Below are positions 1 to 64,000 of a stretch of 64,000 nucleotides of DNA, piece by piece; position 1 is the stretch's first letter; each line of letters begins with the position of its first letter. This stretch comes from Floccularia luteovirens (Eukaryota > Basidiomycota > Agaricomycetes > Agaricales > Squamanitaceae). The position numbers were made by a program, and so were the translations under genes. The stretch lies in contig VSJF01000011.1 of NCBI GenBank assembly GCA_009739215.1, positions 930,001 to 994,000 of the forward strand, written 5' to 3'. The notes below the pieces were generated by a model, which did not search any database, was not told where the DNA came from, and was given only the letters and a program-made list of their open reading frames with translations.

Positions 1-351
1 GCAAGTAGGACCAGTAGCGAGCAAACACGGCCTTGCGTAAATTGTGTATTCTTATATCATCCGGCCGATTGCTTATCGCACCACTGGCTTCATGAAATAT
101 CTTTCAATGTCGAAATCAGTACTTCGGTCCTGCTGATGACGAATCAAAGAACATACAATAAATGCTGCTATTGAATAACTTATAAATTACTTATATACGG
201 TGCGTTACGGTCCATATGTGTGTGAACGTGAGTAGAAGCTGCGGCAAGAGGCTGAGGTGGCGAGTGTTTAGCTCGGCCCAAAATCGTTATCATCGTGAAT
301 AATGGTATGGAAATTTATTTTATCCAAGTACATAATAACTGGTGTCGCCAA
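1..351. other. Intergenic, downstream of MFS gene
   Basis: No reading frame or RNA gene that I can support. It holds the 3' flank of the minus-strand transporter gene that ends at 352. Confidence 0.5.
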
Positions 352-2436
352 TCATAGGATCGAGAAGACTGGCTTGCCCCTCTCCCTGGCAAGGAAGTAT
401 CGCGAAAGAGCAAGAATTAAGCTAACGACAATTACACTTGCCTGAATCACCAGTTTGAGAGAACTGAAACAAAATGAAATTCAAATACAATTGTTTACCC
501 CAGAGAACAATATAGCAGCCGCCAAGTGGTAGTTGCGTGTCAATATAGCACCAGACAATGCCGGAGCTAGCGTCCGCGAATCATGAGAATAGATTTTAGT
601 TATCTGGCTACTTACCGAACAGCGAGATAATTCCTGGAGAATAGAATGTTAATCAATTTTCGGAATAATAACTGAGTTGCCTACCTCCAGTTGCAAGATA
701 CTGTCCATTAGTGTCACTCGACATGTGTGCTAGGTAATGAAGTTGAAATTAGCTTAGAAGATCCAAGACCAATATAGCACATACGTATAGCAGCCGGACA
801 AGCAACAATCGTTGGGAGAAAATCAAAACCATATAATATCAAAATAAAACATACACTCACCACCGCCAGAGAAGAACCCATATAACAATGCAACTATGGC
901 TGCTGATGCCACAATGTGCACCGTAAGGAGCAAGATGCACATGACGCCAAGGAGTGCGCAGGAGAAAACGGCGAGGTTGAACACACCTAAAGAAACCGCC
1001 ATCACCCCGACAAACAAATGTCCGATGAAACTGCCCGCATTCAGAATAGACACCTAGAATTATGAAAGAGTGAATTTTAGAAGGCTAGTTATATAAAATA
1101 AAATGACTGAATCACCGTATAAAAAGCCAGATTTGCATCTACTCCTGCTCTGAGCTGTATGTTGAATATGGTGAAGAAGGAACTGAGGAAGATGAATATA
1201 TTCCTGAACATTATTCTAGATTTGGACAAAAGTCCTTGTCAAGTCCAGGAAATAATGTCAACTTACGAAATGAGTGCGAGAATATAAAAGAAATGTGACG
1301 TAATAGACTCTTAACAATAGGGCCTGCTGCTGTGCCAGCCTTCGGGGGCAGGCGGGTGCGCATCATCGCCAAGCCGAGTAAATAAAGGCCAGTGTTTATC
1401 CCTGCGCTTATCGGTACAACATTGTGGAAACCGATGGGACCGTTGAACATCTTATTCAACATGATGGGGTGGACAATCGAACCTACGAGTATATTCAACA
1501 AAACATATTTTCGAGCAGGATTATCAACGTACCGATTGCTGCCCCAGAAGAGATGACCCCCATTGCTAATACGCGCTTTTTTCTTTTCATGAAATAGTGA
1601 CCGCATACTCCAAGTGCTAGGAAAAGTCAGACGGTTTCGGTGGGTGGGAGATAGTACCTTACTGTGAGTATAACCTAAACCACTGGCTATACCAAAACAA
1701 AGGCCGTGAGTGAGATAGACTGATAATACGAGGTTTCGTGCGAGAGACAACATAAATACTTTATAAAGAAGCTAGGAGAATTGAATGATGGCAGATAGAA
1801 AAGTTACATGAGGCGGGTAGAAAGATTCCGCTAATAGCTAAGATGTGGTAGCTGTTGGAATGTTTTTAAGTTGAGATTGCAACGATGTTGTAAGTAAAAG
1901 ACGTGCAAGTAACCTCTGTCAAAAGCTCTTCCAGATATAACATCTAGCATCAAGTTGAGACAGATCTGGGTCCCACCTATCCATCTGTAAATAAGTGACT
2001 TCCAGTAAATAATTGTAGGCCATTTCGGGATCGGATCGGTACCAACCCAATTTGACTCGGTGTGAAATTTGTCAAGTACTTGCGAACATAGAAATCTTCA
2101 TATACCCCAAAAGCATTTGTATACCTAGGGGGAACGTCGGATGGAAGAGAAGAGAGTTTAATGGCAACCATGCCTACCCAAAAGTCGTAAATTGCACCAA
2201 GGCCCTAAAGTAAATTAAGTTATACATTTGAATGTTCTAAGGAAACACTTACGCCCCCAACACGGTCAGCTATGCTTGTAAACCGCCCTCATCAAAGACT
2301 AATTTCGAGACTACGGGCGCAGTCGAATCTTGTGAGATCGTGGAAGGCGTTAACGGCGACTGATTTTCAGGGGTTTGGGGAATTTCATGTTGTTTAGGCT
2401 CTACTCTGATTTCAATGTCTCCAGTGTCGTGATCCA
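352..2436 (-). pseudogene. Monocarboxylate-transporter-like MFS permease, probably decayed
   Basis: Major facilitator gene of the fungal monocarboxylate permease (MCH) type, which would sit in the plasma or an internal membrane. Segments read in order on the minus strand: an acidic N-terminus from the ATG at 2436, FDEGGL, then TNAFGVYEDFYVRKYLTN (about 2130-2060), SGRAFDRG (near 1930), GLCFGIASGLGY (about 1700), HPIMLNKMFNGPIGFH (about 1480-1430), RTRLPPK (about 1360-1340), GVFNLAVF and YGFFSGG (1000-840), ending RYFLARERGKPVFSIL with a stop at 352-354. Most segments are joined by plausible short introns. Defects: the conserved Trp codon after FDEGGLQA is TAG (near 2270); the SQISWIGS segment (about 2050) and the segment before YLTHG (about 1710) need single-base frame changes. 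Family is sure; loss of function is my inference. Confidence 0.75.
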
Positions 2437-2971
2437 TCTTTTGTTTGTCAGGAAGTTTAAAACATCAAACTGGTTGATGTATTTGTATCTAATGTATCCA
2501 TTGATTCATCTGAGCTGACAAGGTCTGTGTTGCGCTATTCTCCACAGACCTAGTGCTAACTTACATAGCTCGGCTACGAAACTCCACGAAACCGTGGCTA
2601 GTGGTTTCCGAAAATAGTTGTGCACTGCTTCGAAACAGCATGGTGTGCATAAGAGTGTTCGCCGTCTAGACACCGTTTAAAAGGGATACAGCATGGCTGG
2701 GTTGGGTTGGCAAATTCGCGTTTAGTACACTTAGTTCGGTGAAAAATGGTGTAAATGCACCACTCACCACGGGTTCACGATGTCAATCCTTCGTTCTAAG
2801 TAGGTGCTGTACCAACAACTCACCTGAATTTTCAGTTGGTGTTGTATGCTGGGCATTGCCAAGCCAACTGGCCATAACATGGACATCTCGATCACAAACA
2901 GGACGCACAACTCGGATTTGGAATTAAAACAACCGTTCAAAAATTCTCTTGCTGCGTAAACATTTATGTTA
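2437..2971. other. Intergenic between MFS and DNA glycosylase genes
   Basis: Only short overlapping frames without recognisable motifs. It contains the 5' flank of the MFS gene and the 3' flank of the glycosylase gene. Confidence 0.5.
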
Positions 2972-3823
2972 TCAACTCCTCGTCCTCCTGCCTTCGACGA
3001 ACTCTCGCAACACACACCCTATCTCAAGTTTCCGAACTACTTTACAACCTTTACAACATTTGCCATGCTTAACCATCGCCATGTGTAATGCGTATTTTAA
3101 CTCATCTGGTACCCTCGCCTCTAGATGGGCTTGTGCAAGCACCCTATTTGTTCCAACCGGCAACCACCCAAGAGCCGTGGATATGCGAAATACATGGGTA
3201 TCTACTGCAAACGCGGTGCGTCCGAGTGAGAACAGAAGCACACATGCGGCACTTTTTGGGCCAACACCAGGTAGGGCAAGTAGTTCGCTTGAGATTTCTG
3301 CATTGGTGCGGTGCACATTTTCATCTGCAAGATGCTGCAAGGAGTAGGATCCGTGCCGAGCATTCACAGCAACGAGTACGTCTTGCAACCTACGGGACTT
3401 AATCCTAGCCAATCCTGAAGGCCGGAGGATGTCCTCGAGGGTAGAGATTGGCGCGGTGGCAATTGCTTTGAAGTTCAAATGGCCAAAAGCTGTATCGAGA
3501 GCGGCTTGAGCATGTGCTGCATTACGAGAAGATGTGTGTTGCGCCAGTACAGTTCCAATCACGGCGGCAAGGACATTCTGGACGTTACCACAGGTACTAG
3601 CAGCATTTCTGACCACAGAGCTGGAAGGGGTACGTGCTGGAAACTTTGTATTGGTACAAGATAACTGAGAATTCGTTAGGAGATTCAGCACGAGGTGTGC
3701 TTCTGCCGAAGTTGGGAGAGGGTGTGTAGGAAATGGAGATGTGTTGGTAAGGGAGTAAGTGGAATGTGTTTTGAGCTTCTTGGAAGTCTGTGAGATCTTT
3801 GGTTCACGTTGATTCGATGGCAT
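2972..3823 (-). CDS. HhH-GPD base-excision DNA glycosylase (endonuclease III-like)
   Basis: Single-exon gene, 283 residues, starting at the ATG at 3823. Residues 82-100 (NVLAAVIGTVLAQHTSS) match the first helical part of the HhH-GPD fold. Residues 181-192 (LLALPGVGPKSA) are the helix-hairpin-helix and 206-212 (AVDTHVF) the GPD-type loop. Lys190 and Asp208 fall where endonuclease III has its catalytic Lys and Asp, so a bifunctional glycosylase/AP lyase acting on damaged pyrimidines is likely. The first 70 residues are Ser/Thr/Lys-rich, as in a nuclear or mitochondrial extension. The C-terminal cysteines (KCCKGC, later GCVL) do not have the C-x6-C-x2-C-x5-C spacing of the bacterial iron-sulphur loop. 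A MutY-type enzyme is less likely given the Lys. Confidence 0.85.
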   Translation of the reverse strand: MPSNQREPKISQTSKKLKTHSTYSLTNTSPFPTHPLPTSAEAHLVLNLLTNSQLSCTNTKFPARTPSSSVVRNAASTCGNVQNVLAAVIGTVLAQHTSSRNAAHAQAALDTAFGHLNFKAIATAPISTLEDILRPSGLARIKSRRLQDVLVAVNARHGSYSLQHLADENVHRTNAEISSELLALPGVGPKSAACVLLFSLGRTAFAVDTHVFRISTALGWLPVGTNRVLAQAHLEARVPDELKYALHMAMVKHGKCCKGCKVVRKLEIGCVLREFVEGRRTRS

Positions 3824-5297
3824 CGGATAATGTGTAGTATTGGACGAAGCTCTGAAAGGAGAGTTACGAACAAATTACAATGTCTCATCTATTCAAATAA
3901 ATCATCTTCGTTTTCCTTCGCGATCTTTCCCCTTTATATGCACACTCCAAGCAGATTCCACGGGTATATTTCAATAGGGAACAACGTAGGGGCATATTAT
4001 TGAGCTGTTTTGAAATATCAGACATGGATGCTTCTTAGGCTGATATCGCTACACAGTTCGAAGTCCTTGCCTATGCTGAACTCTATCTCATTATACATCT
4101 TCACATCAAATAGCTATGCATGAGAGGTCTGGTGGTGACGAGCCGGAATGCCTGCCAGCACATTTATTCAACCACGCCCATTTCATTGAGTGTGGTGGCT
4201 GCTTGTTTTCGATAGTTTCTGGCACTCTAGTCCCCAAGTGATGGTACCTGGAATTTCACATTTGATCTGTAATCCAGAATGATCATGACCTGGCGGCTAG
4301 GTTACACTTGGGGTACTTGTGAGCTAGTTTCCCGTTCCCCATTCTATCAGTATCTTGATGGCTTAATACCATGGAGGATCACGCAATAAAAGCAGTTTTA
4401 ACGGTGACCAGGGTGGGAGTGGGCTAAGAAAGTTCCACTTTTATTAATTTGAAGGATTTATTATAAACAACTAGTGGGTTGAAAGTATTCGAGGATGAGG
4501 CGATTTACAATGAAATGATAAGTATATATTTGCAGCCGTACATAAGCTACAGTTACTTAACCTCCATCACATAAAGATGTACACCAGTGTGCTGGTATTT
4601 GTTTGTCATACGCCTCCAACGTAAACAATACCCCATAACGACAAGAATATTATTCTACCCATTCTTACATCCTGACCACACTAAAGCGACATAAAAGCAG
4701 TGCAACGAAGCGACAATTGAGAAGGAACTCTTACTGTAATCATACATTTGTGAGTTTATTTTTGATGCGGCATTAACATGAATGAGTAATTCGAGTACAG
4801 CCTTGGAAGAATGAGTCCACACGTGTTAAACACCTGAGGCTCTCGATTCTCGTGATATGTGTGTTATGATGGCATCATGTTCATTCGGACTCTATAGCAA
4901 CCCTTGTATTTCACACATTCCGATTTCTCGGTAGAGCGATATACGATCGTTCATCGCCCTCAACATTTATGTACCAAGGAATGCCTCTTTTCATTGGGGT
5001 TCATGCAGTTGTTTCGTATGGTATCGAGTGCCAATATGGGTGTGCAAGACTTAAATATGGCTGGACAAACGTATCCCTCTTCAAGAACGTGGGGTCTACC
5101 CTATGGTAGGTACATCTGAACCTGTACAAACCTGTGCAGACTTAACATGCACACAAATAGATTGCAGCTGTTTTCCATGAATAAACGAATTCATGTGTTC
5201 TAATTTTAGTTTTGTTTCACCCCATGATAATATAGATAAATGTGTATATATACTCGCTTCAAATCTCGCTTTCCTCATTGACCTCTCTTTCATTACA
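3824..5297. other. Intergenic, divergent flanks of glycosylase and calpain genes
   Basis: About 1.5 kb, AT-rich, with only short frames (for example 4904-5119) that lack motifs or splice support. Presumably it holds the promoters of both flanking genes. I see no repeat or RNA gene. Confidence 0.5.
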
Positions 5298-8073
5298 ATG
5301 CCAGCCACAGTCGTGCAAAAGAACAAGGCTAAAAATACAATCACCTTCTTTCAACAGCAGCCCGGACTGCTCGTAACTGAAGAACTCGCGAAAGCTTTGC
5401 ATGAGTGCAAAGCCCGAGTGAGCGAGCTTGCAGACGAATGCAGACGGAAGGATCGAAAATTTAGGTCAGTTCGCTAGTATTTCCATTAATACCGTTTCTG
5501 AATTCTTCCAGGGATCTGGAGTTTGACCTGGAGCATGATAAGCAGAGCTGTTTATATGGGTTGTTTGAAGGGAGTACAGAACGCTACGAACCCGCAGATG
5601 TGGATCGCGTTACCCAAATCTTCGATAACCCACGCTTCTTTGTTGACGACGCTGTCACCTCGGACGATATCAAGCAAGGTAGCCTTGGAAATTGTTGGTT
5701 CTTATCTGCCCTTGCAACGATCTCGACTTTACCTGGCTTACTCGAAAGTCTCTGTGTTGCTGTAAGAACTCCGAATACTCCACTAAATTATTCGACTGAC
5801 GAGTACAAAGCGTGACGAGAAAGTCGGGATATATGGATTTATATTCTTCCGGGACTATCGTTGGACAACAGTTGTTATAGACGAGTGGGTCGACTAATAA
5901 TCATCAATATACATCACATAAACTCAACGTCATTACTACAGCTTATTATACACCCGCGTCCCGAAATATGAAGAACTTTCAAGCTTCCAACAGGTTTTAT
6001 ATCACTACGATAGGGATAACTACAATTCGTCTGCAAGGAAAGGCGGGCACTCACTTTACTTTGCCCAATCCAGAAAAGAGGGAGAGACTTGGGTGGCATT
6101 AATCGAAAAGGCCTACGCAAAAGTCCATGGCTCCTATGCAGCCCTCAGTGGTGGCGAGGACGGTGGGGCAATCGAAGACCTTACGGGGTATGTCGTATTC
6201 TATCATTGCTATAATACATATGTTAGCCATTGGGGGCCTGTCCTATGGAATTTCCCTTCATGTATGCTAATAATAATATCTTATCTAGTGGGGTTGCAAC
6301 GATATTGATGACTAAGGTAAAGATAGAAAATAACTAACACACACGTGACTCGCTCGTCTTAATTCAATTTCTAGGATATTTTGGATGTCGACAAATTTTG
6401 GGAGGAGGAACTGCTTCTTGCTAATAAGGACCGATTGTTTGGGTGTGGATTTGATAATATCACCGCCGTCCAAAACGGGGTCCAAGTCAGTGGAATCAGA
6501 GCCCAAGGGTTAATTGGAGGACACGCCTACTCCGTCCTTAGAGCTGTAGAATGTAAGGGCAGGAAATTCATTGTTGTGCGCAATCCATGGGGAAATACAG
6601 AATGGACCGGACGGTGGTCTGATGGCTCGAAAGAATGGACTACGGAATGGTTGCAAATCTTGCCACAGCTAGATCATTCTTTCGGTGATGATGGGCAATT
6701 TGTGATGGAGTGTACGTCTTTTATATTCTGGTGCCCACTCTTCATACTTAACATCGGCTCTCACTCGTTACAGATAGCGACTGGCTAAACTCCTTCACCC
6801 AGATCAGCAGGACACGCCTCTTTGATTCCAAGTGGATTATGTCGTCTCAATGGTTACAAGTCAAAGCCCGTCCTCTCCCATCTGCTTGGACATACGGTGA
6901 TGTTTCATGTATGTCCTATAATCGCAAGCGGTTCCTGGCTCATTGACACTTTGTAGTCGAATTTCATTCTTCCGGCTGCAACAAGTACTGTTATAGTCCT
7001 GTCAAAACTCGACGATCGATATTATGGGGATATTGCTGGTAGGGTCTCGTGGTCAATAGACTTCGTGCTCGTAAGGGAAGGGAATCCTAAACCAATTGCA
7101 TGGTCGACTTCCCCTCTATTCTGGTCTCGCAGTACTAGCTTGGAGATAGACCTTGAACCAGGAAAGTATCATATATATATAAGTATAAGGTGAATGGGTG
7201 TTTAGGCACTACTAATCTCGTCATAGGTTCGGTTAGATAGAACCTTGGGCGATATTGAGGTGATTATATATATTACTTCTTTAACTATGTTTGTCACTCA
7301 AAAAATTCGGAAAGAACCCCACAGTGGATGATAGCAAGCTTCGAAAACTCTCCAGAACGCTTGCTGAGAGAGCCAAGAGCCAATCTATTGCTTCAAGTAC
7401 GTTTACCTTGTGTTTTTTTATCACATTTGTCTGACCGTCTTGCGCAGATTATGACCCAAAGTGGGCTTTCCTTCTGATTAGTACGGATTAGCGAGCTGAC
7501 TCCAAAGTTCTCAGGGCTGATTCTCAGTATATACCCGTCGACCTTCATGCTTTAATTGTCGAAGACTGGGAAGTCATACAAAGGAGGAACACGTTGGAAA
7601 TGCTAGCAGCAAGCAGCGCCGAAAACACCACAACAGAAACTGCTAATCAAGAAGCTAGCGATAGTGACTATGATTCACCCGAACCAATCAAGACCACAAA
7701 ACGCAACAAAAGAAACAAGAAAAGCAAATCCAAGCATGCCAAGTTTGGTGAAGAACCGGAAAGCGTCCTCATGATTGATACTGACGATGAAGATAAAGAT
7801 GGTAGTGCATTAGCCGAATATATGATGGATGAATTCGGTAATATCCAGCTAGTTGAAGCGACGGCTAAGTCAGAGCCTAGCAGCAACAGCATTCCTACAC
7901 CACATGCTGATGACAATACTGTGTTTGTCGGTGTAAGAGTATATACCCACCAGGATGTTCCAACCGTCGTTGTTGGTCGCTTGAAGTCCGATCCAGAGGA
8001 AGACATCTCAACCCTTGCAAAGGCGGTTCCTGAAAAAACTACAGCCAAGAAGCAAGATGTCACTACTAAATAG
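5298..8073 (+). CDS. Calpain family (C2) cysteine protease, frames broken after the protease core
   Basis: Intracellular calcium-type cysteine protease family. Exons that join cleanly: 5298-5464, 5512-5761, 5811-5884, 5942-6187, 6289-6316, 6375-6711 and 6774-6908. The catalytic triad is complete: Cys117 in QGSLGNCWFL, His305 in GGHAYSVL, Asn325 in VRNPWGNTEW. Domain III-like sequence follows (YGDVSF, then STVIVLSKLDDRYYGDIAGRV), then a linker (RAKSQSIAS, NYDPK, YIPVDLHAL) and an acidic/basic low-complexity tail ending at 8073. After exon 7 the frames stop joining: the splice at 6956/6957 needs a one-base shift to reach the VLSKLDDRYY frame, the junction near 7185-7227 fails, and near 7325 a base seems missing (expected E-W-D-D-S). 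The tail (7514-8073) is open. So the protease core looks intact, while the C-terminal half is either decayed or mis-sequenced. Confidence 0.8.
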
Positions 8074-10708
8074 TTGTATTGCTCAGAACATACTACAGTA
8101 TTGGTTTCGGATGTCACTCACAGACGTACGAACTAACATTTATCTAGATGTTTTCATATTCCTCGCCTGTACCTTTTGTGACTATCGAATGTACATATAT
8201 GTAACAAATCAACGTGATTTTACTAACAATTTGTTGCTCACCCCAACACAACCACCACATTGTTGGCCTCTTACCACAACATCGATATCTTGCATACGTC
8301 GGTCTTCTGATTATTATAAATAAAGCTCAGTTAGAAATTCATGATCTGACTTATTTATTGGCAGTTCGCACTCATGTAAACTGGATTTTTCTACTCATAC
8401 TCATTGTGGTATCATAATATGAAATGACAAGCCTCGGACCGAGATAAGTGACTAGAAGTTATCATGCTACATTACAGCCCGTTAAGCGGCGTCATAAATT
8501 GCACTCAACAGGGGTCGATGAATGGAAAAGACAAACGGAAAAAGTCAAAATCGGTGGACAAATGAACTTCTGATGATGTTGCCAGCAGATATCATGGTGG
8601 CAACATATGTTGAATGCAGCTCGGGTGTATTGTAGTCTATTGATTGGGAAGATGAGGATGGTGGTTATGCAAGATTTTGGTCCGATGTAGATGGTTCACC
8701 GTCAATCTCCACACCCCTTCTGTTGCGATCCTTCTCCAGCAGGCCGCAGTTCAACCCGAAATACAGCTGATCATCCTATGTTCCATTCTCAACGGGCACC
8801 CTGCTTTTTCACTTGGCCGCAGCGTGTAGCGTCTCCCTTCGTCGCTCATACTATAAGCATAGCAGTTCAAAGTTTGTGGCAACATTTCATGAAACTTTCC
8901 GTGGGACCCGGCCCGCCGCCTCTCTTTTAGTTCTCTAGTCTACTCACTGTACTATATAGTCAAACCCCTACATTTCATCTCAGGATCGGGGTGCAGATTG
9001 ACCAGTCTCGCCCTGATCTGCTGAACTCAGTCAATCTCTCCCCCCATTTATCTTCGGTCACTGCCTCCTTGGCCGGGGTACCGGACCTTACATCCCTCTT
9101 TCGTCCTTAGTTACAACGTATCTCAAGTGGGGAGGGCCCTATTGAATCTGGATGATATTTTTCTTCCTCCGTCAAATAAACCCGCCATCTACCATCTAGA
9201 TGCACACTGTTTATGGTGTGTACCGCATCACTTATCGCCTGGTGTTCTAAATGGTTAGCGTTGTCAATACCAGATGCTTCATTTACATGGGTCTAATGGA
9301 ATGTTTTCAACATCCTCATAAGTTCCCGATCATGTTTATTGCATGTGTTGTAGATCCGCGTTGGAGCTTTATTGGTAAGTGTGTACACACCCAGAATAGT
9401 TGGGAATGACATCGGCGGTGTAAGCTTTCTTCAGCTTCAGGCACAGGAGGTATTATCGAATTGATATATCTAAATGTGGATCTTGAAGCTTGAGTAAGTG
9501 CTAGTCTACCTCGATATCCAACTGATTCACATATGGTAACCAGGTTAAAATTGAAATATTCCGAAATGTCGCTCTATGACCACTTTGCATCAGCAGGTGG
9601 TTATTCTAACACATGGAACGGTGAGTATGGTATACATATACAGCACATCAATCAGTTGCAAAGTTTGTTATTCCGTTCGGCTTCTTGATCAATCATGACC
9701 TATTGTTCTGGGTATGTCCCACGCTCAAATCTATCACTCTTACAACCCTCCGTAGGCCATTAATGATGGGTGTGGAGGATGAAATGTTTTCCCTTGGTAT
9801 CGGGACACGATCGTGCGTTAAACCCCTGCACAATTTGGCCCATCATCGCCACCATCAATCACGCCAATCCATCGCTGTATTTCCTGAGAACGGTCACTAA
9901 TAACATAGCTCTTTTTGAAAGGTACGCTCCGGCGGCACCATGGCAGTTTCCCATGAGCTTTTCATCATTGAATCATCACCGAATTTTACACACAACACAC
10001 CTTTGTTGCATTCTTCCGGGTTAGATATACCGTACGTAGCTGATCAGGATCGATCAAACCAGTTTTCCCAGCTTCCAGACCTGCTAAGAATATGATAACA
10101 TACCGTACATTTCACAGCGCCTGAGTTCCACGGCTGTCATAGTGCGCGAATGTCAACATGTGCCATAGAAGAAGCGTGGACCGACCCTCTTTTCTTTTTT
10201 TACACACAATGTATAGATTTTCATCGTCCTCGGGCCCGGCAAAGAGAATCATCCTGAAATAAATCTTTAATGTCACCGAGAACAAAACGACAAGTTGCTA
10301 TTGTAATTTGTCTGATGAGTATGAATGTATAGACAAGGTCTTGGCATTGATTCCATGTAAATCTCAGGCGTGATTACCTGTGATAAAGTTTATGCGTAAC
10401 ATAATATCCATCCATGATCTTAGTCTTAACTGATTTGTTCCAATGCACACACAAAGACAATTTCCCGATGGCCGAGGGTGCGATAAATCGCACTGGATAC
10501 TGCCGTCAACATATAATACATGCACCCAACAGCCTTGCGTCGTAAGTCAATGAATAGTTACGAAAGAGATAGCGCCTGGAAAGGCCTGGAATCAAAGTAT
10601 GATATACAGCAGAAAAGTGGAGTGTAGGCTCAGCGTCGGCGCTCAGGGGTTATGGAATTCAATATCTTATCATGTACATAATTATTATCTGATTCTCGTT
10701 ATATCAGT
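8074..10708. other. Long intergenic stretch with possible unrecognised exons near 9.3-9.9 kb
   Basis: No gene that I can name. A pyrimidine-rich stretch at 8930-9120 looks promoter-like. Downstream, 9295-9376 reads MECFQHPHKFPIMFIAC... to a good donor (gtaagt), followed by an acceptor (cttcag, about 9436) and SGTGGIIELIYLNVDLEA, then TGA exactly at another gtaagt donor. Further open pieces with splice-like ends lie at 9541-9622 and 9670-9710. This could be a remnant of a multi-exon gene, but no family is evident. Confidence 0.3.
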
Positions 10709-11061
10709 CTATGTATGCAAACGTGCCCAACAACGACTCAACCATGAGTGTGTTTCTCTCTTGGAATAACGATCCCCACATTGATCACCTAGAAAACACG
10801 CTGAGAGCCCTGATAAGCTCGTGTATAAATTATGTAAGATGGAAAACAGGAACTTAAAAAAGAAATTTTTATGAAAACTCGCCTGTTGCAGCCACAAACG
10901 TATATATTTTATCAACTCACCATCCTGTCCGATCAACATTTCTTCCGTTGTCCGACGATAATTAAAATTTCCCCTATTTTTTTGGCAGTCCATGACAATT
11001 GCAACCGAGGCACTCCGATAATAGGAGCGTGTAGTCTTTCCAAGTAAGAGATGTGCGCACT

Positions 11062-11349
11062 TCACCCGCTTCCAGCAATTGTGATTTGAAGCAGAGGTAG
11101 CGAGTTAATACATAATGTACATGTTCTTGTCCTATCGTTTACAACTTTTTCCATCTGCTTCAGGTTGTCTTCTGGTGTAGTTGGTTGCGTTCTCCCTTTA
11201 CTATGTGCGACTTTCAATACAACAGAGTTTTCCAGACAGAACCTTTCTTGTGGACTGCCTTCGGTAGAATACATTGCATTGCTAGTAGCTATGAAGCAAA
11301 AAATAGTAACCACGACGGTAAAAAGCTTCATTAAGTCTGCAATTATCAT
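11062..11349 (-). CDS. Possible small secreted protein, family unknown
   Basis: Opens with ATG at 11349 and has a convincing N-terminal signal peptide (basic-free start, hydrophobic core LFTVVVTIFCFIA, then SNA). The rest is small and hydrophilic with a few cysteines (ERFCLEN, CTLCIN). As an uninterrupted frame it is 95 residues. A GT...AG pair (donor near 11123, acceptor near 11071) would instead join it to a frame ending ECLGCNCHGLPKK near 10980. I do not recognise the family, and a chance frame cannot be excluded. Confidence 0.3.
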   Translation of the reverse strand: MIIADLMKLFTVVVTIFCFIATSNAMYSTEGSPQERFCLENSVVLKVAHSKGRTQPTTPEDNLKQMEKVVNDRTRTCTLCINSLPLLQITIAGSG

Positions 11350-11771
11350 TTAATTCGGTTCACGGAAGAAAAGGAGTAACATTACGACTTGTGGATAATT
11401 TATCTGTTGGTATTCAAAATGCAGCGTCGAGAATGTGTCAGAAGTGTCAAGAAACAGTGGTTGAGTGGTGATTCTGGATCCTACCCAGACTTTTATAATC
11501 ATCCATGCAAGAAAACACTCCGCTCCCTGTCAGATTATTGTCAATGAAATGTTCGGCTCCGCAACTACTGTAAGCATTAGTCCGACGATACATAGCACTT
11601 GAAGAAGTGGTGTAGGATTCATAGGTAGTTCGGAAGTGCAAGATTCATATATTTATTAGCTCTACGCCGATTTGCTCTGGTAATAGGAGTGTAGCAATAC
11701 CGATACACAGAGATGGAATAGGTCAAAGACAATTTGGTCGTGATATGAATCAAAATGAACATCGTCAAACA
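11350..11771. other. Intergenic, downstream of flavin monooxygenase
   Basis: A 64-residue minus-strand frame (11447-11641) has no recognisable motif. Nothing else is seen. Confidence 0.45.
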
Positions 11772-13953
11772 TTACACAGGTTTTACACAGCCGTTTCCGT
11801 TTTGTCTTTGTGAAACGATTCTTTCAGGCTCCTGATATAATCCGACTTCAATTGCTTTTAGAGTGATTGCCTAAATAAAAGTGAGCCAGTCTAATCGCAA
11901 ATATCTGGGCTGTCAATCATACCAATTGCTTTGATGAGAATCGAGCATTGTGGAAATCACCGTTACCAAACCATAGCTGAAGAACGAACAGAAACGTTAC
12001 TCCTACGTTGCTTTCAAAAAGGAATGACGTACACCTAGATGGCCAGTAGGGCGATATCCGCCTCTGAGTTCGTCTTCGTCATCCAGTCCCCAAAGCGACC
12101 CGATCTTCGTCATGGTTTCCTCCCCTAGAAACTCTTTGAGACTGTCTTGCATTCCAATATATCCCGTTCTAGAAGCCTTTACAGATTAGAAATCATTGAA
12201 ATGAGAGTATCAATCTTCTCGTACGCATATATGATAGCGTCCGCGACCAAAGAAGACCCATCGGAAAACACAATGCCGTCTTCTTTGAAGCGTTCAATCT
12301 CAGTGCCTTGTTTAACAGCGATTCGTCCACCAATAATCAGCTCAGCGCAGCCAACATCGATCCCTTCTCACTGTGAGCATCTATCATATAATGCGCAGAG
12401 AATTTACTTACAGTACCCTATAAAAGTTCAGCAACGCGTTTATTGATGGTTCAAAATCAATTAAGCTTACCTCCGAGTCGATCGAATAGCATTGGAAAAA
12501 TGCCTGAACCGTATTTTCCTAAATTCGCTTTGAACCCGACTTTGCCCAATTTTTCGTGCATATCATGTTCAACTGCCCATGCTTGTTTGGGTATCTCAGG
12601 CGCAATCCTTTTTATCATGGATATAGGCATTGAAGCACATTTGAAATCGCTGATCTCAATTTGCTGGTCTTCAGGCCATATGTGATTGATTGAGCGTTCA
12701 TTAGAGGAGCTAGCAACGATACATGTAGTTGAGCGCTGCACCATGGTTGTTGATTGGGCGCCTTGGGTGGTTATGTCCTGGCAAATGTCGGCTCCGGTGT
12801 TCCCAGCACCTATCACGACTACACGTTGTCCGGCGAATTCCTTTCCTCCTTTGTAGACAGAAGAATGTAATACAGTGCCTTTAAATAATGCAGAATCAGT
12901 AAACTCCGGAATGTATGGGGAACCAATGGTGCCGGTGGCAACGACCAAATGTGCTGGGTGAAGTACCACATCAACACCACATTTGTTGACATTGACAGTC
13001 CATTTCTTAGAAGAGACATCGTATTTTGGCAGGGGTAATACTCGCGACTTTGTCCATACAACCAGGTCCTGTGAAATTGCATATTGCTCAAGCCAGTCAG
13101 CTAGCTTGTCACGGGGTGTATATAGTGGCCAGTTCTTAGGATATGGTTGATAGAGCACTTGACAAAATCAGTGGGAGATATCAGAGCTGGGGCAATTATT
13201 ACGAACTAGTGTGATGGATCCTCGTAGTGTGTAAGGTAAGTGTGGGATAACGATTCCTCCAGGTGTCACCGATTCTGTTATTAGATTCAATCACGAGCGT
13301 CGCTATATTCATCTGTTTAAAGCGAGCGGCAAGGTTCAAACCCGTTTGTCCAGCACCCACTTAAGATGAAGGACAAGATCCAAATCAGAATCAGCCTTGA
13401 ATGGTGGAAAATGCCTACCAATCACAACATAAGGGTTTTCTTCATTTTGCTTTCTTCTTTCATGTAGAACATCGATCCAAGCTTGAGTATGCCCTTCATA
13501 TCTTCCTGATTCTTTCCCAGATTCCTCATACCCCTTGAGGTCAACTATTGCCATGAAGACAGTCAAAGCCTTCCATTCGCCATTATCGTCCTGTTTTAGG
13601 CGGAAAAATCCTTGCCCATGGGCAATCGAGGTTTTGTAAGTAAACCCAGATGATACACCTGAGGCAGTCGGGGTGATATGACCATATTCTGGGGCCAGGC
13701 CAGGTCGAGTTTCAAGAGTAAAACTTTCGGGCTTCGTAGCATCTAAGTTTTTGCGAAGATAATCGGCAATTTTTTGAGGGGTGTGAAGCGTACGATTATC
13801 CCACTCGAAGGTAAGGACGTCTCTGAGATAGCCAGTTGGAAGAAATGCAGCCGCAGCACGGGTAGCATCTGCCGCGGTTAATGCCGTAGAGAATTCCAGT
13901 AGCCATTTTTCTGCAATGTCTTCATGATTGATGCCCGTAGCGAGGTTGTGCAT
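11772..13953 (-). CDS. Flavin-containing monooxygenase with N-terminal SnoaL/NTF2-like domain
   Basis: FAD- and NADPH-dependent monooxygenase of the fungal FMO/YUCCA-like group, probably cytosolic and acting on a soft nucleophile or small carbonyl compound. Eight exons (13953-13419, 13359-13207, 13157-12471, 12417-12412, 12363-12225, 12168-12033, 11976-11923, 11870-11772) total 1809 nt, or 602 residues, with all phases agreeing. Residues 1-170 resemble the NTF2/SnoaL-like head common in these fungal enzymes (EKWLLEFSTALTAADA, FEWDNRTLHTPQKIADYL). VIVGAGQTGLNLAARF near 180 is the FAD Rossmann motif, VVIGAGNTGADICQD the NADPH motif. Conserved PTLTLHT and WPLYTPRDKLADWLE are present, as is the C-terminal WFGNGDFHNARFSSKQL. 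I chose the ATG at 13953 because no better in-frame ATG lies upstream. Exon 4 is only 6 nt. The gene looks functional. Confidence 0.88.
12412..12417 (-). other. Putative 6-nt microexon of the monooxygenase gene
   Basis: Sequence GGTACT lies between acceptor tatag and donor gtaagt. It splits a 107-nt gap into introns of about 53 and 48 nt, the usual size here, and makes Gly-Gly-Tyr-Trp, which fits the family. Because it is 6 nt long, skipping it also keeps frame, so frame alone does not prove it. Confidence 0.55.
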
Positions 13954-14827
13954 TTTAGTCAAAAAAAAGGGAATCGGTGTGTCCGGATTGATGGCCTATA
14001 TAGCAGGAGTTAAGTTGAGGGATCTTAACAGCATTGTTATACCTGAATAATATGAAAGCTACAGCTGGCTGGTGTTGACTAAGAAGGCACACAATTACGA
14101 GTCGTTTTACATGAGGGTGGCAACAATATCCCATATTATGTTAGCCCCGATAGTCGAATGGGGCTCAAAAGCACTGACCTCACACGGTTAGCCAGGAACA
14201 ATATGCACAGTTCTGTATTGCACTAACGTCTTGGCTTTCATGTTTCCCACCAATTTATCCCGCATTATGAGGGACGTTCCAATTCTCCCGGATAGAAAGC
14301 TGGCAGAGGTGGAAACAGACTTTAAAACATTGGAAATGTAAGGTTATAAGTTATGACCATTGGGTAAAAGCACCCGTGTGTGTGCACTGGAACAGGTCCA
14401 AACAGACGTGAATATATCATCTCCAAAAATATCTCTATATTTTGCAGATTATTCAAAATCTTGCACTATGTAATTGTAAAGCAAAAAAGTACAAAGCAAG
14501 TTAAAAGAATTTAGTTATACAATTCTTTCCGTAAATACAATGGGCAATGGAGGGGAGTGGGCGAGGGGTTACAAAACGACGAAAACCAGAATGCAAAGGT
14601 ATCGCAAACTTCTAGAAATTGTGAAGGTCAACTTACAGATATAGCTACAATGAATATGCAATGGGAACAATTGGGCAGTCGAAAAACAGAGGGAAAAAAA
14701 TATAGAAAACAATAAATAATGGAGTGAAAGTGGGTCAGAAAGAGAATGAACAGAGTAGGTTTTGACTAGAGGAAGAGATATATTTAAGCGAAGCAAATAG
14801 AAAATAGAAAATGGGATGGTAGGTCTG
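13954..14827. other. Intergenic between monooxygenase and HMG-box gene 1
   Basis: Contains the monooxygenase promoter side and the 3' flank of the HMG gene. The minus-strand frame 14569-14901 is AT-rich 3' flank and part of the last HMG exon read in another frame. No separate gene is seen. Confidence 0.5.
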
Positions 14828-17207
14828 TTAGAATCGAGGGGAGATTCTTTGAGTGCCAGAGGAATTTCTTTCACCGCCTGGTGGAACAGTACTAGCGCCA
14901 AACGAGGTACGGTCGGGATTGATTACAACATCATTATCAAAGGAGATGAACCTGCCAGCGGAACGTAATGGATGGACACTAGGCCTCACCTCTGTCTCCA
15001 GTTGATCCCAATCATCCCCCTCATATACCACATTTGAGTCTTCCAGTTGTCTGTAGGCGTGCCAATCTCGTTCAAACCAGGCTTCACTAGATGCCGGTAG
15101 ATCATTCTTAGGTGATTGGGCACCTGGTAAAGATGGATGCATGGTGTGTTGACTGTGCTGACCAGCCCAGCCCGATAAAGAGGAGAAAGATGAGGATGGA
15201 ACAACATCTGGTTGTTGAGTGGGTGATACAGGGTTGTGGTAGTAGAACGAGTTATGCAGACCGGCTGAACCAGTCGACGGAGTGCTTGGTGAAATTATAA
15301 CTGGCGAGTTCAAAGGATTGACAGTAGAAGTTAGTTGTGGGAAAGTGGGGCCACTTTCGATGTCACTTTTAGCGTCGGCAAATGGATCGATGACAATAGT
15401 CATAAGACCTTGTCTCTCTGGGATGTTTGACCAATTGATTGCATGGCTTCCGTTCCGTGGTGATGGTATAGACTCGCCTCCGTAATGCTATATTCGTGGA
15501 AAATCAGCATTCTATTAATTGGCAGAATGAAATTGGATCTACCGATCTATAATCATGAACGAACTGTTCATCGTTAACTTCTTTGTAGCCCATGTTCTCC
15601 ATTGTTACGGCTGTATTTTGCGAATCTGGACAATACGGATCAGAAACCGGCCCGGGGATAGGAGCTTCCACATTTGCAGAAGGAATCCAAAGATATTGTT
15701 TATCTTGAGCTGCATCATATCTTCTCCCAAGTTCATCTCCTTGCCACGTGTCTTCAAAAACATGTAGGGAATTTTGTGTTGCAGAAGTTTCGAGCGGGAA
15801 AGAAACTGTATCCCGCCTGGGATGTCCTACTGTTGACGTGGTCACTTCTGATCTGGGACCAGAGGCGGGTCCGATGTTTCCTGTCGTAGATTCTTGGATG
15901 GGTTGGGTTGGATCAGGATCGGGTACACTGGTAGGTGTATCGGGCTGCTGCTGTCTCGAGTCGGTCGCGGGTGCTGACAGAGAGCGTTTGAACATATGAG
16001 TTAATGGGACTTTTGACATAAATGGGACTTTGGTCGCTTCAGAATCACGGTTTACAGTTCTGCGGCGTTTTTTGCGATTTCGGTTTGTTACTGAATCATG
16101 AGATAGTATACGCTTAGAAGAAGTCGCAATTGATGAGGTCGCAATGTTGACTGGCACTTCATTCGCGTCGTTTCCACTACTTGGACTTGAAGGCTTTGAG
16201 GTGGATGAGATAGCTATTCGAGAACTTGACTCCCCCGAGCCCTTTCGACCCTTGCCCTCCATATTCAACTTATCACCTTCCCATTCTAACAAGGCTATCT
16301 CTAATTCATCACCCCGTTTTCCTTCCACAAGAAAATCGGCTATCTTAGCGCATCTTGTCTCTTCTATACTCATCTCTTCTTTGGTTTGCGCTTTTCCTTT
16401 CCCCTTTCCCTTTCCCTTACCCTTTCCTTTCTCCTTCCCTACATTTCCAATATTGTCCTCACTCCCCAGATCTCGAGATTCAGTTTGATCATCCTGAGCG
16501 ACATCCTTGGGTCTACTCCGGGATGTCCGGTTCTTCCTTGTAGATCCGCCATCTTTAATCTTGAGCTTTGCTGTTGCATTAGATCCAGGTCGGAAGCGCC
16601 AGTGTGGATATAATCTTCTATGCTCAGCCTGAGCAATTACAGCTTTCGCTTCCCATTCTTCCCTCTCCTCACGCGGAAGAGCCTTCCATAACATGCCTAA
16701 AGAGCGTTAAACGACAATCATGTAATTACACTTACAATATAGCTCACCAATTATTTTTGAAAGAGTGCTATGATTACCTTCAACCTTGCCCGGAACATTC
16801 TCGCTACGTATGAATGATGATCGAAATAGTATGAATGCATTTGGGGGCCTAGGAATGTAAGAGGCGTCGCGTTTCTTGCCGTGTGTTCGGTGTATGGCAG
16901 GTGATGCAGGAGGCGTGGTGACAGGGTTACTTGATGACTCAATTATCGCACTGGACTCGAGGTTCACATCGTGGGAAGGTTCAGAGCCAACGGCGGAGGC
17001 GTTTACATCGTTCGAATTAAAGGTATTGAAAGAGAAGGGAGTCATGTCTGTGAAGAATGTGTAGGTCATAGAGGGATTCGGATTGTCGACTAACGGTGGC
17101 ATGCCTATGAAATATTGAACTCATGAGAGACAAGGTAGGTGGGTGTACCCACCCTCGTCTTCCTCGCCGTCGTCCGGGGGCACATCATGCTCGCGGACGG
17201 GAGGCAT
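14828..17207 (-). CDS. HMG-box (MATA_HMG/ROX1-like) transcription factor 1
   Basis: Sequence-specific nuclear DNA-binding protein. Four exons (17207-17153, 17104-16748, 16696-15543, 15487-14828) total 2226 nt, or 741 residues. The start at 17207 (MPPVREHDVPPDDGEEDEG) is joined by a 48-nt intron to the second exon. The HMG box begins at YIPRPPNAFILFRSSF, passes VEGNHSTLSKIIG and continues after an intron with MLWKALPREEREEWEAKA and HRRLYPHWRFRP. After the box come a Lys/Gly run (KGKGKGKGKGKGKGK), a basic patch NRNRKKRRRTVNR that may be a nuclear localisation signal, and a long Ser/Pro/Thr-rich tail typical of a regulatory region. It is a paralogue of the gene at 48114-49850: same layout, and the box is interrupted at the same codon. 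Target genes and sexual or developmental role cannot be read from sequence. Confidence 0.9.
16391..16439 (-). repeat. Hexanucleotide repeat encoding Lys-Gly run
   Basis: Roughly 6-bp period (AAGGGA on the coding strand) within exon 3 of HMG-box gene 1, giving alternating Lys and Gly residues. It may be length-polymorphic. Confidence 0.8.
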
Positions 17208-18960
17208 GGAGGCCTATTAAAAGAGGGGAAAAAGGTAGAGAAAATAAGTGGAGACCCATGAGAAGGAGGAAAGACAAAGACGTACATAAAACCAGAGGCT
17301 TTATGAACAACACCAACGCGTAATTACGAAGAAGAGACGACGGGGCTAAGGAGACGGTTGTTGTGCATCTGGACAAGCCACCTTCTCCTTTATGGTCCAA
17401 GTAGGCAATACAGCAGATTCAGATTCCCACCGGTCAGGGATTCAGCAACGCCTGTGCTTCGAAACACGTCCTCGCTACCCTATTCCCGGAAGAACGTCAA
17501 CATATCCGATTCCAACAGGCGAAAAAGACAATAAACTCATCACCATCTCATCAGATTCGCTCAATCAGGGTCCCTTCGCTCGCTATCTCGGGCCTATCCC
17601 AACAGGTAATTGTGCCCCGTCCATATGGTTCCTCACCACCAGTTTGGCTCTTAATTGATTGCCGTCTATAGCTCTCTGCTGCCGTTATGAGCTCAGCTCT
17701 TCGTTTCTTTGTTTTTAGAGCTCACCATTGGTAATTTTGTTCATCAGTATCTGTCTTGAGTCTAGTGTTGGATGCACGCACTCACGCAGACCGTCCCATG
17801 AGTTTCTTATGTACATAATATGCGAAAAATTCACCGCCAACGACCAGCGGAAATGATTTATGTACATGTACAGGACTGAGGTACCCAGCGCTAAGTATGA
17901 TACGCAGAACATTCTTATATGAAATCACATATACGCAGTATTTGGTAGAAATTTTCTGAATTGCTGGGTCCTGCCTCCCATTTGTATGGTGGTTCACACA
18001 AAGAATATACAGCCCTCTCGCACACAATAGCACCCCGCAATCTACAAATAATCAGAACCAAGCTTATGCAGTCCTGCAATTGCCTGGTGGAAACAAAGAC
18101 CCCAATCAAAGTTCCGATACTATACAGTACACAGAAACTTGGACGCCCAAGATAATAAAAATGTCGTCAAAGCTCCGGATATCGCCGCAAGTATTCAACT
18201 TCAGATGGCCCAATTGATCGAAGGCCCCAGTCCATGGGAATCCGATGATAAACATCGGCAACTCGGCAAAAATGCAGTCGGGATTTGCCAAGGATTTGCT
18301 CAGTCCTGGAGCCACCCTGTCTGGTTGCCTTCATGTTCTAACGCTCATTAAATGCTGTTATTTGGAGATCTGTTCTAATCCAGCATGAAAGGTTTCTGTG
18401 ATGAAATGTTCTCAACCAAATCGATGACTGATGACCTTATACCTATTATTAACACCAACTAACATGCATCCTAACCTGGTATGTACTTATTTCTCAAAGT
18501 GCTTTGTGGGATGAAAATAATTTATTGGTCATGATATATTCTCACCCAAGGCACTTCTTTCCGACCTGAGGTAGTAGCTCTAGGTGCAATGTCTTGTTCT
18601 CAAATGTTTGTGGGTTCACAATATAAACTAAAATATGGTCTATTTCAAGTTTGTGTTGAAACAATATGTGTATCACATAAGCGTGGCTTCAGATCACCTC
18701 GACTCCCTTCTAAGAAATATTTTGAGAGATGTTAACAGACGACTAGATCGGACGCAGAACAAATACGTCAATGCAAATAGACAAGCAACCTATTCAACCC
18801 GGAATTGGTATAGTCCTTGTGTTGTGTTTGGGTACTCACATTAAAGACAGTATATGCTACCAAGAACCCAAAATTGTGCCAGTCATGTTAGGGTATCTTT
18901 GGATTTGAAAAATGTAAAACTCACAAAATCCTCTAGCAATGTTCAAAACCAGTTTCGCTA
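17208..18960. other. Intergenic, upstream of HMG-box gene 1
   Basis: About 1.75 kb. Several short overlapping frames on both strands (for example 17392-17658, 18106-18315) have no recognisable motif or splice context. A CT/GA-rich stretch at 17210-17290 lies just upstream of the HMG start and may be its 5' leader. Confidence 0.45.
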
Positions 18961-21900
18961 GTTACTTTACCTTTGCAGCAAGTTCATCTGTGATTGTAGT
19001 GCGTTTACGTTGCTCGATTCCTGGCAGCGAACCAACTCTTTCATCTGTGTAATCTTTTAATCCGCACATTTCCAAACATTTATCGACACTATACATGCAA
19101 ATGAGGTACAATTCACCTCCGAAAGGATGTATACCACATACTAGGCTTCTTTTTCTGCCAGAGCAACTGAAAGTGGCCGACGTAGCTTCGCAGAAAACAG
19201 GAGTGCCTCGCGTACAGTTGCTGTAGGGACATGTGTATCCATCTGTTGACAAAATCCGCTATTTGATATTAATTCAGTATCATATAAACGAAACAAACAA
19301 GCTTCACTGACGTTTGCGATTAGAAATCTACATTGACAAACACATCCCCGTGACAACCCCAGTGCTATAGCGCCGTGCGAGGATGTTCAATAATGTTGCC
19401 TTACCAGCACCAGATTTGCCCAATGAGAGCAGTAAGCTTTCCAGGGGCGACGAAACCAGAAATATCATCGAGCAGGACCCTGTCACCTCCTCCCTCAATC
19501 GCAGTTGTGTAATTGATGTATAGCCAGGAAAAGATCCGTTCACTTTGCGAGAAATGGTGCTAGCAGTTTCTCATTTGAAAGCTTTTTAGCTTCAATTCCC
19601 GGTTTGTGCAAAGCAGGCCTGATCCTTCATCATGGCCATGACAGTATTCCTTGGATCCTCGTATATAAAGAATCACAGATGTTTCAACAGAGGAAGCTAC
19701 ATTGAACTTGGTTAAGAGCAGAAAAGCATTTACAGATCCAATGCAAAACGCAATGAGAATACCAAGGTATCATAGACGTACGCATATCAATCAACCCAAT
19801 TCAGGGGGGTCTGGACATACCATCCAACTACGAGAATACTTGAAACCATATGAGAGTTGAGCGAATCTGTTTGCATCTACAGAACGTTGTCCAGGAAGTG
19901 ATCCTACAGTAGTACACACTTGGTTTATGATGGTTAAATTTTCGTATATCCCGGACCTTGTGGTACTAGAGACGAGCATGTCCCCTGTAGGATTCTAAAC
20001 TCATTGGTTAGGATAGCTTCGAATCTGAAATATATTAATTGGTGATTGCCTAGAAACGAAGTATGCTGATAACGATGATGATGATTTAATACACTAGTGG
20101 AACCCTACACTAATATAGGTAATCCATCTTAAAGCTCCAATCACAGTGAGCCTAGGTATCGTATAACCTGAAGCGATTTGGAATTAACAATGAAAGGCTA
20201 CAAATGAAGACTTACCCGTATAAGTTCTATAAGTGGATGGTCTAAGGCTGCATTTTTATGACGCAATACGGGAGGCCTGTACGCATGAAAGTGCAGAGAT
20301 TTCCGCCAGTTAATGTCATAACAGAAAATAGTAGGGCACTAAAACCTGTTGAACAAGTATCCACGAGAGAAAAATGCATCTGTTGCATCATCCACCCTTA
20401 AAAATACAGAACCGATGATAACGTCTTGGAATATGAACGGAATAAATAAGAACCTCACCAAATATTTTGTCGAGTGTCAATTACAAAGCTCACAATAAGC
20501 TCATTGCCTGCGCCACTTCGTTTCCTAGGACAACCTGAACCTTCCTAAGCATCGCAGTGCGATCCTGTTGTGGCATACTGGGAAGATATGGGCTATAGCT
20601 CGAATAATTAATGGAAATATTATTCATTACGGGCGTATCACCTTTGTTTACTGGTTCCCTTGATGAGTTCCCAGCGGCCACCTTCTACGTATGTGGATGC
20701 TCGGTTTGGTCTGCCAACAAATCTGCAATATATAACCTGATAACGGCCTTTTTTTCCTCGGATAATTGGAAATATTGTGCAAATTCTGCGGCGGATGGTG
20801 GCTGAGAGCATATGTCCTCGCGCGGAACACGGCCGTTAGGGTCAGTGACGGCTACCAGGAAATCTGCTGTGGTCTGTCTGTTAGCAAGTTGATATCTTAC
20901 CAGTTGCAACAGTTAACATATGAAAAGTGCTTCTGTTGAGGAAATCTTACCCCATATCTATGAAATACTGTCTTGCTTGACCTGTAGAACCAAAGTATTC
21001 ATTCTGCGTTCATAAATTACGCGGACTTTGTCAAAGTGTTTGTAGATAGATCCGCCTGCTTGGTATATTGGAGCGATTGTGGTGGATCGGAATGTATCTG
21101 TAACGAAACGCAAAGTGCGAACATATTCAGGAGCTGTACTTGCATCCAATCCACGTGTCGAACTAGGCAGTGATATGAGAAAAGCGTATAAAGCTAGAAT
21201 GAGAGATGTAATAATACTTACTTATCCCAAACGTTGAGCAGAAAGTGCCTCTGCTATGGATACGCGCTTTTTCTTCCCTCCACTTACGCCACGTATAGCC
21301 ACATCAGCAACAACAAATTTTTCACGTGTTTTAGCCCGAGAGTCATAGCAAGGAAGTTGATAAGAGAATTTGCAAACTCATTGCGTGTTTCATCCCGGCG
21401 TGTATGTAGTGTCCGATTCGTAGCAGCAAATTTGAGGGTCTGCTCCACAGTAAGTGTAAGGAAGTGGATATCGTCTTCGGGACAGTATTGGACATCTCAG
21501 CGATAGTAATTGCTTCACTCCTCTAGAGTGAATCATATAAATTTCTCCGTGTACCGCATGAAATTTTTTTCGGTCATTCGCTAATATCTTCAGCAAGGTG
21601 CCACATCCAGAGCCTGGTTGGCCAAGCACGACTAGAACTTCAATGTTAACATTAGCAAGAACCGAAGTAGGGTATATGCAGCGCACGAATCATTTCACCT
21701 AGTCTAACAACGCCTTCAACCGCTCAAAATCTCCTGAATATGTGCACAGCGTGTAGTTTGTATTGATTCAAGAATATTCTTAAGATTGAGCATGGAACCC
21801 GGAGTTTCTTGGATATGAGATTGTTATTCCCAATCCAAGGACGCTGAGATTACGAAAGGCAGTGCTGAGTTCTCTACATTTAATGTATCTTTCGTCACAT

Positions 21901-22198
21901 CAAACGGAAGAAAAATTAGTTTGAACTAGATATCAATTGGACGATTCTTACTTTTTAGCAACTCGACGCATTGTTTTTTCGATGTAAAAGGTTCCTCATT
22001 GTCTACAATAGTGACTTTCGAACTTGCGTCAGAGGCGTCTGTGACATGAACATGTGTCATGAGCAGGTTGTGATCAATCGAAGGAGCTGTTATGTCTGCA
22101 TCCAATACATAAGGAGCTTGTCGTGCTAACGGGCTAGAGAGGGACAGAAAAGCAATCTCTTCGGCGACAGAGAGGTCAAGATGGTATGTTTCAACCAT
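18961..22198 (-). pseudogene. PDR-type ABC transporter (ABCG), truncated and decayed
   Basis: Full-size fungal PDR pumps have NBD1-TMD1-NBD2-TMD2. Here the minus strand has an N-terminal head from 22198 (MVETYHLDLSVAEEI), NBD1 Walker [15 protein letters not shown] (about 21640; Cys for Lys is normal in PDR NBD1), ABC signature GVSGGKKKRVSIAEALS (about 21290-21245), D-loop/H-loop area GLDASTAPEYVRTLR (about 21155), and PTADFLVAVTDPNGR-like sequence near 20850. Scattered pieces of the first membrane half follow, then NBD2 Walker A LGKSGAGKATLLN (Ala replaces the usual Ser/Thr), QMDTHVPTATVREALLFSAKLR and QRKRTTITDELAAK. Sequence then stops: Walker B LDEPTSGLD and all of TMD2 are absent below 18960. 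A working exporter is very unlikely. Confidence 0.8.
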
Positions 22199-23029
22199 CT
22201 TCTTGCCCTAATACAACAGCATAGTCAGGAAGTATACGAAGAAAAGTTAAGAATGACTAACCTGGAAAGGCGCTACTCGCAGCTTTTCTGTCAGTCCATC
22301 TGGGACTAGGCAGACATTCAGCGTGCTCAGTCTCTATGGCTGAATTGTTGAACAGCAGCATGCTCAGCAGTTTTAATTTCTGTACATGATGCAAATAAAA
22401 GTTTGAATTCGGTCATACCTACTTACTCAACTTGAGCTTGAACCTTTTTTTTTAGTCAGCGGTTTTGAATAGCCTACCACTCATGTAAATATTGTACAAC
22501 GTCCAAGCACAATCATTTGCTGTCTTGTACGAGGTAGAAATATGGAAACGATTATGATCTCAATTTCTCGTGGCAGAAAGTATGGTACTTGAATAGTAGA
22601 TATCAAATTCATGTGCAAAAACTTCAAGGCAGGCACACCCACATAGCAGCAGTACTCTTCACCATTCTATTATGAGCGACCTCCCTCCGAGAAACATGAA
22701 AAATCATAATGGGTGTTAGAGTAAGGATAGTTCGTGGATAATAAGCAGAGTTTCTGAGACGGCAACCTTGAAACTTCTAATGTTCTTTAGTCGAGGGATA
22801 TGTAATAAATTTAGATTATTCAGAAAATCAATCTAGGGCAAAATCTCATTGTCAACAAACATTATGAATCAACGTAGTGATGAAAGTAGGGAGTGGGGAG
22901 ACAGTTGACAGACCGCGACATTTAATTTGTCCTCTTACGCATACCATGCTTCACGCACATAAAACTGTAAACGGACCGGTGACATGTGATATGACATGAT
23001 GCCATTCTTCCAGACCTAAACAGTTTTTC
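22199..23029. other. Intergenic, upstream of ABC transporter remnant
   Basis: No supported gene, AT-rich. It may contain further upstream exons of the ABC gene, but I could not identify any. Confidence 0.45.
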
Positions 23030-24109
23030 CTAGTTATATTTTTTGACGCCGTCTCCTATTACCATATACTTCTCCCTAAGCTCTGCAGCGACTTTTGGGG
23101 TGTAAGTCTTCGTATGAGTGACATTATGATATTCGTGTCCAGCAGCAGGGCCGTCTGCTATACGGATGCTGACGCCATGTGGATTAGGAACCGTCTACAA
23201 TGAATGGTCGGTTTCCCGGACATTGATCGCCCTTGAAAGTTGTAAAGCTTACCAGGAGGTATGCGGGAGCCCACATGTTTTTCATTTCCTTTTTACCACC
23301 CTTATCAACGAACGGAACCCCAATGAATGCGAAAACAATAGCCTAGCAAAAGATGAAGTCATTCAGCATGCTTGAAAATTGATGATAGTGGGATAACAAG
23401 ACTCACCTTACCTAGGCATTGGGTGAGTAGGAATATAATCCGGAATATCAGATGGTATAGCCACGAGTTCACCTTTGGAAGGGGTGAAGATATTTGTTCT
23501 TTCAGCTTGTTGGTATGGATCAACATATGAGACTTCATAGCTCCTTTCAACAGTGCCGTCCTATACACGAGGCTTTGGTTATTATCTTCCAATCGAAACA
23601 GTTAGTTAACATCTTACAGATAGATCTTTCAGCACAGGCCGCATGATTTTCGCTGGGAGCCAATCACTATAAGTACTTGTCTTCTCGAAGTAACGTCGTA
23701 CTTCAACCATCTCTCCTGCCTGTGAACGATAGTAAGTTCCAGCCATACCTCCTACGTATAAAACCAATCTTACCTTAAAGTAATCAATCCCATCGATCAA
23801 ATCTGGTTTGCCATTCAAGGAGGGTATAGGTGGTACTGCAAATTTTCTAGCATTAGTTTGAACACTAGAACCAGATGAACTTTTCGAGGAGCCTCCAGAG
23901 TACGGTACACCGTTCTGTGTTGGCGTCAGGGCAGGATGTCCATATCCGAGTGCCCGCCAGTTAGGCCGGGAGGAATTGCTGTGGTTCCCATGCATAGAGC
24001 TTTGCAAAGATCTACTACCGGAATTCGTGTGGCTGGACCCGTTTCTCGCCTGCGCAAGTGGAGGGTGGCCGTATCCCAGTTCACGCCAGTTAGGATTTTG
24101 GGCATGCAT
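23030..24109 (-). CDS. Protein with two WRxLGYGHP repeats, function unknown
   Basis: Five-exon model: 24109-23774, 23719-23618, 23560-23412, 23342-23253 and 23194-23030, about 280 residues. The N-terminal part has two imperfect copies of one unit, NPNWRELGYGHPPLAQARNG and RPNWRALGYGHPALTPTQNG, about 40 residues apart in a Ser/Gly/Asn-rich setting. Further on come EMVEVRRYFEKTSTYSDWLPAKI, YEVSYVDPYQQAE, and a compact C-terminus (FIGVPFVDKGGKKEMKNMW, GPAAGHEYHNVTHTKTY) ending YMVIGDGVKKYN. No signal peptide or membrane segment is evident from the chosen ATG. Exons 3 and 4 are open and look coding, but their junction is off by one base (total 842 nt), so the model is wrong there or the gene has a frameshift. 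I do not recognise the family. Confidence 0.6.
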
Positions 24110-25216
24110 TTTTTCTCTTGTGCGGTTGTGTGCATGTATCGAGGAAGCGCACAGGATTTTATACGCCGCGACGAGGGCCACTGCTTTGACATTGATGTAT
24201 ACGACGACAATGGCCTTCGTCCAGATTGGGCTGTCAAAGCTTATCACCAGCTTGGTAGCTTTAGCCGAATGAGTTGCTAGCAATGATAAAACCAAGAACA
24301 ATCATCAGTCTAGAGGCCACAGCGCGCTTTGGTGGCCATGATATAACCAAGGTGTGTTTGGTATCTTGAGCCACAAGCTGGCTGAAAAAGGTCCTGATGC
24401 TATTATAGGACTTGATTGTCACACCATTGGATAGGTTGTGGATCATTAAAATACAATGGTGTGGTCTCCATCATGAAGACTAGACAGCGCTGAAGCCGGG
24501 TTGTAGTACAATGACAGAAGGGATTTTGCCATCATCTGCTCATACCCTGAGCCAATAGACGAGAGGTTTTGTGACCCTCTTGTAAATCGTGTACATTTTC
24601 CCTATCAGCGTGGTCGTTCGAGGTCTTCTAGTGTTCTTGTTATGTTCGAACTTGTAATTGTGAACCGGCCATTGAGCATAAAATGGCAAAACAACGGAAA
24701 ACAATAGGAACACAAAACAACAGCAGCGAAATGTGTGCCGCCCGATGAATTTACGCCACCAAGTGCTAATAACCAATAACGAGCAAGTACACCATCGCAT
24801 GTGTCGTCCTATGGCTTCCGGTTTGGCAGTCTCAGGATAAATTTCCGAAGGAACGAAGCATACTAGTTGCAGAACCTTGAATTTTCCGAAGTTAAAGCTG
24901 AAATTGCTTCTATAATTTAAAAAACTGCGCCCACCGCCCAGGTGACCCAGGTCTTGTTCATGTCTCCTGACTGTTTAAAATGTGGTCCTGTTCCGGTGAT
25001 TCGTTTTTGTGACTATGATATCCGCTTATTGCGCACTGTCGAACCATCAGTAGGACACTTCTGCTGGGTTCCCGGCTCAGTTTGTGGTCTCTTGTGTTGT
25101 TCACGGAATAACTCTTCGTGGTACGGACCGCCGGGAACAACCAAGTTTTGACACACTTTTTGCTTCATATAAAAGGTCTACATAACTACGAACTGCCGAC
25201 TTCACAGCTAATAATC
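24110..25216. other. Intergenic, divergent between repeat protein and GH43 genes
   Basis: Contains a minus-strand frame at 24540-24800 (86 residues from an ATG, with one hydrophobic stretch CCCFVFLLFSVVLPFYA) that could encode a small membrane protein but has no family or context support. The last 50 nt carry the GH43 TATA box. Confidence 0.4.
25168..25174 (+). promoter_or_regulatory. TATA box of GH43 gene
   Basis: TATAAAA about 43 nt upstream of the GH43 start codon. The position suits a short fungal 5' leader. Confidence 0.5.
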
Positions 25217-26553
25217 ATGCCGAACCTATTTTCGCTTCTGAATCTCTTTACTGTCTTCGTTTGGACGATCGCTTGCGTACTAGCTTCACCTTTGATTGCT
25301 GGAACACACTTAAACAGTAGTCTGACCGCTCCTGAGCTCTCTCTTGAAGCATTCAAACGTGCGGTATCTGCTCCATACGTGTTTACAGCATTTACTTCTG
25401 CATCGGAATCGAATCTCTATGTTTATACTTCAAACGATGGGACGAATTTTTCCTTATTGAAGGGACCTGCATATACGCCTCCTACTGGCCTTATCAGGGA
25501 TCCGAGCGTTATTCTTCACTCTGAGTATTACATGACACTTTGGAGAACCCACTTTATTTGCTTACCTAACTCGCAGCGGGAAATATTATATTGCTTGTTT
25601 GTAACTTTAATGTGTTGTTGTTATGTTATCACTGACGTGAACATTCAACTGCAGATACGACAGACTGGACAGGAACAAACTTCGCCATCGCGGTAGGTTG
25701 TCATGACTATCTTAAAACAAGACAGCTGAGCTGTGCTATTTGACAAGAGCAGCACCAATCTCCAAACTTGGACCCTTGTAGCAACTATCAAGACTTCGTC
25801 GTCATTAATTACTCCCGTCAATACATGGGCTCCTGTATGCTTAAAATTTAAGCGCCCATTAATTTTGTTTCGCTTATACTATATATGCAGGAATTCTTCA
25901 AGGATCCCAAAACAGGAAAACTTAACATAATAGTCTCTCTCTCCACGGGGAGCTACGGCCCATTCTTGCCCTATGCATTTACTGCCACAGACTCTACTCT
26001 CAAGACATGGACTGGTCCTGTTGTCCTCTCGGGCATTTCAAACGCCGGGCTTGGGTACATTGATACTTTCCCCATTTTCTTCAAGTAAGTGATTAATAAT
26101 GAAGTTGTTCGTTTCCACCTGGCCTAATTACTCTGATAGTAACCAATACCACATCTTCACAAAGGCAGAGTCTAATGGACAAAAGCATATTGAACATGCA
26201 GTTGCTTCGTCATTGACTGGACCTTATTCTTTCATACAGACGGGTGATTTTGCTGGCTGGGGACAAGCTGAGGGACCTTGTATAACTGTTCTGCCAAATG
26301 GAAAGTTCCGTTTGTAAGTTCCTTTTTTCCTTGGCATAGAGGAAGGTTATCTTATGCTTTGTCCAAGATATGCCGATGGATTTAATAGCGGTAAGATCCT
26401 GATGTGTTCGTGCTCTAAAATGCTGATGAAACAATCACCAAAACAGGTAAATATATTTACTCCGACTCCAGTGATCTCTATAGCTGGACGGCATACCAAA
26501 ATCTGCCTGCATTGTCTGGGACGGTGAGGCATGGAACGGTTTTGAAGCAGTAA
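25217..26553 (+). CDS. Secreted glycoside hydrolase family 43 (arabinan/xylan-type) enzyme
   Basis: Extracellular five-bladed beta-propeller glycosidase likely acting on arabinose- or xylose-containing plant cell wall polysaccharide. Eight exons (25217-25524, 25577-25596, 25655-25692, 25748-25834, 25891-26084, 26140-26313, 26368-26390, 26447-26553) total 951 nt, or 316 residues, all in phase. The signal peptide is NLFSLLNLFTVFVWTIACVLA. Motifs in order: GLIRDPSVILHSDGKYYIAY (the Asp is the likely base), TDWTGTNFAIASSTNLQTW, VNTWAPEFFKDPKTGK, LGYIDTFPIFFK (the Asp likely tunes the acid), and WGQAEGPC (the Glu of EGP is the likely acid). All three catalytic positions are therefore present. It belongs to the fungal GH43 group with short, highly split genes. 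Exact substrate is not readable from sequence. Confidence 0.88.
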
Positions 26554-27201
26554 GCAGTTTATACGCAGAAGACCTAGGTAGATCAGAGTTGGGTCAAGAG
26601 AACAGTATTTCTATGTATAACCTTTCTGTGGAACGAGAGTGACTTTCGAAGCTCTGAGCAATTTTTTATGGTTTGTAGCCTCGTAACCAAACTTCGATTT
26701 GATCAATCAAGGTGTTCTTAAGCTTCGAAGTTGGTAATGATCATCAGTTTCACATCCACAGACCGGGTTTGAGATCAGTGTCATGGCACTGCCCAGACAA
26801 GAAAGCCTGGAATAAACCTTTTGGTGGTCTTTCATTTGGAGTAGTCAGGTTATCGGCAGGATGACGGCCGCGATGAAGAAGCGGTGCCAGTCATTTTCAA
26901 AACTGTCTTTTTTACATTCCAATAAATAAATAATGAGGATGCAACAAGATATCCCTACTTTTCCCAAGACAGTATGCCCTTGTTCAGAAACTCTAATCCG
27001 ACGAGCTTGTTGTTGCAATCAACGTCGCCACTTCCACTTGAAATAACGATTCAGGTGGAGACTGAAGTACTTGTTGAAGAAGGAAATATAAATTCCCACG
27101 GGTCGTCCAGGTCAACGACAAGCACAGTAACTTCACCGCAGCCCCACAACCTCGTCCTACTACCACCTTCCTTGTCAAGGACCAATTCACAACATAACCA
27201 T
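26554..27201. other. Intergenic between GH43 and VPS68 genes
   Basis: An open frame starts at 26974 in frame with VPS68, but its product (Ser/Thr-rich) does not match the family, so I treat it as 5' leader of that gene. No other feature is seen. Confidence 0.5.
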
Positions 27202-27867
27202 ATGTCTTTGCCGCGGGCGAACTATGACCCTCGAAGAGTCTGCCTGAATCCCTTCCCTAATCTGACACTCGGAAAACATCGTCGAACTATTGGTGTGTAT
27301 CTTGCAGGGGCATTGGTATGTTTGTAGCTTTTCACTTTTACAGTTCACTTAACGACTTTATGTAGTTTGCCCTTGCGAACTGGACATTTCTGGATGCTGC
27401 TATTCTATCAGCACATGCGAAATCGCCTTGGGGTTCAGAGCCTGACACACCTCCACCTGTTCATGTTACCTTCGTTGACTGGATCCCGGGTATATGCTCA
27501 TTACTTGGGTATCTCGTTATCAACATGATTGATAAGGATAGGATTAGGGGTGAGGAAGGATTTGGTGACTCGAGAGCAGTTTGGAGAGCCCGGTTATTCC
27601 TATTTATTGGTTTCGCTTTGATGGCTGGGGGACTTGCTGGAAGTGTGGTAAGCATATGTGTCACATATCTGTCAAGGTTTGAGCATCCTAATCATATTCT
27701 GACAGACCGTTCTCGTCCTGAAGTACGTTTTGAACGGCTACCCGGAGCAGTTCACATACTATGGCTATGCAAATGTTTCGCAAAGTATTGCTCTGATGTT
27801 GTCAGCAATTGTCCTTTGGATAGCCCAGAATACTTCCAGCGAATACGAGTACAACCTCACTTTGTGA
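27202..27867 (+). CDS. VPS68: VPS68 / UPF0220 (TMEM50-like) endosomal membrane protein
   Basis: Small tetraspanning membrane protein. In yeast Vps68 acts with Vps55 in endosome-to-vacuole sorting. Three exons (27202-27315, 27366-27647, 27706-27867) total 558 nt, or 185 residues, the usual length of the family. The start MSLPRANYDPRRVCLNPFP is chosen over an upstream in-frame extension because it matches the family. Membrane segments: IGVYLAGALFALANWTFLDAAIL, PGICSLLGYLVINMI, ARLFLFIGFALMAGGLAGSV and ANVSQSIALMLSAIVLWIAQ. The C-terminus ends in the conserved NTSSEYEYNLTL. No defects are seen. Confidence 0.92.
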
Positions 27868-30800
27868 TAATGCCAAATATAGTTTTGGAGGAAAACTATT
27901 GAAATGAGAGTCTTTGCATCAGTCAGCCTGCTTGCATCCAGGTACGAGGAGAGCTCTCGACCATGAGATCATCTAGCTAGGCAATTCATGTGCAAAAATT
28001 AGGAATGAAAAGTTCCCTAATGTCATATCATTATAATACGAATACAGAAAAAAAGTTCAAGCGTTGAAATTTTGAAACATCGTCGAGCAACCATGCACAG
28101 CATTACACACAGGATCAAGTTGTTTGTCAGTAACTTCGACAGCAAACAACTACGCCGCTGGATGCTGACAGTCTTGCACTATCGACATTATCTCCAACGG
28201 TGACAAATAGTGGGTGAAGATAACAGTGCGGTTTATCTAACATTCGACTGAAAGATGAGGCACCGAGAAAGCCGGCCAAGTCCCTACCAAGCCTCGTTAA
28301 GTAATAGTGTCACAGATCCAAATCTTTGACTTTCAGTCCTCGTTGCGTGCACCAGCAAGGTAATACCTCGGGTACGATTCATTAAACCGACCCGACGAGA
28401 GTATCCTTAGGAGGCACTAGTGTTCAAGCTGTGGACCGTCTGGTTTGAATAAATATCCCAATGCTCCTGCTCGATCTGGGCTAGTCCTAAATTACAGTGG
28501 CTTCCTTGTAGTCGCGAAAACAATATGCCTTTGTCCATACTACATAATTTGGATTGGTCACAGATTTCCGACACGGATCACACGTTCGAAAACCAGACAA
28601 TCCCAGATCTATTTTGCTCGATGATGTCCATATGCAGCGTCCAGATTTATTTTCGTAGTCATTTGTACCACAAAATCTAATCAATTAATCAACGTGCATA
28701 TACGACAGCCATCATACGAGCTATCCAAATGGATTATCCTATCATGGACCCACATACAACCCAACACCGAAAGGATTTGGTTTCGAAAATTGCGGCTCAA
28801 ACACGTTCAAAGAGAACTCGTTTCATATCGCATGAAAATAATTACTGTCATGAGACGCGAGTTCCTTTTCGGAAACGATAATATTATTATCTCAATTGAA
28901 GCCACAATCTTCACTGAACAGCTGAGCAGAACGTTGAGGAATGTTGAAAGAGTACACTTTCGGTCAAGTCGCACTCGGTAGTATTTCTCGGGTCGTCGAT
29001 TCGGCTACTTTTTTGTGGAGTGATACACCCCTTACGATCTTCTGCTTGGTTCTGTGGCGTAGCTTTTCCTTTGTGATTGAAAAACAGGCACTCATCCGCC
29101 TATGATCGTTATGGTCAAACCAGACTTCTTGCTTACAGACGGTTAACTTGTCAGCGGCTGTAGACCAGATCTAGGCTGAGCTGGACTTACTCAGCCGCTA
29201 CATAAGCGTTCTCAAAAAAAATATTGGAGCGGAAGTGGTATCATTTTGCCGAGCCAATTTTCTGCTGAGTATAGACACTTGGGTAAACCCAACATATCAG
29301 GTCATATTTTCTTCTATGGTTGAGGTCTCATGTACGTTACCTCAGAGGCTTTGAATTTTTCAAGTCCTCTGACGTAGATGTATTCCAATATTACTATTCA
29401 TTCCTGCAACGGCAGCAGAAGCCATTGACATTGGTTTCGCTAAATTGTATATTAAAAAATAATTCCAAGTTTTATGACACCGTTTTCAAAAAGAACTAAC
29501 CAAGTATATCTATAGTTTCTTGGGAAAACCTCGGCACTTGTGTTTCTTTTCGTCAAGGAACTTTCACATCGATCTTAATTATCCAAACTGCCGGCAAACT
29601 TGCGGATGAATAGCCTTGCCCGAGTTAATTTCCATAGCTTCAATTATTATCTCTTTCTACCATCGAGTGAAAAAGCACGCGAAAGGGGAACGGTATCAAA
29701 TTAAGTTCCAAAATGCGTGTGTTATCTGTCGGCGAGGGTTTGGTCGATTTTAAACTGAAAGCTTCGGACATGAACACCTTTTGTCCACAGTTACGTAACA
29801 AACTCCCGGACCACGCATTCTGTTATAGGGTCAGTGAAGTGCTGACGTACCGATAAGAGCAATATACTGGTATATATTTACTGGAAGTGATCCCTCAGCG
29901 GCGTAGAACACTATCCTGAACAGAGAACGTAGTTGATGTAGCCGGAATTGAATTTTCATTTATTGGGTGGTTTCATTCAGAAGTCGGGAGCAAAGTGAAT
30001 CAATGGCAAATGCTACCATTTCCACCCCGATTACGAGTAATGATGATATCCTACGTAGGACAAGATTGTGGAGATCTTACCAAATTTCTGTCGGCATGGG
30101 TCTTCTGCGATTGGTTGATTCTATGTTTGTTTGATGAGCTCTTTTGGCAGGTGCTTCCTTGGGATGTGCTATACTGAAGGAGAACATGCAGCCCAGATCA
30201 ACACGTGTAAAAGTCGTGTTGAGGTCATGTCCTGTAAACCATATGATTAGATTGTATATGGTGATTGGCTTTTCCGTCCGCTTAGGTCCCGACTCTGTAT
30301 TCAAAATTCATGAGAGACTTATTACAAGGGGGGAGTAATTAAGCGCATACGTACGTATCGGGTCTCAATACGTCAAAAATGACCGATGAGGCTTGCCCAT
30401 ACTTAGATCATCCTGGAGTTTGTTTTTTTTCGGAAACTTGAAAATATTGAGCCAATCTTATCTAAGGTTCACAGATCGGTTCTTTGGCGAAACGAACTTG
30501 TGAATGAACCTGGAGGTCGTTGTGTCAGATATGAAAAAAAACTTTATGTGTCGTAACATGAACACTGAACAGTAGTGAAGTTTGACAATACATACCTGGG
30601 AATCTGTCTCGGTAGCATATTGAATGGGACGAATAAGAATTGACCTGAATATTTTATTTTCCCCCTGATATAATTGATGGACGAAAAGGTTAGAATGGCG
30701 GAGTCTTCATTATGTGTAACCATCTTCCACAGAGACAACAGAAAGAGGGATATTTGGGTTTCCATGATTGCCTTGAGTGTAAGTGAATATATATTGGTCG

Positions 30801-31548
30801 GGTAGAAAAAGTCTTACATCCAGATATTGACCCAGATCTAAATTGATTGCAAGTGAAGGGAACATAAGCTTGCTGATGTGTGATTCTGCTCAAGGGATAA
30901 TCCCTGGTCACGATATACAGGGGGAATGATAGGCTCAACTTCAAATTGAGATAGCAGTTGTCGATGTATTTAGCTAGTGAAAGCTGAATTTGTCAGTACC
31001 CCATGATCTAACACGCCTGAGCATAGTCGGCAGGTAGTTTTTGGAGGGAATACATTAGGTTTCATGAAATATAGCTCAGAACGGTGATAATTCTAATCCA
31101 GAATTAGAAAAAGTGTCCCAATTTTGACCCAGGTGACTTGCAACGAGGTCGATTGGCAAAGGGCGAACCTAAGTCTGAGATGGCCATGTCTGACTTTTTG
31201 CATGGTGAAAGATGATCCTGACGCAACTCACGGCGTTTTGGGGCACATGAAAGTGCGGATATGAAGAGTGAATGGAAGAGTTAGTGGAATGGTTGGTTAC
31301 CTTGATCAGTGCACGTGTCGGTATTCCTTGTTCATTTCTAGTTTGGCGAGCCAGCGTTCTCATCTCTTCACCATACTTTCTGGTTCGTCGTGGTCCCGGC
31401 TCCTCGTCTATGTAAATTTAAGCCGTGTCGGATGAAACTCCTAATATGGTGTTGGGGTAAATATCATGTTGCGTGTTATTTTGTTGAAATTTTTGTATAT
31501 ATTTTTATATATCGACTTTGGAGCTATCCTCATCCCTTGAGATTTATC
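27868..31548. other. Long intergenic stretch, no gene seen
   Basis: About 3.7 kb without a supported gene. Short frames on both strands lack motifs and splice structure. A small inverted repeat, AGCGGCTG (29153-29160) and CAGCCGCT (29192-29199), could fold into a hairpin with a 31-nt loop. The stretch just before 31549 is AT-rich with TATATA-like sequence at 31494-31512 and probably contains the P450 promoter. Confidence 0.45.
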
Positions 31549-33606
31549 ATGTCATTCAAACTCATTTTTTCTACACCTTGCTTTATATCTCTAACTTTGG
31601 CCATCACAATTCTCGCCTTCTCGGTCCACTTTCTCCTCTATTATGGTTCAAGAGCCTCCAACCTGCCGCCCGGGCCTCGCACGATTCCAATCATAGGCAA
31701 TTTGTTGGACATGCCTCGGGCGAAGCTACACTTAGGTTTTACGGAAATGGGTTTGTAATATCTTTTTCTTACGGTTTTCAGTTTTCACATCATCATTTAT
31801 AGCAAAGGTTTATGGCGACATTTTCTCTCTGAAAGTTCTGAACCAAACTATCATCGTTATCAACTCGCCTTTACCATTTCGAGAATTGATCGACAAACGC
31901 AGTGCTTCAAGCTGTAATCGACCAAAGTCTGTAATTGCCGATATGATTATCCCAAATGGCATGAACATGGGCACAGCCCACCAAGGTACCTATTATTCTT
32001 GAGCTTACAAAGTCTTTGTTAATCTTTGCAGCAGCAAACTTGACCTGGAAGTCGATGCGAAGGGCAACTTCTCAACTTTTCAATAAAGAGAATATGCGGT
32101 CTCACGATGCATACCAGCGTGCTGAAGCAATTCAACTAATGTGGGACCTGACCCATTTCCCAGAGGTAATTCACCATCAATTTGACCCTTCTCAGCTTAC
32201 ACAGTTTGATAATAGGACTGGTACTCGCATATTCGGCGTTTTACCACTTCTTTTGCCCTAGGCATTATATATGGCAAACGAGGACCGAGAATTTCGTCTC
32301 CTGACGTAGCTGACTTTCTAGATGTACACCCGAAGTTCTTACACGCATTGGAGATTGGCACATTACCGCCGGTCGACTTATTTCCCTTCCTTCCTCTTGT
32401 TCCAGAACGCTGGGCAAGCTGGAAGGGAGTCGTCAGAAATATTCGCTTGTTGCATGAGCGTTTATTCGATAGGCTCCTAACCACTGTTGAAACGAGAATG
32501 TCCGAAGGACTTGGTATAGGCGTATTTCTAGAACATATAATTCAGCAAGCCGATCAATATGGTCTCCACACCCGCGAACACCTAAGGTGAGTCTTTTGAA
32601 ATGTTGTCGTTCAACTACAATCGAAAAGCATTACAGGAATCTTGGGGGCACCTTACTTGAAGGTTCAGACACGTGTTCCGCCACCCTCCAATTCATCGTC
32701 TATTGTATGATCAACTTCCCTCACGTTCTTCAGAAGGCACGCGAAGAAGTCGATCGCGTAGTTGGGGCCGACAGAACTCCAGATTGGAATGACATACCAA
32801 ACCTCCCATACATGCTTGCTATCATTGAAGAGGTAATGATTTCACTTTTTCAGTTAATGAGATTTAACAATGGGTACAGTGTCACCGATATCGACCCGCT
32901 GGGCCACTGGGCCTTCCCCACTCCATGGTAAACGATGAAATCATCGACGGCGTATTATATCCCAAAGATGCCACTATCTTCATTAATCTTTGTTGGTCCA
33001 TATTGACTCCGATCACGTCGATGAAATTAACTATGTAACAGGGGGTATATTTCACGATGAACGATTTTTTGACCAACCAGAAGAATTCAACCCGGAACGG
33101 TTCCTAAAGCATCCCCTTGGTGTAAAAGAAGGCGTCGAACAAATATATGGTTTCCGGCCAAATATGGTATTTGGGGGCGGGCGCCGTGTTTGCCCTGGAA
33201 TTGTGTTTGCGAAGTCTTCCTTGGTTGGTGACATGTTTCAATTACTGAAACCCTCATTCTAACTCTGTCGTCACTCCCAGGAAATTGCTGTAGCGAACTT
33301 TATCTGGGGGTTTGAGTTCCTTCCTGCTGTTGATCCAATCTCTGGAAAGCAGATTCCACCTAGCCTTGATGAGTATGCATGCGTAAGTCGATTACATCCT
33401 TTTAATGACACAACCCACTGAACTAGGAATAGGGAGTTACGGCGACCCCCAAAGAACTACCCGTCCGTATTTCGCCTCGTTCCGCAGGACATAGGAATGT
33501 TATCAATAGACAGTTCTCTGATTCCTCGGACATTCTTGCTGCCTTTGAGCTAGAACTTAGCGATGAGGATAAAGCTTTTAATGCCATACATCGAGATTCA
33601 ATGTGA
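31549..33606 (+). CDS. Cytochrome P450 monooxygenase (microsomal, class II)
   Basis: Haem-thiolate oxygenase, ER-anchored by the N-terminal helix ISLTLAITILAFSVHFLLYY, followed by the Pro-rich hinge NLPPGPRTIPIIGNL. Nine exons (31549-31750, 31803-31985, 32032-32165, 32216-32586, 32637-32832, 32880-32991, 33042-33223, 33281-33382, 33433-33606) total 1656 nt, or 551 residues. I-helix: GGTLLEGSDTCSATL. K-helix ExxR: ECHR, split by an intron. PERF-type motif: EEFNPERF. Haem loop: FGGGRRVCPG with Cys450 as ligand. All essential motifs are intact. It lies about 540 nt upstream of a terpene synthase on the same strand, so it likely oxidises that enzyme's sesquiterpene product, though this is inferred only from position. 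Confidence 0.92.
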
Positions 33607-34147
33607 TGTGAACACCACCATTTTTTGAATTCGGCGGCAATTTCCAGCATCGTGCTGTCTGATGTACCCATCCGTAATTGTGCCGTACCTATGCTGTAAC
33701 TTGCACTTGTTTCAGATCATGATATTTTTTTTTAATTTGGGGAACCCAATCTCATGGTGCAACTTGTGTGACCATAAATACAGCAAGCCCACGAGCTGGT
33801 TCTTCCATAAACAGCGTGGCCGGCTGCTTGCAATTGTAGATCTAGGTTTGTGGAGTGTGGGCGAGATTGTTGTAAAGGCTCGAGGACCTGAATACAAATC
33901 GAACCATGTGAACGATCGCACAACGGTATGTTTCCCGATAATCTCAACATTGCCCAGTAATGCTGACTTTAATATGCTTTGATCACAAAACGTGGATGAG
34001 ATATCCATTTTGGTTAACTCATGGCACCAAACTTATCCGACAATGGAGTTCCTCCGGGCAATCGATACCTTCCGATATGAAAAGCATATGTACTTAAGCA
34101 CCAATGCAGAATGATGATATCCATTACAGCCGTGAACTCCTATCACC
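33607..34147. other. Short intergenic region between P450 and terpene synthase
   Basis: 541 nt holding the P450 3' flank and terpene synthase promoter. Overlapping frames on both strands have no motifs. Confidence 0.5.
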
Positions 34148-35404
34148 ATGCTTTCAAGCCTATCTTCCTGGGTTTTCGGTCTTATCTCCCAAGTCCTTCA
34201 ACCTCAAGATGATCCCGAGTTACTCCCTACTATCATTACAGCAAAGGAAAAGGTGAGGTTTACCTTATATCTATGCATATATTTTATGATTCTGTTTCTG
34301 ACTTACTGACAGATACGTTCTGAATATCATGATATCCGGGATACTATTGTTTCAATGTCGAGACAATGCAACTTGTCACTAAATCCAACGACATATGATG
34401 TTGCATTCCACAATGCTTGCTGTTACGAGGCCCGAAGGAAGGGATATCCAATGGAAAGCTATCCTGGCATTCCATCTCTTCTTCCTTTCATTCCGGGAGG
34501 AGTTGTGATGGCCATCACCGCGTACGCACATCTTGAGGACGACAGGACCCGAATCTTTATCGCGTTATATACAGCATTTCTAATTTATCTTGATGATGCC
34601 TTCCAAAACGACATCGAATGTGTCGGCAGTTTCAATGCAAGATACATCTCCAAGCAACCACAACTAGACCCCGTCCTTAACTCGTTTGCATCGTTGCTTG
34701 ATGAACTCCCATCACTGTATAATCGCGTCGTGTCTAACATCATGGTCACATCTACACTTAATCTCGTGACCGCATTGTTACTGGAACACGAAACACAGGA
34801 TATGAAAGTCAGCAACCCAAATTTCTTTGTTTCCGTGTTCTAACCCTGATGGTACTTACCAGCTATCGTCTTATGCACATGGATACCCCACTTTTTCTCG
34901 TGTCATGTCTGGTGCTTCTGAGACTTACGCCCTCTTTGCTTTCCCCCGCGATATTCCCATAAAGTGTTACATTCAGGTAAGTTTCAATTGAGTATTACAG
35001 CATATTTACCTTGACTAAATTGGTTGCAGGCTATGCCGGAGCTGATGATGTTTATCAATAATGGAAAGTAAGTCTTCAGTTTTGCATTACTCGAGATCAG
35101 TGTCTAAATAACAGAAATTAATGATATCAGTGATGTCTTATCCTTTTATAAAGAAGATATTGCCGGGGAATCTGTTAATCGGGTCTCGACTACTGCAAGA
35201 TGTCTGGATCTTCCCAAGATAGAAGTCTTACGGCGCCTCGCGGACGATGCTGCGTCGTGTCATGCTCATGTTTTAAGAATTCTTGACCCATTTATCGAGG
35301 TCAAAGATGTCTTTCTCAAATTCAGTCAAGGATACGTCAGATTCCATACATCACTAGCAAGGTATAGGCTAAAGGAGCTTCTTCAATACCAATTTAATTC
35401 ATAA
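34148..35404 (+). CDS. Trichodiene-synthase-family sesquiterpene cyclase
   Basis: Class I terpene cyclase expected to cyclise farnesyl diphosphate with magnesium in the cytosol. Five exons (34148-34252, 34313-34807, 34863-34976, 35030-35067, 35131-35404) total 1026 nt, or 341 residues, close to the family norm. The metal-binding aspartate motif is LDDAFQND at 128-135: Asp129 and Asp130 are kept, but the fifth position is Gln133 and the next Asp is 135, so it is not a standard DDxxD. The second motif, NDVLSFYKE (251-259), is a canonical NSE triad (Asn251, Ser255, Glu259). Other family features are GIPSLLPFIPGGVVMAITAYAHL and GVTTARCL-like VSTTARCLDLPKIE. The likely partner is the P450 immediately upstream. 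The product cannot be predicted. Confidence 0.88.
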
Positions 35405-36960
35405 AGACGGGTAGGAAAATCGTATGCCATATTAACACCTGTACAGTATGTTGTATTACAAATAATCATCGTAATAATCGTCTTGTAATGATGGCGTCTA
35501 ATTCATCTTGTACAAATTCGCTTGAATAACCAATTCACTCACACAATACACTTTTCGCGGGATCATGATGTCCTTGTGTTGGTTGGGCTGCAACGTGCCC
35601 GATGGTGCGGACGGTTTTGTCGTAATCGCTATCTGAACTACCCCTTCCGCTTACCTGTTCCCCCTTAAGGATGGGCTTGCAATGCGGCCCTTGCGTACAT
35701 GAGTTGATTCCCTGTTGTTTAGTTCGTGACTATTTCAGCAGGCTTAACGTTTGCCTCCCCTCCCGGCACAACCGCATGTCGTGCTTGGTAAATCAAGATC
35801 AAGGATTCACACGTAAAAAACCACAAACCTGGGAAAGCCCGTTACCAAACATATGAAAATTTTCTGAAATCCACTCAGTAATTCATCAAGTATGGGCTAC
35901 ATAGATCTGTTATCCGAGGTTTTTGGAATATACATTATGAGCCCGACTATTTCGTTTAGAGATAATCGTCTTATTATGTCCCATGGTCGTGACGTACTGA
36001 GTGATGAGCTAGAGCCTTGTGATATATTATGGCCGAGATGGGGGGCTGGGCGCCCCAACAAAGCCGGATCCATGTAAAAATGCATGAATAGGAAACACAG
36101 AAATTCCGATTTCCATGAAATGTGTGTTGTAGGCGGCCGACAGTCCGATGATCAACTGACAGGTATATTTATAAGTCACTAACCGCAGTTAATCTAACCC
36201 TCCTCGTGATTACAACAGTGCTCTCATGAGGATTTGGAATAATGATAGTTGCCTGGCAGTGAATTCGGGAGTGAAGGACGTGTATTACCTTGTTTACCTT
36301 AAACAGCCTATCCAAACAAATGCAATGAAAGAGAACGCATCGCAATGAAGACTCTCAGTGACTCGGATCAGATAAGTAGGAAACGCCAAGTTATGTGCAT
36401 CAAGGCCTTATCACTCTAGGTGGCTTAATTATGATCCAACTACAAGAGATCTCCTATGTGCTGCTCACTCTCTCGAATCCGAATATCATGCGGGTTCTTG
36501 GGTGGATTGCATTCCTTCTTCTTACTGCCTGAACAAGTCGCCTAAATTATTCTGTGATTGCACTTCCATCGCCAATCAAAACTATTACAATACCATGACA
36601 AAACTGTTTACTTAGCCGATTAACTTTTGGTATCATTAATCTGGTACTTCTTACCCTCACCGAGGATCAAGGTCGGCGAACGGTCTCATGCCCTGCGAAA
36701 GCAATGAAATAGACATAGGGGGTGACAAATTGGTGGCCACATAATTAATCCGAATTGACGTTTCTTGTGTAATTCTCAGAGGGGGGCGCTTCGCAGACAG
36801 AAAACAATGTGTAAGCAAAGTCACACCCATCCATGGTTTAATTATACACCACAATAACTCCGAGCCATTATAAAATGAACAACAATCTCACTGTACAAAT
36901 CACATCCAGTTCCTCACTTATCTCTCAGCAACTCCATTACCAATCAACTTTCATACTAAA
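35405..36960. other. Intergenic downstream of terpene synthase
   Basis: About 1.55 kb with only short, motif-free frames (35671-35856, 35892-36077). AT-rich before 36961, probably the promoter of the GFA gene. Confidence 0.5.
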
Positions 36961-37545
36961 ATGCCTCACCAAGGATCTTGCCTCTGCGGTAAAACAACCA
37001 TCAAGGTTGCATCATCACACGACAGCCAGGTTAGATAATAGTTATCAAAATAACCGAGCTCACTGATTGGCGGTCAACCGAGTAGATTGTTTGCCACTGC
37101 CTTGATTGCAAACAAACCAGCGGCAGTGCGTTCAGCACCAACATCCTCGTTGCTAAAAAGGACGTGGATATCCAAGGGCCAGTGAGCAACTTTGATATCA
37201 AAGCTCCCAGCGGCAACACAGGTATTCATTATCTTACAACTTCATGTGTACTCCCACTCAAATATTTCTCTCTCAACCAGTTACTCGAGTATTTTGCTCT
37301 AACTGTGGGAGTGCGATTTCACATTTATCCGTAGCATTTGGAGATTCGCAGGCTATTCAAACCGGCAACTTCTCTGATTTCGCAAAAATTCCCGTCAACA
37401 CTGAGCGTGAGTGATAAATCTAAATTTGATATGAATTTGCGCAGCTGATTAGTTACCTCATGGGAATTCAAAAGTCTTCGTCAAGAACCGTTGGGAAGGG
37501 ATTCCGGCTATTCCAGATGCCAACCAAGTTCAAGCTATGACTTAA
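36961..37545 (+). CDS. GFA/CENP-V-type zinc-binding protein
   Basis: Small protein of the glutathione-dependent formaldehyde-activating (GFA) fold. Four exons (36961-37029, 37086-37221, 37281-37406, 37475-37545) total 402 nt, or 133 residues. Zinc-ligand cysteines are complete: GSCLCGK near residue 6, IVCHCLDCKQTSGSAF, and RVFCSNCGSAIS. The C-terminus FVKNRWEGIPAIPDANQ fits fungal members. Most fungal GFA-fold proteins have no known substrate, and glutathione S-hydroxymethyl formation is only the founding activity. It lies 1.5 kb downstream of the terpene synthase on the same strand. Membership in that locus is possible but unproven. Confidence 0.88.
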
Positions 37546-39070
37546 GTCAAATTATATTCCATCAATGTATTTAGAGGTAGTTTAGCGTGCGGGCAAACAA
37601 TTTATGCGTCCGCTGTTTGGACGTGGCGACAGCAGTCCATATATGTAAATGTGATATCCCTATGATTTCTGTCCTTAAGATTTTTCATGAACTTTACGAT
37701 TAGGGGTCGGAATTATGTACCTTGCTAAGGACGTCCCCAAACAACTTGATCACTTTATGGACATTGTGACTTGTGGCGGCTGTGCATCCGTTTGAAGCGA
37801 AATCAAAAACGGCTAAGTTGTTCCAGTAGTTGTATGTGAATGCATGCATCAATACTCACCCTTGAACTTTAGAGATGGGCTTGGATTTGGTCTAGTTATC
37901 CCACCAAAAAAGAACTGACCTGCAATGAACTTGTTTTGATTCATTATGTATCTTGTTTTTTACGATTTACCTGGCTATAACCGAACAAACAAGAGTTACT
38001 ACTAGCTTGCCTTTTTAAAGTTGTTGTGAAGTTTCGCTTTCGTACATTTTTGTGCATCTCCACATAGGATCTCACTAGCGGAACTTATTATCAGGAGAGT
38101 TACAGGAACCTAATACTTTGATCTCGCCTCTGATACACAGGTCTAACCCATCTTAGATCAGATAACGAAATGTATGAACTCTCAACATGGTTTGACCTCA
38201 TATGCATACATTCATGCTGGAAGCTACCGTCGGCATCAGCTCAGTTGCGGCTTGGTTTTCTATAACTTTATGATCGTTGACAATTACAGGACACATTTAC
38301 TTCAATTACTCTGGGTAATAGGGGTAATTAAATTGAAATATTTCGATCAAACTGGTATTTGTATTGTAACTGCGCAACTGCCAGAGTGATCATGCATCAT
38401 GGTTGTAACTAGGGTACACTGGTTAACTTACGCGTGTCTTGTGCGATTTCATCGAACATTGTAATCATCCTCCCCTTATCTTAAGTTTGGTCCATATGGG
38501 ATCATCCTGATAACTTTTGATACTCATCGCTGGCTGGACAAATGTATTGTACCTTCTCCCGTTCCTAAGCATTTCAAAAATAGGTATTTGAATTGGCTTT
38601 TACTCGAATTTATACTAAAAATATAAAAGGATAATGCCTCGAGGACGTAATATACAGGATACAAAATATACTTCCGGTAAACCGCTTGTAGATGCACGGG
38701 AGGTTTTGTCCTCATTCAAGCTATCCAATTGACTTGAAAACAACGGAGAAATTGAAGCCACAATAAAATTTCAAATTGTCAAAAAGTTGCGATAATAGGA
38801 TTATGACACATATTTTGAATCGAACAATAGTTCTATGGGAATGATTTTTATGTACATAATTGAAATGGAGTTATTGTTTATAATTGCATGAATTGAATGC
38901 GCAAGCCTTAAAAAAAATTGGATCGTTGAAAAGTCTGCAATGTCGTGATACATAGATTAAATAGGAAAAAACCCTCTGGGGTTATGATGAAAGCCCTGTG
39001 TGTTATGTGGCAACCTAACATCGTCACGTATGATAACACCTCAGTAACAATTCAATAACTGTGTTGACAG
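37546..39070. other. Intergenic between GFA and polo kinase genes
   Basis: AT-rich, no supported gene. The frames at 38174-38389 (+) and 38524-38715 (-) are motif-free. Confidence 0.5.
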
Positions 39071-42000
39071 TTACCGAAGTAGAGACGTCTTTGAACCCGA
39101 GACTTGCAAGCTAGTAGTACTTGGACCGGCACCTATTCCCAAGTGCCCATGACCCTTTAGTGCAGCACCCATCGCCTCACTCTCCTCTGGCACTCCGTTG
39201 CCAGTTGTACTCGCGGTATGAATGCTCACAAGTACCTCCTTACAGTACTTGAGCTTATCAACCAGTCGCTGAATGAATTTGACGTGGTCTGGATCAGCAT
39301 CCAGGGATGGTGGGGCCAGAGACTGAGCCATTATATCGGTTAAAGTCCACCTCGTCATCTTGTAATGTTTGTCAATGTGGGTGACAAGCAGCCCGTGTGA
39401 GGATAAGATCAATTTGGAGTGATCGTAAAAGTTGAACTACGTGAGTCATGCGGCGTTAGAAGATTGTCAAATGGGAATGAGTAGAAAAGAGAAAAAAAAA
39501 CTGGGGTGTGGGGGGTTAAGATGAAAGGGTAGTGACACACCTGCAGGACATCGTGGCTCATCTTGAACACGATGACATGTTTCATCCGAAGGTATTTCTG
39601 TACCCATTCCATTCCTTTCTGCCTATCGACATCTTCAAAGGTATAGTCGTACTCTCCATAAAGCCGTTCCATAATATACCGCTCAAAGTGTTTGAGCAAG
39701 TACACTTTATTCTTCAAATCATCAGGGTATGATTCCACTGTGTGGGACTTGCGCATGTACACCGTTCCTTGTCGGCGCGAAGAAATGTAATCGAAATGCC
39801 TGCAAGGGGTTCTTAATATCAATAAGATCAAAAATGGGTTCGTACATACATTTTATCGGCGCTCAACACCAAGCTGGTGCTGTCATTAAAGTGTACACCC
39901 ACACTTCCATCTGTCAATGCATATCCCATGCCATACTTATTGCAGTAATCGACCCAGCTAACTATAAAGACACGTTCTTCTGGAAGAGGGATGTGGGCCT
40001 GTGGGTTTCGGAAAACTTTCCCGGTTGCCCTGGCGTCAAATGCGACAGTGAGCACACGCGCTGCTGCTTCAAAGCCATTGATCTTTATGGCGGGCGCAGC
40101 AATCGGCGCTGCCGGAGCAGCAACTGTCATCGCGTGCCCTGAATGCGAACTCTCAATCAGCACAGCAACACGCAACGAACGATATCATAATCATTAACTA
40201 ACCTGACACTGGCACGTTCTCCTTATCCTTTGCGACAAGCCTGATATTACTGGTCCGTTCGGCTTCTTTGCCCCGAACTGACGAGCCCTTGTGCACTGGT
40301 TTAGGTGGTACTGGTGGCAAGTTCTCCCTGTCGACATCCATATTCATGTCATCTCTAAGCCTTCCTTTCCTATGCGCCGAGTCTTTATCGCCGTCTTCTG
40401 AATCTTCTCTCACTGGGGCCATTTGTGCAACTATCCTTGCCTTCTGTGCCTCCAGTTCTTTTTTCCTGAGACGCAATTCCTCTTCCTCTCGTTCTTCATC
40501 TTCCAATCTCCGCCTTCCTTGAACACCATCCTCCTCCATGATGCCGTCCAAACCGCGAATTACGGTCCGACGTCCAAGCGGGCTCTCCTTGACAGCCTGT
40601 AGTTTACGCAGTAAGGGTACGTCACGCGTGTTGCTTCCAGTGGATTTCCCAGGGGACGCGCCCATAACAAGTGGCTGTCGAGCTGAGCTGAGCAACGCTG
40701 AGATAGGCGATCCAGGCTGCACTGCTTTCTGGAATTCTTTCTCTTGCTGGGCTATCGTACTCGTAATACTCTTGCTGGCCGTGAGATTGTTTTGGTTAGG
40801 TGGTGGGGGCAGGGGGTCTTCATCGAGTAATGAATATCTTCGCAAGCGCTTCAAGTTTTGTTCTGAAGCGGATTTGGTAATATGCTTAAAATCTGGGGGG
40901 GTGTCAAGTGCAGAGGTAGGAATGTATGCAGGAACGAGGCCTTGAACGAAGAAAACGTGGTCAACAATTTCGTGTAATGTTGGACGAAGTTCAGGCTTCG
41001 GTGTAAGGATCTGTTGGATGAGATTTTGCACGGAAGCAGAGGTGGGCCTCTCTGGAGGAAAATCATATTCGTTGTCACGGATACGCCTACAGGCAAGATA
41101 TATTAACAAAAAAATTCTTAGGGTGAATATTGCCACTCACTTGTAGATAGCCTTCACATCCGATGTTTGGAACGGGGGTCGGCCGACGACGAATGTGTAC
41201 AAGATGACACCAATGGACCATGTATCGACCTCGAAACTGTGTCCATTGACAGTATCGAACAGAACCTCTGGTGCGATATAATTTGGTGTCCCACAGATGG
41301 TCTTCTTTCTTTCACCAGGGTTCTCGATAAGTGCCGCCAACCCAAAGTCTCCCACTTTGATGTTCATGTTGGCATCTAAAAATAGATTTCCTAATTTGAG
41401 ATCTCGATGGATCACCTGGTGCGTATGCAGGTAGTGGCACGCGCCAAGAATTTGAATCATAAAGAAACGGGATTCCGGCTCTGAAAAACGACGACGACGA
41501 CGTAGCATATCCATGAGGGATCCAGATTGGCACAATTCGAGTGTTATGTACACATTCTCATCGTCTTCAAAACAGTCTGTGAAGCGGACGATATTGGGGT
41601 GTTGCAAAGAGGCATGGATTTTGATTTCTGCGTAAAGCTGTTGCAAAAGGTATCAGACGACACGAACTCTGAGTAATGAAGAAAATGATAGAAGAACCCC
41701 AGATAAGGGGCTACTACAGATTTGTTCCAAAGAACACTTCTGGAAAAGGTACCAGTGTTCAACATTCTCCCAGAGTTTTAAATCGAGCTGTCTACCCGCA
41801 TTATAGGCACGCGACCAGTGTTTTGTACACACGACACATCACTTTCCATGTCAAAATTGAGTTGGAGTGTCTTGGTAGACATATATCCCCAACTCGTGAT
41901 CAGATCTTTGCCACAATAACGTCACCCTTGTGTGCTCAAAGACCACCTCTGTGGAGGATAGCTCTGACAATGTGCTGGGCGAACCGTACTCCTCGGAGCT

Positions 42001-42577
42001 ATCCTCTCAGCATCAATACAACACCGCAGATTAGGCGGTTCATCGGTGTCACAGTGTAAATGAAACACTTCGTATCATTCCCGCAGCCGCGAGTGGAGTA
42101 GATAAAACGAGATGAAATGAACAAAGAGAATAGGGTGGCTCACCTTAGTTTTAGCTTTTTTCGATTTAAGAGATTCTTTGGTAACGACCTTACAGGCTAC
42201 TCGACTGCCTCGTCGATCTTTAACTTCGTAAACCCGTGCAAAGCCGCCCTGCAGAAAGTGATTAGTACCTTGAATGTTGACAAGCCACCGAGAGTTTGTA
42301 AGAAAAATGTACCGACCTCTCCCAATAAACCTATCCGCTGGTACTGGAACTTCCCAGTGTTGTCACTGATAAGTTTTGGGGGTGAAGGGGGAGCGATCTT
42401 AACCTTCTGCCTTGGCAGGGGAGGAGAAGATGGTGCTTTGGTGGGTGGTTTGGGCGGACTCGCCAGTGGCTGTTGTTGCTGGTGGTTGACGACATTGGCC
42501 CCGTTCCCCAGTGGGTATCGACGCGCCGGATTCTGTTGCTGTTGAGGAAACCTGTTATTGGATTGTAGGGGATACAT
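39071..42577 (-). CDS. CDC5: Polo-like kinase (Cdc5/Plo1 type)
   Basis: Mitotic Ser/Thr kinase controlling entry, spindle function and exit. Seven exons (42577-42317, 42248-42144, 41637-41141, 41086-40203, 40138-39850, 39799-39541, 39436-39071) total 2661 nt, or 886 residues, all phases agreeing. A Pro/Gln-rich N-terminus of about 75 residues precedes the kinase domain: Gly-loop LLGEGGFARVY, Lys107 in VACKV, Asp201 in [10 protein letters not shown], Asp219 in GDFGLAA, and T-loop Thr235 in [17 protein letters not shown] long charged linker ([18 protein letters not shown], then Pro-rich) leads to two polo boxes, PB1 around [16 protein letters not shown] and PB2 around [20 protein letters not shown]. 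The intron between exons 2 and 3 is 506 nt, far longer than the rest. No defects are seen. Confidence 0.93.
41638..42143 (-). other. Unusually long intron in polo kinase gene
   Basis: 506 nt from donor gtgagc to acceptor caacag, compared with about 45-70 nt for other introns in the window. It contains a plus-strand open frame (41676-42059) without recognisable motifs. It could carry a regulatory element or small RNA, but nothing specific is visible. Confidence 0.75.
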
Positions 42578-43515
42578 TGTTGTGGAAGCGAAGATATGAA
42601 GGCCTAACGCCGATCTTGAGGAAGTCACTGACTGACTGCTTGGAAAGTACTGACTACTTAGTTCAAGTTCAAGTTGGATTTTCAAATAGTCATAAACTTG
42701 TGGCTGACACCCCCAACGAGGCTAACGCGTTCAACATCACGTGGTATAGTTCAACTTTTCAAGTCATGTGGCCGTACTATCACACACGTGCTGAAACACC
42801 TTCCCATCACTCCCATTCTGAATCTAAGAATATTCTAATCCATAAACTCTCATTTGAAACGTATAGTCATGGCCTCATTTTTTACAACAGCTTGATTTGA
42901 CTTACATGTGCAGCCCTCCCGCAAATAATAGTACTCGGTCCCACTGTTAACAGTGGCCGCCAGGAAGGGTTCATCCAGTCCGGCTGTGAAGCTTGTGAAG
43001 GACCAAGTTGGCAGGTTCCCATTGGTCTTATAAGGTGATTTGACCACAATATAGGCGCTTGATAGGCGCTATACTTTGCCTTTGATCTTCAATGATGTAC
43101 TGATGACGTCCATGCATGAAAACTTCTTAATACACTCGAAAAAAAGAGATTCATGTACCAAAGCCATGCACGAGGGTCTGAGCCTTTCAAACCTGAGTAT
43201 GTAAATGACCCTCCTGCATAATTAGTGAAACGTCTCCTGTTTTGAGATCCGCGCCCATCCTTTTACCATCCACCACGCAGTAATATATAATATGCTATGA
43301 CCTCACGACTCACGAGCGATACACGGAGCGGCTGGCTTTAATCAGAAAAGGACAGGGCCATTTGCCAAGGCTTGACCTGTGGTTATTGAACTAAAAGTCC
43401 ATTCAAAAGCACTGCCCCAACAAAAACTCTCTTATACAGTATTTGAACCGGACCTTTTCTTCTTTCACCCTTACATTCACCGTCCTCATCAGTATATAAA
43501 TATCACTCAAGACAA
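42578..43515. promoter_or_regulatory. Divergent promoter region, polo kinase and Gly/Ser-rich gene
   Basis: 938 nt between two head-to-head genes. A TATATAAA at 43493-43500 lies only 16 nt before the plus-strand ATG, which is closer than usual for a working TATA box. Motif-free frames overlap here. Confidence 0.45.
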
Positions 43516-44577
43516 ATGCGTATACCCTTCTACACTTCAAGATCACATTCTTCCACCAAAAAATTACACCGTCGAAAAGGTGGTGGAGGTGGTGGTAGAG
43601 GTGGCGGTGGTGGCGGGAAATCTTCATCCAGTGGCTCAAAGGGCTCGGGTGGCTCAAAGGGTTCAAAGGGTTCAAGTGGTTCAAAGGGTTCAAGTGGTTC
43701 AAAGGGTTCCTCAGGCGGTCCCCGAGGATCTAGCTCTTCAAGTAACGGAGGTGGTATACCAACTGTGATACCTGCTGGGCAGTTATTCGCAGGTAGACAG
43801 GTTGGTGGAGGAACAAGAGTGCAAATATTCGGGACGAGGTAATTTGGTTTGTCTTACATGTATAACGCTGCAGTTCACCATTTACACAATAAGGACATAT
43901 GGAAGCGGATACCCTGGCATTACAGGAAGGGGTGTTACAGGCCTTGGATTCCCTTTCGTTTTCTGGCCCATCGTATGGCCTGTTATCATTGGCGGTGCAA
44001 TCGGGATAGGGGCTGGTTCATATCTGTACAGAACAGACGAAGTCAGTACTTAATTCTTACTAACTGGATCTCCAATCTCATCAAATAATAGTATGGTCTC
44101 CCAAGTAACAGTAGCCGTCCAGGCGGGCCTATGGTTTTTGTTACGCTCCCTTCAGCAACCACAAACACCACATTCCAGCTGGTATCGGATAACTCAACTG
44201 TCATCTCCCTGATTACGGACATCTCGTCAAATTGCACCCTTCTTCTTAGTTCCCAGCCATCTCAGCCAAATTCGTTCTCGGACAACTCAACAGGTAATCC
44301 TGCACCCGAACAAGTAGTCCAATATTACCGCGCAAGTAGTATATCGCTCACCCTCGAAGGGTATAACAATACTGCTATCTTTGGAGCAGACGGTACACCT
44401 GATATTCCGCTCCCCCAGAACATCGATACAAATCTTTTAAATTGTCTGAACGCCACAATTGCGAACACGGCACCCCTAGTCGGCTCGGCAAGTGGGTTGT
44501 ATCAGCATCCAACGCAAATTGGGATCCAGTTCGCATTGGTTTATGTTCTCTGGACGTTTTTCGGGCAGCTTTTCTGA
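43516..44577 (+). CDS. Gly/Ser/Lys-rich repeat protein with membrane segment, function unknown
   Basis: Three exons (43516-43838, 43894-44041, 44092-44577) total 957 nt, or 318 residues. The first third is low complexity: a Gly run with Arg, then SKGSSG-type repeats. The middle has a strongly hydrophobic stretch (FPFVFWPIVWPVIIGGAIGIGAG) that should span a membrane. The last third is rich in N-glycosylation sequons (NTTF, NSTV, NCTL, NSTG, NATI) and ends in a hydrophobic tail (IQFALVYVLWTFFGQLF), which could be a second membrane helix or a GPI-type signal. No classical N-terminal signal peptide is seen. The layout suggests a cell-surface protein. I do not know a characterised family. Confidence 0.75.
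43579..43715 (+). repeat. Low-complexity coding repeats (Gly run and SKGSSG units)
   Basis: GGT/GGC triplets followed by imperfect 12-18 nt units around TCAAAGGGTTCAAGTGG in the first exon of the membrane protein gene. Likely prone to copy-number change. Confidence 0.8.
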
Positions 44578-47500
44578 TGATTCCCTATCCACTTCATGGT
44601 GTTATGTTGTGTTTCGACGCTCAATCATGCCCCGGCTATTTATGTTCTTAATGATCTATATACACTCTCCCTCCGAAACACGCCGGACTCGTGATGAAAG
44701 GTGGAACTGGTATATCTTATATGCGCAACATGACATAATGCTCCCTTTTATTACAATAGCACTAATGACATACCTAAAAACGAATATCCACGCTCCAATT
44801 AACATTAATTTATGTTTCGAAACTGTAAACATAATAGTAGAAACACTATATAAACCCGACCTATTAGTATCGCAGATTTTTGAGTAATGCGCACAACTCA
44901 CAACTCACTTCTATAACTTGGGGCTTGTATACTAGCTGAGCCGTACTCCCATACGGTTAAATAACTTCTGGACCCTCCAATTTTTTTGCCACGAGTGATA
45001 ATCGAGGCGTTACAAGTTTGCAGAACTAGATAACTTTTATTGCACTGACCTCTGCACCACTTACAAGGTAACGTCGGTTTATAAGCCTTTGAAAGATTCT
45101 CTACAAGTTATTCCGCCAGTTGTGAGGTGACTAATTATAATCGAGCGGATTTCCAGCTACTGAAAACTTTGCAACACTACAGCTATAAGTAAGGAATAAT
45201 ACAATCTAACCGTGATGCATTGTCGTGTTCTATTTATATCACAATTTAAACACTCTTGAAATTTTGATTTATTTCGATGACATGTGTACAAAGTACATGC
45301 TTAAATGGTACCGGTAAACTTTAAAAGTACTATGACAGGTCACATCATGCACATGCATCATGCGTTACGCCCAAGCCCAAGCGCCTGTAAAACGTGTTTT
45401 ATAGGTAAGGCTGGGGTGTGTTTCACTGCCGTACACATGAGTTGTTCGACACGTTGGTGCCCAACTGCTATTTCCCTCTGCCGTTCTAGCTGGTAAATGA
45501 CTTGTATTTGGGGTGTTGGGGTGCGATCATGATCACCTATGTATATTATCAAGATCGGTAACCTCAAAACACCAATCAAATCAATTGATTATTACTATGC
45601 AAGGTTTTGTTATTCGTTGCTTAGATAGGTTGTACAATTTGAAATGATATAAATGAAACGATTCCAACTATAGATGTGGTATCCTATCCATAGCCTTAAA
45701 ACCCTCAAAAGCAACCCCAAGTAAACCGTGGACTAGCGTCTTTGGTCTTTCGAGCCCTACGATCAACTATCATTGCAAAACCGATAGACTGCGGAATGAT
45801 TGTCCTCGTTCCGGGTTTGACGCCTCTATTTCTTCCCACATGTTCAATTCATGGATTACATGCATAACGCAGGTTTGCCCCAGATACATCACAAGTGTGG
45901 GTCTATTTACTGCGACATTACCGATACATAGTTGGAAAATCGCGAGGCGCTAGGAACCGAATTTAACGGGTCAAATACAAATCATCTTTACATCTTCACA
46001 TCCAGGCTACGTGTATCTGTGAGTTTGTAGAATCAGAACAGAAAGGAGCTAACACCCTAAAACAGTAAGACTGTTATGTGGGTTAGTATCAAAAACTGAT
46101 ACATCGATGGGTAAACTTCGCAGTTGTTTGGCCTCCGCAGTTCGTCGAAAGGATGTTCACCGTCCAGGAACATCATGCCACGAGCTATTCAGATCATGGA
46201 CTTGTCAGGAACCCACCGAGGTCAGCTGGTGTGAACGTACTTCTAGATCATAACCTCACTTCTTTTTTAATTTTGCCATTGCTGGAAGTGGGGGAAATGC
46301 GGATTTCGGCATACCTGTGCCGTGCATCATGGAATTTGGGAACTTGTGCTAGATCTTGGTTTTATCTTGGTATATTGACGCCTGGTGGTTGCTTTAAAAG
46401 TGTGGGGTGTTGTGCTTATGCCGTGGTGTCAGTGGGATAGTGGACCATGTTATAGACTTTGTACATGGTGTATCATGTGCAGCCCATTTCATCACACTGA
46501 AAGGGGGAATGGAAGCATGGACCACGTTCCGGGTTCCAGATTTCAGGTCCGCGAGGTTAGGGGGTGGGAGATAGCGGAGAGCACTACCTCTTTCGTAAGT
46601 CATACATAGTGTACTCTCTTCGTAGTTTCAGATGGTCGTGTTATGCACCATCAAAGGCGGAATGCTACGATGTCATGTAGGACAACTTACACCGTTGCGT
46701 ATAACTATCGTTCAAAGTTATAGATGTCAAGAATATCTAGAGGGTTCATACAGATCGATACAATCTGATGGATTGCACACGTACCAAAGTAAAAGAAGCC
46801 GATTTGACAATGTCAGGCCCCCAGATACTTTTGACTATCACACGGAGTGCACGCGTGTAACATTAAATTTCGATTGGAGGGATGTCGATGATTCCCCTAA
46901 GAATATAGAAATGGTGCCATCTTTCCGAGGTGCTATATGCGGGGTATAGGTAACTTATTGGTATTCATCAGTGTTTGTAGTTACGATATCATCGTGAAGA
47001 ATGTAATTAATGAGGCTGGAGGTAATATTGGGGATTTAGTTATCATCCGGTAGCATATCAGTGGAGGGTTCGGCTGTACTCAACTGTACTCTTTCATTTT
47101 CACTCCATCAACCTGATTGAAAACGCATGGGTGATCGTTGCCTTCCCAAGGGTCGTGACGCATAAAATTTCTTTATATGTAACATTGAGCAATCCCAGTT
47201 CGAAAATTGAGAATGGTGTTTTCTTCCAGTAAAATGATGATAACACAAGTATAAGGGAGAAATTTAGTGATTTCGAAGAACTGGTTTCCAGGCCAACGTC
47301 TGGAGGTTAAGAGAAACTGAGATCTATACAGAAGACCATTCGGAACAAGGACACTAGAAATAAGATTAGATAAACCACATGGCGCGAGATGGGTCATGGA
47401 GTAGGAAGCTTCCATCTGGGTTTCTGGGCATTTTGTAAGTAATGCTAAGACGTATTCTTGAGAAAATTTAGGGTGGTTCCCGCAGGCTTGGATTGCCCCA

Positions 47501-48113
47501 AATCATGTTCATTATAACAAATTCACGTCGTTACCGACAATTCCGGAATCAACAGTCTTACGGAGTTGATAAGTTCAAATCTCATAGGTATCAAGTGTGT
47601 TCCTACCTCGATTGAAGACGGTGAACGAAGCGAAATAAGATCTGCGTGAGGAAGGGGCGCCATCGCACAGGTACCGAAGGCGGGAGAGTAAATACAAGGG
47701 ATATAAACAACGTTCCAAAAACAGTCAATAAGCTAGTGGACGAAAAGAGCAATCGAACGGCATCCCCTTTGACGAGACCCCAGGTCAGTGAGCGCATTGG
47801 ATGCGCGACGAACAGTGTTGGTTGACATTGAAGACGAGCTAGGGAAGAGACGAACAGAAGATGTCGATGATATCTCTATAGCACTGACGTATAGGTTGAG
47901 TTGAGTTTGAATTGGATAAATTAAAAGGATAAGACTTTTCGGGGTCCCGGTGAGCCGTGTGTGAACAGCGAATGATGGTTCATGATATAAGGCCCAAACT
48001 AACAACATTTCCCTTTCGTCTCTCCTTCCTTCTCCTCCCATTCCGTATCCTCTTGTACTGGTCCCTCCATATCACGTTATACCGTTCACAAGCGCATATA
48101 TTGTTATTTCAGA
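44578..48113. other. Long intergenic stretch before HMG-box gene 2
   Basis: About 3.5 kb without a supported gene. Plus-strand frames at 46153-46440 and 46632-46949 are open but have no motif, and their splice context is weak. The last 400 nt (47700-48110) include pyrimidine-rich sequence and are probably promoter and leader of HMG-box gene 2. Confidence 0.45.
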
Positions 48114-49850
48114 ATGCCAGCTGTACGCCTTACTCGTCGGCGACGCTCATCGCTTGCAGCTTGTAAGTTGTACACAAGCGTAAACAGCGATGGCAATTTG
48201 ACAGAAGTCTCTCCTTTGCAGTTACACCCGCAAAAGCAGGAATATATGGCATTCAACGTCCAGTAACGTTTGCGCCCAATGTGACACCCGTAACTTTTGT
48301 GGAGTCGGACGATACCTCTAGATCACCTACGCCTGAAGCTGGCTCACCCTCATCCGCTCTTTTCCCTCCATCCCAAGCGCCCGCCCCCGCTCCGTCGAGG
48401 AGACGTGCTCCCCCTGGAAAGAGAAGATCGATGGGATATATCCCCCGCCCTCCCAATGCGTTCATGCTCTTCCGTGCAGATTTTGTGCGCCAGAAGCATG
48501 TCCCTGGATCAATAGAGACCAACCACGGATCTCTATCGAAAATAATCGGTATGTATCTTATATGCTGTGTGTTTGAATTGTACATGTTATTTATGCATCA
48601 ATTCAGGAAACTGCTGGAGGTCGCTCCCTCTTGAAGAGAAGCGAGTCTGGGAAGTAAAGGCGAAGCATGCAAAGGCTGAGCACAAAGCTCAATATCCTGA
48701 GTATCGTTTCCGCCCCGTTCACAATAAGAACAAGGAAAAGAAAAAGGATAAGCCAACCACTACTGTTGAAGACGAGCGCCGCTGTGAGGAAGTTGCTCAA
48801 CTTCTTCTGGAAGGCAAGAAAGGTGATGAGCTGGCTGCTGCAGTTCGCAATTTGGATAGGATCAGATCGGCAACACCCGCCGTTCAACCTGTTCAACAAC
48901 CGTACAAGCATAGGCGCTCATCATCAGTTCCCCTTCCGAATGATTACTACCCCAATTACAGCAACATTGCTCTGCCTTCAGTCCCTTTCCTGGCTTCTAG
49001 TTCTCGTCCTATGTCTCCTGTTGGAACTATTTCTCGACAACAGCGGGCGATGCTCGGCCGTCGCCGCAGCTCCAGTGCACAGCCTAGTCTGATGAACAGA
49101 TCCTGGACCCTGCCAATGCCAACTATTCTGCAACGGGATCATTCTCCACTTCCGGAAGTAGATACATCTATATTTGAGCCCTCATTCATGAACAGCAACT
49201 ACTCATTCCCCACCCAAGAGACCACCAACCCACACCAACATCTTCAATCGTTTAATATAAGCGAACTCATGACGAGTCTTCCTCACGATCTTGATCCTTG
49301 CCAATCCGCTCCAAGAAATGGACCTTTAGATGGCATCGCACCTCACGATATGGTACCCATGTACAATGAATCACCTTCCCCCGGACACGATACTGGTATC
49401 GACAATATGTGTTGGCCATTATATGATCAAACCAATGCCTTCCAACAACAACAACCGCAACCTCAATCGCAATCGTCACATTCCTCCAGCACCTATTCTG
49501 GATCACCAGCAACATCAGAAGGATCTCTTCCGACCTTGCACGCGCCTAAGCCTCAGTTCGCTTCTGATCAGACACCCACATCAAGTATGTTTGATGAGAT
49601 GTGGAAAGGCGTCGGTGCTGGCGATGGCGACTTTGTGGACCACTCACAATTCTCGCAGGCGATTAACATTGGAATAGGCATCGATCTTGTTGGTCAACAG
49701 CAACACATGCTCCAGCATCAAGATCTGGAAGGATGTGGAATTAATGGCTATGATAACTTGTTTGATCAACATCCGCAGCTCCACCAACAACAACTTCAGT
49801 ACGAAAATGCTGGGTTCAGCTACGGATACAACGAAATTATTTCGCAGTGA
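48114..49850 (+). CDS. HMG-box (MATA_HMG/ROX1-like) transcription factor 2
   Basis: Nuclear DNA-binding regulator. Three exons (48114-48162, 48222-48548, 48607-49850) total 1620 nt, or 539 residues. A basic start MPAVRLTRRRRSS leads to a Pro/Ser-rich stretch, then the box: YIPRPPNAFMLFRADFVRQ, IETNHGSLSKIIG, intron, NCWRSLPLEEKRVWEVKAKHA, AQYPEYRFRPVHNKNKEKKK. After it, RCEEVAQLLLEGKKGDELAAAV parallels CAKIADFLVEGKRGDELEIALL of the gene at 14828-17207, so the two are related well beyond the box. The tail is Gln-, Ser- and Pro-rich (QQQQPQPQSQSSHSSS), typical of an activation region. The regulatory role is unknown. Confidence 0.92.
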
Positions 49851-52084
49851 TTCTGAACGGCGTTCTTATTTGTTCGGGTTCTTCTACGCTTCAAAAAAAT
49901 CTTGCCGATCAACCCTTCTTCAATATTGCACTTTATAATCTACCAGTCTTGTCTATAATACCTTCATTATCTCGTCTCTTGCTCTCAATCAACCTTTTGT
50001 AGCCTTATAACTGGTCTTGTCTTGTCTCCTCCCCACCTCACACTTATTATATTCTTCCTCTAACACCCTTTCCAAAACGATATATATATCCAACTGTAGC
50101 CATTTGAAAGTTTTCCTTTTTTTCTCTATCTTTTTTATGTCGATTCTTGCTATTGTTACATATATTGCTTTTAAAAAGCAAACTCCCCACCCCACTGTAT
50201 TTTGTAGTTTTCTCGTTTTCTGACATAAGTTGTCTTCGTCTAGTCAGTCGCTATGCGTTTATGTCTGGTCAATGATGATGTTTTTTGGTCTTATAAAAAA
50301 GTGATTGATTAGTGCTGGATTATTTGGTCTCTATGCATTTATAAGTTGTTCCTTGTACTTACAGGTACAATTAGCCGTAATTTGTGGAGCGTAAACACGA
50401 TGCGTGCACGTTTCATCAAAAACGACTTGATACGCTAAGTACAAGGGATGAATGTTCCCAACGGAACAGGTACGAGAATTTTCCTTCAAAAACGCTATCT
50501 TGAAAGTTTACTACAAGTATATAGTACCAACCTTATTCCGGTAAACTTTGGGAGGAGAGGCGACGGTCAACATGGTCGTAACCAGTAATCCCAATGACTT
50601 GTAAAGTGGGCGCGGCGAATCTGTGGCGTATTCAAACGCTCATTTGTAGATTTATCTATTATGTTTAAAGTTAACTCATCGATTTAACCTGGGACCTTGC
50701 CAAAATTTCAAGCCACCAATCTTCACAGATCTGGCATACTCCTTTACATGTGGGTAATTAAATGTAACCCGCAAGGCGTTTCAACCTCATAAAGATCTCA
50801 TTGATTTCGAAGGTTGTTACTTCTTGACCTCAATTGACATCCGGTGTGTAAACAAGTAAAGTGAAAGTGAAAGCGAAAATGTTGTTACCTTCCTTCCGGC
50901 GTACTTAACTCCTTTCTCCTTTTTCTCCAGGAGTATTGTATGTCCGTGATTAGAATCACTGAGCGTTTGAGCCCCGTGACAAAGAACATACATGATGTCA
51001 AATATGTACAACCCGGGGTTCTACTCTCCACCGCCGCCACCATCTTCCGCCCGTTTTAATACTTATATATGTATGTATCCATACAAAAACGTCCATCAGT
51101 TTCATGGACCAATGATCAAGACGAATGTGCGCCGGAGCCAATATTAAACCTCGCGCCTATTTTTTTATTTTATTTATTCAAGCGACCGGAACATAACCTA
51201 TTGGATGATCTGCGAATGAAATGTAAAAAATCCCAAAAGAAATGCGAGAATAAGGCACCAGGTACGCAGGTGATAAAGGAGAGAGAAAAAAGGTACGGTG
51301 GATAAATTCCTTCATCCGCAGTCTTTCAGCTTGTGAACGGCCAAGGTGATGGACAAGAGGAGACAAGAGTTAAGAGTATCTCACAGTTATATTTCGAGTG
51401 TGTTTTATGAGGGGAGAAAATATATAAAAGTGCTTGTATATCAAAAAAAGATCGCAAGTATTTCAGGGTTTGGGGTTATCAGTTGATAAAATTAGAGCAG
51501 ATGGGGTTTGGTGGTGGAGGTCGAGGACTTGTTCACTACCGAGTCGATGGCAACCAACATGCAAAGTAACACCAAGCATTTATATTAATATAGTACCGGG
51601 TGGTAACCTCCTGGCGTTACGTCCTTCATTTGCATATGTGACAGGTGCAGCCAGACGACCGCAAGCAAGAAAATATCTTATCTATAGTAGAGACTGACAG
51701 CCTGGAGCTTGGTACACAGCCTTTGTTGTTGAGATGACACCGACAGTTGGCAGGGACAGGAGGAAAATTCGGATAAGGGATAAGATAGGATGAGATCATG
51801 GTTTGAATTAGATAAAATTATTATTTGAAAAAGAGATTTTCTTGGAGAAGGAAAAGCCGGTGATGTCGACGATGATTTCGCTATATGATTGACCGGGTGC
51901 AAGCGCAGATCATGACAGTCGCAAGGGATATGACCGGTGGAAAACGTTGGGGACTGCAGAACGTGTTACCTTAATTGGACTAACCTGAATCAGGCACTCT
52001 GGATCTGGATCGACTGACTTGTTATATATTCTTTGCTTTCCTTTCATTTCATTCCTCATCCTCATTCCTTCCCACATCCTCACA
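49851..52084. other. Intergenic between HMG-box gene 2 and peptide-precursor gene
   Basis: The first 400 nt are T/C-rich 3' flank. No supported gene in the rest; frames at 51069-51305 and 51434-51697 lack motifs. Confidence 0.5.
52023..52029 (+). promoter_or_regulatory. TATA-like box and pyrimidine-rich leader of peptide-precursor gene
   Basis: TATATAT-type sequence about 60 nt upstream of the ATG at 52085, followed by a CT-rich tract up to the ATG. This is the usual arrangement for a strongly expressed fungal gene. Confidence 0.5.
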
Positions 52085-52667
52085 ATGCGTCTCTTCGCTG
52101 TTTCCCTCGTCAGCTTGTCCACACTCCTTACTCTCTCTCTCGCCGCTCCCATCGTATGTCTTTCACTCCTTCATCAATGTTTAATCCTCTAATTATCCCC
52201 CATATTTCTAGACACAGAGCGGCTTGCTATCATTAAGATCATCGTTACCAATCCCCAAGATACCGGCACAGCCCCAGCCACAAGGCTTAAGACCACCACC
52301 CGACTGGAAGAGAGAACCCGAACCCGCTCCAGGCCCTGAAGACCAGAACGGGAGGAGAGAGCCCGCACCTCCTCATGCTTACTGGAAGAAAGATGCTTCA
52401 CCCCACGTTGTTCACTTGAGGGAACCCGCTCCTGGATCTCCCGGAGACCAGGACTGGAAGAGGGAACCTGAACCTGTTGCAGGATCTCCAAGCGACCAAG
52501 ACTGGAAGAGAGAGCCTGGATCACAAGGAAACCAGAATTGGAAGAGAGAACCCGGCCCTCCGAATGTCAACTGGAGGGAACCTGAGGCCAACCCTGGATC
52601 ACCAGGAAATCAGAACTGGAGGAGGGAGCCTGAGCCTGCTCCCGGACCACCCAATGTCAACTGGTAG
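52085..52667 (+). CDS. Secreted dibasic-repeat peptide precursor (Kex2-type), novel
   Basis: Two exons (52085-52153, 52212-52667) give 525 nt, or 174 residues. Residues 1-20 are a clear signal peptide (RLFAVSLVSLSTLLTLSLA) with AP next. A Pro/Gln-rich spacer follows to residue 55, then a run of short segments separated by basic sites: KR 56-57, RR 71-72, KK 82-83, R 93, KR 106-107, KR 122-123, KR 134-135, R 145, RR 160-161. Most segments start EP or EPEP and end in Trp: EPAPPHAYW, EPAPGSPGDQDW, EPEPVAGSPSDQDW, EPGSQGNQNW, EPGPPNVNW, EPEANPGSPGNQNW, EPEPAPGPPNVNW. Kex2 cuts after KR/RR, and a Ste13-type dipeptidyl peptidase removes X-Pro or X-Ala pairs, so the layout fits maturation into several small peptides. 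No membrane segment, CaaX end or known domain. A structural wall protein is the alternative. Confidence 0.82.
52366..52667 (+). repeat. Imperfect tandem coding repeats of the peptide precursor
   Basis: Repeated unit of about 27-48 nt centred on GACCAGGACTGGAAGAGGGA-like sequence (D/N-Q-D/N-W-K-R-E-P). The copies vary in length and in the residues before the Trp, which suggests duplication followed by divergence of the peptide cores. Confidence 0.8.
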
Positions 52668-54363
52668 AATGATCTTGGCATCACCAACCACCCGTACCGC
52701 ACCACCATTGATGCATCGGGAGATAGCGAGAGATGAAAGTCATACAATTTCTTTTCACACTCACACAAACACTCAAGTCATATAAAGTGGTTTCTACCCT
52801 ACCACTTATCACTCCTTGTCGTCGCCCATTATATTCACTGAAACCCATCTGATTCTGTTTTGACAAATTTCTCCTGATCTCCTTTTGGTACCATTTCCGT
52901 CAATAGCCGCTCATTCATACATATGGTGGCTCTCACGCTCGTTTAACAAATCCATTTTTCATCTATAATTTTGTTTGTTTTGGTCTTTACTTATCAGAAA
53001 ACTGAGAAGAGGAATACAAGATTTGGATATTTGAAAATCATATCTTGGACTAATACTATCTTTTCTTACTGGTTTCTTTTGCGTCTCTCCTGTTGTATGT
53101 AGAAATTACACTGTCTCTTTCCCTTTCGTATGCATGGATTGGAACAAGAGAATTTACAATTATTTTTAATTCCCCGTTCCGTTCAAGTCAAACGCTTTGC
53201 CCTAGTCTAGTTTAGCTCGGTTTTTAATAGCAACCTACAATCTATCGGTCTACTCGTTGAAACCCTGTCAGTTAGCTTGATGCATGCCGGTTGCGGGTAT
53301 GCCGTGTGACCCTTTCAGGTCGTTCCATTTATTGTACATGTTTATGCCCACCTTGCTTAATTTTACTTTATAGTGAACTTGATAGTTGAAATGTTGAGAT
53401 TACACCCCATATGGGTTTCCCAAACCTTTTTTTTGATGCGTACCGCATCGGTCACAGAAAATGCTTAATAATAATACCACGACTATCCCAGGCTACAGTA
53501 TTCATTCTCAAAATCCCCGATAACCCGCTACTACTGCCGTAATAGAAAAATTTTGCAAAATCTGTGAGTGAATGAATCCATCACATTTCCGTTGTCAACT
53601 GCTTTTTGAACAAAAATCATTCTCGGTGTCAAGCCTGTAGTATCTCTATCCTATTGCGTATTGTGGTTGTATATGTACCTATGTTTATCTGACAGGCGAA
53701 ATCAATAGTCTGAGAATTGACTTTTTTTTTCGATGCCTTCAAGTACTTAAGTTTACACAGAAGGAGCTTGGCTAGGTTATAATATAACCTTTTTCATGTC
53801 ATATGGGTTGTCCAGTAATTAGACGCCCCCATATTTCTGGTTATAGAAAAGAAACAATGCCGTTAGGCGTGAGTGAATCTTGGAAAAATAGTTTATTTGT
53901 CTTTCGGTTCGCCGCTTTTTGTACTTTGTATGCGGTCTGCATACAATTACCTTCGTGCTGATACAAAGGGAGATAGTAAAAATCCGGGCGAATTTTTCGC
54001 CGGAATCAACACATGTTTTGTTGCCAACATCACTAGCTCAGATCTGGTTGATGAACCGCGACTCACGGGAGGTCTTGTTTGTTAGCCCTCCGTCCCATCT
54101 TTAGAAGCGCGCCAGCATAATCATAACGGACAGAAGTGATAACTGTGGCAAAAATAACCTTCTTTGAATCTTTCAACTCAACCGAGGGTCCGTTGTCGAA
54201 TCTCTCAGGGAAGTGGGGCAGTATCAGTGTTGGGCAGATATTTTACATAGTAGCACTTTTTCTACATCTCAACGTATCTTTCCTAGAGACACGAAATATG
54301 AGATGCGCCATATGACAACCAAACAAGAGGCATACCTTCAATATCCCATCATGTATAGCAGAC
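52668..54363. other. Intergenic between peptide-precursor and folate synthase genes
   Basis: AT-rich. The frame at 53873-54085 has no motif. It probably comprises the 3' flanks of two converging genes. Confidence 0.5.
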
Positions 54364-55854
54364 TCAAATACCAACACTCATACCAATGTATCGATAAAAA
54401 TCAGCAACGAGGTACAAACTCCCTGCAAGTACAACGAGTTCTTGAACATTCTCCCCTTCCTTCCGCTGTTTCTGCTGTTGTTGAGAAACCCACTTCAAAG
54501 ACTCCGCCAGCTGTCCATCAGCGGGATCATCATCTTTAGCAATCCAAAGACTCGCATTGGGGGTTCGCTCTCGGATGACGACAGCCAGCTCTGAAGGGGG
54601 TACAGATTTCACCCAAGGCATGCCTTCTGGTGGTGTGAATCGTATAGCAGCAACGTTCACGTTGAGGGAGACTTTGGAACTAGTTCCGGACGGAAGTGTA
54701 GGGGGAAGGATTGGAGAGAGCGTTTGGACAGGTGTTTTTGGAGGTGAATGAGATAGAGAGAGTACGTATGTTATATTGAACGTCAGTTTGTTCGACCCGG
54801 TTGAGGAAGAGAGTAGGGAGATAAGATGTGTCACATAAGCACCCAATGTCATGGAAGATCCAGGATTGTGAGCCCCATCTGCTAACACTACAAGTGGCTC
54901 TTGTGGAGTAACGTCTTTGACTGTCAAAGTATGGAAAGACAATCGGCCAGCCCAACGAACAGCTTTGATACCTTTTGCAACGGATTCGGGTGTGATTTTA
55001 TTTTGTGTGGAAGGGTGTTGCTGAATTGCCGATATCAATGTTACCGCAGTACCCAAATTATCGAGTTGGTGTTCTCCGTATAATGGAAGAAGCGCTGGTA
55101 TGTTGTTTGGGAAACACGACAAGGATATATGGACAGGTTGCGGGGCAGGTGGTTGGAAGGACGTAGGTGACAATGTAAAGGATCCCAATGATGAACCTGA
55201 TCCATCGATACTTTCATCCCAGTCCCGTTTGGACGCTCTTTCCGCAAGAATGAGTTTGCCGCCAACTTCTTGTACGATCTTCCGGGTGACTTCGAGTACT
55301 TCAGGATATTTTTGAGGTCCCAAGATGAAGGGTTTGTCTTTCCTGGATATAGCTGCCTTTTCTTTCGTTATATCCGTGGGTGTCATCCCCAAGAAGAATT
55401 GATGATCCAAATCGACAGTTGTCAATGCAGATGCTATGATAGCACTATCCGGAATAATGTTCGTCGCATCTAATCGTCCACCCAATCCGACCTCGATCAC
55501 CGCGATATCAACGTTGAGTTCTTCGAAGATGTAGAGAGCAGTGAGAGTTAATATTTCGAAACTACTGAGTTTCGTATCATGTTCTTTATCAGCACGTTCA
55601 ACTTCAGTTCGTGCTTCTTTGTAGATGGTGGGTGAGACTGGTTCATTGTTGATAATGATACAATCGTAAACTGAGACGAGGTGTGGACTGTTGTAACGGC
55701 CAAATGAGAGCGAAGATTCGTGGATGATCGAGGAGATCGTTGCTGCTACACTTCCTTTCCCGTTCGTCCCTGCGATATGACAGGTTGGACGAGTGTAAGG
55801 TGGGAGGTGGGATACGAGCTGTTTCAATCTGTCTAGGCTGAGGTCAATTGACAT
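54364..55854 (-). CDS. FOL3: Dihydrofolate synthase / folylpolyglutamate synthase family
   Basis: Mur-ligase-type enzyme adding glutamate to dihydropteroate (or to folates) with ATP, in folate synthesis. One uninterrupted exon, 496 residues from the ATG at 55854 (MSIDLSLDRLKQLVSHL). The P-loop CHIAGTNGKGSVAA lies at 25-38, then RYNSPHLVSVYD, FEILTLTALYIF, EVGLGGRLDATN, and the second ATP/metal region DHQFFLGMTPTDITKEKAA. The C-terminal domain has YGEHQLDNLGTAVTL, AGRLSF and ADGAHNPGSS. No mitochondrial leader is apparent, and the overall pattern is closer to Fol3 than to the longer Met7-type polyglutamate synthase, but the two cannot be fully separated by eye. It looks intact, and it is intronless among intron-rich neighbours. 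Confidence 0.87.
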   Translation of the reverse strand: MSIDLSLDRLKQLVSHLPPYTRPTCHIAGTNGKGSVAATISSIIHESSLSFGRYNSPHLVSVYDCIIINNEPVSPTIYKEARTEVERADKEHDTKLSSFEILTLTALYIFEELNVDIAVIEVGLGGRLDATNIIPDSAIIASALTTVDLDHQFFLGMTPTDITKEKAAISRKDKPFILGPQKYPEVLEVTRKIVQEVGGKLILAERASKRDWDESIDGSGSSLGSFTLSPTSFQPPAPQPVHISLSCFPNNIPALLPLYGEHQLDNLGTAVTLISAIQQHPSTQNKITPESVAKGIKAVRWAGRLSFHTLTVKDVTPQEPLVVLADGAHNPGSSMTLGAYVTHLISLLSSSTGSNKLTFNITYVLSLSHSPPKTPVQTLSPILPPTLPSGTSSKVSLNVNVAAIRFTPPEGMPWVKSVPPSELAVVIRERTPNASLWIAKDDDPADGQLAESLKWVSQQQQKQRKEGENVQELVVLAGSLYLVADFYRYIGMSVGI

Positions 55855-57461
55855 GATGGGCTAACGGCTATAGAATGTTGGTCTGGTTGAAGAGTTGTTT
55901 TGGGTGAACAACAGCGTTTATTTTCTATTTTCTGAATAGGCTTACTGATGACATGATCTCCGAATTTTCAACCCATTTTGAAAATGGCCATGGGGAAAAA
56001 GTGTGCTATTTTTGAATCTTGAAATCATATTGTGGGCGGCTGATGCTGCCAGGACGGCGGTTTCTGAGTCCATGAGGAAGTGGTGTCATCTAGCGAGCGG
56101 CTGGCTTTCAGTTTCCCAAGTCCTTCCGTTTTCCGTTCACTTGGTTTGAAAGTTCTTTCAAGGACCTCTCGCCATTTTTAGTTTAAGTCCTGACTGAGAG
56201 CAGTAGGTGTTGCAGTTTTCCATAAGTCTGGTTTCTGATCGGCGGTCAATCGGTCATGGATGGTCTGGCAAACGGAGGGAGCACAAAACAATCAGAATCA
56301 ACATCATGATGTATCATCAAATTTTTACAAGCGTATCATTTGCAAAGACTGATCTATAATTCGAATCATTGTAAAGAAGACCTTTATAATCTATCAGTGA
56401 ACGCCTTTTGTGCGCTCATTGTAAAACCTCATGATCAAGCATTTATTTTTAGGAGGTATGTTATCTCATGTATGAGTTTCCAATATCTCCCTTGAAGCTT
56501 GAAGCTCGAACTTCTGAAGGCTATGCAGATGATGTGTCCACAAGCTAGTCGACAAACTGGCATTGAGAGTGGCATGGGATTTGTGCTTTGATTTTCAACA
56601 TCGAGCTTCTCATCAAAATGTCAAAATTGCAGTTCTCACTTCTCCTTGTCTTTGCGCCATCATCTGTCAACTTGGCAGATCGCAGAACAATAACCCGAAC
56701 TTTCCCTCCAATTCATACGAACATATCTCAGCCTTGGAAACCAATTTCAGTGTTTTTGGAATATGTTTCTTGGCAATCAGGGATAACTTTTGAATACGCG
56801 GAGCAAGCAACTACACAAAACCCTGCTCTTTTGGTTTTGAATTGTTCTTAATGACTGTTTTGTGATTGTGTACACGGCTGTTATTATAAGAAGCATGCAT
56901 TGTTGTTTCTTTCCCAGGTCTGTATCAATTGATCATTTTTGTACCCTTTAAGATGATAAACTTTGTTAATCATTGGCAAGCACTTGTAGACACACCATTG
57001 CTTTTTGGTCTATTCCACTCACTAAACAGTATATCGAAGTGGATCATGATTCAGATCCTTGAGATGCTTGAGCTCGAGGTGATTTCTCCCTTGTTCATTT
57101 TCCATCACAGACAAAATATTTCCAGTTTCTTTTTGACGTGTGTTAGTCCCTCATGACCTTGTCACTCCGGGAGGAAGAAATCTATTTTCAGAAACAACTG
57201 GAGCTTCTCACAAACTAACACCTGTACACAGTTTTGTTATACGTATCCAAGATCATGCCGGACTCTTTCAACCAAGGGGTAAACTTATTTCTCGTGTTTC
57301 AGGACCTATCAAACATATACATTTTCGGCCTTCTTTTCATGATGCATTTATGAGAGGTTCCGCCGACCTTATAAAAGACGAACAGGTTCATTTCCTGCCT
57401 GTCGTAGATCAGCCAATACCGCCACCTCCGTCATTAACCTTTCCCAAAGTAATTGTAAATA
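55855..57461. other. Intergenic upstream of seven-helix gene, with weak frames
   Basis: Two frames deserve mention. 56618-56851 starts with ATG and a signal-like segment (MSKLQFSLLLVFAPSS), 77 residues. 57140-57484 is a 114-residue open frame without ATG start (FRPSFHDAFMRGSADLIKDEQ) that overlaps the next gene's start. Neither has a recognisable family. Confidence 0.35.
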
Positions 57462-58964
57462 ATGCCATCCGATATATCCGCTGACGTCGCGTATATCGGC
57501 GGTGTGTGGTGTGAAGGTGTGCTCTATGGTGTGTACTTTGGAAATTGCTATAAGCTTAGGCCTAACCAATCTCACTTCCTTCCAGGTATACAGTAAGTGA
57601 TAAATTCGCTATACAGGTGTGCAGTTTATTGAGGTAGACATCTAGTATCATTGTCTTCTTCGCACTGTGCAAGATCTACTTGGACAAGGCCCGCAAGAAA
57701 GGGCATTGGCACTCGGACTATTCAAACAGGTTTATTCATTCATCGATTCTTCAACATGTGGGTAGATTCCTAACGCTGCAATGTCTAGTGTACTCTTGGC
57801 ATTCGGCACTGTCATGTTTGCGCTGTCAACAGCCCACGTTGGTCTAGCTGTCTACGAACTGCTTCAAGGTTTTGTCTATCAACGTGACATCGAAGGTGGA
57901 CCGCCTGCTTACTTCCGTGAGAATGTTTTTCCAAAGAGAAAGGCCATTTATATTATCAATGTTTGTTGCTCCTTGTGCTTCTAGCGGTTTTTGACAGAAC
58001 CCTAATGAGATGTTTATTTATAGACGCTCTTGGGAGACTCTTTACTTGTACGCTTCTGGCATACTGACAATGGCCAAGTACATGCTGAAAAAACTTGTAT
58101 CAGATATGGCGCGTTTATGTGATCTGGGGACGTAATATCTACATATGTTTGCCATCGGTGAGACCGAGATCCTGATTTGTTGGTTAGGCCATAAGACTGA
58201 GAACCTGCGGTTTTTCTAGATTCTCCTTCTAATCGGAACCGCTGGTGAGTTGATTTTTTCATAGCTATGTTAAGTATACTTGTATCTAATGCGTTTATGT
58301 AGTATGTGGCATCAAGACTATCGTAGCGAATGCTACATCATCTGCTGCATCCGTGTTCACTTCCGATATCTTATCGTGGATTACTTCCACATTCGTGTTG
58401 ACGATAGTGACGCAGATAACTGCTACTTTTTTGATCGCTAGTAGGATCTATTATGCTTCCAGGCCGTACTCAGGGGAAGTTAACAAGGGCCACCGGTCGA
58501 GATATATGTCTCTCGTTTGGCTCGTCGTCGAATCTGGAGCTATATACACTTCAGCTGCCCTTATCCAATTAATTACTTATCTGGAGAAGATGAATGCCGG
58601 TGTCATATTGGAGTTTATGTTGAGTCAGCTGAGTGTGCGTTTTTACTCCTTTTTCGTTTAGATCCGCATTTTATTTCGGGTCCTCGCTTTCCGAAATAAA
58701 AACAAGACTGACAGCAATGGATTGATTATATAGGCTATGGTTCCACTTGTGATCGTGGTTAGAGTTGGGCTGGGGCTCGCGCATGATGGTACAACGCAAA
58801 GGAGACGACAAGAACCTACTCACGACTTGTCAACCTTCCAAGTTGCCAGGGCACAACCAGCAGAGAAGGAAAAAAGCCGCGCGAGTACGGATTCTAGTGC
58901 AACTAGAGCGATTTCTGGCTCTCAAACGAATTTTCCACAACCGATTGCGGCACAAACAGTTTGA
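57462..58964 (+). CDS. Basidiomycete seven-helix membrane protein (DUF6533/6534-like)
   Basis: Nine exons (57462-57528, 57586-57592, 57646-57729, 57789-57960, 58024-58047, 58104-58157, 58220-58244, 58303-58634, 58734-58964) total 996 nt, or 331 residues, with every phase agreeing. The start MPSDISADVAYIGGVWCEGVLYG is followed by helices IIVFFALCKIYL, VLLAFGTVMFALSTAHVGLAVY, the motif GDSLLIWRVYVIWGRN between helices, ICLPSILLLIGTAVCGI, ITSTFVLTIVTQITATFLIAS, SLVWLVVESGAIYTSAALIQL and MVPLVIVVRVGLGLA, then a cytosolic Ser/Gln/Arg-rich tail. This design (GDxxLxWRxYxxWG) is common in large basidiomycete families of unknown, possibly receptor-like, function. The second exon is 7 nt and is required for frame. 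Confidence 0.85.
57586..57592 (+). other. 7-nt microexon of the seven-helix gene
   Basis: GTATACA between acceptor tccag and donor gtaagt. It supplies the end of a Gly codon, an Ile codon and two bases of a His codon. Skipping it breaks the frame, and including it gives a continuous helix (YGIHIIVFFALC). Confidence 0.75.
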
Positions 58965-61332
58965 AGGGGTGGCATTGTTTCGTGTTATTATATCTATGGC
59001 TTATATTTACGGGTAGTGGTAACTTATATCGGTGGTAATTGAACGAAGGTTTCAGTTGGTGGAAAGTTCTTTGTAACCTTATGAAGCCATATGCAACAAT
59101 TCAGTATTCAAAAATTAATTGTATTCACCATCGTGATAGTGCCTAGCGACTTTAATCAGAGCATCTTATGAGTGAAGTGACCATTAGAACTGATGCATTT
59201 GTCATGGCGTCAACTACGGACCGGAAAGACAGCATTAGCGGGATGTAAGGATATATTACACGCGATAGCAAGGTCAAGAGCCCAGGAAGCATCCACAACA
59301 CCACTTCACCCATAAATAAGACTGCTTACTTGGTGTCTGATGTATCAACAGTCCGACCATAACGAGTTGTCAGTGATGCAGTGATGGCATGCTACCAGCA
59401 GTTCTCTCTCTATGCAAGGCCATACTAGCTGAGAGGGATAACATCCCGGGGGAAGGGGTTTTTGTTGCGCGATGGTGAGGGTCTATCCCCGTAGTGAGGA
59501 GTAGGAAATAGGCAAAGACGGCATTAGCTACCAGTAAAAACTGCAAAACCAATCCATACAGCCTAACAATCGCCCACCAAGCGAATAAATGAAATCCACT
59601 TTTACTCGAGCTCATAGTGGTTGACTATAAGCATATAGACTGGTATAGCTGTCCACTCCCATGGGAATAAAAACATATCTGGAACAAGTAAGGGGGTTTC
59701 CAAAATAGTTCAAGTGTGAAGACATAAAATATATCCGCACAAAGTAGTCCTAGTCGACCGCAAGTATCTGTTTTGACATTTTCTGGTTCGACTTGTTGAT
59801 TCTAGTAAGAAGTGGCTAATCGCGTCAGATTATGTTGGAAAACCTATAAATATGACAGGTCGTGTTCAATGAATTTCTCTTCATCCCCGTTACTTGCTTG
59901 CAATGGCAGGTTTACAGACTACCTACCTATGGCTCCTTGGCTCTGGTATTGGCAAGGCACTCCCATAAAGCCCGGGTCCGGCGGTTATTAGCCCTTCAGC
60001 AGATAGAATGGATGGTAGTGGTAACTTCCTCGCTGAGCTAAGTCCAGCGGTCCTGTTTGCAAGGGGTCAGGCGGATTGGGCAGAATGACGGCTCTTCCGT
60101 GTCCAATGGCATGGACTCGGTTGTGTTTCTAATCTGGGGAAACCTCGACGACTGCCTTTGCCTGGAGGTGGTATGGCCTGGTGTAATTTCCATAGGGCCG
60201 CGCACCGGGGTTTTCTTCTTTTCACTCGCGAATATCACTGGCCTTCATGCGGTGACAGAAGTGGCGTGTGCGAGCTGCGCATATACGGGTGCTGGGTATG
60301 GCTTCCGCTGCCATAAACAGGAGGTAGGACACGACTGTCTTGTGGACGTGGACTCTATCCTGCTGACTATCACAGCAGCCCTGGGTTGAGGGCTGCTGGG
60401 AAGTCAGCAGGGGATAGGGACTCCTCGTAGTTCAGTCACTTTCCGATGTTTTATTCTGTGCGCCTATAGCACTTAGGTATAAAAGTAAGTACATAGTAGT
60501 TGTTGAGTTTTTCTGCGCATTTACTCACTCCTGCTTTAGATATAACGTGTAATGTCATGCTCCAACGTCACTTCTTCTGTAAGTCTCCTCGGTGCCTAAT
60601 AATTAGTTTCGAAAAAAGTGTGTGGTTGTGGTACTACTTGCAAGAAAAACCGCGTGACCCTGTGTGTCGTATACAGTATTTCGGGTGATATGCTCATGTT
60701 ATATTTTGCGTCGAGTGTTTGCGTCATGCATATGATAACTTACTGATTATAACAGATTTGTGCGATAAACTAAATATTGCATAAGAAGAGGAGAACTGAA
60801 ATCATTCAAAGTACAACCTTGTCCACCTTCAAACGAGTTATCGTTTCATTCAGATATTATGATCACAACATATAGTAGATGCCAATATTCTATCCTCACC
60901 ATCCTCACCGTAAGAGATAACAAGTTTAAAAAAAGAATGTCCGATTATCATTACTCCACCATTATATATATCCAACAATTGTCAAATTTCATTTGAGATC
61001 TGTATCTTGGGTAGCAGAAAACCGGATTTGCTGGTTGGGAGGAGTGGCGCCATGAATTATAGCTGGATTCGTGCTGTCATTTGGGCAAATACTCATGAAA
61101 CTGACGATGAACATGCCGTCCGGTACATTATATTGATCACCAGCAAATTGTGCAGGAAGCCACTGAGCATTTGGGAAAATCTCCAGTTGCACCTAATTCA
61201 AAAATTTTTTTAGGTCAAAATCAAAAACGTACATAGGCGGATCGAGATGGTAGCAAAGCACAGCTGAGAATCAGATATTTATATATATATGCTCAAGAAA
61301 TGTGTTACAATCGAGATGTCATTCCATTTTTC
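58965..61332. other. Intergenic, with weak frames
   Basis: A minus-strand frame 59370-59615 (81 residues from ATG, hydrophobic LYGLVLQFLLVANAVFAYFLLL) could be a small membrane protein. A plus-strand frame 60057-60389 starts without ATG. The segment at 60000-60420 appears more GC-rich than its flanks and might be a transposon or transferred remnant, but I see no terminal repeats or transposase motif. Confidence 0.35.
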
Positions 61333-62514
61333 TTAGAATGAAGAAGGGTGTTTAAGCAACGTCTACATCAACAGAAAGTAAGTCACAATCAAGAGAGCTG
61401 TATAAAATCTACTTACTCCGCCATCAATCAAAACAGTTTCGCCATTGACAAACCAATTAGCAACCAAGAAGAGGACGAGACTTCCCATGTCATGTCTCGT
61501 TCCACCAGTTGGGACATTTGGGACCTCGAAACCAAAGGTTTTGTCCTGAGGGACTACCGTTACGCCGATTTCATTCGAATGACCGGGGCTTGACATCTAA
61601 GCGTGACATCAGACAGTTGCTGTAGGTGTGTAATAGGGACGAACCTCTGATGGGAATAAACCTGGAGCGATACCGTTTACGCGTATACCAAGAGGAAGCA
61701 ATTCATGGGCGAGAGAAGAGGTTGCATGACCGATGGCACTTTTTGAAAACATATAAGGGTATGAGAAACCGCTTGTTGCGGCATCCTATAGGAGAATTAG
61801 CTAAATGAGTGATTGGCTACGAAGATATAGCGATTACTTTTGTCCAGCCAGTTCATACTGCTGGTCATGATGATTTGTGGTACAAATTTTGCAGGCTGTA
61901 CGGTTTTCCATTTTTCCTAAAAGGGGAAGGAAAGCAAAAGTAAGCCAATATGGACCGACGGCATTTGTTCTAAGGGAGTCATCAAAGTCTTCCTCGGAGA
62001 CGTTGTCAAAAAGGCTGGAGACGTAGTCAGCAGCAGAGGTAGATGATGGAGAAGGGCGGGTGAAACGGCCGCGGTGAATACCAGCATTGTTGAAGAGGAC
62101 GGTGACGTAAGGGGTGTGTTTACCGATTTCTTCTGCGAGACGGGTAGCTTCGCTCTGTTGGAGTGGGAGTAAGAAGTGGGAATGTGGGAAAGGGAGGAAG
62201 GGGATACCTTGTAGCGGACGTCACCCTGGACGGGGTACATACGACCATAGCAAGGGTTTGAATGAGCAGATTTGTTGTATGCATTGGTGATTCTGTTGAA
62301 TTAGAGAGAGAATGAAGGGATGAGATTGAAATTATTTTACCTTTCTAGATCAGCTTGAATGGGACCGATGATGTAAACGGATGCACCGTTTGCAACGAGA
62401 GTCGAGCTTATCATGAGACCAATACCAGAATTACCACCAGTAACGACAGCTACGACACCAGAGAGGTCAAAGAGAGTAGAAGCTTGGAGGCCATTGAGGA
62501 TAGCATCTGCCATG
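61333..62514 (-). pseudogene. Short-chain dehydrogenase/reductase with frame breaks
   Basis: Classical SDR, NAD(P)-dependent oxidoreductase. From the ATG at 62514: MADAILNGLQASTLFDL, cofactor motif VVTGGNSGIG, exon end near 62341, exon 62292-62208 (NPCYGRMYPVQGDVRYK), exon from 62154 with LFNNAGIHRGRF and NAVGPYWLTFAFLPLL. Then PQIIMTSSMN (catalytic Ser), YPYMFSKSAIGH (YxxxK), GIRVNGIAPGLFPSE, GSLVLFLVANWFVNGETVLIDGG, and a last exon TLLKHPSS ending at 61333. Two one-base insertions interrupt it: near 61918 (LPLL to EKWK) and within the expected MNGWTK near 61849. Catalytic residues are all present, so decay is recent or these are sequence errors. Start codons are 90 nt from the divergent RRM gene. 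Confidence 0.8.
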
Positions 62515-62604
62515 GTGGTAGATGGTAAATGACGTCAAAAGACAACAATAACAAACAGAGAGAGGTAGTAGTTCAAGTTAAAAGACTAATTGAGAGAAAC
62601 GACG
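62515..62604. promoter_or_regulatory. Short bidirectional promoter, SDR and RRM genes
   Basis: Only 90 nt separate the two divergent ATG codons, so the genes probably share promoter elements. Confidence 0.6.
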
Positions 62605-64000
62605 ATGAACCGGGCAGCAGTAGCAGTACCGACTGACGATGATATCGAGGCTATCATCCACATGGCAACCTCTGCTGACCACAAGCAGCAGTTACCCCCC
62701 TTCAAGGATACTCGCACTCAGCTCTTTGTTGGCAATGTACGTCCACCTCCTTCTCTTCCTCTTATCTATTCATTTATTCTTCTTTTTAGCTTCCCTACAG
62801 AGTTCGTTGGCAGGACCTCAAGGATCTCTTTCGTCGTGCTGGCACTGTTCTTCGCGCAGATGTTTCTCTTGGTCCCGACAACAGATCTCGTGGCTACGGC
62901 ACCGTTCTCCTCGCTTCCGCAGAGGATGCTGGTCGTGCTGTCGACATGTTTAACGGTTATTCATGGCAGTCGCGCATTTTAGAAGTCCGTCCCGACCGAC
63001 TTCCCCAAGATTTTGAGTCCAATCCTCTGTCTGCTTTTCCTACTCCTCTCCCCCCCTCCCTTCCAAGCAACCCTCGTTCTATCCTTCCCACATCAGACGA
63101 TCAAGACCACGTTACCCTTTATGGCCACGACGCATCTGCCGCCCCATGCCGCATCCTATTCGTCGGCAACGTAAGCCGTACTCCACTTTTCTGCTTTTCT
63201 CCGTTCAGATGACAACCATCTTTTCATTTTCCCAGCTCCCTTTCCATTGCCAATGGCAGGACCTCAAAGATCTCTTCCGTCAAGCCGGTACTATCATCCG
63301 TGCTGATGTCGCACTCGGCCCCGATGGCAGATCGCGAGGTTTTGGTACCGTTGTCTTTGCAATTGAGTCCGATGCTGAGCGTGCTGTTAAAATGTTCAAT
63401 GGGTAATTCCAGTAACCCTGACTCGCCTATCTGCTTTGTTTGTTTACGTATCTTCTTCATAGCTACGAATACAACGGTCGTGTTCTCAAAGTCCATTTCG
63501 ACAAATTCTCGCTTGCACACCAACAAGCTTCTTCTGCCCCTGCAACATCAGCACCCACGACCACTTCCACACCGAGTATACCTCATATTGCTGCACATCC
63601 AACTCATATAACACTTCCCGTTGGCTATATAACTGACTATGGTCCACCTTCAGGCCCAACAACTCCCTATGACATGTACCATTCTTCAATTCCCTTCCTC
63701 GCAATGGGCATTGGATCGGGTCAACACCTCACTTTGAATCAACGCCAACAACAGTTACAGCAACAGCAACAGCAGCAGCAGCAATCACGCTTATTTGGTA
63801 CAAAATCAATGCTGGATCTTGATATTGACCCGATTCATCACTCACTAACTTCAGGACGGCGTCTTAGTCCTTCTATAACCTCGGACTCTGTGCAACCGCT
63901 CTCTTATGCACAGCAAAAACTGCAATTTAGTGCGCGACCTTCATCCAGCATTCCATCCACCACTCCTAGCCTCCCAGAAAATTTTGTGCAAAAGTCTCCA
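62605..64000 (+). CDS. RNA-binding protein with two RRM domains (3' end outside window)
   Basis: Exons 62605-62736, 62790-63170, 63236-63402 and 63463 to beyond the window edge. After MNRAAVAVPTDDDIEAIIHMA comes RRM1: LFVGN (RNP2), intron, LPYRVRWQDLKDLFRRAG, SRGYGTVLLA (RNP1), MFNGYSWQSRILEV. RRM2 follows: LFVGN, intron, LPFHCQWQDLKDLFRQAG, SRGFGTVVFA (RNP1), MFNG, intron, YEYNGRVLKVHFDK. A low-complexity Ser/Pro/Thr and Gln-rich tail follows. It resembles fungal Gbp2/Hrb1-type or other mRNA-binding proteins. The two RRMs are very alike and both are cut by an intron directly after FVGN. No RGG box is visible in the part present. Confidence 0.87.
63741..63784 (+). repeat. CAA/CAG repeat encoding poly-Gln
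   Basis: Mixed CAA and CAG codons giving a Gln-rich run (QRQQQLQQQQQQQQQ) in the tail of the RRM protein. Likely length-variable. Confidence 0.85.

Follow-up and report, generated by a model that had tools for sequence, protein, structure and literature searches.

The gene at positions 52085-52667 of the window (the whole stretch of 64,000 nucleotides analyzed, C3:930001-994000, in a genome of 27.0 Mb and 22 contigs) is probably best explained as a multi-copy precursor, matured by kexin, Kex1 and Ste13 activities into linear Trp-ended peptides that would serve as a non-mating signal. The parts of this reading differ in strength. The gene almost certainly encodes a precursor of the KEX2-processed repeat protein (KEP) class, and release of its peptides by Kex2 is very likely. 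Trimming of the leaders by Ste13 is likely, as is a linear and unmodified product. The weakest step, that the peptides are the fungus's own signal outside mating, is offered tentatively. The repeats, basic sites, Trp ends, dipeptide ladders and the kexin-like and DPP-IV-like genes are present in the sequence, from which splicing, secretion and each cleavage of the KEP protein are predicted.

Gene model and repeat units

The gene is on the forward strand, with an ATG at 52085 and a stop codon at 52665-52667, which confirms the span originally given for it. Two exons and a 58-nt intron were modeled, with a predicted product of 174 aa. Read without splicing, no frame of the three connects the signal peptide with the repeats. 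The acceptor CTAG at 52211 leaves nearly the entire pro-region in frame, and a branch-like CTAAT lies 23 nt before the end of the predicted intron. An alternative acceptor AG six bases further on removes two residues and keeps the pro-region nearly intact in frame; the seven other AG acceptors tried either truncate the pro-region (three) or cause a frameshift (four). Residues 1-20, the predicted signal peptide, are hydrophobic (GRAVY 1.71) with small residues at the end, as judged by eye and by hydropathy. An intron directly after the signal peptide was also read in the related loci of contigs C1 (by eye) and C2. The pro-region has single basic residues at 32, 39 and 50. The features are given below, with dots between leader dipeptides and > before the predicted core.

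52085-52153, forward strand: exon 1, predicted signal peptide MRLFAVSLVSLSTLLTLSLA followed by the first residues API (from sequence and hydropathy)
52154-52211, forward strand: predicted phase-0 intron, 58 nt, GTATGT...CTAG
52212-52667, forward strand: exon 2, including the stop codon
52212-52307, forward strand: pro-region, residues 24-55, ending in PPPDW
52308-52313, forward strand: KR, predicted Kex2 site 1
52314-52352, forward strand: irregular unit EPEPAPGPEDQNG, without a final W
52353-52358, forward strand: RR, predicted Kex2 site 2
52359-52385, forward strand: unit EPAPPHAYW, predicted product APPHAYW
52386-52391, forward strand: KK, predicted Kex2 site 3
52392-52418, forward strand: irregular unit DASPHVVHL, followed by a single R at 52419-52421
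52422-52457, forward strand: unit EP.AP>GSPGDQDW
52458-52463, forward strand: KR, predicted Kex2 site 4
52464-52505, forward strand: unit EP.EP.VA>GSPSDQDW
52506-52511, forward strand: KR, predicted Kex2 site 5
52512-52541, forward strand: unit EP>GSQGNQNW
52542-52547, forward strand: KR, predicted Kex2 site 6
52548-52574, forward strand: unit EP>GPPNVNW, followed by a single R at 52575-52577
52578-52619, forward strand: unit EP.EA.NP>GSPGNQNW
52620-52625, forward strand: RR, predicted Kex2 site 7
52626-52664, forward strand: unit EP.EP.AP>GPPNVNW, its W being the protein end (stop 52665-52667)

After PPPDW-KR there are nine segments bounded by KR, RR, KK or a single R. As the original prediction had it, most start with EP (8/9) and end in W (7/9). 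The two irregular segments are the unit at 52314-52352, which ends in G, and DASPHVVHL, which starts with DA and ends in L. The protein has seven dibasic sites and single R residues at 93 and 145. The seven pieces that follow the dibasic sites are 9-24 aa long, with Pro or Ala at position 2 in all seven and at position 4 in six. This agrees with the spacing that Umemura 2020 (PMC7329392) set for KEPs: three or more repeats, each 8 aa or longer and none above 100 aa, separated by KR/KK/RK/RR. All eight Trp residues directly precede a basic residue or stand at the C-terminus. The six regular leaders consist of whole X-Pro/X-Ala dipeptides, one to three in each, a feature that the original prediction had missed. 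Hydropathy marks the regular cores as hydrophilic (GRAVY -1.04 to -2.06); they contain no Tyr, and APPHAYW has one.

The order of the residues was compared with 100,000 shuffles of the mature part of the protein. In no shuffle did every one of the eight W precede a basic residue or stand at the C-terminus; dibasic sites were as numerous in five, X-[P/A] following basic runs in 140 and E-[P/A] there in none. The shuffles assume independent residues though the repeats share ancestry, so that these figures show order and not independent origins. The dipeptide phase of the six leaders recurred in 1/200,000 shuffles of the pooled letters, for leaders and ends that were picked post hoc. When the five W[K/R]REP signals were compared pairwise, codons were the same in 28 cases, synonymous in 18 and non-synonymous in 4 (all K to R); among the four GS-type cores they were the same in 23, synonymous in 11 and non-synonymous in 14. 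Because the repeat codons differ at synonymous places, the repeats did not arise by a recent duplication of DNA. Their DNA has drifted and the signals that it encodes have persisted, which agrees with the earlier proposal that the ends are maintained as processing signals and the cores vary.

Predicted maturation and enzymes in the genome

The KEP protein would enter the secretory pathway, where kexin would cut after KR, RR and KK and probably also after the two single Arg residues. A Kex1-type carboxypeptidase would then strip the C-terminal Lys/Arg, and a Ste13-type dipeptidyl aminopeptidase would shorten the N-terminus by two residues per step. Since the leaders are exact dipeptide ladders, this trimming would give GSPGDQDW, GSPSDQDW, GSQGNQNW, GSPGNQNW and two copies of GPPNVNW, one behind a 2-residue and the other behind a 6-residue leader. 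Trimming would halt at G-S, which is neither X-Pro nor X-Ala, and at G-P-P, because DPP-IV-type enzymes are blocked when the cleavage point is followed by Pro. With these halts the length of the ladder (one, two or three dipeptides) would be immaterial, and the six units would converge on common cores, GS(P/Q)xxQ(D/N)W or GPPNVNW. The released products would be linear peptides of 7-8 residues with a Trp end; being short and rich in Pro and Gly, they would be expected to lack a fixed structure.

Putative enzymes for these steps were found in the same genome. A profile search gave one kexin-like locus (a P-domain match with an adjoining subtilase exon match) and one DPP-IV_N locus, counts that are lower bounds because the searches were run exon by exon. 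By eye, a hydrophobic stretch follows the P-domain in the frames of the first locus, and another lies upstream of the DPP-IV_N exons in the second. Membrane-bound Kex2 and Ste13 carry comparable hydrophobic segments. The DPP-IV_N profile also matches 5/14 prokaryote control genomes and P_proprotein 1/14, so that family membership is not enough to identify the enzymes, and the DPP-IV_N match is no proof of a Ste13. The Kex2/Ste13-type architecture proposed at the outset is supported by the basic sites, the ladders and the Trp ends, in a likely basidiomycete; by the hits of a neighbouring gene, the host is probably an agaric from the tricholomatoid part of Agaricales.

Comparable processing has been reported by Vogt 2022 (PMC9769878), where QMRPPSW and QYKAPSW were obtained when Pichia trimmed the STE13 motifs of KEP 490115 from C. 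cinerea. KEP peptides were still present in all Coprinopsis kex knockouts, from which those authors inferred redundancy (PMC9769878). Build-up of the precursor in a Kex2 mutant, as suggested originally, may therefore fail as a test.

Dikaritin (ustiloxin-type) precursors share with the window KEP a secreted, repeated plan with Kex2 sites, and the genome has three UstYa matches; it is nevertheless very improbable that the gene encodes a RiPP precursor of the dikaritin type, with UstY-like oxidases making its cores cyclic. Unlike dikaritins, the window KEP has ladders, and its six regular cores lack Tyr. Furthermore, no UstYa (DUF3328) gene lies in the window, which makes a cyclic RiPP unlikely; a single match shares the contig of the KEP gene, at a distance of ~963 kb, and C21 carries the remaining two. 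In the Umemura survey a nearby DUF3328 gene accompanies 103/1680 basidiomycete KEPs (PMC7329392). The RiPP-like character suggested in the original prediction was thus not upheld. The two C21 matches (C21:1114073-1115754) run in opposite directions ~1.2 kb apart, and a dikaritin-type cluster is possible there.

The linear, unmodified product is also to be weighed against a precursor of wall peptides with a structural or surface-active role, as in Ustilago Rep1, which would likewise be predicted as secreted and repetitive with kexin sites. Rep1-like repellents are hydrophobic and bound to the wall. The predicted regular products, of 7-8 residues and hydrophilic (GRAVY as above), count against such a role and against the surface activity proposed earlier, and Rep1, among the precursors examined by Le Marquer, has no STE13 ladders (PMC6339444). 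This alternative has very little probability.

Related precursors in this genome and other fungi

KEPs were defined by Le Marquer 2019 (PMC6339444), who found clear STE13 signatures in basidiomycete KEPs and proposed hormone-like roles, and were surveyed by Umemura 2020 (PMC7329392). Vogt 2022 (PMC9769878) described basidiomycete KEPs with STE13 motifs and a C-terminal Trp and detected such peptides, including SGVAADW, MSGVAADW, SGTGEASAADW and GPPAPSW in mushrooms or mushroom cultures. Trp-ended KEPs with STE13 motifs being in print, the window gene is a further example of a described class, and the claim that it is novel in kind falls. The KEPs of Vogt et al. (C. cinerea 490115; Pleurotus 1091723 and 1439342) have, like the window KEP, dibasic sites, XA/XP motifs and short linear W-ended cores, and a signal peptide, which in the window KEP is predicted; their products have been shown by MS. 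The cores of Pleurotus and of Lentinula 2599 end in DW, as some window cores do, with the AADW end shared by Lentinula 2599. In contrast, the window KEP has cores of two types, the regular ones preceded by ladders of one to three dipeptides, and its cores differ in sequence from those of the Vogt KEPs, a separation drawn from the cores rather than from the full proteins.

Three further Trp-KR loci were found in the same genome, in C1, C2 and C16, with three W-[KR]R repeat patterns. The C1 KEP (L015 complement 2830-3081, reverse strand) has eight identical copies of the core DGRDW, the first after APVAEP and the others after VA, AA, EA or EAEA. The C2 KEP (L016:1786-3019, forward strand) has 16 copies of GSPDW and GGPDW. 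The C16 locus (L056:2060-2645, forward strand) has GSPDW/GGPDW-KR units, middle units that look degenerate, and the tail LDTNLD. The C1 and C2 KEPs end alike, in KR and a short tail ending in LD, and their first core is reached by a ladder from the assumed signal-peptide end, SP.VP.EP.VP.EA>GSPDW in C2 and AP.VA.EP>DGRDW in C1. The window KEP has neither an LD-ended tail nor this first ladder. All six matches of pattern 1 are in the C1, C2 and C3 KEPs (no control matches), as are ten of the 13 matches of pattern 3 (two control matches), and eight of the 14 matches of pattern 2 are in the C1, C2 and C16 KEPs (two control matches). The other matches were set aside by eye: for pattern 2, six (C1:2240951 and 2240993, C16:1474230 and 1968204, C20 and C21), mostly in G-rich DNA, and for pattern 3, three (C1:2240951, C18 and C19).

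By predicted splicing, the C2 KEP reads as 14 exons in 1,234 bp. There is a signal-peptide exon, an exon of 8 residues and then 11 phase-0 exons of 27 nt (8/11), 48 nt (two) or 75 nt (one), each made of whole GSPDW/GGPDW-KR units. The introns are 51-59 nt long, with a branch-like motif 18-22 nt from the end in 11/13 and none there in the other two. The 27-nt exons are 83% alike and the introns 48%. Exon skipping could alter the peptide copy number of such a gene and still leave the frame intact. Neither the papers listed by the literature searches nor the text searched in the three KEP papers described a KEP in which each exon holds one repeat.

A search with the spliced 174-aa protein alone gave one relative among 2914 candidates, Termitomyces P0001 (E 7.3). 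A profile was then made of four sequences, the window protein, P0001, C2 and C1, the C1 and C2 rows having been spliced in this analysis. Scored against only the 7995 candidates that shared most words, it gave 46 proteins at E up to 10, P0001 itself and 45 further, with 28/46 (27 without P0001) at E up to 1e-3. The family is thus visible by the four-sequence profile and not by the single-sequence search. A named source was available for 23 of the 45, and we take 20 of these to be Agaricomycetes (among them Amanita, Arthromyces, Pleurotus, Panaeolus, Lyophyllum, Volvariella, Sanghuangporus, Lentinula, Tephrocybe, Termitomyces, Pholiota, Hebeloma, Suillus and Mycena) and three to be ascomycetes (Elasticomyces, Westerdykella and Physcia). 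P0140, from an Elasticomyces elasticus (ascomycete) record, has GSPDW-KR units and X-Ala leaders much like those of mushroom KEPs; contamination, convergence or transfer may account for this.

Over all 46 proteins, 227/267 pieces before a dibasic run end in W, D precedes W in 129/227, and Pro or Ala follows a dibasic site at positions 1-6 with fractions of 0.06, 0.66, 0.12, 0.44, 0.21 and 0.43; picking the candidates by shared words biases the W-KR share and positions 1-2, and positions 3-6 to a lesser degree. Pro/Ala at even positions is the phase that removal two by two would predict. Ladders of two or more dipeptides occur in 31/46 (30/45 without P0001), the other 15/46 lacking one of this length, and the core sequences differ much among the relatives.

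P0001 (Termitomyces sp. Mi166) and P0122 (Amanita thiersii AMATHDRAFT_46935, 38% identity) have the same plan as the window KEP and are alignable with it over most of their length (pairwise BLASTP E 1e-11 and 1e-14, respectively). In both, as in the window KEP, cores starting with G follow EP/EA ladders, in P0001 with the leaders EPEA and EPEPEA. The cores are GTPGW, GPPGW and GSPGW in P0001 and GAPVQSW and GAPTRPW in P0122, compared with GSPGDQDW and GPPNVNW in the window KEP. In shuffles of P0001 an equal number of X-[P/A] after basic runs was unremarkable (15,167/100,000), and E-[P/A] recurred in 1/100,000. Searched against the genome of the window, P0001 gave no match; this search had no positive control and was blind to the related loci present there.

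Possible roles of the peptides

In the preferred reading the Trp-ended peptides would act as a secreted linear signal between hyphae and not as a mating pheromone. Ascomycete alpha-factor precursors have a signal peptide, Kex2 sites, Ste13 dipeptide leaders and linear products, as is predicted for the window KEP, and differ from it in the core; the window KEP has, in addition, a likely basidiomycete host and an exon 2 without a Pfam match at E 0.01. This resemblance in plan, together with a partial HMG-box gene 2.2 kb upstream, would suit an alpha-factor-type sexual pheromone, which we regard as the least probable of the roles considered. STE3 receptor matches are on C22, C21 and C14 and none on C3. 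STE2 had no match in the genome, a weak argument given that the control genomes were also matchless. Basidiomycete mating pheromones are of the a-type according to Le Marquer (PMC6339444). The traits of that type, a C-terminal CaaX and linkage to STE3, are absent from the window KEP, whose mature part has no Cys and thus no CaaX, the STE3 matches being on other contigs. Basidiomycetes are said to mate by a-type pheromones only (PMC6339444), yet the window gene and, according to the profile, about 30 further proteins (30/45, counted by their ladders and not by signal peptides) have ladders of the alpha-factor style behind dibasic sites.

A signal of the fungus's own has as its main competitor a role of the same linear peptides against other organisms, as an effector, repellent or antimicrobial acting on bacteria, animals or competing fungi. 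This is unlikely, but less so than the other alternatives. Vogt et al. favour a role in the biotic environment because their kep knockouts had no axenic phenotype (PMC9769878), and the strong variation of the cores between the proteins found here points the same way. On the other hand, synthetic KEP peptides failed to inhibit five bacterial strains (PMC9769878), and STE13 signatures are absent from the Rep1, cyclic-toxin and epichloecyclin precursors examined by Le Marquer (PMC6339444). The knockouts of six KEP genes in C. cinerea had no phenotype (PMC9769878), so a strong role in axenic growth is unsupported by known relatives of the window gene.

Signalling between hyphae might be organized around the ends of the peptides. 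Mushrooms would then have a non-mating peptide signalling on the alpha-factor assembly line, with a C-terminal (Asp/Asn)-Trp as the conserved message (GSPGDQDW, GSQGNQNW and GPPNVNW here; GSPDW, GGPDW and DGRDW from the three other loci); the remainder of the core could vary, and one receptor or importer family would read many precursors. This extension is speculative, and we give it a rather low probability. Qsp1 of Cryptococcus neoformans is also a short secreted basidiomycete peptide that is matured from a pro-peptide and has a signal role; it is described as matured extracellularly by Pqp1 and imported by Opt1, unlike the model proposed here. Qsp1 also ends in Trp. AADW ends are known from shiitake and oyster mushroom (PMC9769878). 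The function of the released KEP peptides has been posed as a question in print (PMC9769878), and the exact ladders found here predict peptide masses. After trimming, [M+H]+ would be 861.337 for GSPGDQDW, 891.348 for GSPSDQDW, 890.375 for GSQGNQNW, 859.369 for GSPGNQNW and 783.378 for GPPNVNW; with the leaders still attached the values would be, in this order, 1255.523, 1513.644, 1116.471 and 1496.640, and for the two GPPNVNW units 1009.474 and 1403.659. Four loci with related peptide ends in one genome are a well-delimited group that could be studied by synthesis, peptidomics and joint deletion.

Other genes of the window were also noted. The partial HMG-box gene upstream of the KEP gene (48167-49850, forward strand) scored 27.1 bits, above the cut-off of 25.4, and a second (15504-16706, reverse strand) scored 23.9 bits, below it. 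A frame at 34310-34843 (forward strand) had no Pfam match at 0.01 and looks like a trichodiene-synthase-type terpene cyclase. The neighbour at 54364-55854 (reverse strand), without a Pfam match, is folylpolyglutamate synthase-like by its hits, the best named ones being from Collybia nuda (63%), Lyophyllum, Tricholomella and other agarics.
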